Position numbers and translations under genes: made by a program
NCBI GenBank assembly: GCA_949358305.1
Contig: OX442315.1
Location: forward strand, 34,374,427-34,438,426
Reading direction: 5' to 3'
DNA from: Strigamia acuminata
Taxonomy: Eukaryota > Arthropoda > Chilopoda > Geophilomorpha > Linotaeniidae
DNA: 64,000 bases
The notes under the pieces: generated by a model
Told to the model about the DNA's origin: nothing
The model's input: only the letters and a program-made list of their open reading frames with translations
Database searches by the model: none
In this document: piece by piece, positions 1 to 64,000 of the stretch
Layout: each line of letters starts with the position of its first letter
Position numbering within the stretch: position 1 is the first letter of the stretch

Positions 1-985
1 CTCCTGCAACGTCAACCCGTGTTCTCTAGTATTCGTTTCCAGCTGCCGCAACAACGTTTCTCTCTACAAATCCAAAAATTAACACAAAAAAACAAACTAA
101 AACATCAATTTTAATACCTGAAGTTGCAAAAAAGGTAAATTAAAAAACTTGTGCAGAAATTTCAATCCGAATCCATTCCTCATCGATGCTTCTGCATATA
201 ATATTTGAGCAGCTGCAGACGGTCTAAAACAAAACAAAAATTAATTTTCCAAAAAATATTCCCCACAAAAATTCCACCTTTGATTTTGTTCAATAAAATA
301 TTTGACGTCATCTTCATTGACAACTCTATGATGCCCCATGTCGCGATGACTTGCCAAGATCAAAACAGGAATATTATCACCTATTTTCACTATTTCCCTC
401 TGCACGTACTCGTAAGTCCTTCAAAAACAACGAATTAACGACTACAAACACGCAAATCGAGCCAAATAATTAATTTTACCACGCTTTTGTGATATCTAGC
501 ATCATAATGACGCCATTGGTTCCCTTATAAACATCCACAAACTCGGCATCCAGAGCTGCCTCTTCGACAACATCGGTTAAACTGTTGTTTAACTTCAATC
601 CCTCCATCTGCTTCTTCTTTTTCCCTTTGTCCACAACGTCCCAAACTTCCACTTTAACAACGTCGTCCGTTGCTTTGTAATTCCACTGGATGCACGCGGC
701 TTGGATTTCTTGCGTCGGTTGGTACTCTTCTTTGAATTTATGGCCTTGCAGGCGATAAAACAGCGACGATTTTCCGACATTTCTGTCTCCTTTGATGATA
801 ATTTTCACTAAATAATACAAATTTTGCTTGAGAAAATGTCAAAAGGATAAAAATTTAATTTTACTGTTATATTGGACTCCTTTAGCAAATTTTTTCTGCA
901 GGTTTTGCGAGATTGTCTGCATTCCGGGCGGTGTGGATGGATTTGCAGCTTCATTCTTCACCAATTTCTTGAATGCTGAGAACAT
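1..985 (-). CDS. RABL6: Rab-like protein 6 (RABL6/PARF), N-terminal part, runs off the window
   Basis: Atypical Ras-superfamily GTPase. Five coding exons read on the minus strand with GT-AG junctions and consistent phases: 985-865, 807-480, 418-278, 223-118, 63-1 (continues outside). Exon 1 starts MFSAFKKLV and ends in GVQYN, the conserved RABL6 N-terminus. Exon 2 opens with [14 protein letters not shown], which carries the P-loop (GDRNVGKS), and includes the switch-region sequence QPTQEIQ and the [11 protein letters not shown] stretch typical of RABL6 in place of the usual Rab DTAGQE. Exons 3-5 give the [22 protein letters not shown] and [11 protein letters not shown] segments that recur in vertebrate RABL6. 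The GTPase domain is nearly complete here; the long C-terminal tail lies beyond position 1. The ATG at 985 was chosen because it starts the conserved MFSA block. Confidence 0.95.
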
Positions 986-1451
986 TTCAACGTTTATTTC
1001 GCACGAAATTCGCCGAAATTGCAAAACTCGGTGCGCAGATGAGTCGAGATACGTATAAAATTATAATCTTTTAATTTTTTAATCGATCGTTTGTCATACC
1101 ATAACACGATGATGTAAATATAAAAATAATCTGACCATACGGTTACACATACATCGATTAATGGGAAAATGGAAGGGAATAAAGCTTATTTTCTACAGGA
1201 AACTACTGCCAGCATCACGAAATACGGAGACATTTTATAATGTATCTATTTATTCAGTGGGTAGAAAAACTCTTCAAAGATATTTGATAAGATTAATGAC
1301 GGTTTTTCAACCGGTTTCTTAAATAGATCGGTTCGCGCATCAAAGCGAACAACGTCATAATTTATCAGTTTTGGTTATATTTTGTCAAAATATATGACGT
1401 TGATGTTTTATACCTACAGATTGAAGCAGACGGTTTTTGAAAATCTTGAAA
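986..1451. promoter_or_regulatory. Shared head-to-head promoter region of RABL6 and SYCP3
   Basis: The start codons of RABL6 (minus, 985) and SYCP3 (plus, 1452) face away from each other with 466 bp between them, so both promoters and 5' UTRs must lie here. An AG acceptor-like site (ctacag at about 1414-1419) just upstream of the SYCP3 ATG may end a 5' UTR intron. No TATA box stands out. Confidence 0.5.
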
Positions 1452-2260
1452 ATGTCGTTGATGAACTTGCGAGATAGACCGAAAACCACGGACGAGGACC
1501 CGTTGTACGACAGTAGTTTTGATTTAAGTGATGGATTGACGCCAGAAACTCCGAAATCGATGAAAAAAACATTACCGGCGAAAACGGGCGGCAGGCCGAG
1601 GAAAAGAGCCGTACGTGAAGACACCGAGTCAAATGCAATGGACAAAATGATACAAAGCATCGGCCATGACATCCAGAAAACGATGAGCGCCAAAAAACGA
1701 AAAATGGAGCAATTTGCCGACGGTAAAACAAGAAAAATCTATTTCTACTCGTATTTCCACATCTCTTAAATATTTTTCTTTAGATTCGGTCAAGTCCAGC
1801 ATCGATAAATTGGATAAATCTTTGACGAACCAACAACACGAGCGCAAAAAACTCCGCGAATTTTACGCGCAGAAAATGGAAAAGAGTTTAAGCGAGTGGC
1901 AAAACATGGTCGACGGTCTCAAAAACGCCGCGATGAAAATCCAGAAATTGTTCATGCAACAGCAGAAAATACTCGAGGAGGCGGTCGCCGTTCAGAACAA
2001 AAAAATCAAATTATTCGAGCAAATTACGAAGGATTTCAACAAAGTGAAAGAAAAATTTTAAAAAAATATCAAATAATATTAAATAATTCGATTTTAATTA
2101 ACAGGAGACTGACGCGTTGGAGAATCAACAGAAATCGACGCAGTCGAACATCCAGGACGATTTGAAAGGCGATTTGAGTTCGTTGCAAAAGAAATTGCTG
2201 GCGGAAAACCAACAGCAACAGTTGGACAAGTTAAGAAAATCCTTCACTTCGATCTACTAA
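1452..2260 (+). CDS. SYCP3: Synaptonemal complex protein 3 (lateral element coiled-coil protein)
   Basis: Structural protein of the meiotic chromosome axis (Cor1/Xlr/SYCP3 family). Exons 1452-1722, 1784-2043 and 2105-2260 join in phase to about 228 codons, near the usual family length of about 235. The N-terminus is disordered with a basic patch (GGRPRKRAVRE). From about residue 55 the family core begins (IGHDIQKTMSAKKRKMEQF), followed by an uninterrupted coiled coil containing FMQQQKILEEAVAVQNKKIK, the counterpart of the FRQQQKILQQ block in vertebrates. It ends in LRKSFTSIY, matching the conserved RKSLQSM-type C-terminus. The true ATG is 1452 (context gaaaATGT); upstream in-frame sequence lacks another ATG. 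Expected to be germline-restricted, since SYCP3 is meiotic elsewhere; nothing in the DNA shows this. Confidence 0.93.
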
Positions 2261-2390
2261 ATTTTCTAAAAATTCTTTTCGAGTTCTAACGTTTCATTTT
2301 CCCATTTTTTTTAACCTTGTACATTTATTTCCCATTTGTTCGTTTCATTTTTAACAAGTTTTTGTGCGATTAAAACATTTTTACACGCAG

Positions 2391-2442
2391 ATTGAGTCAA
2401 AACATGATTGAAAAAATACAAAAAACGCTGGAAGAGACGTAA
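2391..2442 (+). CDS. Possible alternative last exon of SYCP3
   Basis: A GT after 2229 inside the normal last exon (GACAA|GTTAAG) and an AG at 2389-2390 (ttacacgcag) would join in phase. This replaces the normal end LRKSFTSIY with LSQNMIEKIQKTLEET and a TAA at 2440-2442. The new end is also amphipathic and coil-like. The unspliced form matches the known family C-terminus, so this would be a minor isoform if it is real. Confidence 0.4.
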
Positions 2443-4198
<1,756 letters not shown>

Positions 4199-4460
4199 GA
4201 GAAAGTTTGCCACGCCACCATGCACTAAACAGTGTCCCCACACGCCGCTAGAGTTCCATGAGGTTTCGGTCTGAGTCTAGACCCTTCGATTAGTTTATGA
4301 CCTTGAACCTGTTTCTTCGTCATTTTTCCACGATAAAACTGGTATGTATTTTCCGAATTTCGTGCTATTTGCATTCCGATCAGTTGCTTATTTATTTTTT
4401 CCGTCGAACAAGACACCGTCGGAGATCCGAAGAACGAGCCAACAACAAGAAGGATAAAAA
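4199..4460. promoter_or_regulatory. Shared head-to-head promoter region of ALAD and SNAPIN
   Basis: Only 262 bp separate the two divergent start codons, so a bidirectional promoter is likely. No TATA box is visible. Confidence 0.5.
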
Positions 4461-5070
4461 ATGGAGGACACGGAGAGCACAAATACGTCTTTGGATGACA
4501 AAAACGAGGAGGAATTTTACGAAAATTCAGCCAGGACAACATTTTCGGATGGTTTAATGGGTTTGCTAAGGCCAGCCATCGAACAATTAGACGAACGAGT
4601 GAGATTAACACGGTTTGTGTTGCGTGCAATAACAAAACACGTGATTTGAATTAATTTACAAATTTATTTCTTTTAGGATCAGTCAGTTGGAATTGAGGCA
4701 ACAAATCGACAGTTTATCGGACGGTGATTTGATATTAATTAAATCGATAAATTCATCTTGATTCGAATGAAATTTACTCGTAGATTTGCGCAAAATATCA
4801 GACACGCAGCAAGTTCCGCTCGATTTTGACGTGTACGTCAAGAAGTTGATGAATGCCAAACGTCGAGTGATGATGGTAAATAATATATTGCAAAATGCAC
4901 AGGTAAGTCGCACAAAAACATGTTTTTTCTATCAAAATTGATTAAAAAATGTTATTTTATTCCAGGAACGATTGAACAGGGTCCACCAAACCATCGCTAA
5001 AGAAACTGCCCGTCGTAAATCACTACTAGATTCAACTCTAACCGCAACAAGCACCTCCAGCTTGCCCTAA
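4461..5070 (+). CDS. SNAPIN: SNARE-associated protein Snapin (BLOC-1/BORC subunit)
   Basis: Small coiled-coil subunit of the BLOC-1 and BORC complexes, which act in lysosome-related organelle biogenesis and lysosome positioning; it also binds SNAP-25. Four exons (4461-4612, 4677-4723, 4784-4902, 4966-5070) join in phase to 140 codons (human 136). After an acidic, variable N-terminus come the conserved GLMGLLRPAIEQLDERV helix, SQLELRQQIDSL, then DVYVKKLMNAKRRVMMVNNI and LQNAQERLNRVHQTIAKETA, which are almost unchanged across animals. The C-terminal tail is serine/threonine rich. The ATG at 4461 follows aaaa and is the only sensible start. Confidence 0.96.
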
Positions 5071-6090
5071 AACGGAGATTTATTGAGAAATTTGTACGAT
5101 ATACAGTTGTTATTATGGAAAATCGAAACACTTGCAATGTTTATTGTAAATGGCAGGAATTGATTCCATGGTTCGACGCGAGGAAAAGAAAAATGTTGCT
5201 GTCGTGCAGCAAATTCCGAGCGAATTTTGTAAATAACAATCAAAGAGAGTATTTTTGAGTCTGTGCTTAATTGTTCCAGTGTAGTATTAGCCGAGTGGGA
5301 CCCGCAAAAGGTCCCAAATGTCAAATGAATAGTCTGTTTGTATGTTTTTCATTTGTTTGTAGCTGTGTAAACGTGTCTGCAATCGGTTTAGTATAGAAAA
5401 AAAGCTTGGTGTAGATTGTATTTTACATTTGACTACTAAATAGCTGATTGCAGAGACGTTTAACTGTTAATTTAGACTTGTAGAAGTATTGTAGTGATGC
5501 AATTTTGGCATTTGCTGGATGGAAACAGTTCTATGTGATGGTTATTTCGCAATTCAGATTGCATGTATCAGTTATCGCTTGTTATTGATGTTAATTTCAA
5601 GCCTCTTATAAGACTAAAGTGGTAAATATGCTGTTTTTAGACTGTTTGAGAGGCTTCTAGTTTGGTAAGCTGAATTCAGCACATTTTATTGCATTAAATA
5701 TTGGGCAAACTATGTATAGCTGTTGTATTTACCGTAAATGCTCTAATAGAATGCGGGTGTTCTATCGATAGAACAATTTAGACATTTATTTTAGTCGTTT
5801 TGTATAATTTAGACATTTATTTTAGTCGTTTTGTTCAATTTAGACATTTATTTTAGTCGTTTTGTTCAATTTAGACATTTATTTTAGTTGTTTTGTTCAA
5901 TTTGGACATTTATTTTAGTCGTTTTGTTCAATTTTGATGTTGAATTTAGTCGTTTTGGTCAATTTAGACTCGCGTTGAATGGACATCCCGCGTTCTATAT
6001 GAGCATTTACGGTACTACGACTTGTTACGTACGGTATAAGCACCTAATTTTCATTTTCATTGTATTTATTCAATAAAAATGTAAATTTTC
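5071..6090 (+). other. SNAPIN 3' flank / probable 3' UTR
   Basis: No coding exon seen. An AATAAA at about 6072-6077 could be the polyadenylation signal. The stretch contains one tandem repeat, listed separately. Confidence 0.4.
5775..5960. repeat. 31-bp tandem repeat, about 6 copies
   Basis: The unit reads roughly caatttagacatttatttt followed by agtcgttttgtt, repeated with one- or two-base differences. It lies in the presumed SNAPIN 3' UTR. Confidence 0.85.
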
Positions 6091-6930
6091 CTAGTCAAAA
6101 TAGAGTTTTTAATTGTAAAAATGTGCCAATGTGTTTTCCATGTATATTTGCCAACAGGGGTAATTTAAAAGCAAAAGATTAAAGGTTTTGTCTAATTAAT
6201 TAATCTGATTGAAAATTAAATTTTGCAAATTTTTACATTTTTAATAAGGCAAATACCCCTAGTATTATTAATAAAACAGCTGTATTTTCTGCTTACAAAT
6301 TGATGATCAAATAATATATGTACAACTAATTGGTAATCTGGTATCCAGAAATTATAATATATGCAGTGTATTGATTGTAATTTAAACGTGTACTGTATAA
6401 ACTTTGAATGTTTGATTCATAACTATTATTGCTTTGTTTTAATTTGACAATGAATAACAAGTTGTATTTTTTTGGTATATTAATTTGGTATATTCAGTGC
6501 AGAAACGCTCTAATAAATAGACCAAATAAAAAATTCCTTTTGTTTTTATTAAATCAGCCATAAATATTTATTTTGTACTGTACTCACATGACAAGCACCA
6601 AATTAAAAAGTAAAGACAAGTGTTTTTAATATAAACAAACAAACAAACTGAAATCAGATCTACAGATCTAACTTGTAAATAAAAATCCGCGCCATATCTT
6701 GAATATCACACACACAAGGATCACACAGGGATCACAATAATTGCTCCGCAAAACATGTTTGTTCTCCGTACAGGCAAAGATTGTGGATTTCAAAATTCTT
6801 GAAATCTCACGAAATCCTGTGAAATAATGTGTTTTTTTCCTAAATAATTTGTGTTTTCCGAAAATTTTGTTTTTTTTCCAAAATAATTTGATCTCCTAGC
6901 AACAGATCATAGCAGACGAACGCGCGGCGA
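6091..6930. other. Intergenic AT-rich DNA with one duplicated fragment
   Basis: No gene seen. About 50 bp at 6656-6706 (ctacagatctaa ... ccgcgccatatcttgaatatc) resemble 13957-13999 in the same orientation, so the two loci share a dispersed or duplicated fragment. Confidence 0.5.
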
Positions 6931-7057
6931 ATTTCTTTGCCTTATGTTTTGGTTTTATGTTTTATATTATGTATTGTTTTTATGTTTGTTTTGCAAAAAT
7001 TAAATTTTACATTAAGTCAATGGTGTTTTTTTTTGGGGACAGAGGGACAGGGTTTAG

Positions 7058-7471
7058 CAGTGTTGTGCGCGGTCCCGGTCCCGGACCGGCGATCCAGGAC
7101 CGCCGGTCTGCGGTCCTGGACCGGGACCGGGACCGCGTTCCTTTTAAAATTCCGTGGACCGCGGACCGCTTTTGCGGTGCATCTCGCGGTCCACGAGAAA
7201 ACACGAGATTTTTTCATGAATCCATCAGCCTTTGGATTCATGAAAAAATAAAAAATGAATTTATTAAATATCATATTTTAAGTTGAAAACGCGATAAAAC
7301 TTCAAGATTCTCGTATTTTGCGGTATAATCTCGCGATCCACGAGAAAACACGAGATCTCGTGTTTTCTCGTGGACCGCGAGATGTACCGCAAAAGTGCGG
7401 TCCCGGTCCCGGACCGGGACCGCGGTTCTTTTTAGCTGCCGGAACAGGACCGCAGACCGCGCACAACACTG
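7058..7471. mobile_element. GC-rich fold-back MITE (hAT-like ends)
   Basis: Ends are CAGTGTTGTGCGCGGTC on the left and its near-complement at 7450-7471. The interior is built from repeated cggtcccg/ccgggacc motifs in both orientations, giving strong self-complementarity. The CAG...CTG ends suggest hAT, but the flanking 8-mers do not match, so a target duplication is not visible. Confidence 0.7.
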
Positions 7472-8001
7472 ATGGTATGACTTAATTATAATTTTATTTA
7501 TTTGTTATATTATTAATAACATTTCTTATAGTTAAAACGCTTCAAACCCATTTTCGCGCGCTTTTTCAAGGTAAGAAATTTATTCTGTTTTTCATTCATA
7601 ATTTCATTTTGAATTGGCTGAGTTTTTCACTTGTTTTTCACTTGTTTTTGCGATTTTGACAGCTTTCCAGAGAAAACAACCGAATAAATAAGTATTTATT
7701 TAATTTAGGTTAAAAAATTACTCATCTCAATAACCGCCGTTGTAATTGTATGCGGGACTTACTCAGCCGTAAGATGTTTAGCGTCATTGTTTTAAAAATT
7801 TTAATTTTTATTTCTTTATAGGGCTATTTATTAGTTTGCACGATTTGCGGTATTACTTTTACGATATGGATATGTTTGAAATTGACAGCGTATATTGAAA
7901 CCGAAAGAAAACGAAAGGCAATGGAAGAGTTAAACCAACACATAAAAAGGTTCCAAGAAAAAAAAATAACACTTACATCACGTGACAAACGTCTAATAAG
8001 G

Positions 8002-9299
8002 GGCTCTGAACAAAACGCAGGGTACACCCAAAATGGGGTACCCAATTTGGGTACCCAAGTGCAACGAAATGTATTTAGTTAAGAATAAAAACTTTCACTT
8101 TTCTTTAAAATTTGTAGTAATTTGCCTTTATTTAAGACATTTATATAGAAAACAACATTGATTGTGAATTATTTTCCCCACAAATACAACTAATTCGTTT
8201 TGGTAAGATAAATCATTCCTCCTTTTTGGTTTTACAAAACCAGGAGGAGTTGCTCAATCAACCAGGAAAAAATATCTCTGTTTGGATCGTAACAGGATGT
8301 CGCAAAAATAATGGTAAAGTTTTTCTTTCTCAACAAATAGGAATATACTGACTGAAAACTGGTAATTCTAATTGTTAATGTTAATTTGTAGGCAAAATTC
8401 ATTCACTTGACTTTGGAGTCCAGTGATGTAAGTAATAACTTTAAAAAATATGTCATATCTTGTGTTTACCATGTGATTTTTAGTTAAAACAAATCGATTT
8501 TGTTGATTTATTAGCTAAATTAAATCAATTTTGTGGATTTTTTAGCTAAATTAAATCGAATTTTATGATTTTTAGCTGATTTAAATCTAATTTTATGATT
8601 TTTAGCTAATTTAAATAGATTTTGTTGATTTTTTAGCTAATTTAAATCGATTTTGTGGATTTTTTAACTAATTTAAATCGATTTTGTGGATTTTTTAGCT
8701 AATTTAAAAAATGAGGCTTTGACATTTGATTTGTCACTTGGTGATGAACCAAGTGATAATTTGAAGGAGCTTTTATTTATTCGATTCAGTGTTGCTCTGT
8801 GATAATTTTAATAATTTGCTGTGATAATTTCCATAATTTTCTTTGATTATTTCCATAATTTTCTGTGATAATTTGAAAATTTTCTGTGATAATTTGAAAA
8901 TTTTCTGTGATAATTTTAATTATAATTATGTTGAATTTCTATAATTTTATGTTGAATTTGATAATTTTTTGTTGATTTTTTGATAATTTTGTGTTTAATT
9001 TTGTCGATTTTATGTTTAATTTCGATGATTTTGTGTTTAATTTTAATAATTTTGTGTTTAATTTTGATGATTTGTTGTTATTAATTTTGATGATTTCTTG
9101 TTTTATTTTGATAATTTTATGTTTAAATTTAATAATTTTGTGTTGAATTTTTATAATTTTCTTTAATTTTTAATAGAATAATGATACCGGTAATAAAAAT
9201 TATATTCATTTCTGAAAATTTGATTAATTATTTCTGGAAATCTGGGGTACCCAAATTGGGTACCCAAATTTGGGTGTACCCTGCGTTTTGTTCAGAGCC
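8002..9299. mobile_element. MULE-like non-autonomous transposon with 9-bp target duplication
   Basis: Terminal inverted repeats of about 60 bp begin GGCTCTGAACAAAACGCAGG at each end and contain two GGTACCC motifs. They are flanked by perfect 9-bp repeats CTAATAAGG (7993-8001 and 9300-9308). Nine-bp duplications with long inverted repeats are typical of Mutator-like elements. The interior is AT-rich, non-coding, and made of degenerate tandem units (tttaaatcgattttg at 8480-8710; gtgtttaattttgat at 8940-9170). It is inserted inside an exon. Confidence 0.85.
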
Positions 9300-9323
9300 C
9301 TAATAAGGGAATGGCAAGCGTTA

Positions 9324-9382
9324 ATTCCACAGAAATTCTGTGGAAATAACCACATGTTATTTCCACAGAATTTCTGTGGAAT
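9324..9382. mobile_element. Perfect 59-bp palindrome flanked by TTA (mini-MITE)
   Basis: Arms 9324-9350 and 9356-9382 are exact reverse complements (27 bp) around a 5-nt loop. Each arm is itself palindromic (ttccacagaaattctgtggaa-type core). TTA on both sides (9321-9323, 9383-9385) is consistent with a PIF/Harbinger-type target duplication. Confidence 0.7.
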
Positions 9383-9763
9383 TTATCTGGAATAAATGGA
9401 ATTTATATTGTAAATTTTTTTCTTGTACAACAGACAGTCTTCTGGACGTATGGGATATAACGATCCCCATCTACATAGAAACAGAGTCTGATGAATTGGG
9501 TCTAATGACTATGAGGACACAAGAAGAAGAAAAAAACAGAAACGACTGAAGAAGAAGCTACAGTAAGAAATTCAAATTGATCACTTTTTTTAAAAAATTT
9601 AATTAATAAAAAATTTGTTTTTAGGATGAAGTAGGTGGCGTCTTTATAGAATTTCAACCGATGATCGATGATCTGTGTGCTGACGTGGAGAAAGCTGCAG
9701 AAGCGGCTGCGTACAAAGAGAGACGACCGCAACAAGAAGAGGAACAGCTCAAAGGTCGCGAAC

Positions 9764-9918
9764 CAGGGCTGGACTGGGAACAAATTTATGGCCGGGAAAT
9801 CTGGGTGTCCGGGCCACAATTAATGAAGTCGGGAACGGCCACAGCGGGCTGCGACAGGCCACAGCGGCCACGGGCCACCGGGAAACTCCCGGTAGCCCGC
9901 CGGGCCAGTCCAGCACTG
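9764..9918. mobile_element. 155-bp hAT-type MITE inside an exon, 8-bp target duplication
   Basis: The left end is CAGGGCTGGACTGG; the right end is the complement of CAGTGCTGGACTGG. Perfect 8-bp direct repeats TCGCGAAC flank it (9756-9763, 9919-9926). The 163 added bases shift the frame of the host exon. Confidence 0.9.
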
Positions 9919-10266
9919 TCGCGAACCGAGACGAGAGGAAGGGGTCCGTGGAGATGTGGTTCCCGGCGAAGGAGTACGTGGTGGAGGTGCAGCCTCGAAA
10001 GCGGACGAAGGTGATTGCCGCGGCATAGAAGCGGGAGAAAAAGTACCGGCATGGAAACCGAGAGAAAGCACAAGTAATAAACACATTTTTATAATTTAAA
10101 TGGAATTTATATTGTGAATTTTTTTGTTGGCAGATACTTATTGGCAACAAACGGATAAAGAGTCGGTGGACAAATGGAAACCGACGAATGAGGATCGTCG
10201 AGCCGACGACAGCCGTAATGAAGATTCCCTCGACAGGTATTCTCGAGGTGTGCTAGCACACCGAAG

Positions 10267-10357
10267 ACGTTTCTTATCAAAACGTCGTTTCCTATCAAAA
10301 CGTCGTTTCTTATCAAAACGTCGTTTCTTATCAAAACGTCGTTTCTTATCAAAACAT
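10267..10357 (+). repeat. 18-bp coding minisatellite (five RRFLSK units)
   Basis: Five copies of an 18-bp unit (cgtcgtttcttatcaaaa with one C/T variant) keep the frame and encode a basic RRFLSK repeat in the last exon of the broken gene. Confidence 0.85.
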
Positions 10358-10564
10358 CGCGAGCGGGAAGATATTAGTCAATCGTGTTTCGAAAGAAACA
10401 GAAGAGAATGGAACATGAAGTGGCGTCGTGAAGAAGATCAGCAACGAGGGGATGACAGATCTATGGACGAAGCAGGTAATGGTAGTTTAAATGATTATAC
10501 ATTAGATGTTACAGCAAATGATTTTACATTTTCTACATATATAAATGAAAGAAATTTAATATAA

Positions 10565-11471
10565 AGTGATTTAATTAAGTTAAATACCCACTGCCATTTT
10601 AACGGATTTAGTTGTAATCAATATACAGGGTGGAACAAAAGTCTGGATCCCTACTAAATATTTCTGAAAGTGGTAACAATGCATCTAATTCAATGATGGC
10701 AAAGTATTAAAGTTGGGTGTGGCAATCTTTTGGTGACCCGAAATTTGACCTTGAGATGTTCCTTCAAAGTTATTTGAAAATTATCTCGGAAACCGTTAGA
10801 GATAGACAGAAATTTCCAATTGTAAACTTGTAGACCATCATTTGTTTAGTCTAAAAATGACTAATTCTCAAATCTTTTGTCCTAAAAGATTTTAAGAAAA
10901 TCGCAATTGAAAAAGTAGTTTTGAAAAGAAAAAGTCATAAAAAAATTCAGTTTTCTACCCATATCTCTGCAACGGTGCTAAATAAGCAAATTCCAACCAG
11001 GGGAATCGATTTTTTGGGTCATTTTACATCTAATCAGCACATTTTTGATACTTTTCCAAATTTTGGCCATGTTATTCTTGGACTTGTGTCTACTTTTTCA
11101 ATTGTGATTTTCTTAAAATCTATCGATTGGCGCGCCTCTCGACTACACATTCGCGAAAGAGCCGGCTGGCTGATGGATTCCGCATCCGGATCCGAATCTC
11201 CATCGGAACTTTCTTCGGAGTCTAAATTAGGAAATAAACAAAACAATTAATTCATACTCCGTATTTGATTTGTAAAAGTAAAGCTTCTATGGGCGCAGCC
11301 ATTTTGTTTCAACTGAACGGGTTGGCAGGTAACACAGCGACACCTTGTGGTGGAAAGTGCAATTTTGTTTGTTTTGATTTTAGTTGTTATGTAGCGTCTG
11401 CTTTTAAATGAAACGATGCTTTTAATTTACATGAACAATAATGATTTCCATTTTATGGTTTAAAAGTAATA
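10565..11471. repeat. Repeat-derived intergenic DNA with inverted arms
   Basis: A mariner-like end (acagggtggaacaaaagtct) lies at about 10625-10644. Arms 10887-10918 and 11090-11121 are reverse complements with one mismatch. On the minus strand, 11246-11130 reads as an acidic peptide (DSEESSDGDSDPDAES) like the start of some transposases, but it is only a fragment. No complete gene. Confidence 0.45.
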
Positions 11472-12026
11472 TCATCGTAAGTAATCTTCGAGGAAAGCTG
11501 GCCTGATTCTCCGTCTGCGTCTTTTCCGTGCTAAATGCCCAAAATCCCATTGTATTTTTAAGGATTTAATATGATCTTGAAACTCTTCGAGGGCTTTGAT
11601 CTTTCTTTCAATTTCAATGTGTGTTACCAGTATGATGGTAATACACACAGTAAAGGCTACGCCGAAAACCACGCATATAAAGAAAAAAGTCCTAAAAAAA
11701 AATAAAAAATAAAAATTCTAATAGAATAGCACTATAAAAACCTTACCATAGAGTAAGCACGGGTAAAGATTATCAACGCAATTATTGAAACAATTAGGTT
11801 TCGAATCTAACATAAAGAAATAGTTTTTTTATACCAGTCAATCCAAAATAGGCCCAACATTACTTACGGTGACGTAACATCCAAAAACGTTTCGGATTCG
11901 CTTTATCTATAAGAAATGTTATTAACATTAAAAGTAAATAAAATTATAATCAAATTATACCCATTTTTGAACAATGAGGCCCATTACAAAGCAGAGCAGA
12001 CAGAAGGCGATCCAAAACAACGTTTC
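11472..12026 (-). CDS. Unrecognised small multi-helix membrane protein with charged coiled tail
   Basis: Four exons on the minus strand: about 12026-11961 (hydrophobic, FWIAFCLLCFVMGLIVQKW), 11906-11868 (39 nt, IKRIRNVFGCYVT), 11806-11742 (LIVSIIALIIFTRAY, second hydrophobic stretch) and 11691-11472 (third hydrophobic stretch, then HIEIERKIKALEEFQDHIK and a basic tail ending FLEDYLR). For the third exon, the donor at 11742 (AAG|GTTTTT) is used because the stronger GTAAGG five bases earlier would break the frame. The 5' start is not found: an in-frame stop lies just upstream, next to a repeat copy that begins at about 12076. It is the paralogue of the broken plus-strand copy at 6937-10564. No known family recognised. 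Confidence 0.5.
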
Positions 12027-12075
12027 GGAAAAAAATCATCGTCGATCCAAACTTGCAAACGGTCAAATCAAAACT

Positions 12076-12690
12076 AAAACAAGCAGGGATTTGTAAATAT
12101 TACACATGAGACTTCTAAACCCTGCCCCTAATTAAAAAAATAATAATAATAAATTAATGACACAAAACAACCAATTTCGCAATTAAATCATTCAAATTTT
12201 GAATGATTTAATTCGAAGAAGCTTTTGAATTTCAAAAGCTTCTTCGCCCAGAACGCCGCCAAATGCGCGTAATACACCGGCGCCGGGATGTAAACCAATC
12301 GCGTACAACGAACGTTTCACTACCGTAGCTTCGCATTTCCGTCGTTATAATTTCCCGTTTCTCGTTTTCCGTTTTCCGTCTGTCCCAAGTCTATTCCATG
12401 AAAATTACGGAAATGACGTCGTCATGATGACGTCATTTCCGTAATTTTCATGGAATACACCGCTAAAAGTGCACTAAAACCGGTTTATTAATTCAACCGG
12501 AGGTCGGAGAAGTCTGAAAATACCAAAGGATACTAATATAGGTATGCTGGATTTAATGCCGTTGTCCGTTTCGCTCTACGTGCGGTAGTTTTTACGGAAT
12601 CGTTGTAGACGGACGGACGGACGGACGGACGGACGGACAGACATGACCGTTTCATAAGACTTTCTAAACATAGAGTTTAGAAGTCTAAAA
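12076..12690. mobile_element. Dispersed repeat, copy A (MITE with GACG microsatellite)
   Basis: It starts acaagcagggatttgtaa and AGACTTCTAAAC (12109) and ends GTTTAGAAGTCT (12686). The same ends, the same GGAC microsatellite (12608-12642) and the same ccgtttcataagactttcta motif occur in copy B at 52920-53792. Inside are two hairpins (12191-12250) and a palindrome of about 29-bp arms (about 12396-12460) around tgacgtcgtcatgatgacgt. Confidence 0.75.
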
Positions 12691-12989
12691 CTGTTAAAAC
12701 TGAGAAAAATATTGACCGGTTTACGCCGGTTTACGCATAAAAAGTAGTTCTGTCTATTTTCAATGAATTTAAGTGTAAAATGTGATTAGAATGATCAATT
12801 TTTTGAAATTGCTGAGAAAATGTTTTTTAATTTGCTAAAATAAGCTTTTTCCTCTTGTAATCAATCCAAAAATGTTAGGATCGTGTCCTTGATTGGCATC
12901 CTTGAGACGCAACATATTGCCACTAGGTGGCGGACATGAATAATCGTCTGCTTTAGAGTGGTCATCCACTAACGAGGGAAGCACATGTA

Positions 12990-13180
12990 TAAACTCTATT
13001 CCAAAAAGTAATTGAAATACTCCCATTGGTTGGGAGATTCATAACACCAGTATAAATGCATTGAAAATCTTCGCACAAGTCTACTGGAATCTGAAAACAG
13101 CATCATATTCAATACACAACTGAACTAGAGCACCAACCAACCAATGGGAGTATTTCAATTACTTTTTGGAATAGAGTTTA
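12990..13180. mobile_element. Fold-back MITE with 44-bp perfect inverted arms
   Basis: Arms 12990-13033 and 13137-13180 are exact reverse complements (taaactctattccaaaaagt...). The ~100-bp loop has no coding signal. Confidence 0.8.
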
Positions 13181-13962
13181 GGATACTCACAGATTGTTGC
13201 AATATTAAACGTGAAGGATTGTTATACATGCTAAATGAGACCCTGAAACAATTTTATTCCATAAACAGCCAACAATGGTGAACTAAGTTGTGATGTCATT
13301 GTAAATTACTTTGGGTTCCAGAGTAAGGTCAAATGATAAAATTCAACTTGGATCTTGGAACTATTTTTTACCTAGCAACTGTTGTTTACAGTATTCATAC
13401 ACTAGACCTGATTGGTCCGCACAATTTCAGTTCCTTTAGAGAGCTGAAAACAGGAAATTGCGTATAGGGGTATTTCTAAAACCTGCTTTTTTCAACCCGA
13501 AAATTGTATTGTATTGTATTTTAAGTTTTAACATGGATTTAAACAGGAAATGATGTCATTTTTGGTTTAAATTTGAAGTAAAACACAAAATATTTTAGTT
13601 TTCTATAACAATCGACATTTTATCCTATTAACAGAGTTTTTAGGCCAAAAATGTACCTGGTTTATATCCGCCATTTTGCAAATCACATATTGTCTTAGAA
13701 ATTCTTTTATATTTAATGTATTTTTTTTGCTTTCCTTTTATTTTGCAGTTGCGAGAATACAAAGTGTAAGGTAGAAAGGTACAGTCTTGCTTTTAAAAAA
13801 ACGTATTTCATGGTCAGCATTCGGTAACCCGATGCAATAGGAACGACTTGCTCTGCTGAGAGAAGCCGACATGACATATATGTCATTTGCTCATCAACAA
13901 TTGCCTAATAAATTGTAAGATTTAGTGGAATCGATATATACTACTATTCTGTGTCTACAGAT
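13181..13962. other. Intergenic DNA
   Basis: Nothing recognisable as gene, RNA or element. Confidence 0.3.
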
Positions 13963-14166
13963 CTAAATTAAAATCCGCGCCATATCTTGAATATCGCGCA
14001 AAGCTTCATGGTCTATCGCAATCGTCACGTGACTGCGACAGGACAAGATGGCCAAAGTTTCGACCGTAACAGCGGTCTGTCGTCGTGTGGCTTCTTCGTT
14101 TTGATAGGCCACCGCAATTTGCCATCGAATATGTTGCATTTCAGTCGATTCTATTTTGCTTGACAT
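13963..14166 (-). CDS. Small unrecognised open reading frame, head-to-head with DENND1
   Basis: 67 codons starting MSSKIESTEMQ, with a real ATG whose first base is 11 bp from the DENND1 ATG on the other strand. The composition is protein-like (helical, AVAYQNEEATRRQ, then EALRDIQDMARI). The last 15 codons resemble a fragment at 6656-6706. It would be antisense to the DENND1 5' UTR and may be chance; no family recognised. Confidence 0.3.
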   Translation of the reverse strand: MSSKIESTEMQHIRWQIAVAYQNEEATRRQTAVTVETLAILSCRSHVTIAIDHEALRDIQDMARILI

Positions 14167-14177
14167 TTACCTTTGAC

Positions 14178-17100
14178 ATGGGATCGAGAATAAGGTAAAA
14201 AATTACATTAAATGACACGAATTAACACAAATGCATCACTTTATCTTGTCAAATGATATCGCAACTAGACGAAACACACATGCACACAACACTAACCAAA
14301 CACGATTAAACGTGAAACAAAATCCCCAATTGTCTATTATCAATAAAAAATATGGATCTTAGGAATCAATGTGCCAATTCATATGTCAACGTGGCTGCTC
14401 GTAACGTTGTTGGTGTTGTTTAATGCGATAATTGCGCTAAATGACAGTTGGAATTGATTGAAAATAATTTTATTTCGTTTTTTAAAATTAAACAAATTGA
14501 AATATATTTTATTTTATTTTTTAATTTTGATTTCATTATTTTTTGTTTTAGGAATAACCCATCGAAAATATTCGACTGTTTTCTGGAAGTCGTGATTCCT
14601 CAATTACCTGATGAAGGTAAAAATCATTAAAAATGATTAAATGTGTTTTTTCGCGTTTTAATTTTATTTTTTCGTGTTAAAAGGTGCATGGGTTCTCCAG
14701 AAATATCCGGATGAGTTTACCGATGATGTAAGTTGATGGTTTTATTTAATTTTTGTGTGAAATTGTTTTTTTAATTGTTTTTTTTTTTAATTGTTTTTTT
14801 TGGCAGGAAATTCTGAAGTCTGTTTCCCATTTCTGTTATCCGTGCGATATCAGAAGGTATGCTGTGTGACCGGCCAAAAATGTCTATTTGTTCAACTTCC
14901 TGTCGTAATTTTGCATTAATATCATTTGATATTATCATAATAATAGACGCTAAGTGTTGTCAACGAGGTCGAAATACTTAAACGGAATTTAATTTGAAAG
15001 TGTAAAGTGATGTTTGGTTCAGAGTTTGATGCTTTTAGTGCACAAATTAAAGAAAAATGACATTTCTCCACGAATTGTCGCAAAAATGTTGAAATTTTAG
15101 ACACATTTGTTGTGTTTCCTGCAATTTAATCAAAGGTGAAATGTGAAAATTGATTTTTTTCATCCACAAATTTAAAAAAAATCAATTTTTTTGTGCAGAT
15201 TGAACCAAAATCAATTTTTTCACGCACAAAACGAAGAAAAATTGATATTTTCGTGCACAGAATGAAGTAAAAATCAATTTTTAACGAACTATTCCCAAAA
15301 TATTGAATTCTACTCAAAATTTATTGCGACAAAACAAAATCAATTAAACTCGAGTGTTTTATTCCAGTTCAGTCGTTCAAGTTTTTTCATTTGTTCTGAC
15401 TGGAGCTGATAGCAAATGGACATTTGGTTATTGTCGACACACTCCCGACGCTCCCACAGCGATATGTCTTCTTAGGTAAATAAAATACTCGCCTAAATCG
15501 ATTTAAATCGATTTAAATCCCATTAACTAATTTATTTTTCCAGTTCTTTGCCTTGGCACGAAACGTTTTACGAACTTCTGAATCGAATTGCCGAAATAAC
15601 TCACCGTAAAGAAGACAGCGACCTTTTGAGATTTTTAGAACAATTGTATACAGCACAAGTGCCAAGTCCAGGCGGAACTATAGTTTTGCCTGGTGAAGAT
15701 GGTAAAAAAGTAAATCGCCATTTTGTCTCTCCCGGATTAAAATATAACCCAATTCAGTTTTTCCAGCCATTTTTAATCCATTTAACGTCGATTAATTTAA
15801 TTAATTTAGAATAAATTTGCACTGACATGAGATTTGTTCTATTTTTAGGTTGTTAAGTTTGCGTGTTCAAATCATACCAAATTGCCAAGCATACCAGAAA
15901 ATGTAACCTATTTATATATATAAAAATTAATATTATTAAATAATTAATTGATTTTTTTTTTTTAATTTTTAGAGAAATGTTAGCGAATATTTCAATGCTG
16001 TGGATGCTCAAACGATGATGATACTTTTTGCGAGGTTGAAAGAGTTTTGACTTTGATTTTAATGAAGTTTAATTAAATTTTTTTTTTTTAAATTTTCTTT
16101 CAGTATGTTGAATGAACGTCGTATATTGATTACATCGAACAAACTGAGTCGCTTAAGTGCTTGTGTTCAATCTGCCAATGCGCTGATTTACCCGATGCAT
16201 TGGCAGCACATCTTTATTCCAATTTTACCTACAAACTTAATTGATTACTTGCATGCTCCTATGCCATTTTTAATTGGAGTACCGACCATTGTTTTAGAGG
16301 TAAAAACCGTACTAGATTTTGCAACAAAATGGATTTTTATGCACAAAAATTTAAAAATGAATTTTTTATGCACAAAATAAATTTTTTATGCACAAAATGA
16401 ATTTTTTACGCACAAAATGAATTTTTTATGCACAAAATGAATTTTTTATGCACAAAATGAATTTTTTATGCACAAAATGAATTTTTTATGCACAAAATGA
16501 ATTTTTTATGCACAAAATGAACTTTTTATGCACAAAATGAATTTTTTATGCACAAAATGAATGTTTTAAAATTTTAGTAATTACAAAAATGTATTTCCTG
16601 AATGCTTATGCACTTATTATGCACATAAATGAGTTTTTTGATTTGGTGAACTAATTGCAGAGAAGATTTGACCTTATTAGAAAAAATTTCAATGTTTTAT
16701 GATGAAAAAAATTGATATTTTATAAAAATGATGTACTGGAACATTATTTTATTTTCGTTTACAGAAAGCAGTTAAATTGGATATGAGCGAGATCGTTGTG
16801 TTGCATGCCGATCAAAATAGAATCGAAACTCCCTTTGATGATTTGCAAAATTTACCACCTGAGATTGTAATTCTTCATTTAACAATAATAATTATTTCGA
16901 TTGTGAAATTTAATGTAATGTAATCCAATTTCAGGTATCGAGCTTGAAACGACGCTTAAAAAACTCAAATGCCATGTTAGGCGACAGGATGGCCCGAGCG
17001 TTTCTTCACAGTTTGGTTCAATTAATAGGTGGCTACCGTGACGCGCTTAAATTCCATCACGGCGAAAAAATAACATTTGATTCGGACGCATTCATACAAA

Positions 17101-20100
17101 CGCGCACTCCGAGCATGCAATCGTTTCTCGAACGAATGCTGCAATTGCAAATTTTCCAACAAGTGAATAACAATTCTAATTAAAAATATATAATAATGAT
17201 GATGATAATAAATTTTGCTTTTTAGTTCATCGAAGAGCGGCTGGAAATGTTGAACTCCGGTGATGGGTTTAGCGACGAATTCGAACTCGAGGTTAACGTG
17301 TTTGCAGATAAAAACAGTACGAAGTTACGGCACCAGTACAAAGAGTGGATGAACAACATGCGGGTAAAATTGATATTTATTATCGTGCTGAGAAGAAAGA
17401 GATTAAATTCACTTTTTTCCCATCTATTTTCAGAAGGAAGGTGGCGCGTTTATTAAAAGTGTAAAAAACAAGGTAAGAAATAGTGGAATCCACTAGGATG
17501 ATATTACACAGTTTGCGGCAGGCACTTTTCCCTTATAAAAACCCCTGTTACGCCTATAAGTATAGTGGAAAACTTATAACTCCATCGGAGCTTACAGTAG
17601 GCGCATTCAATAACTTTTCGTGTAAATTTTCGTCTCGCACGAATTTTTACACGAAAAGCTTCGTTTCTGAATGTAATCGTTTATTTAGCAAATAAACGAT
17701 TGTTTAACCACATTGCTTAACCAACTGCCAAACTTGGCCTGGGATTCCAGATCAAGATCTACCGTAGGTCGTAATTCCCGCTACAAGTCGCATACGGGTA
17801 TTTCGTTTCAAGATTTTTCTTTCCTCGCATTTTTATTTTGTTTCAAGCCCTAATTATAACTGTAATGATGATTATTACCATCATTCACTATAAAAAAAAT
17901 AATAACTGCTGCAAAATTGTGCTTATATCTCCAATCGTCGCGATCGATCTAACGGAGATCCAAGATGGCGGTCAAAATGTGCAATTTGAACGAGAAAACT
18001 CGTTACACGGAGATTTAAACGACCTAAAAAGGTCGTTTATTTTCAGCTCGTTTAAACCCATTTAAACGAGCTTTTAAACGAGAATCTCGTTTAAAAATTC
18101 GTGGAAACGAGTTTAAACGACCGTTTATCAGTTATTGAATGCGCCTACTATTTCTGAAAACAGCGCAGCCAATCCGGTAGATTTCCACTATTTACGTCAC
18201 TGACTCAAAATTTGGACTATCAACGACCTTTTTCCGCCGCCATTTTGAATTCTCCGCTTCAGTTACGGTCTATCTAATTATTTCTGCTTTGAATTCATTT
18301 AAATTCACAATAATAAAGTTGCGGCATTGTATTAAAACATTTTAAAACAAGAATTCTCTCTGTTTATGCTAACAGGACAATACTAGTTTCGTTAATCATG
18401 TGACATGTGTAAGGTTACGTCTAATTTTATAACTATAACATGAAACGTCAACCGCAACCCAAACCTTACTAAATGTAGTGTAAAAAATGTACCTGCTGCA
18501 AACTGAATATTGTTTTGAGTTGTTGCATATGTGCTAGTTTATTTTGGACGTCGTTAATTTATCTCTGCTTTTAATCGGTGATTAGGAAACGAAAAGTTTG
18601 ATTTTGACTAATTTGCAACACCAATAGCTTAGTTTTATCACTCTTTAATTTTTGTAGGCTAATCCTGCAGTAATGCATGCTTATAAATCTGTGAGTTTTG
18701 ATTTTATTCACTTTAAATTATTTATTTAGTAAATTTAATTTGAAATGAGCAAATGAAATGTTAATTTTTTTTACTTGACTACTAATCAGGTAAAGGACAG
18801 AGGGAAAAAAGCATACAAAGAAGTGAGATCAAAAATTCAAGATTTTCAACTAAAAGTGAGTAAAAACTGGCATTTGTTGGGAATTTAGTGTAAATATTGT
18901 GGTTGGGAGCTGCATCCAGACCACACAGCTTACAATTACCCAGTATTTTGTATTGAACGCATTAATATTTTAACTTTGAAACTACTTTTAGGATTCTACT
19001 TCAGAAAACATACACGGTTCGAGTCGGCTAAAAGCTCGGCAACCTCGAAGTGCTCCTTCCAGTCCCACTTTACTCAGAACAAGGCCTGTCACTTTTCATG
19101 GATTTAAGGTTAATTTTTCCTTCAAATTATTATTTCCGGGTTTGCAGCTTGTCATGTTAGATGCAGGCTCAAAATTTAATTTATTTCTCTTATTAAAAAA
19201 CATAATGAGCACTGGGGAGTTAATCAACTAAGCTTAGCTTGAGAAAATTGAATGCTAGATAAAAAAAAAAAAGCAAAAGTTACAATTGGATTACTGCATT
19301 AACTAATTATTAACTTTAAAGTGAGTGCTTTTATGTTTTCTTATATTAGTTGTCATTTCACTGCTAAGTGAAAGGTTTTTACTAGTTTGAAACAAGCAGC
19401 TGCAATAATTAATTTGGGTTACGAATACAACTGCATGACGTTTTATTCGGGGGAAGATGGTAGTCTGATTTAGGTACTGTTCCTTTGGTTAGGACAATCT
19501 GCCACTCACGTCAACAGTTTTCTGTGGTTTTGTTAGTGCAAATACAGGGTTGGCTACTCAAGAAAGTTGTCCTTATTTTTAGTTGGATATACCATATATG
19601 GTGCGTCCAAAAAGTCTGTGGAATTACGAAAAATTTGAAAAAAATTAACTTCTAATATTTTGATTTAATTTTCCTTTTAGGATTATTAAATATACCACTC
19701 AAGTAATGTCTGATTAAATTTTCAGACCGATTCAATAATATTTGTTTAAAATATCAACAATAGATGAAAAAACAGGTGTCCAAAAAGTCTGTGGAATTTA
19801 ACAATTAACAAATTTCTTTAACAATAAATTAGAAATATTTTTTGTTTATGGACCAATTATTTTTCCATTATGTTTTATCACTTCAAAAACACGATTTCAC
19901 ATAAATACAATTAATTTTTCCAGAGTTTCAGAAGAGATGTTATCCCAGTATCTCTCAATCGCAGTTTTTAATTCATCAATGGTTGAAAATTGTCTGTTAT
20001 TGGCATAAACTTGACTGGTCATTATTCTCCATAGATTTTCTATGGGTTTTAGTAAGGATTTTAGGCTGGCCATTCCAATAGATAAGTTCTTCCCTTGAAG

Positions 20101-23100
20101 GCAAAAGCTTCCCATACCTAAGTACCATGCCTTTGTTGACCCTCCACCATGTTGGGCTCTGAAAAAGGTGTGGTTCTTTTTGAATTTCATGCCAATAGTA
20201 AGCCAAACCATCAGGACTATCAAGATTCAACTTCTTCCCATCACTAAAATCACTGTGCACCACTCATTGTTCCAGGTCATCTGAACCATTGCCCACTATA
20301 ATTTAGGTTGAGTAGGTTGAGGTTTCAAACTTGGTTGTTCGGCCATTTATTTTATAAAATATCATTGGGAAAGCTTGGAGGTGATTATGAACAGTACTTT
20401 TACTAATGTTTCCTTCAAAGACATCACAGATTTTTTGAACTGAGAGTGAACAGTTTGTTGCGAAATGTAGAACTCTGCAATCAGCTCGATTTGAAGTTAC
20501 TATTGGTCTTTCTGATCTAGGTCTAAGTTGCTAGTTTCCTTTTTACTGATAATATTCCAGTTATATTTATCATTTAGTTTAGCAATTTCATGATTAGTAA
20601 GCCTTCCAGTTTTTATTTTTCATATTTTTATCACTTCATCAACAATGAATTCTTTGTTGTTTGGCATTGTTGATGAAACAATTGCCAAATGTTTAAAAAT
20701 GCAAAAAAGCATTTTAATAAAGGTATGATAACATAAAAATGCTCTATTATTGACTCTAAATATAACCTCACTACCGTGGGAAGAAAGAATAAACAAAAAT
20801 TCCACAGACTTTTTGGACACCTGTTTTTTCATCTATTGTTGATATTTTAAGCAAATATTATTGAATCGGTCTGAAAATTTAATCAGATATTACTTGAGTG
20901 GTATATTTAATAATCCTAAAAGGAAAATTAAATCAAAATATTTGAAGTTAATTTTTTTCAAATTTTTCGTCATTCCACAGACTTTTTGAACGCACCTTAT
21001 ATACGGTTTCTAGCTGAGCTATAGCCTACAGTGCCATCATTTGGTTTGAACGTTTAAACCAGATCGTGTAAAGCTAGTTGTAGAACTAGATTGACTGTCT
21101 AATGCCCTGTTCACACCTAAACCACTTTTGTAGAAAACCCGCCAATTTTGTAGTAAACCACAGGTTTTCTAGAATTCAAAACAAGATGGCGGACTTTTCT
21201 ACAACTCAAGTTGAAGAAAAGTTTTCTTAAACTTGACGTCACAACTGTTTGTTGTGTCATGGGCTGACGTTGACAAAAAATGGCTGCCAACAGCAGGTTA
21301 AAACGTCATGACACTTGTACAAAACTATCCTTAAGTGTGAACAACTGATTTCAGATTTGTAGAACTTAGACTTTTAGAAAATCAAAAGTTCTAGAAAAGT
21401 GGTTTAAGTGTGAACCACGCATAAGCCAGTGGTTCCCACACTTTTTTGGTTCACGGTGCCCATGTAGGTGGTCATGGTGCCCTTGTAGGCCCTCTGCGGT
21501 GCATATGAAGCAGGGCCAGTTTAACCATTGGGCTAAAGGCTCGTTCACATGCAAGCGTTGTTGCATCAGCTTCAACGTGCAAGCATGAAGTTGAAATATT
21601 TGGTGCGAACATGGCGTAATGAGTATGGCTTTTAGTTTTCAACAGTATATTCAGTAAAGTATTTTGCGGGCATAACTAGGCTGTGTGTTAGTAATTATAC
21701 ATAACAAGGATAAAGTTTCTCTTCTAGCCCATGAGCAACTTGAAATCTACGAAGAAGGAGCGATTGCACCCTGACGGTGTCGGCGATGAATCGCCTTTGA
21801 CGTAAGCAAATTGCAATTTAGGTATTTTTTGCTGAGGGACAGGACTTCACACATGCCTTTTGTTTCACATTCTGCTGGCATATTTTCTCACATTTTGTCT
21901 CTGAATCATAACACCTTTTCTTCTTTTGGCTATAGTTTTCGTGGGATAAACTTCCTGCTTCTAAAGACAAGTAAGCATGCTGCATGATGTTGTCAATTAA
22001 CTATTCTAATTCAATAAACAGGAGTATGTGAATTGAGTGATTAGGCTTCAGTATATTGAGGCAACTACTACTATTACTATTACTATTACTACTGTACTCC
22101 AAATTGATACAACGTTGTCCAAACTTCTATTGTTCGAGTCATTTTATTGGTGTAGTGGCACAAAAATGTAGCCCTTAGCACCAGAATTGTTATCTAACTA
22201 GGCAAAACAACCAATAAAAAACTAAACCTTTGTTCACCTGCCAAAAGATACCAATAAACTACATTAAAATTGTTTGATTGATTAAAAGATGAAAAAGCTT
22301 ATTTTAGCAAATGAAATAAATATTTTAAAACCAAATAAATAAAATCTATTATTCTAATCACTTTTTACACTGAAATTCAGTGAAAATAAACAGAACTACT
22401 TTTCCGCGTAATAGAGCACAGTCCACAGTAAAGCTAGGTTCACACTTGTGTTCACACTAGATGTAACGCAAGAAAACTGACGCTTCGCAGGCTGCTTAAG
22501 TCCCAAAACTCTTGACGTTGACATCAATTCCTGCTTCAACTCCAAATTGAAGTAAGCGACGCAATGCAAGGAAAGGTCTTGCGGCCAACCAATCACGACC
22601 GACTCCAACTCTCGTCGATTCACGTCTGGTTGGCGAGACTTTGCTACATGGAAACAAGCCACCTTTTTTGGATTCTGGAACTAATTGTAGAACTAGATCC
22701 AATTCCAGGTTTCATTTAAACCATCTGATTGTCCATATGCAACATCGACTGTTTCAGCTCTGCTCACACGTGCCCTACAGTGTGCTGCGATCCGGGTTTT
22801 TATCCACTTAATTTCTAATAAATTAAGCAGAAACCGCAGGTGAATGCTATAAAAGACTTACAATCGGCGGCCTTAAATTATCTAGGGGTTAAGTTTAAGG
22901 AAAAGAAATAAAAAGACAGTTTTATTAATAAAAATCACAAATATGTATTTATTCGTTTAAATTACAATGACTAGTTAAAAATATCACAATGGCGACAAGT
23001 CGCGAAATGAAATGAGCGGGAACAATGGAAGGGCTTGCAACGACTGTTGCAAGCTACAAAGCGCTAAAATGGCGCTTAAACAACACACAGTTGTTAGGCG

Positions 23101-26100
23101 AAGGCGAATTGTCTTCGTTTGCTGAACTCACGAACGATGGTCGAAGACGATGGTTCTCGTGGGCTCCTTCTACGGCTCGTGCGACGGCTCGGCGGCGGTG
23201 GTTGACGGCTGTAGGCGTCCGGCTCTCGTACGATGGCGGTGGCTGTCGTTCGCGCGGCAGCGACGGCGATGGTTCACGATCGTCGGGAAACTTCTTCTTC
23301 TCGTTTGCTGGAATTAGCTACGGCTAATTCAAGCAGAATTGCTGGCTTTGTGCTTTGGGTGGCACAAAGATAGCAGGTGAAACTGAGTTACAACGGTCCT
23401 CTATCAATACGTATTGTCGGAGCAGATATCGCAGTGATGTTGAGGTTGTTGTTGTATTTTTCAGAGTCCCGATTTGAGCCAAGACGCGAGCCCAGCACGC
23501 TTCAATATTGCGCAGAAAACCTGCGCACTTAGCTCAAATGGGTGCAACTAGTGGTTATTACACCATATTGCACCATAACGGCTAATAACCGTTTTCACCC
23601 CGGACAACCTGGGGTGATATGTGCCTAGAGAGGATTTCTCCCCTCGGTCACATGATCTGACTTGGCGTGTGCCACAGTCAAATTAATTAGAAGATAATTA
23701 ATTTAATCTTCTAAGTTGGTGAATATTTTGAGATCACCACACATCCCCCCATTTAAGACGAATCTTACATGGAGAGAAAATGAACGAACCAATTTATGAT
23801 TCGTCCATGGTCTGAGTTCGCTCAGGCGTCAACGGGCGCATCATATCCGTGGTGTCGTCCCTCGGGTTGGACCGCTCGTTAACCGTACACAGGTCGCGAC
23901 CTGCGTTTGGTCCGGAGACCATTCCAGGGTTGACATGAAGCCAAACCTGGATGATTCTCGCCGAGTTCGCTCGGTTGAAAAATCCTAGCGCCGCAAACTC
24001 TATGGGATCCTCTGGCGCCAATCGTGCTCTCAGGAGTCGATCGTGGAGCACTGATGGTGGGCTTAACACCCGGATGTGGTCCTCGAGCCACATAAACACC
24101 TGCCTCGACAACTTGTGGTTGTTGCTAAGCAGTGTTCGCGTATCCGGCGTCAAATAGAAGTGCGGATACAGGCGCATCAGGGTCTTGAAAGCCGACTCTT
24201 TTTTCAGCGGCTTGACCTTCGTCTCCGGCTTGGCTGGCGGCGGCGGCGGCGGACGTGAGTCTTCCGTCGTGGCATCGTCAAAATGGCACTGCGGGCCCAA
24301 GAAAACCAACGCGGGTGCGGAGGTTGACGAGGGTGTGACGCCTCGTCCCGGTGCTCGACCCACACCGGGGAGCTGACGGGTTTCGACTACCCGTTGAACT
24401 CCGGCTGGAGTTTGAGAACTTCCGGCGTTCTCTGGCCAAAATGAACATCCAGCGCCCTCTTGGGCCGACTGGAAAACAGCCAGTGACGCAGCTGCTGTGG
24501 CGCTTGTAACTGGAAGCGGTGGTCTTCCGGTCATTCGCGCCGTGGCCTTCGCAAAGGACCACTCGGTTCGCAACCGAACGGCGGCCTCTTCTTCGGTCTC
24601 ACCGTTTGCTACGACTTGCTTTATTAGCTCGGCTAAGATCGTAGGCGGGTCGAGCCTGAGGTGGTACCACAGCTCGACTTTCTTCTCCGACAGGCCCATC
24701 GGCGCGGTCCAAAGGTACGTAATGGCCGCTAACGCCTGTCCTGGCGAAGGAAGAACACCAGGGTACAACACCCTAGTCATCCCCGGAATTAGCTGACGCT
24801 GAAAATCCATCAGACGGGGATCATCAATGGTATTGATGTCGGAGACTTCTAGCCTTTCAGCTAGTCTCTGCCAGTCCTTCTGCGACTCGGCGATCTGGGC
24901 GCTTTGGTATGCGTCCAGCTTCTGGAGCACTTCCTGCTGCGCTCTAATGGGTTGCTGCTCGTAGCAGGTCCATTGTGGGCCGAACGACTCACTGAAAAAT
25001 GGCCGGAGTTGCAGGTTGCTAACTCCAGCCGGCAAGCGGGAAACATAACCTTGTTCGGGCAAGCGGCTAGCGTGTCCAGGTACAGGCACGCTACAGTCGG
25101 GAGAAATATCACCGACGACACGTCTCATGGCGTATGGAGTAGCCGGGTTGTCCACTTTGAACGTGGAGGCGGTTCGGCTACTTCGGGCGGACTTAATTGT
25201 GGAGTCCGATTCGAAACTCAGCGAAGACGACGAGCCAAACGACTCTGGTGTCCGTCCTCGTCGCGACTGCGGGCGTGATGGCTGCGCGTCAGTCGAATAT
25301 GGGCGTGATCGCCTCTGACGTTCCTCTCGATCGCGGCTTGATTCGCGGAACATCGGTCGGACTGGAACCGGCGGAGGGAGTTGCCCCACCCTCAAATCCT
25401 CGTCTTGCGGCGGAGGATTGATGGCCGCTGGGGCCGGAATTCCATCTTCTTGATAAAAAGGGAGAGCGCAACGCGCTTGCTCCTCTGCCTCGTGTTCTCG
25501 AGCCAGTTGTCGATTTTCGTCGACGCGAAGCTGCACCGCGGCAGCTCGGAGTGCTTTGGACGGGAAAAATCCCGGAAAATCGTTAAAACACCCGGCGAGC
25601 GCCAACTGGTGGAGCTCGGTTTGTGTGACGGGAAGTTGTGGGTTCCCGTCACGAACGGATTTGCGATACCGTTTAACGACTTCGCGTTGTGTCGTCTTGA
25701 GGTTCTTCCTCAATTGGGTTAGAGCACCGTAATTAATTCCGGTACTCTTTAGCGCTCTTCTGCGCTCGTGACGCTCTCGTGGCGTCACTGGCCACTGGTT
25801 GTGCAGCAACTCTGCTGCAAGCGGTCCTGGGGGGCTCTCGTCGAGCGTCCACTCGATTTCGTCGACACCGTCCACGTGAAGGCGCTCGATGAATCTTCCT
25901 TTTGCACCAAATCCTTGCAGCGCTGATCTGCTGAAGTCGTGGCGCAACTTCCACCAGGTATTGTTTGCCGTCTTCAGTCTTCTGATTTTTTCGGGCAATG
26001 CCGCTCGAAAAATCAGCGGGTGCTGAGTCGGCACGTGATCGGGAAGCGCGAATGGTGTTTCTCGATCCCTCTCGATCTATATTCGAAGAAAAATAAATAA

Positions 26101-29100
26101 ATTAGTTTATTTAAAAATAAACAAATAATTTCTTATTTGAAATATTTTTTAAGCTTAGCGCTTGTGGCTGTGAGTCACTAAGGGATGTTGGTTGTCATGG
26201 CAACTCCCTTCGCACATGCTTGAAGCACGTGACTTTTATAGCCGCCATTTTTATTTTTTAGCGGCTTGTGTTTGAAGTCAGGAAAAGTGAAATTACTCAA
26301 TTTTTCTGACTTAAACACTTGGTAAAAATTTATTCTAATAATTTACCCGTTGTTGAAGCGTCAATTGAACGTCTTCATTTGCCCCTTCCATGGGCATTTC
26401 TCCGTCCGCCTGGAGTTGGATCGCTTCCTCGTCCATTCTCTTTCGTTTTCCGGTAATTTCGGAAATTCTTTCGTCTTGAAAGAGAAATAATACATAAATC
26501 TTATGTTTTATCAAATTTTTCATACAGAAAAATTACTTACGATCAGGTTGTCGAACTATTCGGGTCGTAACGTAGGCGATGCGATGCATACACTCTCGAA
26601 ACTTTTGAAAAAGTGACTAAGTTCGTTGATTGCAAACACGAACTTGGATTAGAGACGCTTTGTGACGTCACTAATTATAACGTATGATTAACGTTGTCAT
26701 TCGAGTGGGTACTACGAATGACGTCACGAGATTGCTTTCTCGGATCTTTTGGGTAAACCCAAAAGGTGAAAGACAACACTATGTCTTGGCTCGCGGAACG
26801 CGAGATCTCAAGTTGTACTTTGACTTTCGCGAAGTACAATCCAACTTGTTTAGATTGTCATCAGCATCGTCTCCAATGTCAGATGAGTTATATACTTCAT
26901 TGTTTGAAATTTTCTCTTTTTCTAAAAACATTTCCTTTTCTAGATTTTCATCAAGAGAAACATTTTCAAGTCGCTGGTTTATTTCATCGACTTCGTTATT
27001 TTTGAGTTTCGATTTTTTACTCGATTCCGTGTTTTCGACAGGAATTTTGGATAATTTAGCATCATCCAAGGTATTAACAATATTCTTTGTTTTTTGACCC
27101 ACTTCCTCCCCTTCCAGCCAAATTTCTTGGTTGAAAACGGGAAAGTACGGCATTAATTCAGTGCCGTGAACAGCTGGATAAATTTTATTATCACTCAGCC
27201 GTCGAAGTTGAAAGGCGCCTCCTTGTAACCTTTTGATAATTACATAAGGCCCATTCCTTTTCGGTGAAATGCCTGCTGCTATTCCTTTAGCGGCATTTGA
27301 GAGAATATGAGACTCTCGCCAGACTAAATCATTTTGTCTGAAGTTGTCGAATTTCTTATCTGATTTTTCAGCTTCGACACGGCGTCTCAAATCTAAGACG
27401 TGAGACATCATATGCTGATACGTCTCTGCAATTATTGTTTCTAATTTCTGAACATATAAATGCGGATTTTTTGGATCAATGACTAAAATTCCTTCCGGAA
27501 TTCTTGGATCCCAAGGAATTCTTAATTCTCGGAAAAAATTTAAGAAAGCAGGAGAATAATCTCTGCCTCTTGTTACAGTTGTTCTCAAACTGAATGCAAA
27601 TTCGCGTAGATACTCATCCCATTGGTCATGAATATCTAAATAAATCGAAACTAAATATTTAATATCTCGATTGGTTCTCTCCACAGGATTGCTTTGTGGA
27701 TGATAAATCGATGTCGGTGTTCGCGACATGTCGAATTTTTTGCAAAATTCTTTATAGACCTGTGATCGAAATTGTGGTCCATTATCACTTATGATTTGTC
27801 TCGGAAATCCGAAAGTCATTGATAAGTGATAAATTGTGTTGGCAACTTTTATTGCCGTTGGATTACACATTGGAAATAATTCGGGCCAATGTGTAGCGAC
27901 ATCTACGATGACGCAAATGTGGGTATTGTTTTTTCTGGTTCTTGGTTTGGGACCAGACAAATCCACACTGAGGCAGTCAAATGGTCCAAATGGTCCAATT
28001 TGAGCGCCTTCAATTTCGGTCTTTGATCTCGGCTTACATGCCTGACATCCTTGACAATGTTGAATAAAACGTGTAATATCACGTTTCATACCTTTCCAGG
28101 TATAAACTCTTCGAGTTCGGTACATTGTCCTCGCAATGCCTGGGTGGCCGGACAGTGGATGTCCGTGCATCAACCAAATGATTTTATAAATCAATTTTCT
28201 TGGCACAACAACTTTAAGTGCCCTACCATCCTCTCCCAATTCATCGGTGGAGGTAGGATGATAATGGAGTAGCATATCTTCTTCAATGAGATAAGTACTC
28301 GCGTGTCTTTCAAAGTTTCTTCTTTGAAGACGAGTTACTATGTAACTTGGATATTGCTTGTTTAGCAAGTAATTGCGAATATGTTGGCAAAATTCGTCTG
28401 CTTTTTGCGCTGCAATAATGTCATCTCTCGTTGGAGGATCACATTCTAATTGCTTCGCAATTTTAGCTGCAAATGCTTTAATTAAAACATTTGTTGTTGG
28501 CAGCTCGAATTTTTTAGCCATCATAGCTCTTAATTCGACGTCAGGGGTTCCTGACGGATCATGCATGTTAATACAAAAATTAATTAATGCTTGATCGTCG
28601 TCATTAACTATTATTGACTTGGGTAATTCGTTCAATTTTCCCATTTGCCAACTTCGGCAAGGAGATGGACAATATGATAATAAATCATCATTATCGCCAT
28701 CGTCTTCTGGTTCGTCAGGTGCGCTGACAGGTGCACGTGACAATGCGTCTGCTATTACATTCAGCGGACCTTTGACGTATTGTATTTCGAACGAATACGC
28801 CATTAGCTCCATTTGCCAACGAGCTAATCTGCCCGACGGGTCAGATAACGACATCAACCACTTAAGTGCTTGGTGATCCGTTTGTACAGTGAATGTAGTG
28901 TACTCTAAGTATGGGCGAAATTTGCGTAATCCCCATACTACTGCGAGACATTCTAATTCTGTCACAGTATAATTCTTTTCAGCGGGTTGCAAGCTTCTGC
29001 TTGCATACACGCATGGCATTTCGACTTCTTGGCCATCCACAATTTTCTTTTGTGTAAGGGCTGCACCCAACCCTTGTTTACTGGCGTCAGTATGAACAAT

Positions 29101-32100
29101 AAATGGCATGTACAAGTCAGGCATCTTCATTGTTTCAGCATTCGTAAGCAGGTCTTTTATTGCGTCGAATGCTGCTTGATGATGCAGTTCCCAATCGAAC
29201 TCCGCATCTTTCTTCAAGAGTGGCCTTAGTGGTTCTGCCACTGTGGCCAAATTCTTGATTAGGCGGTGAAAGAAATTCACCATGCCTAGAAATCTTTGTA
29301 ATTCCTTAAGATTGGTAGGAGCAGGAAATTGCGTAATTGCAGCGACTTTTTTAGGGTCTACTGCAAGTCCTTCTACTCCTACTTTGTAGCCTAGAAAAAT
29401 TAATTCCTTTCTACAGAGATGCGTCTTGCCAGGGTGCGCATGTAAATTAGCTTCTGCCAATTTTTTAAACACTATATCTAAATGTTTAATGTGTTCTTCG
29501 AACGATTTGGATACAACAATTATGTCATCCAAATATGCCCATGCAAATTTTCTGTAAACGTCACCCAAAACTTTTTCCATTAATTCTTGGAAGGTAGTTG
29601 GTGCGTTTACTAATCCGAAAGGCATGACTAAAAACATTAGTCTTCCCATTGGGCTCCAGAAGGCAGTTTTTTCTCTGTCTTCAGGGCGCAATTCTATCTG
29701 CCAATATCCCTTGGTCAGATCTATAGTACTGACCCACTCGAATTCTCCGATTTCTCGCAGAATTTCCTCAATTGTTGGCATTTGAGGTGGGTTGTACTTA
29801 GTATGTGTATTGATGGGGCGAAAATCAATGCACAAGCGTGGGTCGTTTCCTGGTCGCATGACTAGGACTGGCCTCATTCCGTAATCGCCTTCAGCTTTGA
29901 CGACTACGCCTTTGTCAATCATGTCTTGACAAAGTTGTCTGATTATTTCCCTTTTTTGAGGGTTTATGCTCTTAAAGGGGACACGGATGGGTTTCTCCGT
30001 GTCAAGCTCAATTTTGTGCTTAACCAGGTGTGTTTTACCTGGATCTTTAGAAATAATCCTTTTATGTTTGGATAACATCTTTTCTAATAATTTGGATTGC
30101 TCCAAATTTAAGTTAGCTTCTTTGACTAACTTTTGGATGAAATTCTCTTCATCAATTTTGCTTTGAGTTACACTTGCAGCGTAAGCTTTTGCAAAGGTCA
30201 CAAATGAGGAATCGGGTTCCTCTATTTTCTCCAAATAACGATCCAGCAACGCTTGTGGAATGTAGGGTAAATCTGCATCCACAGGTTGCGTGAAATTCCA
30301 AGACATCGTCTGTGGATTAGGTTGGATTTTTAATTTATTCATAAAATCGCAACCCAATAGTACCATTGGATACTTATTTGGTATTACGATGAACGGATGA
30401 CGTAACGTGCCATGTGTCCATCGAAATGAAAGATGAATGGTTCCATCTGGAGTGACTTCTTCACTTGCCGTCGTGACTCTGACACCAGGTCCGATAGGTC
30501 GTAGATATTTTTCTAGACCTAATTGATTAATAACTGAAGTGGCTAGGAAGCTTTTATTTGCTCCTGAGTCCAACATTCCGGTTATTACACCTTTTAACGT
30601 TTCTAACTTTAACGTCGGAAGGTCTTGGCTGTTTGGTATTCCAGCCACTTTGCACTCAAACTTGCGCAATTTATGAGGAATTGTAATTGGAGGCTCCAAA
30701 GGCAATTCATCTAATAACTCATTGGTATCAAGAGTTGTAGTTGCAAATAACTTAATGCATTCCTCAATTCCAGGTGTCTCTGGAACTGAGCTTGGTCTAT
30801 CGTCTTTAACTTCGACTTTATCTTGAATATTGGAAGTGTCTTCTTCAGTCGGGGTTTCGCCGACAATCTCCTTTTTTACATCAAGAGATCCATTTTCTTT
30901 TAGTTCAGTTTGACGAATTAATTCATCAATAGCTTCTCCAACATCTTCCATTATCTTCAGATTTTCATTCTCTGATTCCGATTTCGGAGGTGACGCAGCG
31001 TCCACTAGACCTGATGGATCTGCGTCTACAAGTTTTTTCGAAACATGTCAGTTATGATCTTGACTGCTTTTTCAAACTCAGCTGTTGACACTGGTTTGTC
31101 CTTTTTAGAGGAAGGGCAGTCTTTTTGCCAATGCCCTAATTTTTTGCATAAATTGCATGGATCAGTGGCAGGCGATTTCTTTTTCGTTGCTGCTGGCGAG
31201 GCAGAACGAGAACGAGCGTCAGACCGGCGCTCTGGCGACACCGCGGGTGATTTTGAATTCCTTTCGGTATTCACCTTTGATGCGTCAAATGAAACATTTT
31301 TTGGTTTCATTTTTGGCTTCCATTTGCCTGCAACGGGGTTATTTTTTGCTAACAGCGCCGCTGCTTTGGCTAATAAAGCCAACGTCTCATCTCCTGCTTC
31401 CTCCTCCTCTTCAGCTTCTTCAGCTTCAGACGACGGAGTTTCAGCTCCAGTTATATTTGCATGTAACTTAGGAACTGAATGAGGATTTTTGACGTCCTTT
31501 TTGGAAGATTCTTTTTTCGAACTCTTCTCATCCACTTCGTCTAGAAAGTCTTCGTAACTAGGTGGCTGCAACAATTTCAAACCATTAAAGGTTTCATTGT
31601 TTTGCTCAGCGAGTCTTTTCTCTCGCTTTAAGTACGCTGACCTTTCGCTTTCTGTAAGGTAAGCTTTGTACTTTTCGTCAATGCGCAATTGATTGACTTC
31701 CATGAACTCGTTTAACTCGGAGAATTTCCCCGGGTCGGGAGCGTCCGACATCATCAGAATATTTTTACTATATTCTGTGAGGCCAGCTCTAAACTGATCA
31801 TCTGCTGTTGCATCAGTAACAGCATGTGGCATTCTGCCAAGCAGATTCTCTGCTCTTAGCATGTACGAATGTAAGCTTTCGCCTTTTCGTTGCTTAAGAC
31901 ATCTCCAAAGCGTCTTGATGTCTTCGCTCGATTCACCAAATTTAAACATAAATTGTTTAACGAAGTCATCCCACTTCGTGAAGTCTTTCCTGCGAAACCA
32001 CTCCTTGACACCGCCAACTAGTATTCTTGGTACTAGATGGGCCAATGCACCTTCACAGCTAAAACTGTGAACTTTGCCTAGTTCGAATATTTCCAGCAAG

Positions 32101-35100
32101 AGGTTTGACCCTGCTTGCCAATTTCCATTATAGGCATGTGGGATAACTCGATCCCATCTAATGAACTTTTCATCTGTTGTTTGATGAGTCCATTTATCAG
32201 AAGTAAATTCACTTATTTTTTGCAAAATAATTTTATCCCTTCTGCTTTTTCGCTGTTGTTGAGCATTTTGCCTCAACAACTGGTCAATCTCATCTTTCGT
32301 GTAAAAATCGGGTCTTTGAGTTCTACTACGTGTTCTGTGACGAGATCGCCCTCTCACACTGGGACGTGAGGAATCTGTATCTGACGCAGATTCATGATTC
32401 GGATTTGGCGGCGGATCAGGGTCCGGAGGATCGTCGCCATCTGGCGGACGACGGTCTCCATTTGGTGGTCCCCTTCCATTTCGATTGCCATTCGAATTGT
32501 GGTCACGTGAGTGGCCACCTCCATGTCCATCTGAACTGTCTCCACCTGGTGGGTCACCACCTGGCGGATTTCCACGGTATCTCGGCCCATCACGGATGTC
32601 GTTGTGACAATCTCGTTTTGGTGAGCCTTCTCGCGGATTATCGTGTGACCGTCCACGATCGTGTGGTTTCTCACGTTCTTTATTCTTTTTCGCCAGCAAT
32701 CCAATTAATTGGTCACTATTGCTAAAGAATCTATCCGAATTTTGCGGAACTTTTGGGGAATGATATTCGGTCGGGTCTGGTTGTCGCTTTCTCTTTTTGC
32801 GACTGTGATGACTATTACGGCTTCCACGACTACTGCGTGAGTCATCGCTGTCAGTCCAACTTGATTGTCGACTGACTTTTGGTTTAGCTGATGTTAAATC
32901 AATCAACTCAGGTGATTTGGAAGCACCTTTTTGCAAAACTGGGGCTGGCTTTGCAAAATTATCTTCGCCACAAACGTCTTGTACTTTTTGTACGACTACT
33001 GCAAAGTTTTCTTGTACCGTCAATAGATCTGCGCGAAGAATCTCGTTTTCACGAGCTTGCGCAGCTAAGTCGGCACGTAATAACTGCTCTGCAGTACTTT
33101 GACTTTTGGCGGCTTGACCAGCATCAATTACAGACTGCTGTCGAGCGAGAAATACTTCGTTTTCTCGTTGTGCTAATCTCTTAGCTCTTGCTGCTTGCTC
33201 TGCAGCATGATTCTCGTAATTTCGAGAAGTGGAGGGAATTTCTTCCCTCGCTCGAACTGGGGCGGTTAGTTCGGCAGTCATTAAATTTGTGTTGGCTTCT
33301 CGCAAATTTGCGTTGGCCAATCTCAAATTTTCATTAGCAATTTCTAAATCTTTTTGTGCTTGATTTAGTTGCTCGAGCCTTTGTTGTTGCTCTTCGTCAG
33401 TAATTAGCCAGGAAGCTTTTTCCTGCTCTAATTGTAACAACTTAACATGGTCATTCGCACGTTGTTGTTTTAGTTCGGCATTTTGCTGATGCATTTCTGC
33501 ACGCATTCGCTCGAACTCTGCTTGCAAGCTTGTTCTGACGATTTCAACGTCTTTTTGACTTTGTTTGCGAACCATAGCTTTGTGGATTTGTTCCACAGTC
33601 ATTTCGCTAGTGACTATTACTCCCTCGAGCCTAGCTTGCTCACGGAGTGCGTCCATCATGGTAACACGCACGGGAGAATGAGAAACTTCCATATTGGAGT
33701 TCTCAGAATCTTGTTGTGCTGCACCTTGAACCGGTGATGAATTCAGCGAGTGCTCTGCACTTGATGATTGAATTCGTAAATTCAAATCATCGTTTTGCGA
33801 CTTGGAACGGCCACTTCCAGTTGGATTGTTTAAGTCCAACTGGCCGCTGGGCGGGGATGGCTGTTGTCGCTCCAACGCTTGCGTGAATTCATTCACGATT
33901 AACTGTGCCGAGTTACAGTTAGCTGTTTGATCCATGGCTTCAAACAATTCTTGTGACTCAGTCACTTCTTGATCCACGACTGGTAGATCGATCGCCACTC
34001 GTCTCTTCGCCGGCCTTCCTCTCGGTCTCTTCTCTGAAGGAGTCGCCATTTTTCAATGAGGATAAAGAAAGGATAGAGAAGAAAGATAAGCAAGATAAAA
34101 ATGGCGGGTAAATTTTAACTAACAAAGTTATACAATGACTATCCCGGACGGGCCCCCACGTGCTGCGATCCGGGTTTTTATCCACTTAATTTCTAATAAA
34201 TTAAGCAGAAACCGCAGGTGAATGCTATAAAAGACTTACAATCGGCGGCCTTAAATTATCTAGGGGTTAAGTTTAAGGAAAAGAAATAAAAAGACAGTTT
34301 TATTAATAAAAATCACAAATATGTATTTATTCGTTTAAATTACAATGACTAGTTAAAAATATCACAATGGCGACAAGTCGCGAAATGAAATGAGCGGGAA
34401 CAATGGAAGGGCTTGCAACGACTGTTGCAAGCTACAAAGCGCTAAAATGGCGCTTAAACAACACACAGTTGTTAGGCGAAGGCGAATTGTCTTCGTTTGC
34501 TGAACTCACGAACGATGGTCGAAGACGATGGTTCTCGTGGGCTCCTTCTACGGCTCGTGCGACGGCTCGGCGGCGGTGGTTGACGGCTGTAGGCGTCCGG
34601 CTCTCGTACGATGGCGGTGGCTGTCGTTCGCGCGGCAGCGACGGCGATGGTTCACGATCGTCGGGAAACTTCTTCTTCTCGTTTGCTGGAATTAGCTACG
34701 GCTAATTCAAGCAGAATTGCTGGCTTTGTGCTTTGGGTGGCACAAAGATAGCAGGTGAAACTGAGTTACAACGGTCCTCTATCAATACGTATTGTCGGAG
34801 CAGATATCGCAGTGATGTTGAGGTTGTTGTTGTATTTTTCAGAGTCCCGATTTGAGCCAAGACGCGAGCCCAGCACGCTTCAATATTGCGCAGAAAACCT
34901 GCGCACTTAGCTCAAATGGGTGCAACTAGTGGTTATTACACCATATTGCACCATAACGGCTAATAACCGTTTTCACCCCGGACAACCTGGGGTGATATGT
35001 GCCTAGAGAGGATTTCTCCCCTCGGTCACATGATCTGACTTGGCGTGTGCCACAGTCAAATTAATTAGAAGATAATTAATTTAATCTTCTAAGTTGGTGA

Positions 35101-38100
35101 ATATTTTGAGATCACCACAAGTGTGAACAGACTCTGCGTTGCATTTGACTAATTTTTCCTTGCGTTGCGTTGTGTCGCCCCTGGTGTGAACACAAGTGTG
35201 AACCTAGCTTTAGGCGTAATCCGGCTCAACCAATAGGAGTTTGGACAACGTTGTATCGGTTTGGAGTATAGTAAACTACTTGACGGTGCATACAGTACTA
35301 AAGTTTTATTTATTTATTCGTACAATTAAATATGTAAGCATTGGGTATCACAGTGTACTCTGTGCAGCCTGGATTGAACACAGGACAGTCCCAGAAAGTT
35401 ATCCAGACTAACAGGCTGTCCGGTATATGCACGAGTTACATTCAAGTACTGTATGCCATCGCATGTTAACAAGTAGTGCTAATTCTTGTGTTCTGTTCAT
35501 TCTTGATTGAATACACCTAACAAGGACAGTGGTACGTTTTTTGAAAGGGGGTGCACAGTGCCACTGTCTTCTTTAATTAACTTAATTTAAAGTGGTGTAA
35601 TTGCACCTTACTGCTAGTACTTATTGCCTCAAAGAATGCTTCTTGCATGGTCTAATACTCACCCATGCACCAGCCAAAGGAGTCTTGACTACACACCTAT
35701 CTCTTCACTTTGAATTGGCATTTGTATTCTGGTAAATTGTATCACTTCACCAGCAAACACAATTTAATTTTCACAAATTGAAGAAATAGCTGATATTTTA
35801 GATGACAATTTAATTCACAATACTCCTGCAAATTAAATGCGTTCCAGACTATAATACAGTCGAACCTCTTTATAATGAATCGCGATATAACGAATTTCTT
35901 CGTTGGTGGGCCATAGAATACCACGTTAAAAAAATTAGTTGTAGCGAACTTTCGTTATAAGTAGACTACGCACGAATATTTTGTGAATGCAATTTTTGAA
36001 GTAATAGAACTGAATTTCTTTAAGCAAGATATTAAATTTTTGATTATTTCTTTAATAGTCTTATATAAAGGACTCGACTAAATACTTCCCCATTCTTGCT
36101 AATACTAATTAAGAATAAGAGCATTAACATCACCAGAAATCATGGATGCAGTAGAACTCCGATTATCCGAACAGTGGTGATTAATTTTTTATATAGATTT
36201 CTATCAATTTTTTAATCGTTTTTAACACCTTTAAACAGTTTTTAATCGATTTTTTTATTTTCATATACAGTACAGCACGTGGTGGACAAAAAACTTCCCT
36301 TTTGTTTAGCTGTTTTAAGTTTATCTATCATTATTTGCTCGGTCTATCTTTTAATACTGTTGTTAGGGTAAGACGGGAGACCGAGTCAAGATTGATATCA
36401 TTGAATCTCAATGGATTTTTATGCCACCTGGTATACTCTTTCCGCACTCAAGAAGAGCCCTGGAATCTTGGCTCCCATTGGCCTACCGTCTTCCCTCGAA
36501 TATAACGTCATGACGTTGTGTTCGAATACAACGACACCTGACGTTTTATTTGAACACTACGTCATGACGTTATATTCGTACTTTTTCATACAACTTCTGA
36601 AAAATCAGAAGTTGAGTACATTCCGATTAACAATATCAAGCTTCGTCTTGATCGTATAGCTCCTCCGCTTCATCATTGTTTAGAAAATGAATGAAAACAC
36701 AGGGTACGACAGACTTCAAACCTTTAATCTAAGTTCAAAGCTGTAAGTGTTTAACAGTAGAAATGCGACTACACGTGTTTATTCCAAATACAAAATGGCC
36801 GAAGCCCAAAAAGATTAAAATAACAAGGTGATGATTGGTTGGGCGGGGGGAGGGACGTAGCGGGCGCCACCTCGAGGCGAAGCCTAACAAAAACATACAG
36901 TAAGTTTTATATTCGTGTCCAATTCCTATCAAATTCCTATCAAATTCGTATCAAAATTTTGTCAAATGCGTGTCAAATTTGTTTTTCTGGCATCGTGCCT
37001 GTTAAAAGCGCACCCCGCAACGCTTCCCGGCATCGCACCCATCAATGCACTCGAATATAACGTCATGACGTTGTATTCGAATACAACGTCATGACGTTAT
37101 ATTGGAAGTGACGTTATATTCGAGAAATCGCTAAAACTTTCAAAAACAGCGATTTCTGAAAAAACTTTAATACAACGTCATGACGTTATATTCGAGGGAA
37201 GACGGTAGTCTGTTTACTCAGAACTGTATATAGTTATAGTTGTAGTTCTACTACAAGGAAAAGTAGTTCCCTATAATGTATTTCTGGTGTTTTGGGTCTT
37301 TTTTATGTATCACTACACAAGTGATATGGCTTGGCCAATGGGAGCCAAGATTCCAGAGCTTTTCTTGAGTGCGGAAAGAGTATAGATAAACTTAAAACAG
37401 CTAAACTGAAGGAAAGTTTTTTTTGTCCACGACTGTGCATACATGAATTAGTTCGGATAATTGATGTTTTACTGCATTTTAAGAATAATATCCAACTTTA
37501 CTGACTGCATTCATTCTGCGTATTAACAAACTAAAAAATCTTAGAAAAAATGTAGCAATTTTATTGCAAGTAGTATTTTAAGTTAAATTACAATCAATAT
37601 AATTACAGCGTTGCATTTTCAGGCCTCAACATTACAATCTTCTAGAAGTTTCTGAAGGATCAGATGACAACCCACCGGATGATAGTGAAGAACAACTGTC
37701 GGATGGTGCTAGTCCATTGCTCAATGTTCGGCGTATCAGTATGGATCTAATGGGTGACCTTCAGGACCTCATCTTTAGGAGATGTTCAGTTAGTGACATT
37801 AGCAGTGATCCACCTGTAAGTAACAGTTCTACTTCCTTTAAAAGTAAAGGTATGCGTACATTCACAACTTTTGTAAAAATTATGACCGTATTTCCACTAT
37901 ACTCCAAACCGATACAACGTTGTCCAGACTCCTATTGGTTGAACCAGATTACGCCTAACTACGCGGAAAAGTAGTTCTGTTTATTTTCAATGAATTTCAG
38001 TGTAAAAAGTGATTAGAATGATGGATTTTATTTAATTGGTAATAAAATGTTTATTTAATTTGCTAAATCTGCTTTTTCCCCTTTTAAGCAATCAAACAGT

Positions 38101-41100
38101 GTTAGCGTAGTTTGGACAACGTTGTGTCGGTTTGGAGTATGCGTACATGATTTCTTTAAGCCTGACCAAGTTAAGTTCACTTAAGATTGTGATATGAAAA
38201 TGTTGTGCTAATATTGTGACATTTAAAAATGCCATCTTGTGCTAATTGTTTATTGAATGAGCTTGAAGTGTTTATTCCTATTTCCATTAGGATTTATAGC
38301 ACCAGATGGCTCTATGTGCTACAGTTAAGGCTGGAAAGATGCAAAAAAAAACAGCAAAGCTTTCTTTGTACTTTGTTACAAAACAAAAATAAGTTTTGCT
38401 TTAATGCCAAATTGGTGTTTACTGTTACCAGTTAAAGAAAAACAATATTTGACAGTTTTGTGAATGTAGGTGTATCTTTACTATCAAGAACTTTGAAGAA
38501 CAAATGCACGTTTTGAATAAATTATACCAAATTAGTATTTGCATTAGAAACTGTCGAAAGCGTATTGCATTTGTTTAACGAAGGGTCCTTGGGTGGCCAT
38601 ACGTCACACAACGTCAGTGTTTTCTCGAAATTTCTCTTTTGTTCTCTTTTCGTTGTTTCTGAAATCAACTTTTTTGTTTTGTGTTTGTGTTGTTTTCCTC
38701 CTCTTTCAGTCCAAATCAATGGCACTTTCAAGTTCGGATCAAACTCCTCGTGTTTCAGACCTTTTCCCACTCTCCCCTTCACCTTCTCTTGGCCACGGTA
38801 GCACTGGTGAGGGCATTGCTCCAATACCCCCACCCCGTACTAAGAGACGTGGCGATGCCGCTTCTAGGAAGTCATTGTTCACTCAGGTACCGTATGCAAT
38901 GTTTGACGCAAGAAAATGATTATTGTATGCTAGATAATTAACATTTTATCAAATAAATGTGTGCTTTTATTTATTTCTTCTTTTTTCTTTTCAACGCCAT
39001 TTTATCGCTTTTCGCTGTATTATTATCATTATTATTGTTATTATATAAGTTACTTTAGCAAAAGGTAGCAATCCGGTTACTTTTCTTTCTTTCACTTTTT
39101 ACTTTTGCGATCGGCGCATGCGCAATAGTCACTTTTCAGCCATACAAACAATCAAAACGATCGTAGTGTCAAAATTTTAGGACGACGTGTCCAACTAGGC
39201 TAAAGAATTGGTTTTTGATAACTTGTTGGTGCTTGAATTACCAAAACAAAACCAGGCGTCCAACTAATTGATTTTTATCGGTAAATTTGAAAGAAATTAG
39301 TCACTTCCATTCGTTTTAATGGTAAAACATTCATCTTAATGGGTAAATAACGGGTAAAACGTCCGTTTTAACCGTAAAAACCAGATTTTTGTGTACTAAA
39401 ACCCGGATTACAGCACACAAAAACTTGGATTTGCGCAAGCACAAACAAAAGGATAGTAACAACAAATAAGTGCCTTCATTCAAAAGTGCCTTTTCTTCCT
39501 TATGCGTAAGTAAGAAAAGGAAAGAATTTTCTTTCCTTTCGCAAATTGAACGCACCTATTGTAAATGTCATTAAACTATCAAATATATATAACTATATCT
39601 GGGGTCGTTAAGAGTATCAATTAATCTGAGCTGTAGGACGGTTTCATGGTACAGTACTAAAATTTGATGTACAAGTATTTGATATCTGGACGAGGTGAAT
39701 TGGTGTTTAAATCATGAAAAATGGAACATTGCAATACTTTTGTGCGCATGCTGTAGTGGAGGGTGTATGCCTTATACAACCCCTGGCAAAAAGTTTGGAA
39801 TCATGACCACCTTAAACTGAAAATGCAACAATAAAGTGCTGTAGCACAATAATGAGTAAACTTTGTTGAAAAACAAATAAATTAGCTTGAAAGAGCATTG
39901 TTTTATCTACATTTTCACTTAAAAAAAACCAGTAGAACTTCAACTAGTGATGAAATAAAAAATCATTACAAAATCAACACAAGGAAATTAATTTGGAATC
40001 ATACAAATCTGAGGAAAAAAGAGTAATTCATTGAATTGGAATGATATTAAAATTTTTAAATGGACGTAAACAACAGTTTTTTTGTTTGATTCCAAACTTT
40101 TTTCCTCAGATTTGTATGATTCCAAATTAATTTCCCTGTGTTGATTTTGTAATGATTTTTTATTTCATCACTAGTTGAAGTTCTACTGGTTTTTTTTAAG
40201 CGAAAATGTAGATAAAACAATGCTCTTTCAAGCTAATTTATTTGTTTTTCAACAAAGTTTACTCATTATTATGCTACAGAACTACTTGAGCGGCTTTTCT
40301 TTATTATTATTGAAGTATTTTAACTATTTTTTAAAATGGAAAAAGATACATTGTCAATGATCAATGAAAGGAAATTATCTATGAAAATTCTGTTTGAATT
40401 AATATTTTATTCCATATGTGCACGTGCACTCACTAATACCAACACAAAAACAATGAACGCAAGGAAGTAAAGCATCACAACACTTCATCAATTTTTAAAA
40501 ATATATTTTTGTTGTAGTTTTTAAGTTCAAACAGATGTTTAGTTTAATACATCGCACGCAATCGACGAACAAATGAAAGATATTTGATTACGTGATGAAA
40601 TTTGTTACGTGATAAGAGCATTGTTTCGTTTCTGGCAAGAGGCCAGTAATAAAATTGAATTTCAACCCCCTGTGACGAATTTTGCAAAACAAAAGGGGAA
40701 ACTGGACTTGGTTTTGTAAGTTTAAAATAAAATAATGATACAATTAAATTAACAACTAATTAAGTTGTTGTTTTTTTAGCTTATGCATGTTGTACATTTT
40801 GCATTGATTTCAGCTTTCTGCTTATTAACCAGCTTGTAGTTTAACTTCTTGGATACAATTTTGAATTTTTAAGAAGTTCTTTTGTGTTTGTTTGCTACAG
40901 CTTGAAATTCTAAATTTTTAGAAACATGAGATGATAATACTTTCAGGGTTTTCTCGATTTAACTTCAAAAATTGTTGTTAGGGGCCGTTCATAAATTACG
41001 TAACGCACAAAGGAGGGGGGGATGAGGTTTCAAATTTTGTTGCATAATTTATGGACGGCCCCTTAGATCCATATCACAGGATTAGATTGAAATTGAGGAA

Positions 41101-42938
41101 ATTATTCTTCCTGGTGTAGGTATTGTAATCATATAATGCGGATGTGTCATTTTTAAATCTTAAATGTTTGTGTATTTGTTTTAAAATCACAAATTTAAAA
41201 AAAAAAGGCAAAAATACTGTGAACTTCTACAGTTCACACCTGTTGTCTTGATGCCAAATTTAAAGCCACAGAATTTCGGTACCACCATGAACCAAGGATA
41301 ACATGGACACGTATTCACATGTTCAGTGCGTTTTGCCACTGATGGCCACTGACCTTCCTTCAAAATGCATTATTTCAGCAGAAAATCCATTGTTTTGCAT
41401 GAAAATACAATTTTTTCAGCTAAAAATAGATTTATTTTTCATAAAAATGTATTTTTACGCCTGCAAATGCATTTTACTTTTATTAATGAATTTATTGTAA
41501 TGTTTATTTGCTTTATTTTAGCATTGTAAAGGTTGAAACACAAGGGAGCTTGAAAAAGCAGCTAAAAACTTGTTTCTTGAGCAAACACAAGCTTGTGTTT
41601 TTATTCAAGGCTTTGTTTTGAAGCGAGCTTGTACTCCGATCAAACTGAGTTTGATTTATTAGCTTCAAGCTTGCTGGTGATTTGGTCATGTGACTTTGAC
41701 AGCCAATCAGAATCGTGAGGAAATTCTTGGAGGAGATTTTGGCGGCAATTTCTGGTTAGCTTCCTAGCTAGCTTGAGTTTGCCAGTTAAGCTGGTAAGCT
41801 AAAAGCGGGTCAAGTGAGCTTGTAAATGACTTGTACTAGCAAGCTTTGGAATTTTACTCGCTCATTTGTGTTTCTACCTTTATGCTTGTGACACACGGAG
41901 CGTGTACTTGGTCGGCAATTTTGATCGCAACCAATCAGGTGCGACCTAACGCCATTTTGGATTCAGGTCCAAATCGCTTGGCGACGCGATTTGCGCCGCA
42001 AAACGCTCCGTGTGTCACAAGCATTAGGCCAAATATTTGGCTTAATTCTGCTTAATAAGCCTGCAGGATGGGATGCGCAGTACGAATTTGGCATCAAGAT
42101 ATCGTAGGCAGGTCTGGTAGAAGAGGCAAATAAATAGACAAAAACCAATTAACATGTTTCTAAAATTTAGACACCGAATAGCGTTGCTTCATCCTCTGTC
42201 ACCATTCTATACAACTTTGTAGAACCTTTCTTAGCTAACCCTTTTCCTGTAGTGTGGATAGGAGAAATAATGTAGTTGTTGATAACCTGACAGTAGCTTG
42301 ATATGTTTCATTTCACTCAGACCGGTGCTTCTCCTGATATATCCTCCCTGTCACTCCAAGAAGACCTCATCCAGCTAGATGCTGATGACCAAAACAGTGA
42401 CGAACAATTCGATCCTTTATTAGCGAAAGATCCGCCGAGCGGTCCAAAAACTAGTCCCCAGCCGTCGCCACGAACCGAACGTTCCTCCAGCCTACCACTG
42501 TCAATCGAAGGAACCTTCCCAACAATCAACACCAACAAGTGTCCATTACATCTACAACATTCCACATTCCACACCGCGCCAATGGCATTCATAGCTCCGC
42601 CACAGCAAACACAGCGGGGCTTGTATCATCAACCGTTGGTGCAATCACAGAATAATTTGTTGGGCCAAACGAATTCCTTTCAAGCGCAGTTTGATAATAA
42701 CGCTTGTGTAGGACGAATTTCAATGCAAAAATATCAAGTGTCAAATCCGTTTGCTGTTGATAGGACCAGTACGCCGGATTTGAGTTTTAACATGCAACAG
42801 CAAGCGAGTCTTCCTGCTGATGTGCCACTCTTTAAATCCACTGCGAGTCAGTCGGCGATTGATCCGTGGGAATCACAGTCTGAACAGAAGTCAACTAACT
42901 CGAATAAGCAGCATGCTGGCTGGGAGACGTTCAACTAA
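14178..42938 (+). CDS. DENND1: DENN domain-containing protein 1 (connecdenn), Rab35 exchange factor
   Basis: Guanine-nucleotide exchange factor for Rab35 at clathrin-coated pits and endosomes. Exons: 14178-14194, 14552-14616, 14684-14727, 14807-14856, 15368-15475, 15544-15709, 15849-15902, 15973-16034, 16104-16299, 16765-16866, 16935-17162, 17226-17363, 17434-17472, 18658-18690, 18790-18855, 18992-19108, 21936-21970, 37623-37815, 38710-38886, 42321-42938. Phases agree and the sum is 2508 nt (835 codons plus stop). It begins MGSRIR as in vertebrate DENND1A. uDENN, cDENN and dDENN marks include SSLPWHETFY, ERRILITSNKLSRL, YPMHWQHIFIPILP, APMPFLIG, TPFDDLQNLP and LNSGDGFSDEFELE. The tail carries endocytic motifs: DPLL, NPF, DPW and a C-terminal WETFN. 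Intron 17 (21971-37622) holds a whole retrotransposon. DENND1A, B and C arose in vertebrates, so this is the single ancestral type. Confidence 0.95.
15120..15300. repeat. Degenerate ~40-bp tandem repeat in DENND1 intron 4
   Basis: Imperfect units of the type aaaatcaattttttcgtgca with cacaaa linkers. It looks like an old, diverged relative of the window's other TGCA-containing minisatellites. Confidence 0.5.
16365..16562. repeat. 20-bp minisatellite in DENND1 intron 9
   Basis: About ten near-identical units ATGCACAAAATGAATTTTTT lie head to tail, right after exon 16104-16299. Confidence 0.9.
17597..18148. mobile_element. MITE family with GTAGGCGCATTCAATAACT ends, copy 1
   Basis: Terminal inverted repeats GTAGGCGCATTCAATAACT. 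The interior includes several cgtttaaacgag-type palindromes. A second copy with the same ends and interior is at 47696-48251. It lies in DENND1 intron 13, apparently inside an older repeat whose left edge (agtttgcggcaggc) is at about 17510. Confidence 0.85.
19599..20997 (-). mobile_element. Tc1-like DNA transposon with long IR/DR ends, inactive
   Basis: Inverted ends of about 200 bp are flanked by TA. Each arm carries the same motif twice (gtccaaaaagtctgtggaatt), at its outer and inner edges (left 19605 and 19777, right about 20790 and 20980), the IR/DR layout known from Sleeping Beauty-type elements. The interior holds a broken transposase. Located in DENND1 intron 16. Confidence 0.85.
19897..20667 (-). 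pseudogene. Degenerate Tc1-family transposase
   Basis: Reading starts near MPNNKEFIVDEVIKI (ATG at 20667) but meets stops and frame breaks. The C-terminal third (19897-20223) keeps the family pattern PIENLWRIM followed by ELKTAIERYWDNIS, the region of the last catalytic acid of DDE transposases. Not functional. Confidence 0.75.
21102..21422. mobile_element. MITE with GTTCACAC-type inverted ends
   Basis: The left end ccctgttcacacctaaacca and the right end tggtttaagtgtgaaccacg are complementary for about 25 bp, flanked by TA. Located in DENND1 intron 16, just upstream of the cassette exon. Confidence 0.75.
21728..21801 (+). CDS. DENND1: Cassette exon of DENND1 (74 nt, truncating)
   Basis: Good acceptor (tctcttctag) and donor (GAC|GTAAGC), and the frame from the preceding exon continues as PMSNLKSTKKERLHPDGVGD. 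But 74 nt is not a multiple of three. Joined to the next exon it shifts frame and meets a stop early in exon 37623-37815, while unspliced it reads LT-stop at once. The 835-codon frame requires skipping it. Inclusion would give a DENN domain without the clathrin/AP-2-binding tail. Confidence 0.7.
22783..23741 (-). repeat. 3' LTR of the retrotransposon
   Basis: 959 bp, same length and apparently the same sequence as the 5' LTR. Confidence 0.93.
23743..23753 (-). other. Polypurine tract
   Basis: In element direction, AAATGGGGGGA directly precedes the 3' LTR: the expected primer for plus-strand DNA synthesis. Confidence 0.8.
23794..26589 (-). CDS. Third retrotransposon gene, three exons, env position, function unknown
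   Basis: Exons 26589-26541 (ATG, MHRIAYVTTRIV), 26474-26347 (ERISEITGKRKRMDEEA) and 26076-23794 join with GT-AG sites and matching phases to about 819 codons. Introns are 66 and 270 bp. The main exon alone is open for 760 codons and ends 40 bp before the polypurine tract. No signal peptide, membrane segment or envelope-like feature, and no zinc finger or enzyme motif seen. Features: basic N-terminal region (RKNLKTTQREVVKRYRKS), a serine/arginine-rich middle (about residues 260-370), a helical stretch, a proline run (PPPPPPAKPE) and a conserved-looking C-terminal block (YPHFYLTPDTRTLL, VFMWLEDHIRVL). It is clearly more GC-rich than gag or pol. A captured host gene or a novel accessory protein are both possible. 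Confidence 0.75.
26590..26778 (-). promoter_or_regulatory. Spacer with two CRE sites upstream of the third gene
   Basis: Two perfect CRE/ATF palindromes TGACGTCA (26663-26670 and 26719-26726) lie 74 and 130 bp upstream of the exon-1 ATG. A TATAATT-like motif sits near 26675-26681. Two hairpins are present: GTCATTCG/CGAATGAC (26696-26722) and CTTTTGGG/CCCAAAAG (26746-26765). This could be an internal promoter; it is not shown to be one. Confidence 0.45.
26779..31005 (-). CDS. pol: Retrotransposon Pol polyprotein (protease, RT, RNase H, integrase)
   Basis: About 1408 codons from 31005, and open upstream to the slippery site, so it is made as a Gag-Pol fusion. Aspartic protease LDSGA at about residue 145; reverse transcriptase with MPFGLVNAPTTFQ and YLDD at about 491; RNase H with HTDAS at about 638; integrase zinc finger H...H...CQGCQAC at about 947-990; integrase core D at about 1015, D in ISDNGPQF at about 1074 and E in NPVERTN at about 1109. 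The last two are 34 residues apart, one less than the usual 35, because of a shortened SNPVER. A GPY-type module (RNGPYVI) follows; there is no chromodomain. Catalytic residues are intact. Confidence 0.95.
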   Translation of the reverse strand: MDAASPPKSESENENLKIMEDVGEAIDELIRQTELKENGSLDVKKEIVGETPTEEDTSNIQDKVEVKDDRPSSVPETPGIEECIKLFATTTLDTNELLDELPLEPPITIPHKLRKFECKVAGIPNSQDLPTLKLETLKGVITGMLDSGANKSFLATSVINQLGLEKYLRPIGPGVRVTTASEEVTPDGTIHLSFRWTHGTLRHPFIVIPNKYPMVLLGCDFMNKLKIQPNPQTMSWNFTQPVDADLPYIPQALLDRYLEKIEEPDSSFVTFAKAYAASVTQSKIDEENFIQKLVKEANLNLEQSKLLEKMLSKHKRIISKDPGKTHLVKHKIELDTEKPIRVPFKSINPQKREIIRQLCQDMIDKGVVVKAEGDYGMRPVLVMRPGNDPRLCIDFRPINTHTKYNPPQMPTIEEILREIGEFEWVSTIDLTKGYWQIELRPEDREKTAFWSPMGRLMFLVMPFGLVNAPTTFQELMEKVLGDVYRKFAWAYLDDIIVVSKSFEEHIKHLDIVFKKLAEANLHAHPGKTHLCRKELIFLGYKVGVEGLAVDPKKVAAITQFPAPTNLKELQRFLGMVNFFHRLIKNLATVAEPLRPLLKKDAEFDWELHHQAAFDAIKDLLTNAETMKMPDLYMPFIVHTDASKQGLGAALTQKKIVDGQEVEMPCVYASRSLQPAEKNYTVTELECLAVVWGLRKFRPYLEYTTFTVQTDHQALKWLMSLSDPSGRLARWQMELMAYSFEIQYVKGPLNVIADALSRAPVSAPDEPEDDGDNDDLLSYCPSPCRSWQMGKLNELPKSIIVNDDDQALINFCINMHDPSGTPDVELRAMMAKKFELPTTNVLIKAFAAKIAKQLECDPPTRDDIIAAQKADEFCQHIRNYLLNKQYPSYIVTRLQRRNFERHASTYLIEEDMLLHYHPTSTDELGEDGRALKVVVPRKLIYKIIWLMHGHPLSGHPGIARTMYRTRRVYTWKGMKRDITRFIQHCQGCQACKPRSKTEIEGAQIGPFGPFDCLSVDLSGPKPRTRKNNTHICVIVDVATHWPELFPMCNPTAIKVANTIYHLSMTFGFPRQIISDNGPQFRSQVYKEFCKKFDMSRTPTSIYHPQSNPVERTNRDIKYLVSIYLDIHDQWDEYLREFAFSLRTTVTRGRDYSPAFLNFFRELRIPWDPRIPEGILVIDPKNPHLYVQKLETIIAETYQHMMSHVLDLRRRVEAEKSDKKFDNFRQNDLVWRESHILSNAAKGIAAGISPKRNGPYVIIKRLQGGAFQLRRLSDNKIYPAVHGTELMPYFPVFNQEIWLEGEEVGQKTKNIVNTLDDAKLSKIPVENTESSKKSKLKNNEVDEINQRLENVSLDENLEKEMFLEKEKISNNEVYNSSDIGDDADDNLNKLDCTSRKSKYNLRSRVPRAKT
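30990..31038 (-). promoter_or_regulatory. -1 ribosomal frameshift signal between gag and pol
   Basis: The heptamer A AAA AAC (31038-31032) lies in the correct gag phase two codons before the gag TAG. After a 5-nt spacer comes a 7-bp perfect stem (GACGCAG with CTGCGTC, 31026-31020 and about 30998-30992) whose loop can form a further GTC/GAC stem. The pol frame is -1 to gag and open across the heptamer. Confidence 0.85.
31026..34049 (-). CDS. gag: Retrotransposon Gag polyprotein
   Basis: 1007 codons, long for Ty3/gypsy Gag. The N-terminus has an AT-hook-like basic motif (KRPRGRPAKRR). Residues about 180-330 are a glutamine/glutamate-rich coiled coil, about 390-590 a low-complexity charged, RS/DG-rich linker, and about 600-780 the capsid-like region (retrotransposon Gag fold, with VKEWFRRKDFTKWDDF). 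A single CCHC zinc knuckle (CNLCKKLGHWQKDC) lies about 40 residues before the end. The ATG is at 34049, 91 bp after the primer site. The stop overlaps the frameshift signal. Structural protein of the virus-like particle. Confidence 0.93.
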   Translation of the reverse strand: MATPSEKRPRGRPAKRRVAIDLPVVDQEVTESQELFEAMDQTANCNSAQLIVNEFTQALERQQPSPPSGQLDLNNPTGSGRSKSQNDDLNLRIQSSSAEHSLNSSPVQGAAQQDSENSNMEVSHSPVRVTMMDALREQARLEGVIVTSEMTVEQIHKAMVRKQSQKDVEIVRTSLQAEFERMRAEMHQQNAELKQQRANDHVKLLQLEQEKASWLITDEEQQQRLEQLNQAQKDLEIANENLRLANANLREANTNLMTAELTAPVRAREEIPSTSRNYENHAAEQAARAKRLAQRENEVFLARQQSVIDAGQAAKSQSTAEQLLRADLAAQARENEILRADLLTVQENFAVVVQKVQDVCGEDNFAKPAPVLQKGASKSPELIDLTSAKPKVSRQSSWTDSDDSRSSRGSRNSHHSRKKRKRQPDPTEYHSPKVPQNSDRFFSNSDQLIGLLAKKNKEREKPHDRGRSHDNPREGSPKRDCHNDIRDGPRYRGNPPGGDPPGGDSSDGHGGGHSRDHNSNGNRNGRGPPNGDRRPPDGDDPPDPDPPPNPNHESASDTDSSRPSVRGRSRHRTRSRTQRPDFYTKDEIDQLLRQNAQQQRKSRRDKIILQKISEFTSDKWTHQTTDEKFIRWDRVIPHAYNGNWQAGSNLLLEIFELGKVHSFSCEGALAHLVPRILVGGVKEWFRRKDFTKWDDFVKQFMFKFGESSEDIKTLWRCLKQRKGESLHSYMLRAENLLGRMPHAVTDATADDQFRAGLTEYSKNILMMSDAPDPGKFSELNEFMEVNQLRIDEKYKAYLTESERSAYLKREKRLAEQNNETFNGLKLLQPPSYEDFLDEVDEKSSKKESSKKDVKNPHSVPKLHANITGAETPSSEAEEAEEEEEAGDETLALLAKAAALLAKNNPVAGKWKPKMKPKNVSFDASKVNTERNSKSPAVSPERRSDARSRSASPAATKKKSPATDPCNLCKKLGHWQKDCPSSKKDKPVSTAEFEKAVKIITDMFRKNL
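34141..34158 (-). other. Primer binding site, proline-tRNA type
   Basis: Two bases after the LTR, in element direction, comes TGGGGGCCCGTCCGGGAT. It differs by one base from the 18-nt sequence complementary to the tRNA-Pro 3' end used by murine leukaemia virus (CTC there, CCC here). Confidence 0.85.
34161..35119 (-). repeat. 5' LTR of the retrotransposon
   Basis: 959 bp, identical by eye to 22783-23741. In element direction it begins TGTGGTGATC and ends GGATCGCAGCA. It carries the transcription start and polyadenylation signals; an AATAAA in element sense lies near 34300. The 100-codon open frame on the plus strand inside it is not supported as a gene. Confidence 0.93.
35870..35965. mobile_element. 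Fragment of a pogo/Tigger-like MITE
   Basis: cagtcgaacctctttataat followed by gcgatataacgaattt matches the ends of the element at 47529-48642. Only one end plus some degenerate interior is left. Confidence 0.55.
36268..37441. mobile_element. Nested fold-back elements in DENND1 intron 17
   Basis: Outer ends (gtggacaaaaaacttccctt... and its complement, both followed by tagctgttttaagtttatct) enclose an inner element, 36484-37207, with ends TACCGTCTTCCCTCGAATAT. The inner one carries several TAACGTCATGACGTT palindromes. No transposase seen. Confidence 0.75.
37900..38139. mobile_element. Intact 240-bp MITE of the TACTCC family
   Basis: Inverted ends TACTCCAAACCGATACAACG at both sides. Same family as the split element at 22095-35268. 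It starts 85 bp after the exon 37623-37815. Confidence 0.85.
38887..39775. other. DENND1 intron 19, left part
   Basis: No exon or clear element seen. 39480-39560 shares a short motif (aattgaacgcacctatt) with 43690-43715, probably an old repeat. Confidence 0.3.
39776..40290. mobile_element. Tc-type fold-back element, ~185-bp arms
   Basis: Arms about 39832-40016 and 40087-40280 are near-perfect complements. The left edge acaacccctggcaaaaagtt is Tc1/Tc3-like; the matching right edge is missing, so the element is truncated. In DENND1 intron 19. Confidence 0.75.
40981..41062. mobile_element. 82-bp mini-MITE, TTA target duplication
   Basis: Ends GGGGCCGTTCATAAATTACG and the complement of GGGGCCGTCCATAAAT, flanked by TTA on both sides (40978-40980, 41063-41065). 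Confidence 0.75.
41883..42023. mobile_element. 141-bp MITE, TTA target duplication
   Basis: Inverted ends TGCTTGTGACACACGGAGCG, flanked by TTA (41880-41882, 42024-42026). In DENND1 intron 19, about 300 bp before the last exon. Confidence 0.85.
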
Positions 42939-43911
42939 GACATTGTGAGGTGGAGATTTGATTTTTGTTCAGATATTGTAATGAAATGAATTGTTTTGTA
43001 GTTTGTATTTATTTTGATAGTGATTAAATATTTGACATTCTTGGAGCTGGTCTCCTTATTGCCTGATGTTTGGAAAATTGACAAATTATTGATTTATAAA
43101 TGAAACTGTTTGGTAGCTTGTTGATTATTATTGCTATTATGTTGTAGTTTTGATTAAAATTGTGTTTTTTTCTGCTAGCGTGAAGATTAATATTGTTTTT
43201 AATTCTAGTGTTTTGTTTTGATGGTTGAAGAATTGTGTATATTGCATTGGTAATGATTCTTATGAGAATTTTATTGTTCCTGAATTATTATTGGTTGAAT
43301 TTGATTTTGGCTGACTGAAATGGCAAAACTTAAAATTGTAATATCTTATGACAAGTCAAAAGTACAATCATTGTTGATGATATTGCAGAAAATATGAAAT
43401 AAAGGTTAGTTATATACACATTTTATGGCATAATTTTGTAGGCAGTGTAACATGAATGTATTATTTTAATGACGCACTGTGGTTACAATGAAAACATTCG
43501 TTATCACGTTATCATTATCGTCATCAAAACGTTCGTTATTATACATGAAAACTTTGCTTTCTAGGATGAAAACGTTTGTTATCATTGCTTTGTACGATGA
43601 TAACGTTCGTTATCATCGCTTTCTACGATTTAATGCGTTCGTTTTCTGCTTTATTGAAAAGGAAGAAAATAAAAGATTTTACTTTTATTTTTGAAATTGA
43701 ACGCATCTATTATATTTGTCCTTTTGACGTAGAACTACGTCTGGCAGAACAATCGTCTGACCGGAAATGGAAACCAACGCCAGTAACGGAATTAGAGACC
43801 ATCGTCACAGTATAATTTTTTTACGTTAAATAGGCGGAAAACCAAAAATTAATTGCTTTTTGGTAAATATTAAAAAATTCAATCGTACTGTAAGTGTTAC
43901 GTACTCTATAC
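42939..43911 (+). other. DENND1 3' UTR and flank
   Basis: An AATAAA at about 43398-43403 is a plausible polyadenylation signal. 43490-43630 is a low-complexity stretch of cgttatcat-type motifs. Confidence 0.5.
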
Positions 43912-44052
43912 CAGGGGTCGGCAAGTAATTTTAAGTGGGGTCCGGGTACTATTGAAAATTTTTATCGAGGTCCAGAAAAAAAAAACTCATAATACTTACT
44001 GGTTTTAAATTTTTATTTTGACTCATTTAAGTAATTATATAAAATACCATAA

Positions 44053-45130
44053 GGGGTTACATTAAATGAGCGATTAGTTGATTACTTTGATTACTTGATG
44101 TGTCATGTGACTGGATTCACCCAATCCCGAGAATAATCATTTCATCAAATAAGCAACTAAGCAACTAATCAAGGGCCAGGGTTCAGATTAGCGCAAATCA
44201 AATTTGCGCGACCCGTATTTGCGCGATTCAAATTTGCGCCGACCCAAATTTGCACCGACCCAAATTTGCGCGATTCAAATTTGCACCGACCCAAATTTGC
44301 GCCGACCCAAATTTGCGCCGACCCAAATTTGCGCGTGGTCAAATTAGCGCGACGCATGCGCAGTACATTTCGTCGCCGCCGCTTTTAAACTGAGTCCGCC
44401 TCTCGTATTCCTAAGAATGCCTAACAAAAGGGGAAGCTAGCGCCCCCCCCCTTGACCCCCCGCGAACCTAACCTTACCACTTTTTTTTAAGCAATGCTCC
44501 TTCCATTGAGCAATGGTCGGAAATTATATAAAGGGCAACTGAATGAAGGGCAACGAAATGAAGAAACCCCGCAAAGGGGGTTGAGTGTATCCCAAGGCGC
44601 GCCCTGGCGGTCAGTCGTGACATATGTTGCGCAAATTTGGACCGGCGCAAATTTGGGCCGGCGCAAATTTGGGTCGGCGCAAATTTGAATCGCGCAAATT
44701 TGGGCCGGCGCAAATTTGAGCCAAAATAAAGACGGCGCAAATTTGGGTCGCGCAAATTTGGTGCTGGCCGTAATCAAGTAATCACCCCAAACCATGATTT
44801 TCTGCTGACTTGGGCCGATTATAAGTGCTCTCTCATCTGAAACCAACACGGCGGTGCCAGACCCGCTTAAACTTCACAAGGTCATAATATAACAAAGTCT
44901 GCTCAGTTTAGGTTAAATTGAACACATGAAACGAGTTAGGTAGTTGCAATTATTATTTGTAGGAACTTTTTTTTAAACAATTACAACGTATTTAGGTTAC
45001 AATTTAAACAATTCCGCCCATCGGAGCAATAATCACATAATCAGATTTTTGTTGGGCCTTCAATAATTGAGTGATTACGATTTTTGCAATAATCAACTAA
45101 TCACTGTAATCGCTCATTTAATGAAACCCC
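44053..45130. mobile_element. Middle element of the nest
   Basis: Inverted ends ggggttacattaaatgagcg and cgctcatttaatgaaacccc. Part of the same family is at 46378-46490 (gaatccagtcacatgacaca, tcaagtaatcgactaatc). Confidence 0.75.
44174..44770. mobile_element. Innermost element with inverted arrays of GCGCAAATTTGGGTCG
   Basis: 8-bp target duplication TAATCAAG (44166-44173, 44771-44778). The left 44180-44350 and right 44625-44765 are arrays of a ~16-bp motif (gcgcaaatttgggtcg) in opposite orientations. The middle is GC-rich and non-coding, with gaccccccgcgaacc-type sequence. Confidence 0.85.
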
Positions 45131-45276
45131 TTATAATATATATAAATAACTTACTTACCTATTCAAAATATTAATTAAAAATATTAATTAAACTGAATAG
45201 GTAGGTAAGTTATTTAATATTATTTGGTGGTCCAAGTTTCGACCTAGTCCGCCTGTTGCCGACCCCTGCTCTAAAC

Positions 45277-47528
45277 CGACACAACGTTGACCTAATTCTC
45301 CAGTGCATTGTGCATTTCAAAATACATTGCAATATATTTTTAATCTTATGGGATGTTACAATATTAAGACATGGTATCCCAACTTGCACTCACAAGTCAG
45401 TGGATTTCATTTTTTAGCAATAGGAAAATGTTAAACTTTTATTGTTTATATTAGCAGATTCTATTCTACATTACATAAAGCTGATGTAATTTATCTGAAA
45501 TGATCATATCTGTTAAGAAAGTATAGAGCATAGCAGGTACAGATTATCTTGATGCTAAATTCAAAGATTAATAATATTAAAACAAAAAGCAATTTATATA
45601 TATTTATATAATCAATAAAAGCAATGAGAAATAATAATTCAAAGTTTGAACACCATTTGAACCAGTTAACTTTGTGCAAAGATCGGTTTGCGCAATTTGA
45701 ATTAAGCATAAAGTTTCCTGGCGTTTGACACGTTAAATAAATGAATAAATAAATAAATAAATAATAATGAATTAATCAAACATTTTTAGTATTTTTTTGT
45801 TATTATATTCTGCATCACCTCCTCCTTGTGTACAACCGGTCACGATCGGTCACATCACTGCAGTGCTTTCTGGATACTCTAAATTTGTTTGCTCATGGAA
45901 ACAATTGAATTTTTTCGTGCATTGTCTCTGCCAGAAGAAATAGCAAGGTATAAGTGTATGCCTGGTGTGCTTTTCTCATGAGCCCGCCTAACCAACTGCT
46001 CCAATTGGCAGTTTGGCAGCTTACACCAGCCTCACCAGACGCAATAATGACGAATTTTCAGAGGAAGCTGACAAATTAGTGAGCTTATCTTGGAAACAAT
46101 CTTCATCAATAAACATGATGGATGGATGAATAAACATGGATGGAAAAATCCAATTAAAAAATTTCCTGACTTCTGTTTGTATCAAACTTTTGGAAAACCT
46201 TGAAAAAACTGTTTCAAATCTGGTGAAACTACAATAAGAACGCTTTATTTATCTGAATAAAATTATTACTTTGTCAAGGATACTAGTGACTAATTGTGAA
46301 AATGTTCTTTTTTCAAGTGCGACAATTGAGGTTTAAATCTTTTTTTCAGGGGAAACTTGCCCCCCTGCAGCCATTTGATGAAATGATTATTCTTGAGATT
46401 GGTTGAATCCAGTCACATGACACATCAAGTAATCGACTAATCAAAGTAATCAAAATAATCAACTAATCGCTCATTTAATGAAACCCTTTATTGTAAGTAC
46501 GGCTGCACCGAATATGGTTTGTTCTAGGTTACATGCCTCCTAAGAACTAATATTTACTCCCATCAAATGCAATTTGGATTCCACAAAGGATCTTTTTATC
46601 TTTTAGATCTTTATATTTCAATAAGTGTAGATATTAAAATTACTTTGCATAGTCCTGAACTATTGTTGCATTTTAATTAGTTTTAAAGAAAAGAATTGTA
46701 TGAACGTTATTATCCTTATGAGTCTTAATTCCTCGGAAGTCCTTCAAGCATTGATAATTATCAAATGAGTCAGAAGTTTTGTTTTTTGTAAAAACTTGCC
46801 ATTGTAAGTACGATTGAACAGAATATTCGGTTTGCACTCGGGTCAGAATAGTGAATTTTACATACTTGGCAAATGCAAAAGCTGGTATTCAGCCGAATAC
46901 ATAATACACTTAATGCTTTAAATTAAGCGAACAAAGCAAATTTTATGTTTAAATAAGCCCTAATGTATTTTTTTTAAATCAATAATATTAAGCTGATTTT
47001 GATAGAAGTGAAACCTATCTCGACTTACTGTATGCCAAATTATCAAGTGTTCTGAGTTTGCATTGTTCTGTTTGAGAATATCATTAAGTACGGCTCAGAT
47101 AAATGCATAAATGCATAGGAATTACTTTTAGTCAATGTAATTACTAATTACAATTCATTTACATCAAGAACACTTTGAAATGGCATAAAGTTGTTATTTA
47201 ACATATTTTTTTATTTTGCGTATTTTTATTTTTATTTTGCATAAAATGGAATTTTTGGTGCATATTTTATGCGAATAAAACGAATTTTATTTTGCATAAA
47301 TATCCAGGGTCTAATCATTAGGCTCGTTCCCACAGTAGCCAACAAAATCAAGAATATGACATCCTCAATTTGAAAATAGATCGTTAACACCAAATTGTTC
47401 TCCGCCGCTGTTATGTGTTTACGTAACTGACGGGGTGTAAACTGTAATGTGGGAGAGTTGCATCCCTTATTTCAATAAGGGATGCATACAATCACACAAT
47501 AAACAGCTGAAGGACTGTAATAATAGTA
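45277..47528. other. AT-rich intergenic DNA
   Basis: One repeat copy at 46378-46490 and an aaat microsatellite at about 45735-45765. No gene or RNA seen. Confidence 0.4.
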
Positions 47529-48642
47529 CAGTCGAAACTCTTTATAACGAATCGCGATATAACGAATTATCGCTATAACGAATTATTGAAAATGACTTGG
47601 TTGGCCACCGATAGAACATCATGTTAAATATATTCGTTATAACGAATTTCGATATAACGAATTATTCGTTATAACGAACGGGTTTTCAGGTACACTAGGC
47701 GCATTCAATAACTTCTCGTCTAAATTTTTGTCTCGCACGAATTTTTAGACGAAAAGCCTCGTTTCTGAATGCAATCGTTTATTTAGCAAATAAACGATTG
47801 TTTAACTGCCAAACTTGATCTGGGATTCCAGATCAAGTTCTAGGTCATATCCCGCTGCAAGTCGCATACGGTATTTATTTCAAGTCGCTTACGGTATTTA
47901 TTTTGAGATTTTTCTTCCCTCGCATTTTTCTATTGTTTCAATCCCTAATTATTACTATGGTGATACTATGGTGATGATTATCGTCATTCACTACCAAAAA
48001 ATTTAGAACAGCTGCAAAATTGTACTTATATCTCCGATCGTCGCGATCGATCTAACGGAGATTCAAGATGGCCGCCAACAATACCCGATTTGCACGAGTT
48101 TTCCCGTTGCACGGAGATTTAAACGATCTATTTTGGTCGTGTATTTTCAGCCCGTTTAAACCCGTTTGCACGAGCTTTTAAACGAGAATCTCGTTTAAAA
48201 GTTCGTGGAAACGGGTTTAAACGATCGTTTTGGAGTTATTGAATGCGCCTACTGTAATACCAACAAGCCCTCGTTATAACGAATTTTCAAAACTGATCAC
48301 ATGACTGCCCATGTTAGGAACACATTTAGAAAAAATAAAAAATTTTGTGTTTTAAAATGGCTGCCAAATGAAAAGAAATTTTGATTTAGGACAAGTTGAA
48401 CATTTTTAATGCCATTAACAATGGCAAGAAGCTACCAATTGTAGCAGTTGAGTTTAATTTGTCCCGTTTTAACAATTTCAACAGTTTTTAAGAATCGGGA
48501 TAAAATTAACATGATTTTATGAATAAATAATGTTGTTTATGATGAAATTTTATTTTTTTCAGCTAATTCGTTTTAACGAATTCTCGTTATAACGAATCGA
48601 TTTGTCCGGTCCCTTGCGATTCGTTATAAAGAGTTTCGACTG
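47529..48642. mobile_element. Pogo/Tigger-like MITE carrying a nested MITE
   Basis: Ends CAGTCGAAACTCTTTATAAC and complement, TA on both sides. Several internal cgttataacgaatt repeats. 47696-48251 is an insertion of the MITE family seen at 17597-18148. Confidence 0.85.
47696..48251. mobile_element. MITE family with TAGGCGCATTCAATAACT ends, copy 2
   Basis: Same ends, length (about 555 bp) and interior as the copy at 17597-18148. Confidence 0.85.
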
Positions 48643-49483
48643 TATTCAAAATGAAAAATAAATAATAACCGGTATTATTTTTAGAAAAAAATTTAGAAAA
48701 ATATAGAAAATTATTTGGCGTTTGGTGGAACTTTAAAATTATTGAAAAATAAACACAATTAAGATCGCTTTCTGGTGCAAGCAGCATTAAATAATAATTA
48801 TAATTGTACCTTTGTGTTGTTTGCTAGGTAAAAATGGTGGTGGGTTGGGACCCCACACAACTAAAAGAAAAAATTGTTATCGTTTGATTGAATTGTGTTA
48901 TAAATAGACCCCGGATAAATGCATAAATGCGTGCTTCATATGTATATTGCATATATAGCCGAAATTGGCTTAAATTGCATATTTTCCGAAAATCGGAAAA
49001 TAAATGCATATATTGCCATTTTTCCGGGAAAAAAAGTGATTTATGTCTTTTTTTAACGATATTTAACATGTACATGTAACATGTACGTATCAATTTTTAT
49101 AACTTATACATTATTGGGGGTATGCCTGTTTGTGTGATTGTTACATTTTATCTTACAAGAAAAACAAACGAACCAAAACAATTATAATTTAAAAAAAGGA
49201 AATATTTTCCACAATTCACTTCCATGTGTAGGCCTATTGCCTGTCACGTATTGTCGACCCAATGCTGTAGTTTCACATGGCCGCCATTTTTGTTTCAATC
49301 TAATCATAATCAAGAATAAAGCCAGCTATGTGTAAGATTACATCACACATGTGTATTAACATCTGCTTGCATTTGAAACATACGCCTATATAAAGAATTC
49401 ATGGTCAGCAACGGTTTATTTGTAGGAAACAAATTGAACATTTTAGGCAAAACAGATATCAATAATTTCTTGAGCTAAATAAT

Positions 49484-52400
49484 ATGGATAGCCCGGGTCG
49501 GCTCTACGACATCTACGTTCACAGCACTGAAGGCTTTGCATGGGCCTTAAAGGGGATTCCGGAAATGATAATTACCGTAGTTGCCACCGCCTTTGTAATC
49601 GCCATTTGTTCAGGATTATATTGGGTTTTCTTTATGCCGTACATCCGAGTCAAGGTAATTTTTAAAAAATCTTCCTTTGTTTTGTATGTTTATTTAGTTT
49701 GTTTGTTTTTCTCAAGGATTTTCACGAAGTTGGTTACGACTTTTTGAAAGTTGATAGCAAACGCCGAAATATAAAACACAGGGATCTAGCAAATCATGTT
49801 CGGTCTTTAAAGAGAGTTGAAGCGGCACCACCGATGTACCCGAACGGGTGGTTTGCAATTGCTGAAATAGAAGAAGTGCCAAACGGAGCAGTCAAATCAA
49901 TTTCGGCAATAGGTAAGCTAGAATTAACTGATTTATTCACATGTAAGGGACAGTTTATAAATTACGTAATACCATGTTCACACCAAGCTTTTGGATCTCA
50001 TCCGAAGCTGCGGATCTAGATCCAAGATTGGTGCGAACACTGAACTCCGTTCACGGATCTAGATCCGTGTGCCCAACAACTCCGTTCATCAATCGCGTTC
50101 CCACAACTCGATTCGACGATTGGATTCGGATTGGAATTCGTTAAATAATGTCAGCAGTCTGTAGCATTTCATTGTTGTGCATTATTCGGTAAAAAATGGC
50201 AGCCATTGTAGTGAGGTGTTTCTAAAACCTGTTGCTACTAAAACTTGGTTTGGTTTGATTGAATCACATTTTGGTGTGAACACAACTCCATTCAAGTGAA
50301 TATTGGAACTCTGTTCAGTTGGATCTGATCGGGCGGATCGGATCCAGCCAAACTCGATCCGTTTGTGTGAACATGGTACAACGCACCAACATTGTTTCAA
50401 ATGAAGCAGGGAATATAATTGTAATATGTGATAAAAATCAAATTCTATGAAGTTTTAATTCTGATTTAATCAATGCCAGATTTGAAAATAAATTAAAAAA
50501 GATACACGCGTAGCAAGATCAACACGATTGCAGTTGCGTAGTCGACGAAAATGCGCTGAAAAGCGTTCTGGACGTTTCTAGAATTTTTCTATCAAAATAA
50601 TTCTACAATGAAAGCCAAGGATGGATTTAAAAAAAATTACAGAAATGGCAAAAGGAGACCAACTATTAATCCTAAAATATTATTATTTTACCGAACAAAA
50701 TAATACCAAAATAACACCAAAAATAGAAATATTATTAATTAATATTCGAAATCAGCGAAATCGGCGAAATCGGCGAAATCCATTTTATATTAAACGCGCC
50801 TAATGGCATTTCAGCATTTTTTGGTTTCACCACACTTTGGATGTACATCTCTTTCTGTGTTGTTTTCACAATACCAATGGATTTTCTGATCACGATAATC
50901 TAGCAGAAGATAAATAATCATTCAATACATCATTATTTGATGAGGATCAGCAGCTGTGCTAATCTGGCTTTCAGGAACTATAGATTTATGACGTAGAACT
51001 ACGCTTTTCTCCGGCCTGGGTGGGTGAAATGACGATGTAAAACAATGATTTACTGCATCATCCTAACGTAGCTCTACGTTGTTATACGATTATAGATGTT
51101 TTGAGTGCATGCACGTCATAAAATTGAAGTGTCCGATTATTTTTCTCGCCCACTGTAGCAGAGGCGGATCTAGCTTTTCGGGGGCCCAGGGTTTGAGGTT
51201 TTTTCGGGGCTCCTTTATCGACATTTTTAATAGCGACATTTCTTCGTTTTTCTTTTTTTTAGCAACCTTTTTTTTTTTTTTTTTTTAGTACATTGGCCTG
51301 TGTCTTGGGGGGCCCCTAGAATTTGGGGGCCCGGGGCTCAAGCCCCATTAGCCCTATGCTAGATCCGCCCCTGCACTGTAGTTTCTCTAGTTTGTCGCAA
51401 TTTCAATTTATTTGTATAAATGAAAATATTTTCAATTTATTTAGGCCAACATTTTGCTGTTTTTCGTACAAATGAAGGACAAATCTACATTGTCGATGGA
51501 TATTGTCCACACTTAGGAGCAGATTTAGCTGTCGGAGGTCGAGTAATTGGTAACTGCATAGAATGTCCGTTCCATGGATGGACATTTGATGGGAAAACTG
51601 GAGAATGCACCCACATACCTTACACTGATAAAAGTATTTACCATAACACTAATTCTTGTGCTGATTATCATTATTTAAATTTACACTTGAAATTTAGTTC
51701 CTGCCTTTGCAAAAGTGAAAAGGTGGAAAGTAATAGAACGAATGGGTTGGATCATGGTATGGTATCACGCTGAAAATGCGGAACCAGACTGGTTTCCAGA
51801 TGAAATTGAGCAAATACCAAACGGAGAGTATTTATTTCATGGCAGATCTGAGTACGTTGTCAACGCACACATTCAGGTAATACTTTGACGATATACTCCG
51901 ATTAACTACAAGGTTGGCCTTTCTCCCATTGGCCGAGCCATTTCACTTGTGTAGTGATACAAAAAAATAGACCCACACATTGTAATCAATAACCTGAACA
52001 AATATGTACGTTGAAGTAAAACCGGCATAAAACTATATTTAATGAATGGAAAAAACATTTAATTATAAAATGCAATTAAAATTATATCATTTTAATCATT
52101 ATAATAATCACAAAAATTAAAAAAAATATAAAACTACTTTTTTGGTGGTAGTACACAGTGCACAGTTAGGAGTAATGTGACTCGGCCAATGGGAGAAAGG
52201 CCGATCTTGTAGTTAATCAGAGTATAGTTTGGTGTTTTATTTATATTTATATATATATTTTTTTATTGTGAACAGGAGATTGCAGAAAATGCTGCTGATT
52301 TAACTCACTTTGATCAAGTGCACGGTCCTTCCATGTTAGCCGGAAATGCCTTGGAGCATTGTCGATCAAGTTTCTGGAATTTTTTTGGGCATGTTTACAG

Positions 52401-55043
52401 TGATATATATTGGAATGAGGATGCAGCGAGATCACACATAGCAGTCTCTGGTGGATTTCATTATTTACAGCTTTTTAACAAAATCAATTTTTCCAAAGTG
52501 AAATTCACCCATACTCAGGTAAATCAGAAATTTTCATAAGATATATCGATAATACAGGGTGGGCCAAAACTAATTTGTTAAGATGGCCCACTCTGTACAA
52601 CAATTTTGCAATATATTGCAATATAATTCCAATGTATTTTTGAACATATGGGTATAGCCATAATTAACATCATTTACGTATTTTTTTGGTGTTATACATT
52701 TGTTTCATAACATGATATGAGGACAAAAATTGTAACCACTGGTCATTCAATAGTAGAGAGTTTGCGGGATGCATTTTTCCCTTACAGTTAAACACGATAC
52801 GGTATAAAAATAGTGTAAGGGAAAAATGATAAAATAAGTGTTTGCGGGCTGCATTTTTCCCTTATCACTACACTATTTCACTATGTCACGTGATCACCGA
52901 AACTGTAGCAGTTTTTATTGAAAACAAGCAGGGATTTGTAATGCAGGGAAGCATTACACATTAGACTTCTAAACCCTGCCCCTAATTAAATGATTACTTC
53001 GGTTAGTTTTTTAAAATATTGTTTTTTTTCAAATTTCCCAATTGTCCAATTTTCTTTTCATTACAAACTACATTACCTTTCGGTCACGGCTTCCGCCAGG
53101 TGGTGCTCCGGTTTACTTATTATTTTGCCGTAATTTGCTGTTTTCTTCCTTTAAACTACATTTAATTGAAAAAATAATGACGCCATCGTGTTCAGCGCCA
53201 AATTACACTTAGGAAATCTTATTTAAACATTAAAATTGTTGAGTTTTAAAAATAAGTCTTTTTCAAATTTCCCACCAAATTTGCCATGCGGTCGCCGACT
53301 TTGGTGGATCGTAACGGTACTTTTTCTTGAACAAATTGAAAAATTAAAGATACAGGCAGGTGCAGATTTGTATTTCCAGTCGAATGAGACTGGTTTCAAA
53401 ATTTACAAATCTCATTTCGAGATAGAAAAGAGCAATTTTCAGTTCGCGACGAAGATTTCTGCCTTCATTATAGCTTACGGGATCCGCAAGGTGGCGCTGT
53501 TTTCCATTACATTTTGCCGTAATTTAGCATTTTCTCCCTTTTAATTATATTTAATGCCAATTTTATTGTTATAATTGGAAAGTAGACCAAAAACTGCACC
53601 AGAAAAGTCTACTTCCCAAATGCCTGATTAATTTTTTAATTCATTTTTTTGGGATATTACACAAACCGGAAGTACCGGAAGTTGAATTATTACATTCAGG
53701 TCACGTGACCGGACGTTGAAGACGGACGGACGGACGGACAGACAGAGCCGTTTCATAAGACTTTCTAAACACTAGGTTTAGAAGTCTAAAAATTAGAGAC
53801 AATTGTTGTATTTTACTGCTTCAAAACAATGAAGCACGTTTATTATTGTGAATTAAAACCAAATGAAAGAGAAAACAATGATATAAACCTTAATTCGTGC
53901 CTTTTGTGCGATCTCGGTGAAGGAGGTCGTTGCTAATCCAAATTTAAAGGCTCTGTGACGTAAATAGTGAAAAACTACCGGATTGGCTGCGCTATATTTT
54001 AATTTAGTGTTCAAAACGATACACTAAACATTTTTCCCTTACGATATGGCACTAAAATAGTGTAAGGGAAAAATGCATCCCGCAAACTCTCTATTGTCCT
54101 GTATTGTAATGGAACAATACAATATTTATATATTACATATTCTGAATGTTTTACAAGTTTTTCTTTTGTTTTAACATTATATAGATTGGACCAGGAATTG
54201 TACTTATACAGTTGGATTTGATATTTGGAACCACACTCTTTGTTCAAATGCAATGTCCAATTGGACCTATGAAAGTGAGATTGGCAACTAAAATCTATGC
54301 AACCAAATATTTCCCTCCACCTCTGTGTAAAATAATTATGTACACCAACATAAATACTGTAAGTTTTCCTTTTTATTATTATTATAATTATTATTATATA
54401 TCATATATATGTATACCGGTATATCGTATTCTAACTATTACTTCACATTGTATGAAAGCAAAGTAAGTGAATATACAAACGATTATGAATGCTAATTTTG
54501 CACGTATCATACATGTTACTTGTTGTATTGGATACTAAGCTACTGTAGCTGTAATTGTTTGATGAGAATTACTCTGTAGATGACAAATGATGGTACACAT
54601 GAGAGTTTCAAGGAAATGGGCCATTAAAAATGATTACTGTGTAAGCTGTATGGTTCGGACATACTTCTGGATGATAGTTTGTTCATTAGGGTCTTTCAGA
54701 TGTGACATGGCAGTTAGAATTGAGGGCCTGTTGAATAAAATCCATTATTGGATAAAGCAGAGACTCTTTGCAATGTGTTTTTACATTGCATCTAGGCCTA
54801 TTTTCGTTAGATGATTGAAACACTTACTAGAATGATCAAGTGTGTGTAGTTTGTTGACTAATTTAATGATACAATTTTCAGGTTGATCGTGATGTTGAAA
54901 TTTGGAATAGTAAAATATATTTAATGAAACCAATGCTTCTAAAGGAAGATTACCTCGTTTCTCGACATCGCAGATATTATCAACAATTCTACAGTGAAAA
55001 TAGTCCAAAACTCACATTTCAAAACTGTACTAACGAATGGTGA
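49484..55043 (+). CDS. nvd: Cholesterol 7-desaturase, Neverland/DAF-36 type Rieske oxygenase
   Basis: Converts cholesterol to 7-dehydrocholesterol in arthropods and nematodes. Exons 49484-49654, 49717-49912, 51445-51633, 51698-51876, 52276-52518, 54185-54358 and 54882-55043 join in phase to 437 codons. An N-terminal membrane anchor lies at about residues 28-55 ([19 protein letters not shown]). Rieske [2Fe-2S] motif: [12 protein letters not shown] ... CIECPFHGW (CxH, CxxH). Mononuclear iron site in the next domain: D-x2-H-x4-H in [19 protein letters not shown] and WNSKIYL are also family-like. All iron ligands are present. Introns 2-5 are full of MITEs. The in vivo substrate outside ecdysozoans is less certain. 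Confidence 0.93.
49970..50378. mobile_element. MITE with TACCATGTTCACAC ends (nvd intron 2)
   Basis: Complementary ends TACCATGTTCACAC at both sides, followed by ggatc-rich subterminal repeats. Confidence 0.8.
51159..51373. mobile_element. hAT-type MITE with perfect 8-bp duplication (nvd intron 2)
   Basis: Ends CAGAGGCGGATCTAGC and the complement of CAGGGGCGGATCTAGC; CACTGTAG on both sides (51151-51158, 51374-51381). It lies 70 bp before the Rieske exon. Confidence 0.93.
51894..52224. mobile_element. MITE with TACTC(C/T)GATTAACTACAAG ends (nvd intron 4)
   Basis: Inverted ends of about 45 bp (ggcctttctcccattggccg inside), TA-flanked. The interior resembles the TACTCC family. Confidence 0.8.
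52557..52600. mobile_element. Tiny inverted-repeat element
   Basis: acagggtgggccaaaa ... tggcccactctgt: mariner-like ends almost back to back. Confidence 0.5.
52755..54092. mobile_element. MITE (AGAGAGTTTGCGGGATGCA ends) with nested repeat copy B
   Basis: Ends AGAGAGTTTGCGGGATGCAT and complement at 54073-54092. Within it, 52920-53792 is copy B of the repeat at 12076-12690, including the GGAC microsatellite at about 53720. Lies in nvd intron 5. Confidence 0.75.
54700..54813 (+). pseudogene. Possible decayed alternative exon of nvd
   Basis: In intron 6 an open stretch reads [18 protein letters not shown] and ends at a GT that is in phase with the last exon. The pattern resembles the normal exon 54185-54358 at the same place ([17 protein letters not shown]). 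No acceptor in the right phase was found, so it looks non-functional. Confidence 0.35.
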
Positions 55044-57500
55044 TTTCACTTCCGCTTGTATTGTGTGTTCAAGTTGAAATAAACGCATAATAATTTGTAA
55101 TAATTTATGTAAAAAGTAGAAAAATGAAAAAATCCAAAGATTAACACAAATGAGAAGACAAGAAGTGTTTGCTTAGTTAACCAATGCTTGCCGATCTTGT
55201 GCTTTTCCTCCGATGCAACGAAACCTGTGCAACGGAAATGACGCAAAACAATGACGTAGATCACGATGTAGATTGCGGCACAGTTCCTACTGTGCCCTTT
55301 TCATTTCTCTTTGGCACTTTATTGCATGTATATGTACGCAAGTTTCAAGTTTCATACGTGCTTTTACACATCTGCGACATCTATTGCCGAATTCTTCATT
55401 TTATCCTCGATATAATCGAAAGTTTAGTTCAAATTTCAGACACTAGATGGCAGTGTAATGGAAAATGATATAGATTCGGCAAACTCGAACAGAACTTGCT
55501 TTGATTATTCGGGCAAAAAAAATCCGCTTCACGATTTCAGTCACGATTTAAATAACACAAATTACGACACCGTAAATCTTATTTTTTTTTCTAGAAATAA
55601 ATAAACAGACAGACGAATGATATATTCTTTGAATCCCACGATTCAACCATTCCAATTCGATAGATTTTACTAAAAAAAAAAAAAATCCAAATATTTCGAT
55701 TTAAATAACAAAAACTTCAATTTAAAAAAAAATCTTAAACGACACATTTTATTTTGCTTTTCCCAAACTGTACAGCTTTTTATTTGGAATTTCACAAGCA
55801 GTGACCCATCCTCAGACCACCAGCCAAGGGCTAAGCAGTCTAAGCTGGACGTTTCTGATGGCAGTGACCCACAGATCCCAAGAGCGCGCGACGGCGCCTC
55901 CAAGTCCCACCCTGCCCCCTTCAAGACTCCAACCCGAAGGAAGCAGGGAGAAGAAAAAATACCAAGTCTTCTGCTAGCGATCATAATGATGTGTGTGATG
56001 AATGGACATTCTTTATTCCGAGTGTTCAAAACCAAAACAACACGCGCGTGTCTCGCGACACACACATCAATCCACACAGAAATATAAATGACGTTTCAGA
56101 CGATTAAAATTGTATCCCAAGACTTATAAACTGGTAATCCGATCTGCATTTAGTGTGATTCCAGTGGACACTCGAAAAACCAGCTACTTAACTTCACATT
56201 TGCAGTGTGGAGGAATTAGTTTGAGGTTAGTGAACACGCAATTGATGATGTATTTCCACTTAGTTGACTGTTTATTTTCAATGTGTGAAAGTCCTCTCTG
56301 GTGACACCATGTGCTACTTGGCCTCTTACTCTACCTCATAATTCTTCAACTTGGAAATAGTTAAGGGAAAAAGAAGGGAGAGAATCGTGTCGTATTTCTC
56401 TCTTTTGGACACTACGATGGGGGCGCGAGGGCCCATTACACATTATGTGCAAAAACGCTTGCAAGTACGTCATAACTTTATATACAATCGACAAAAAGTA
56501 TCAAACTGTGAGATAAAGCAACTCCAATTGTATTTTTGTTTGTGTAAACAGTAAGTTAAGTAGCGCCAACTGTTGATAATACTTTTATTCATTTACCCAT
56601 AATGCCTCTGTATAATATGTTGTTGATCCATCCATTATTAAGCCTAACTTATCAGTTTTGATGGGGATCATCTTTCATTTGTTTTTGTTGTTTTGTGTGA
56701 TGATTTTTTTCCATAACGGGTAAAAATGAACTTTGAATGTATTATTTTTGTTCGCTAAATCGATCACATCTTCGAGTTTGATCGCAATTTGCAGCGCATT
56801 AAATTACAGAAACGTGTGAATATAAAATGCGTCACATTTGCGAAAATCGCGTGCTCATTGGCGTCGATTTACAAACAGATTCATCAACCCGTTTTTATTT
56901 ACCTTGCCATATTTTTATTGCTCTTTTCAGCGAGCGAAAGCAATAATTTCCTAACGATTCGCGAGCACAACGAATGCTGCAATCGTGTTCGGATGTTCCC
57001 TTTAATGATCTCGTTTCGTGCCAAGAACAAATATCAAAAATGAAAAGCCCGAGATTGGAGCTCAAGATACGGTAAAAGGTATATTGCACCGTTACATACA
57101 CGGTGGAGTGAAATCAGGCGGAAAGCGATACACCACACGACACGTAATCCAATTGCACTTCCTTCCCATGTCGAAAATGGAAATTATCGTCAGGGGGAGT
57201 GTACATGCGGAAAAGAGTGGGGTGGTCTGCACTTGTAACGCAGCATATTTCATGTGTCGTGTTTCTTCTTTTTCCCATATCCCCAGTGGTAAATGATGGG
57301 CAGCCGGGGCCTCATTAAGCTCCCTTTTGCACGTGGCCCCTCTTGCTGCTCCACCCCTTGGCACCCGCCTGCCAATGAACGGAGAAATTTCTCTTGTTTC
57401 AATTCGGGCGTCAGATCGGGCGTGCGACGTACGTGACACTGTTTCCGTTTATGGGTTGCTTATAAACAACGGAATAACCGAATTAGGATAAATGTTATCG
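55044..57500. other. Intergenic DNA with one possible coding fragment
   Basis: Downstream flank of nvd. 55798-55965 on the plus strand reads as a charged, nuclear-protein-like peptide (KQSKLDVSDGSDPQIPRARD, then FKTPTRRKQG) after an AG, but no partner exon was found. The rest has no recognisable gene. Confidence 0.3.
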
Positions 57501-57739
57501 TAGGGAAGCGAATGAAAGCGGGGGATGGGTTTTTGGTGGAAAAAAAAGGATTTTTGAAAGAAAAAATGTGCATTTTTTATGCTAAGAAAAGCTGTTTATT
57601 CTGCTTAGAAATGTGTATTGATATGTGTAACCATGAGCATTTATGTAATTAAAATGGGCATTTATGTAATTAAAATGGGCATTTATGTAATTAAAATGTG
57701 AATTTATATAATAAAAATGTGAATTTATATTAAAAATGC

Positions 57740-57960
57740 ACATTTTTTGCTATAAATGCACATTTTATGTCAAAAATGCACATTTTATGCCAAAAATGCA
57801 CATTTTATGCCAAAAATGCACATTTTATGCCAAAAATGCACATTTTATGCCAAAAATGCACATTTTATGCCAAAAATGCACATTTTATGCCAAAAATGCA
57901 CATTTTATGCCAAAAATGCACATTTTATGCCAAAAACGCATATTTTATGCCAAAATGCAC
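57740..57960. repeat. 20-bp minisatellite
   Basis: About ten units of ATGCCAAAAATGCACATTTT, flanked by degenerate copies from about 57640 to 58080. Because 20 is not a multiple of three, long open frames appear in all three phases; they are artefacts. Confidence 0.92.
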
Positions 57961-58399
57961 TTTTTTAGCCCAAAAAACACATTTTTTAGCCCAAAAAACA
58001 AATTTTTGTGCCAAAAAAACACATTTTTGTGCCATAAACGGAAATCTTTATGCCATAACTACAAATTTTTGTGCACTGTCCACAAAAAATGTGATTTTTA
58101 GCAAGGATAATGCATTTTTAATACAAAAAATACACCAAATGACAAAAAAAAATTCCAAATATCCATTGAAATTATTCACCCGGCGCCTCTTCACCAAACA
58201 CCAGGTCGACTGCACCGCTTAAAATGGCCCAAAACCAATTTCAAACCATTTATTTTCCACTTGCATTCCCAAACAAACCCTCCACCACACTACAGACAAG
58301 ACCACGCGGCAATAACAAACGCAGTCACACAAAACAAAAAGCACAAATTCAAAGTAAACAAAAATCAAAAATTTCTAATTCCCACATCAAAATAAACAA

Positions 58400-59000
58400 A
58401 CAGTCGAAAATTTATTTCCACCATAAAGGGCGGTTCGTGTCTCCACGATTGGTCGAAAACGCGCACAAACTGCGTCCCTCGGGAGCGATTTTTCACCGTT
58501 TTCCGCAGGCCTAGCGTTACGGGGTCTTTTTCGATCAATACGGCTCATTATATGCCATGACGAGCGAAGTATAATGAGGGCCGGGTACGGGCGTGGAGTG
58601 CAGGAGATGAGGGAAGGGATAAAGGGGGAGAATTGCACGCGCTTTCTGCTTTGAAAAACATCTTTAATGATGGTTGGCAGTTGCGCAGGCGTGCTGGCTA
58701 ACGATAGGTAGTCACGTGGCACGCAGGAAAAGCAGTATCGATCGTTCGCTTTCTCTTTGCCCGTAACAAGTGCTGTCGGTTCCGCCCTCATTACGCGGCT
58801 CGCGAGTGGCGGCGCACGCGTGTGTGCGCGCGCGCGCCCGTGATGCTCGTCTTTCTTGTGGCTTGGGTAATTGGCGACGCCGTCAGTGTCTTTTTCGTCC
58901 TTGTACGGCTCAACAGTCTTTACTGGCTTACACTTGCCAGTCGAGGGGAGAGTTTTCAGAGATTTTCGCCGTCTTTTTCTTGTTAGTTGCGGTTTTACAT
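58400..59000. promoter_or_regulatory. CpG-rich unique patch
   Basis: Clearly richer in G, C and CpG than its surroundings, with a CG/TG microsatellite at about 58820-58845. It could be promoter or UTR of an unseen gene; no open frame was convincing. Confidence 0.25.
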
Positions 59001-59469
59001 TGACATCGGTTGCAGTTTAATTCTATTAAAAACGTGGCGGATCAAGCGTTGCGCTGCCAAGGTTGTTTTTTTTTTTTGTTTTTTTTTTTTTTTTTTGGTA
59101 TTGGAAAAGTTGCCACAAGTAATAAGGATGAGGGAATCAAGTGTGTTAATATCAAATGTAAGAAGAACCGCAAAATAATAGCGGTAGTGGTGGTGGAACA
59201 TCCGTTTCCAATTGGGTTTTAAACGGCCACTGTGTATGCCCGTGAAGGATAAAAGGATAAGACTTGTTTCTGTTTTGGTAGTTCAAGCAGTGAAACATAA
59301 CGTGTGGGCCGTTATTGCACATTTCTAATACAGAATTTGATTTTTCCATTGCAAAAATAAATTCTCTTAATTTAAAAATGTCCTTCTAAAGTACAAAAAT
59401 GCATTTTTTGTTTGTTCAATAAACTATTTTTAAGGTCTAAAAATTCTTTTTTGATTCAATCTTGCACTT

Positions 59470-60100
59470 TTCAGATTCAATAATGCACTTTAGTGGGTTC
59501 TTAGAGTCCAATAATGCATTTTTAGGGCCCAGCTATGCATTTTAGATTCAATAAAGCACTTTTTAGGTCCAATAATGCATTTTTAGGAATAAGAAATGAA
59601 TTTTTTGGGTCCAGAAATGCATTTTTAGGGTCCAGAAATGCATTTTCAGGGTCCAGAAATGCACTTTTGAGGTTCAATAATGCATTTTTGAGGTCCAGTA
59701 GTGGGTTCTTAGGGTCCAATAATGCATTTTTAGGGTCCAGCTAAGCATTTTTTGATTCAACAAAACACTTTTTAGGTCCAATAATGCATTTTTAGGGTCC
59801 AGAAATGCAATTTTTAGCTTCAAAATGCACTTTTGAGGTCCAGAAATGCAATTTGTAGCTTCAAAATGCACTTTTGAGGTCCAATAATGCATTTTTGAGG
59901 TCCAATAATGCATTTTTGAGGTCCAATAATGCATTTTTGAGGTCCAATAATGCATTTTTGAGGTCCAATAATGCATTTTTGAGGTCCAGTAATGCATTTT
60001 TGAGGTTCAATAATGCATTTTTGAGGTCCAATAATGCATTTTTGAGGTCCAATAATGCATTTTTGAGGTACAATAATGCATTTTTAGATTCAATAATGCA
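59470..60100. repeat. ~22-bp minisatellite
   Basis: About 25 units of the type AATGCATTTTTGAGGTCC with aat linkers. It is most regular at 59880-60070, with degenerate units to the left. Confidence 0.92.
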
Positions 60101-60489
60101 ATTTTACACCTTCAGTAATTAAACCTTACATGTACAAAATGTGCTGAATGTTTATTCTCTTAAATAAACATTCAGCACGTTCACCACATGAGACCAAACA
60201 GTGGAATTGTTACGAAAATGCAGTCGTGGAATCCCAAACTTTTAAGCTCTTTGTAAACTGCAGCCCTGCAGGGCGACAAATATGGGAAGCCAGCGGAAAT
60301 GGCAAAATCAAATCAGTTTGAAACCAAAATGCAAACCCTTTTCATTCTTCCCCTCTCCTTTTAGTGACTTCAATCAACACTCATTCCCTCGAGGCCTCGC
60401 CTCATTTGAATAAAAATTTCACCAGATTTTTTTTTCCTTTCCTTTCCCTCTTTTTCCATCATCTCCTCCCCCCCCACTTCCCTCCCCCG

Positions 60490-60790
60490 CTTTTTACGTA
60501 ACAAGGCTAATTAGCGCAAAGTCTTTTCACGACGTGTTTGCGGGTGGCATTTAAGGAGACTCCTCGCTGGGAAACAGAATTGGTACGAGTGTAATATAGG
60601 ATACATTCGAGTCGGCGGTTTCGAGCCCTCGGGCTGTCGATGGGTCTTCCATCTTGTGATGGTGTCGTGTCGTCGTCCCTGTTTCGGACACTGGTCTCCA
60701 TGGGTACGTCGGTGCAACTATTGTGGCATTGTGGAACGTGCAAGGGAGCTGTCGCTAGCACAAAAGCCACGTGGATGTGCCTTCAGGTCG
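60490..60790. promoter_or_regulatory. Unique GC-richer patch
   Basis: Begins with the palindrome gctaattagc (homeodomain-type core). No open frame supported. Confidence 0.2.
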
Positions 60791-62502
60791 GAATAAAGAA
60801 TTTTTCATTAATTTTTCCGTTTTTTTATTTTTATTTTTTGAGGATTTTTTCTTCTTGGGTTTGTATTTTTTTGATCTAAATGTTTTATTTAGAAGATGTA
60901 ATTTTATTTTTGTTGTTTAGTTCAATGAATAAATTAATAGTTGTTGGTTTTTAATCGTTTTTAGTCACTTTTTACGTGAAATAACAAAACAGAAATGGCC
61001 GATCAGTGGTTACTTGGTTACGGCGCTCCAATGGATTTTTAGATATGTTTAGGATTATTGATTCGTGTTTAATCGAAATTAAAACAAAAATTTTAAAAAT
61101 ATTCCTGTAAAAAAAATATCTTTATTTTCAATAAAAAAGGGAAATTAAATATATAAAATTGTTAAATTTTATCGTGTAATAACAAACTCTGGCAACAGGT
61201 GGACTTGGCGCATGATAAACGGACTACACGCGAGGCTTATTCCGAATGATTGTACGAATCGAGGTAAGAAAATTGAATTAAAATCCCACAAAAACGAATT
61301 TATTTCCTTAAAACACGAATTTATATTCTTTAAAAAACATCAAATTCTTATTTCCCATTGACATAAACCACTCCAAAAACCAAAACTCGAAAATAGCCAA
61401 AATATTGATAAAAAATGCCCTGAATGTTCGACTTATTACCGAGTGGGACAAAAAAAAAGATCCCCGATGAGATATTTGATAAAACCCTTGAGCCTGAGAG
61501 CAGCAGCAGCCATTTTATTTGATCACCATTAACTTCTTCCCCCTATTTAAATCTTTAATTTTTAATTTTATTTATTTCCACCCGTTTTTTTTCCTCATTC
61601 GCTTATAAAAAGTAAAATTATATGAAAAATGTCAAGAGATTTCTTTGTGCCAGTCTTTAATTCCTTTCTGGACGCTTAGGGTGGGCAGGAGCATTTTTCT
61701 TTCACATAACAGAAATGGGGTTGCATGCACATTGCATCATTAAAGGTGATGCTACTTGTCTCCCATCAACACAATTTATAATTGCGCAGGGAATGGAACA
61801 TAAAACTTGCAAAGAATTTGGGAAGGGGGGAAAAGGAAATTTAAAGTCCCAACTTAATATTTGTAAATTGTAATTTAGATTTGGTTGGTGTCTTAAGTTT
61901 GGCAACTTTTTCAACCGAATGTGTTTATTGTAGATGATAAAAATCAAGAGGGAAAAATAATGCGGAACACAGGTGCCGAGGAATACATGTGTACAGAGAG
62001 ATAACGAGGGAAACGCGTTTAGCTTTGTTTTGCGCATGTAAACAACCCACCATGTGACATCATCGGCGCCAAAATGGAGGACAAACTCGGTAGGTTGATT
62101 TATTTTATTTTATTTTATTGATTTATTGATTTATGGCAAAATGTGTGCTCGATTATGATCAACAGAAAATCTTTGTACGTCGATTAGAATAAAATCGGCA
62201 TTTTTCCATATTCGGTCGGAATTCGACAGAGGGTCAGAGGCCATCTTGGATTTCGACCTTATTGGTGACTGGCGAGTGGCGCTAAGGTTTTAATTCTGCG
62301 CATGCGCAACCAACGACTCGCTAACTCATGAATTTTGGAATAAGTGACCCCAATTAACCTTGCTTTTATGTGATTATCTAATTAATTTAAAATTTCCTCG
62401 GTCACTAGGGCCCCGGGTTCCAAAAATATCTATAAGACGCTGGCTCGACCAATGGGACTACAGATTGTAAAGTGCCTTTTTGACTGCAACTAGAGTATAG
62501 AA
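60791..62502. other. Intergenic DNA; one possible first exon
   Basis: At 62074-62089 an ATG in good context (gccaaaATGG) reads MEDKL and runs into a GTAGGT donor, like a short first coding exon. No following exon was identified. Nothing else seen. Confidence 0.25.
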
Positions 62503-62657
62503 CAGCGGTCGGCAACATCAGGCGGAAGGTCGAAACTTGGACCGCGGTGACGTTTTAGCGACGTTTTCCCCTCGATTTTTAAGTGTTTTTTTTCTGGACC
62601 TCGATAAAAATTTTCAATAGTATCTGGACCCCACTTAAAATTACTTGCCGACCCCCG
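62503..62657. mobile_element. Short hAT-type MITE, relative of 43912-45268
   Basis: Ends cagcggtcggcaac / cttgccgacccccg. Inner sequence (ggacctcgataaaaattttc) matches the larger element in reverse orientation. Flanks GTATAGAA / ATCTAGAA share six of eight bases. Confidence 0.8.
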
Positions 62658-63640
62658 ATCTAGAAAGTGCATTTTTTTAACCGGTTTGATCACAGGGGCC
62701 CCCTAAATGTCCCACAAGTAAAAAGGCTGAGATTGTCTCACAATTGTTAAAAATTTAAACAAAAAAAAAAGAAACTGGAATAAAAAAAATGGCAAACAGC
62801 AAGTAATGAATTGAACATGACATTGGTTGACGTTCCACTGCTGCGCGCTGTACATGCCAGGAATTTCGCATAAATATCGCGCATACGTCGTCGCTTTCTG
62901 CATCGAGCAAGCCGAGCCAAAGGAAGCTGTCGCGCGTCGGCGGAGCTCAGTAACGCGAGACTCGAGACCCCCCGGTGCGAGTCTGCTTGTGGTACACGCG
63001 CGTCTGTGTGTGGGCTTCTTGAGGATTGGGTGGCAGTGAAGCCACTGTGACGGAGGGTTGGGAGGAATAGAAGTTTATTCAGTTGCGAAATGTGGATAAG
63101 ATCTTTTTTATGTTTGGCGAGAATTCTTGCGAGCGGGTTTTTGCTCGCTCGCCTTTCTTCGCCGCCCGAGTTGGTGGAGCGGCGAACGCGAACGCCAGCA
63201 GATATTTGGTTGGGCCGAGTGAGTGATGAGTGGTGGTTGCAGCGTTTCTAAACTGCAGCACATCACTCTCTGCACGTGAGAAAAGTCAAAAAGTAGGGGG
63301 GATTGGTTCAAAGTGGGCTTGGAGCCAAGTGCTTCATCTTGCTCGTTTCGTTTTTCCTTTCGTGCCAACAGGACAGGACGCCATAAAACTTAGCAACGGC
63401 GCTCTCTCTCTCTCTCTCCGCCAGCACATGTGCGTGGCACAACTGCCTGGCTTCTGGCTTGGCTTGGCTTGTCGTCTTAGGTTTTTTTTTCTTTTTGTTT
63501 TGGAATTTATGTTATGGTCATTTTGTGTTAGGTGTTATGGAATGAATAATTAATTTTTTTTGAATGGGTTCATTAAATTTCACATTTGAATGACGATTTA
63601 TTTATTTTTTAATCGTTTAAAAATATTCGTTATGTAGAAA
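62658..63640. other. Intergenic DNA, partly CpG-rich
   Basis: 62820-63240 is CpG-rich, and a CT microsatellite lies at 63402-63418. No gene supported. Confidence 0.3.
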
Positions 63641-64000
63641 TTTGCGTGTAAAAATGGGCGATAAATGCAGTTTTGGACTTGAAAATAGCCAATATGGTGC
63701 AAATTTGCACATAAAAATGGGCAATATGTGCAAATTTGCATCTAAAAATGCACAAAATGGACAATTTGCAGTTATAAATGCACAAAATGGACAATTTGCA
63801 ATTATAAATGCACAAAATGGACAATTTGCACTTATAAATGCACAAAATGGACAATTTGCATCTAAAAATGCACAAAATGGACAATTTGCACATAAAAATG
63901 CACATAAATTTGCACTAAATAAGTGCAATTTGCACATAAAAATGGCCAATATGTGCAAATGTGCAGATAAAAATGCACAAAATTGCAATTTGCATCTAAA
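63640..64000. repeat. ~30-bp minisatellite, continues past the window
   Basis: Units of the type aaatgcacaaaatggacaat with ttgca(c/t)ttat linkers. Most regular at 63740-63900. Confidence 0.9.

Follow-up and report, generated by a model that had tools for sequence, protein, structure and literature searches.

A third gene with two introns downstream of pol in a Ty3/gypsy element of Strigamia acuminata

The 64-kb stretch of Strigamia acuminata DNA analysed here (the window) contains a Ty3/gypsy element with a long third gene, ORF3, behind pol. Non-envelope extra genes are already known in Ty3/gypsy elements, of which ORF3 is a further variant. The bdelloid rotifer LTR elements Vesta, Juno and TelKA similarly carry an extra, often non-envelope ORF after pol and before the 3′ LTR (a GDSL esterase, a DEDDy exonuclease, a fusion glycoprotein or small transmembrane ORFs), whereas ORF3 has two introns and no match in any library searched (PMC5408684). 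The plant elements Grande and Retand also have a long 3′ internal region with an accessory gene, but the ORFs there are described as antisense to gag-pol, whereas ORF3 lies in sense and is predicted to be spliced (PMC11963269, PMC7264820). A non-envelope accessory gene is likewise described for insect Ty3/gypsy elements of the MDG1 group, whose sORF2-like proteins span 63-107 residues with a transmembrane domain, unlike the 819 residues of ORF3, which has no membrane segment (PMC11952523).

The element and its third gene

The element is 12.3 kb long and has all its parts on the minus strand, to which the coordinates below refer. Its 5′ LTR (34161..35119), with TG..CA edges read from the letters, and its 3′ LTR (22783..23741) are each 959 bp long and identical in sequence, and a target duplication, AGTG, also read from the letters, flanks the element (22779-22782 and 35120-35123). 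The primer binding site, TGGGGGCCCGTCCGGGAT (34141..34158), which we take to be tRNA-Pro-like, lies 2 bases past the 5′ LTR. The gag gene (31026..34049) has 1007 codons and one CCHC knuckle that scores slightly below the Pfam cut-off, and a slippery heptamer, A AAA AAC (31032..31038), read against the frames, is in phase for −1 gag-pol frameshifting. Pfam matches in pol (26779..31047) follow the order protease, RT, RNase H, integrase, those to the protease being slightly below curated cut-offs, and this order between LTRs identifies the element as Ty3/gypsy (Metaviridae).

The initial annotation had proposed a three-exon gene of about 819 codons after pol, and the reading frame bears this out. 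Exon 1 (26589-26541), which holds the start codon, exon 2 (26474-26347) and exon 3 (26076-23794) join in phase to give 819 codons plus a stop codon. Intron 1 (26475..26540) is 66 bp long and reads GTAAGT..AAG, and intron 2 (26077..26346) is 270 bp long and reads GTAAAT..TAG. Exon 3 is indeed open for the 760 codons that had been reported, followed by the stop; when the region was randomised 2000 times under a first-order Markov model, the longest frame reached 434 codons. About 40 bp separate the stop codon (23796-23794) from the polypurine run AATGGGGGGATG that adjoins the 3′ LTR, again in agreement with the earlier reading.

Copies, selection and the loss of introns

Motif searches found about 150 copies of the element in the genome. 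Other copies do carry the gene: among the 59 best-scored copies, drawn from 1477 first-look candidates and including the window copy, 57 have an open ORF3, and it is broken in 9 of 44 loci in a set of mostly diverged copies plus near-identical ones. This latter set consists of those of 65 loci (L009 onward) that fit the search pattern; L001-L008 are places listed again among L009 onward, the window's own copy being both L002 and L012, and L039-L068 make up the first 30 among 73 pattern matches, all on contig C1. The dN/dS of ORF3 is 0.028-0.151 in 31 comparisons, which share the window as common reference and in which L067 and L069 are one place. Two older copies gave 0.171 (L071) and 0.159 (L072), and pol of L069 gave 0.12. 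ORF3 is under purifying selection, pol likewise, and the Ty3/gypsy family that carries it is abundant and recently active.

The introns themselves are absent from some copies. The exon 2-exon 3 junction occurs without intron 2 at 7 places in the genome, against about 150 motif matches, so that intron loss is recurrent yet rare. In the two of these places that were read fully, L069 and L071, both introns are missing precisely at the predicted junctions, and pol sequence is present upstream of ORF3, with 1314 of its codons in L069 and its end in L071. Each has a close intron-keeping relative: L048 shows one difference from L069 across the 49 bases of exon 1 and three across the 128 of exon 2, and L073 is the sister of L071. 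That rare copies have lost both introns, precisely where the splice sites had been predicted, indicates that the ORF3 RNA is spliced and, on this sequence evidence, that both introns are removed from some element RNA.

Splice sites are kept where introns are present. Intron 2 ends in AG in 58 of 59 intron-bearing loci (L009 onward), as CAG in 12 of these 58 and as TAG in the window. The splice-site counts in the 44-locus set are partly so by construction because the search pattern demanded a GTAAGT donor 1 and AG-type acceptors, and the splice-site listing covers 70 of 73 loci, L051, L070 and L072 being unmatched by its pattern. Selection, kept splice sites and copies with introns lost at the predicted junctions together uphold the proposal of a non-envelope accessory gene with two introns, and ORF3 is almost certainly a selected, spliced gene, as judged for the splicing from the intron-loss copies.

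A possible nuclear role and the core of intron 2

Overall, the best explanation appears to be that ORF3 encodes an accessory protein, translated from spliced RNA, with a regulatory function in the nucleus; to this reading we assign a probability of roughly 0.55. The ORF3 RNA would be spliced twice to yield a protein of about 819 residues, with an Arg/Ser/Pro-rich middle in its sequence, that would act inside the nucleus on the RNA or the transcription of the element itself. A basic motif of nuclear-localisation type (KRKR in the window) is found in exon 2 in 44 of 44 pattern-fitting loci, as a motif only, and NES-like stretches in ORF3 are loose pattern matches. The most likely role would be to set the proportion of spliced mRNA to unspliced genomic RNA, and the core of intron 2, kept in unspliced RNA only, would be a candidate target; taken by itself, a regulatory role is put forward tentatively, at somewhat under even odds.

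Elements that keep introns must get unspliced RNA out of the nucleus. The retroviral Rev/Rex and RRE systems combine a multiply spliced regulatory gene, a basic nuclear motif and a structured RNA found only in unspliced RNA, and ORF3 would resemble them in its multiple splicing, its basic nuclear-type motif and a candidate structured RNA confined to unspliced RNA. ORF3 is far larger than Rev/Rex and shows no sequence relation to them, and any RNA binding and export by it is hypothetical. A full switch by analogy with Rev/RRE, in which doubly spliced, nuclear ORF3 would recognise the intron 2 core and unspliced genomic RNA would leave the nucleus, is an unlikely extension of the nuclear reading. 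If true, it would be an independent origin of a Rev/RRE-like system, in a Ty3/gypsy retrotransposon and with an unknown protein fold. About 150 copies, many of which are near-identical, combine protein gene, introns and intronic core, and the intron-loss copies are natural controls for them; with this conserved gene, its introns, the core and such controls, the control of splicing and export in a retroelement becomes a testable question.

The conserved core of intron 2 (26159..26252; 94 nt), which reads ATGGCGGCTATAAAAGTCACGTG, differs from that of L073 at 5 of 94 positions, against 39 of 172 in the rest of the intron. Across 10 diverged intron-bearing copies, intron 2 diverges from the window by 1.5-5.6%, exon 1 by 49-63% and exon 2 by 19-34%, and the low divergence of the intron could partly be due to recent recombination because the copies are mosaic. 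The 10 copies belong to a set of 14 chosen loci, from which L044, with an inserted repeat, was omitted for distances; L042, which matches the window there, and the intronless L069 and L071 are outside the ranges quoted.

For intron 2 in sense, the fold z is −6.8 (window) and −8.0 (L073). The window's antisense strand folds nearly equally (−5.6), whereas that of L073 reaches −3.2, and the far better folding of the L073 sense strand speaks for an RNA element. The claim that the fold of intron 2 is special was weakened by controls, because the entire element folds well on both strands, better than shuffles, with a median z of −3.1 in sense and −2.7 in antisense against −0.7 elsewhere in the window. 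In a fold scan of 122 segments, the best one from intron 2 comes only 12th. Of 52 introns collected, the 25 distinct ones entered an alignment. Covariation is thin, 2 of 75 pairs showing double changes, each in a single sequence, and Rfam gave a single match across the element, at E 0.62 and under the gathering score.

Alternative transcripts and origins

A rival that overlaps the best explanation, and that we regard as a serious possibility if not quite an even bet, is that ORF3 forms a transcription unit of its own, driven from paired TGACGTCA sites without a long splice starting in the LTR leader, and that the intron 2 core acts at the DNA level, as enhancer or promoter, and not as an RNA element. 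The two TGACGTCA (CRE-type) sites lie upstream of the ORF3 start codon, the first at 26719..26726 and the second, with GTTATAA immediately 5′ of it, at 26663..26670, 56 bp from the first. Both are present in 56 of 58 loci, at 56-bp spacing in 55 and at 49 bp in one (the 58 being loci L009-L073 with both flanking anchors, the window copy and L067/L069 included), and the paired pattern occurs at 182 places across the genome, whereas the reversed pattern has 0. L071 keeps both sites, with the remaining intergenic stretch 28% different. The absence of leader-spliced copies without gag-pol also favors a separate unit, although the search covered one LTR leader donor joined to exon 1 in one pattern (0 matches). 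L025, considered as such a copy, was rejected, its sequence being cut off inside intron 1. Against a separate unit, a pyrimidine run and AG precede the start codon in several copies, like a splice acceptor, and the strand difference in the folding of the L073 intron fits an RNA element better. The start of ORF3 transcription may thus be placed either at the two TGACGTCA sites or in the 5′ LTR.

It is less probable that ORF3 was captured from the host or another virus and serves as a helper in the particle or cytoplasm (chaperone, assembly, anti-silencing), not as a regulator of RNA processing, with introns left from the capture or kept for expression only. Third-position G+C, at 0.60 in ORF3 against 0.34 in pol and 0.37 in gag, points to another origin, and the basic motif by itself sets no role. 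However, introns are retained in most places though losses recur, which suggests that they matter. The initial annotation had offered an accessory protein or a captured host gene; the former stands, whereas for the latter, with which the G+C is compatible, no host paralog was found with the one pattern tried for a diverged C-terminal motif, its 2 places being L070, an old fragment, and one of the listed copies of the element. A forced-difference pattern for another ORF3 motif found 0.

Searches with the protein agree with the earlier remark that it matches nothing recognised. No family in Pfam, NCBIfam, PHROGs or PDB sequences scored above the thresholds used, the sole PDB-sequence row (E 1.4) being at chance level; a protein database queried with the single ORF3 sequence yielded no homolog among 7998 candidates scored, and viral contigs held none. 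AlphaFold modelled exon 3 at a pLDDT of 37 and the C-terminal part at 51, too weak for a usable fold, and the best Foldseek match of the C-terminal model had an E of 5.7. ORF3 represents an additional protein family, one for which the libraries searched yielded no relative.

A very diverged envelope or structural protein is improbable. The position after pol and the predicted spliced expression recall env-F of insect errantiviruses, which is described as having a signal peptide, furin site, fusion peptide and transmembrane domain, and a main exon connected to an exon that lies in gag or upstream of it; unlike env-F, ORF3 is without a membrane segment and has both introns within its own coding region (PMC12992720). 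The highest 19-residue hydropathy of ORF3 is 1.0, and therefore by that measure it has no membrane segment, as initially annotated; it has one N-glycosylation motif and 7 cysteines in 819 residues. Pfam gave 0 families for exon 3 at E up to 1, env families included, and hhalign against the element's own Gag gave a probability of 0.1%, so that these searches yielded no match to an env or gag domain. The absent profile match to Gag speaks against a duplicate of Gag or capsid, and the length and hydropathy of ORF3 speak against an sORF2/FAST-like fusogen.

Finally, only exon 3 is very long, but it is very unlikely that the introns are chance GT..AG pairs and that exon 3 is read some other way, since both introns were lost precisely in two lineages, the junction without intron 2 recurs at 7 places, and the combined length of exons 1 and 2 is divisible by 3 in 44 of the 44 pattern-fitting loci.

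Element architecture and the third gene

The third gene after pol (ORF3) belongs to an LTR retrotransposon of 12.3 kb on the minus strand, whose two LTRs (22783-23741 and 34161-35119, 959 bp each) are identical, have TG..CA ends and are bordered by AGTG on both sides of the element, which marks the insertion as young. Gag has 1007 codons and one zinc knuckle, while Pol carries protease, RT, RNase H and integrase in Ty3/gypsy order; read from the sequence and its frames, the overlap of the two genes contains A AAA AAC in the phase that -1 frameshifting requires. After pol comes ORF3, whose three exons (26589-26541, 26474-26347 and 26076-23794) total 819 codons; some 40 bp separate the stop from the polypurine tract. 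The last exon is open for 760 codons, far above chance (maximum of 434 in 2000 randomisations).

The initial annotation held that the product is not an envelope protein, and this stands: ORF3 has no hydrophobic segment of membrane-anchor length, and searches of Pfam, NCBIfam and PHROGs gave no match. Nor was a match found in the protein database (single-sequence query), among viral contigs or to the element's own Gag, and nothing scored above chance among PDB sequences. Exon 2 encodes a basic motif (KRKR, KRRR or KRRK) in all 44 pattern-fitting loci, an Arg/Ser/Pro-rich stretch lies near residues 300-360, and the predicted structure is helical at low confidence. Third-position G+C is 0.60 in ORF3 versus 0.37 in gag and 0.34 in pol, which suggests a separate origin.

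By pattern count, the ORF3 C-terminal motif, the pol motif and the intron 2 core (up to 3 mismatches) occur at 150, 154 and 147 places genome-wide, and these similar counts make ORF3 a property of the family rather than of a single copy. The dN/dS test on other genomic copies bore out a maintained gene. Exon 3 is free of stops in 57 of the 59 best-scored copies. Requiring a synonymous change within a conserved motif gave access to diverged copies (73 places, first 30 taken); across 31 comparisons of the window with these 30 and with L069, an intron-less copy, dN/dS was 0.028-0.151, with differences mostly at third positions, the comparisons not being independent because the window is their common reference. 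Two older copies gave 0.171 and 0.159 (dS 0.61 and 0.65), and pol of L069 gave 0.12. Among the 44 pattern-fitting loci, 35 were open to the stop or the end of the available sequence and nine were broken. Sequence comparison establishes ORF3 as a selected coding gene. An old fragment of its C-terminus (C1:41855600-41858500; 61% identity over 88 residues) lies amid other repeat-like sequence.

Introns and their loss

The three exons with GT-AG sites and matching phases, as first annotated, are confirmed by L069 and L071, which lack both introns (66 and 270 bp) exactly at the predicted junctions and have pol upstream (97% identical in L069, the pol end in L071). Judged from these sequences, the introns are real and have been removed from RNA. 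Compared with L069, the intron-bearing L048 has one differing base among the 49 of exon 1 and three among the 128 of exon 2, and L071 has a close intron-bearing sister, L073; with such relatives, the two copies look like separate losses. A direct exon 2-exon 3 junction was matched at seven places genome-wide, in five sequence forms; as the pattern prescribes the sequence across the junction, this is a minimum. Judged by its pol-motif distance, C1:52744934 has lost intron 1 as well (801 bases, as in L069), whereas C1:57484508 probably retains it (869 bases).

Intron-less copies would be expected if spliced RNA underwent reverse transcription and recombined with genomic RNA. Their rarity despite repeated loss (7 junctions versus ~150 motif matches) suggests that the introns aid propagation. 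Among the intron-bearing loci numbered L009 and higher, 58 of 59 end intron 2 in AG, with CAG for the window's TAG in 12 of those 58, so that the splice site is preserved; in L057 the end is TAA. The summed length of exons 1 and 2 is divisible by 3 in 44 of 44 pattern-fitting loci.

Intron 2 core and upstream sites

Divergence from the window is mosaic across 26347-26960 and its counterpart in 14 loci. In 10 diverged intron-bearing copies, intron 2 differs by only 1.5-5.6%, versus 49-63% in exon 1, 19-34% in exon 2 and 15-63% from the intergenic stretch to exon 2; the pol end differs by 1.7-3.4% in nine of the ten. L057 carries foreign sequence at its pol end. Modules of the element appear to have been exchanged by recombination.

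Within intron 2, L073 shows 5 changes in the 94-nt core (26159-26252) and 39 in the other 172 positions, and the longest run identical to the window is 57 nt, compared with 49 in exon 3 of the older copies L071 and L072. Good support thus exists for nucleotide constraint on intron 2, and a role as RNA is plausible. The fold of the intron is much more stable than those of its shuffles (z -6.8 in the window, -8.0 in L073), and the antisense fold is much weaker in L073 (-3.2), although the gap is small in the window (-5.6). Against a special role stand thin covariation (2 pairs) and a rank of only 12th, among the 122 windows of a fold scan, for the best one from intron 2. Moreover, the whole element (22783-35119), coding parts included, outfolds its shuffles on either strand, with a median z of -3.1 and -2.7, versus -0.7 in other parts of the window. 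The core, strongly conserved, non-coding and containing ATGGCGGCTATAAAAGTCACGTG, could also act as a DNA promoter or enhancer as well as an RNA structure.

Two TGACGTCA sites, which we take to be CRE-type, lie 56 bp apart between pol and ORF3. Of the 58 loci in which the flanking anchors are both present, 56 carry the two sites (spacing 56 bp in 55, 49 in one), L026 and L040 having a single site, and L071 keeps both while the remaining pol-ORF3 stretch differs by 28%. Genome-wide, the pair was matched at 182 places, some outside the element, versus 0 for the reversed pattern. Its retention makes an internal promoter for ORF3 plausible. ORF3 RNA might instead be spliced from an LTR leader, but the one leader donor tested by pattern was joined to exon 1 in no copy. 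A tandem TGACGTCA run with ~56-bp spacing (G000:C1:10110240-10110416) lies away from all listed ORF3 and pol motif matches.

Proposed function and genomic setting

The conserved basic motif, the constrained intron core and the upstream sites are established by comparison of copies; we infer that the ORF3 product may work in the nucleus to influence expression of the element itself. The apparent benefit of the introns to propagation would fit a system in which spliced mRNA is balanced against unspliced genomic RNA. Its boldest form would be a Rev/RRE-like switch, a reading of low probability. Extra ORFs after pol are already known from elements of rotifers, insects and plants (PMC5408684, PMC12992720, PMC11952523, PMC7264820, PMC11963269). 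As far as the portions of these sources compared describe them, none is, like ORF3, at once sense, doubly split, non-membrane and provided with a conserved intronic core, a combination that is new among them.

Elsewhere in the window, 206-bp inverted repeats (97% complementary) surround about 1 kb at 19594-21002, presumably a DNA transposon, as it looks like a Tc1/mariner type. A 20-bp tandem repeat array at 16314-16613 is apparently intronic to a host gene that we take to be DENND1-like.
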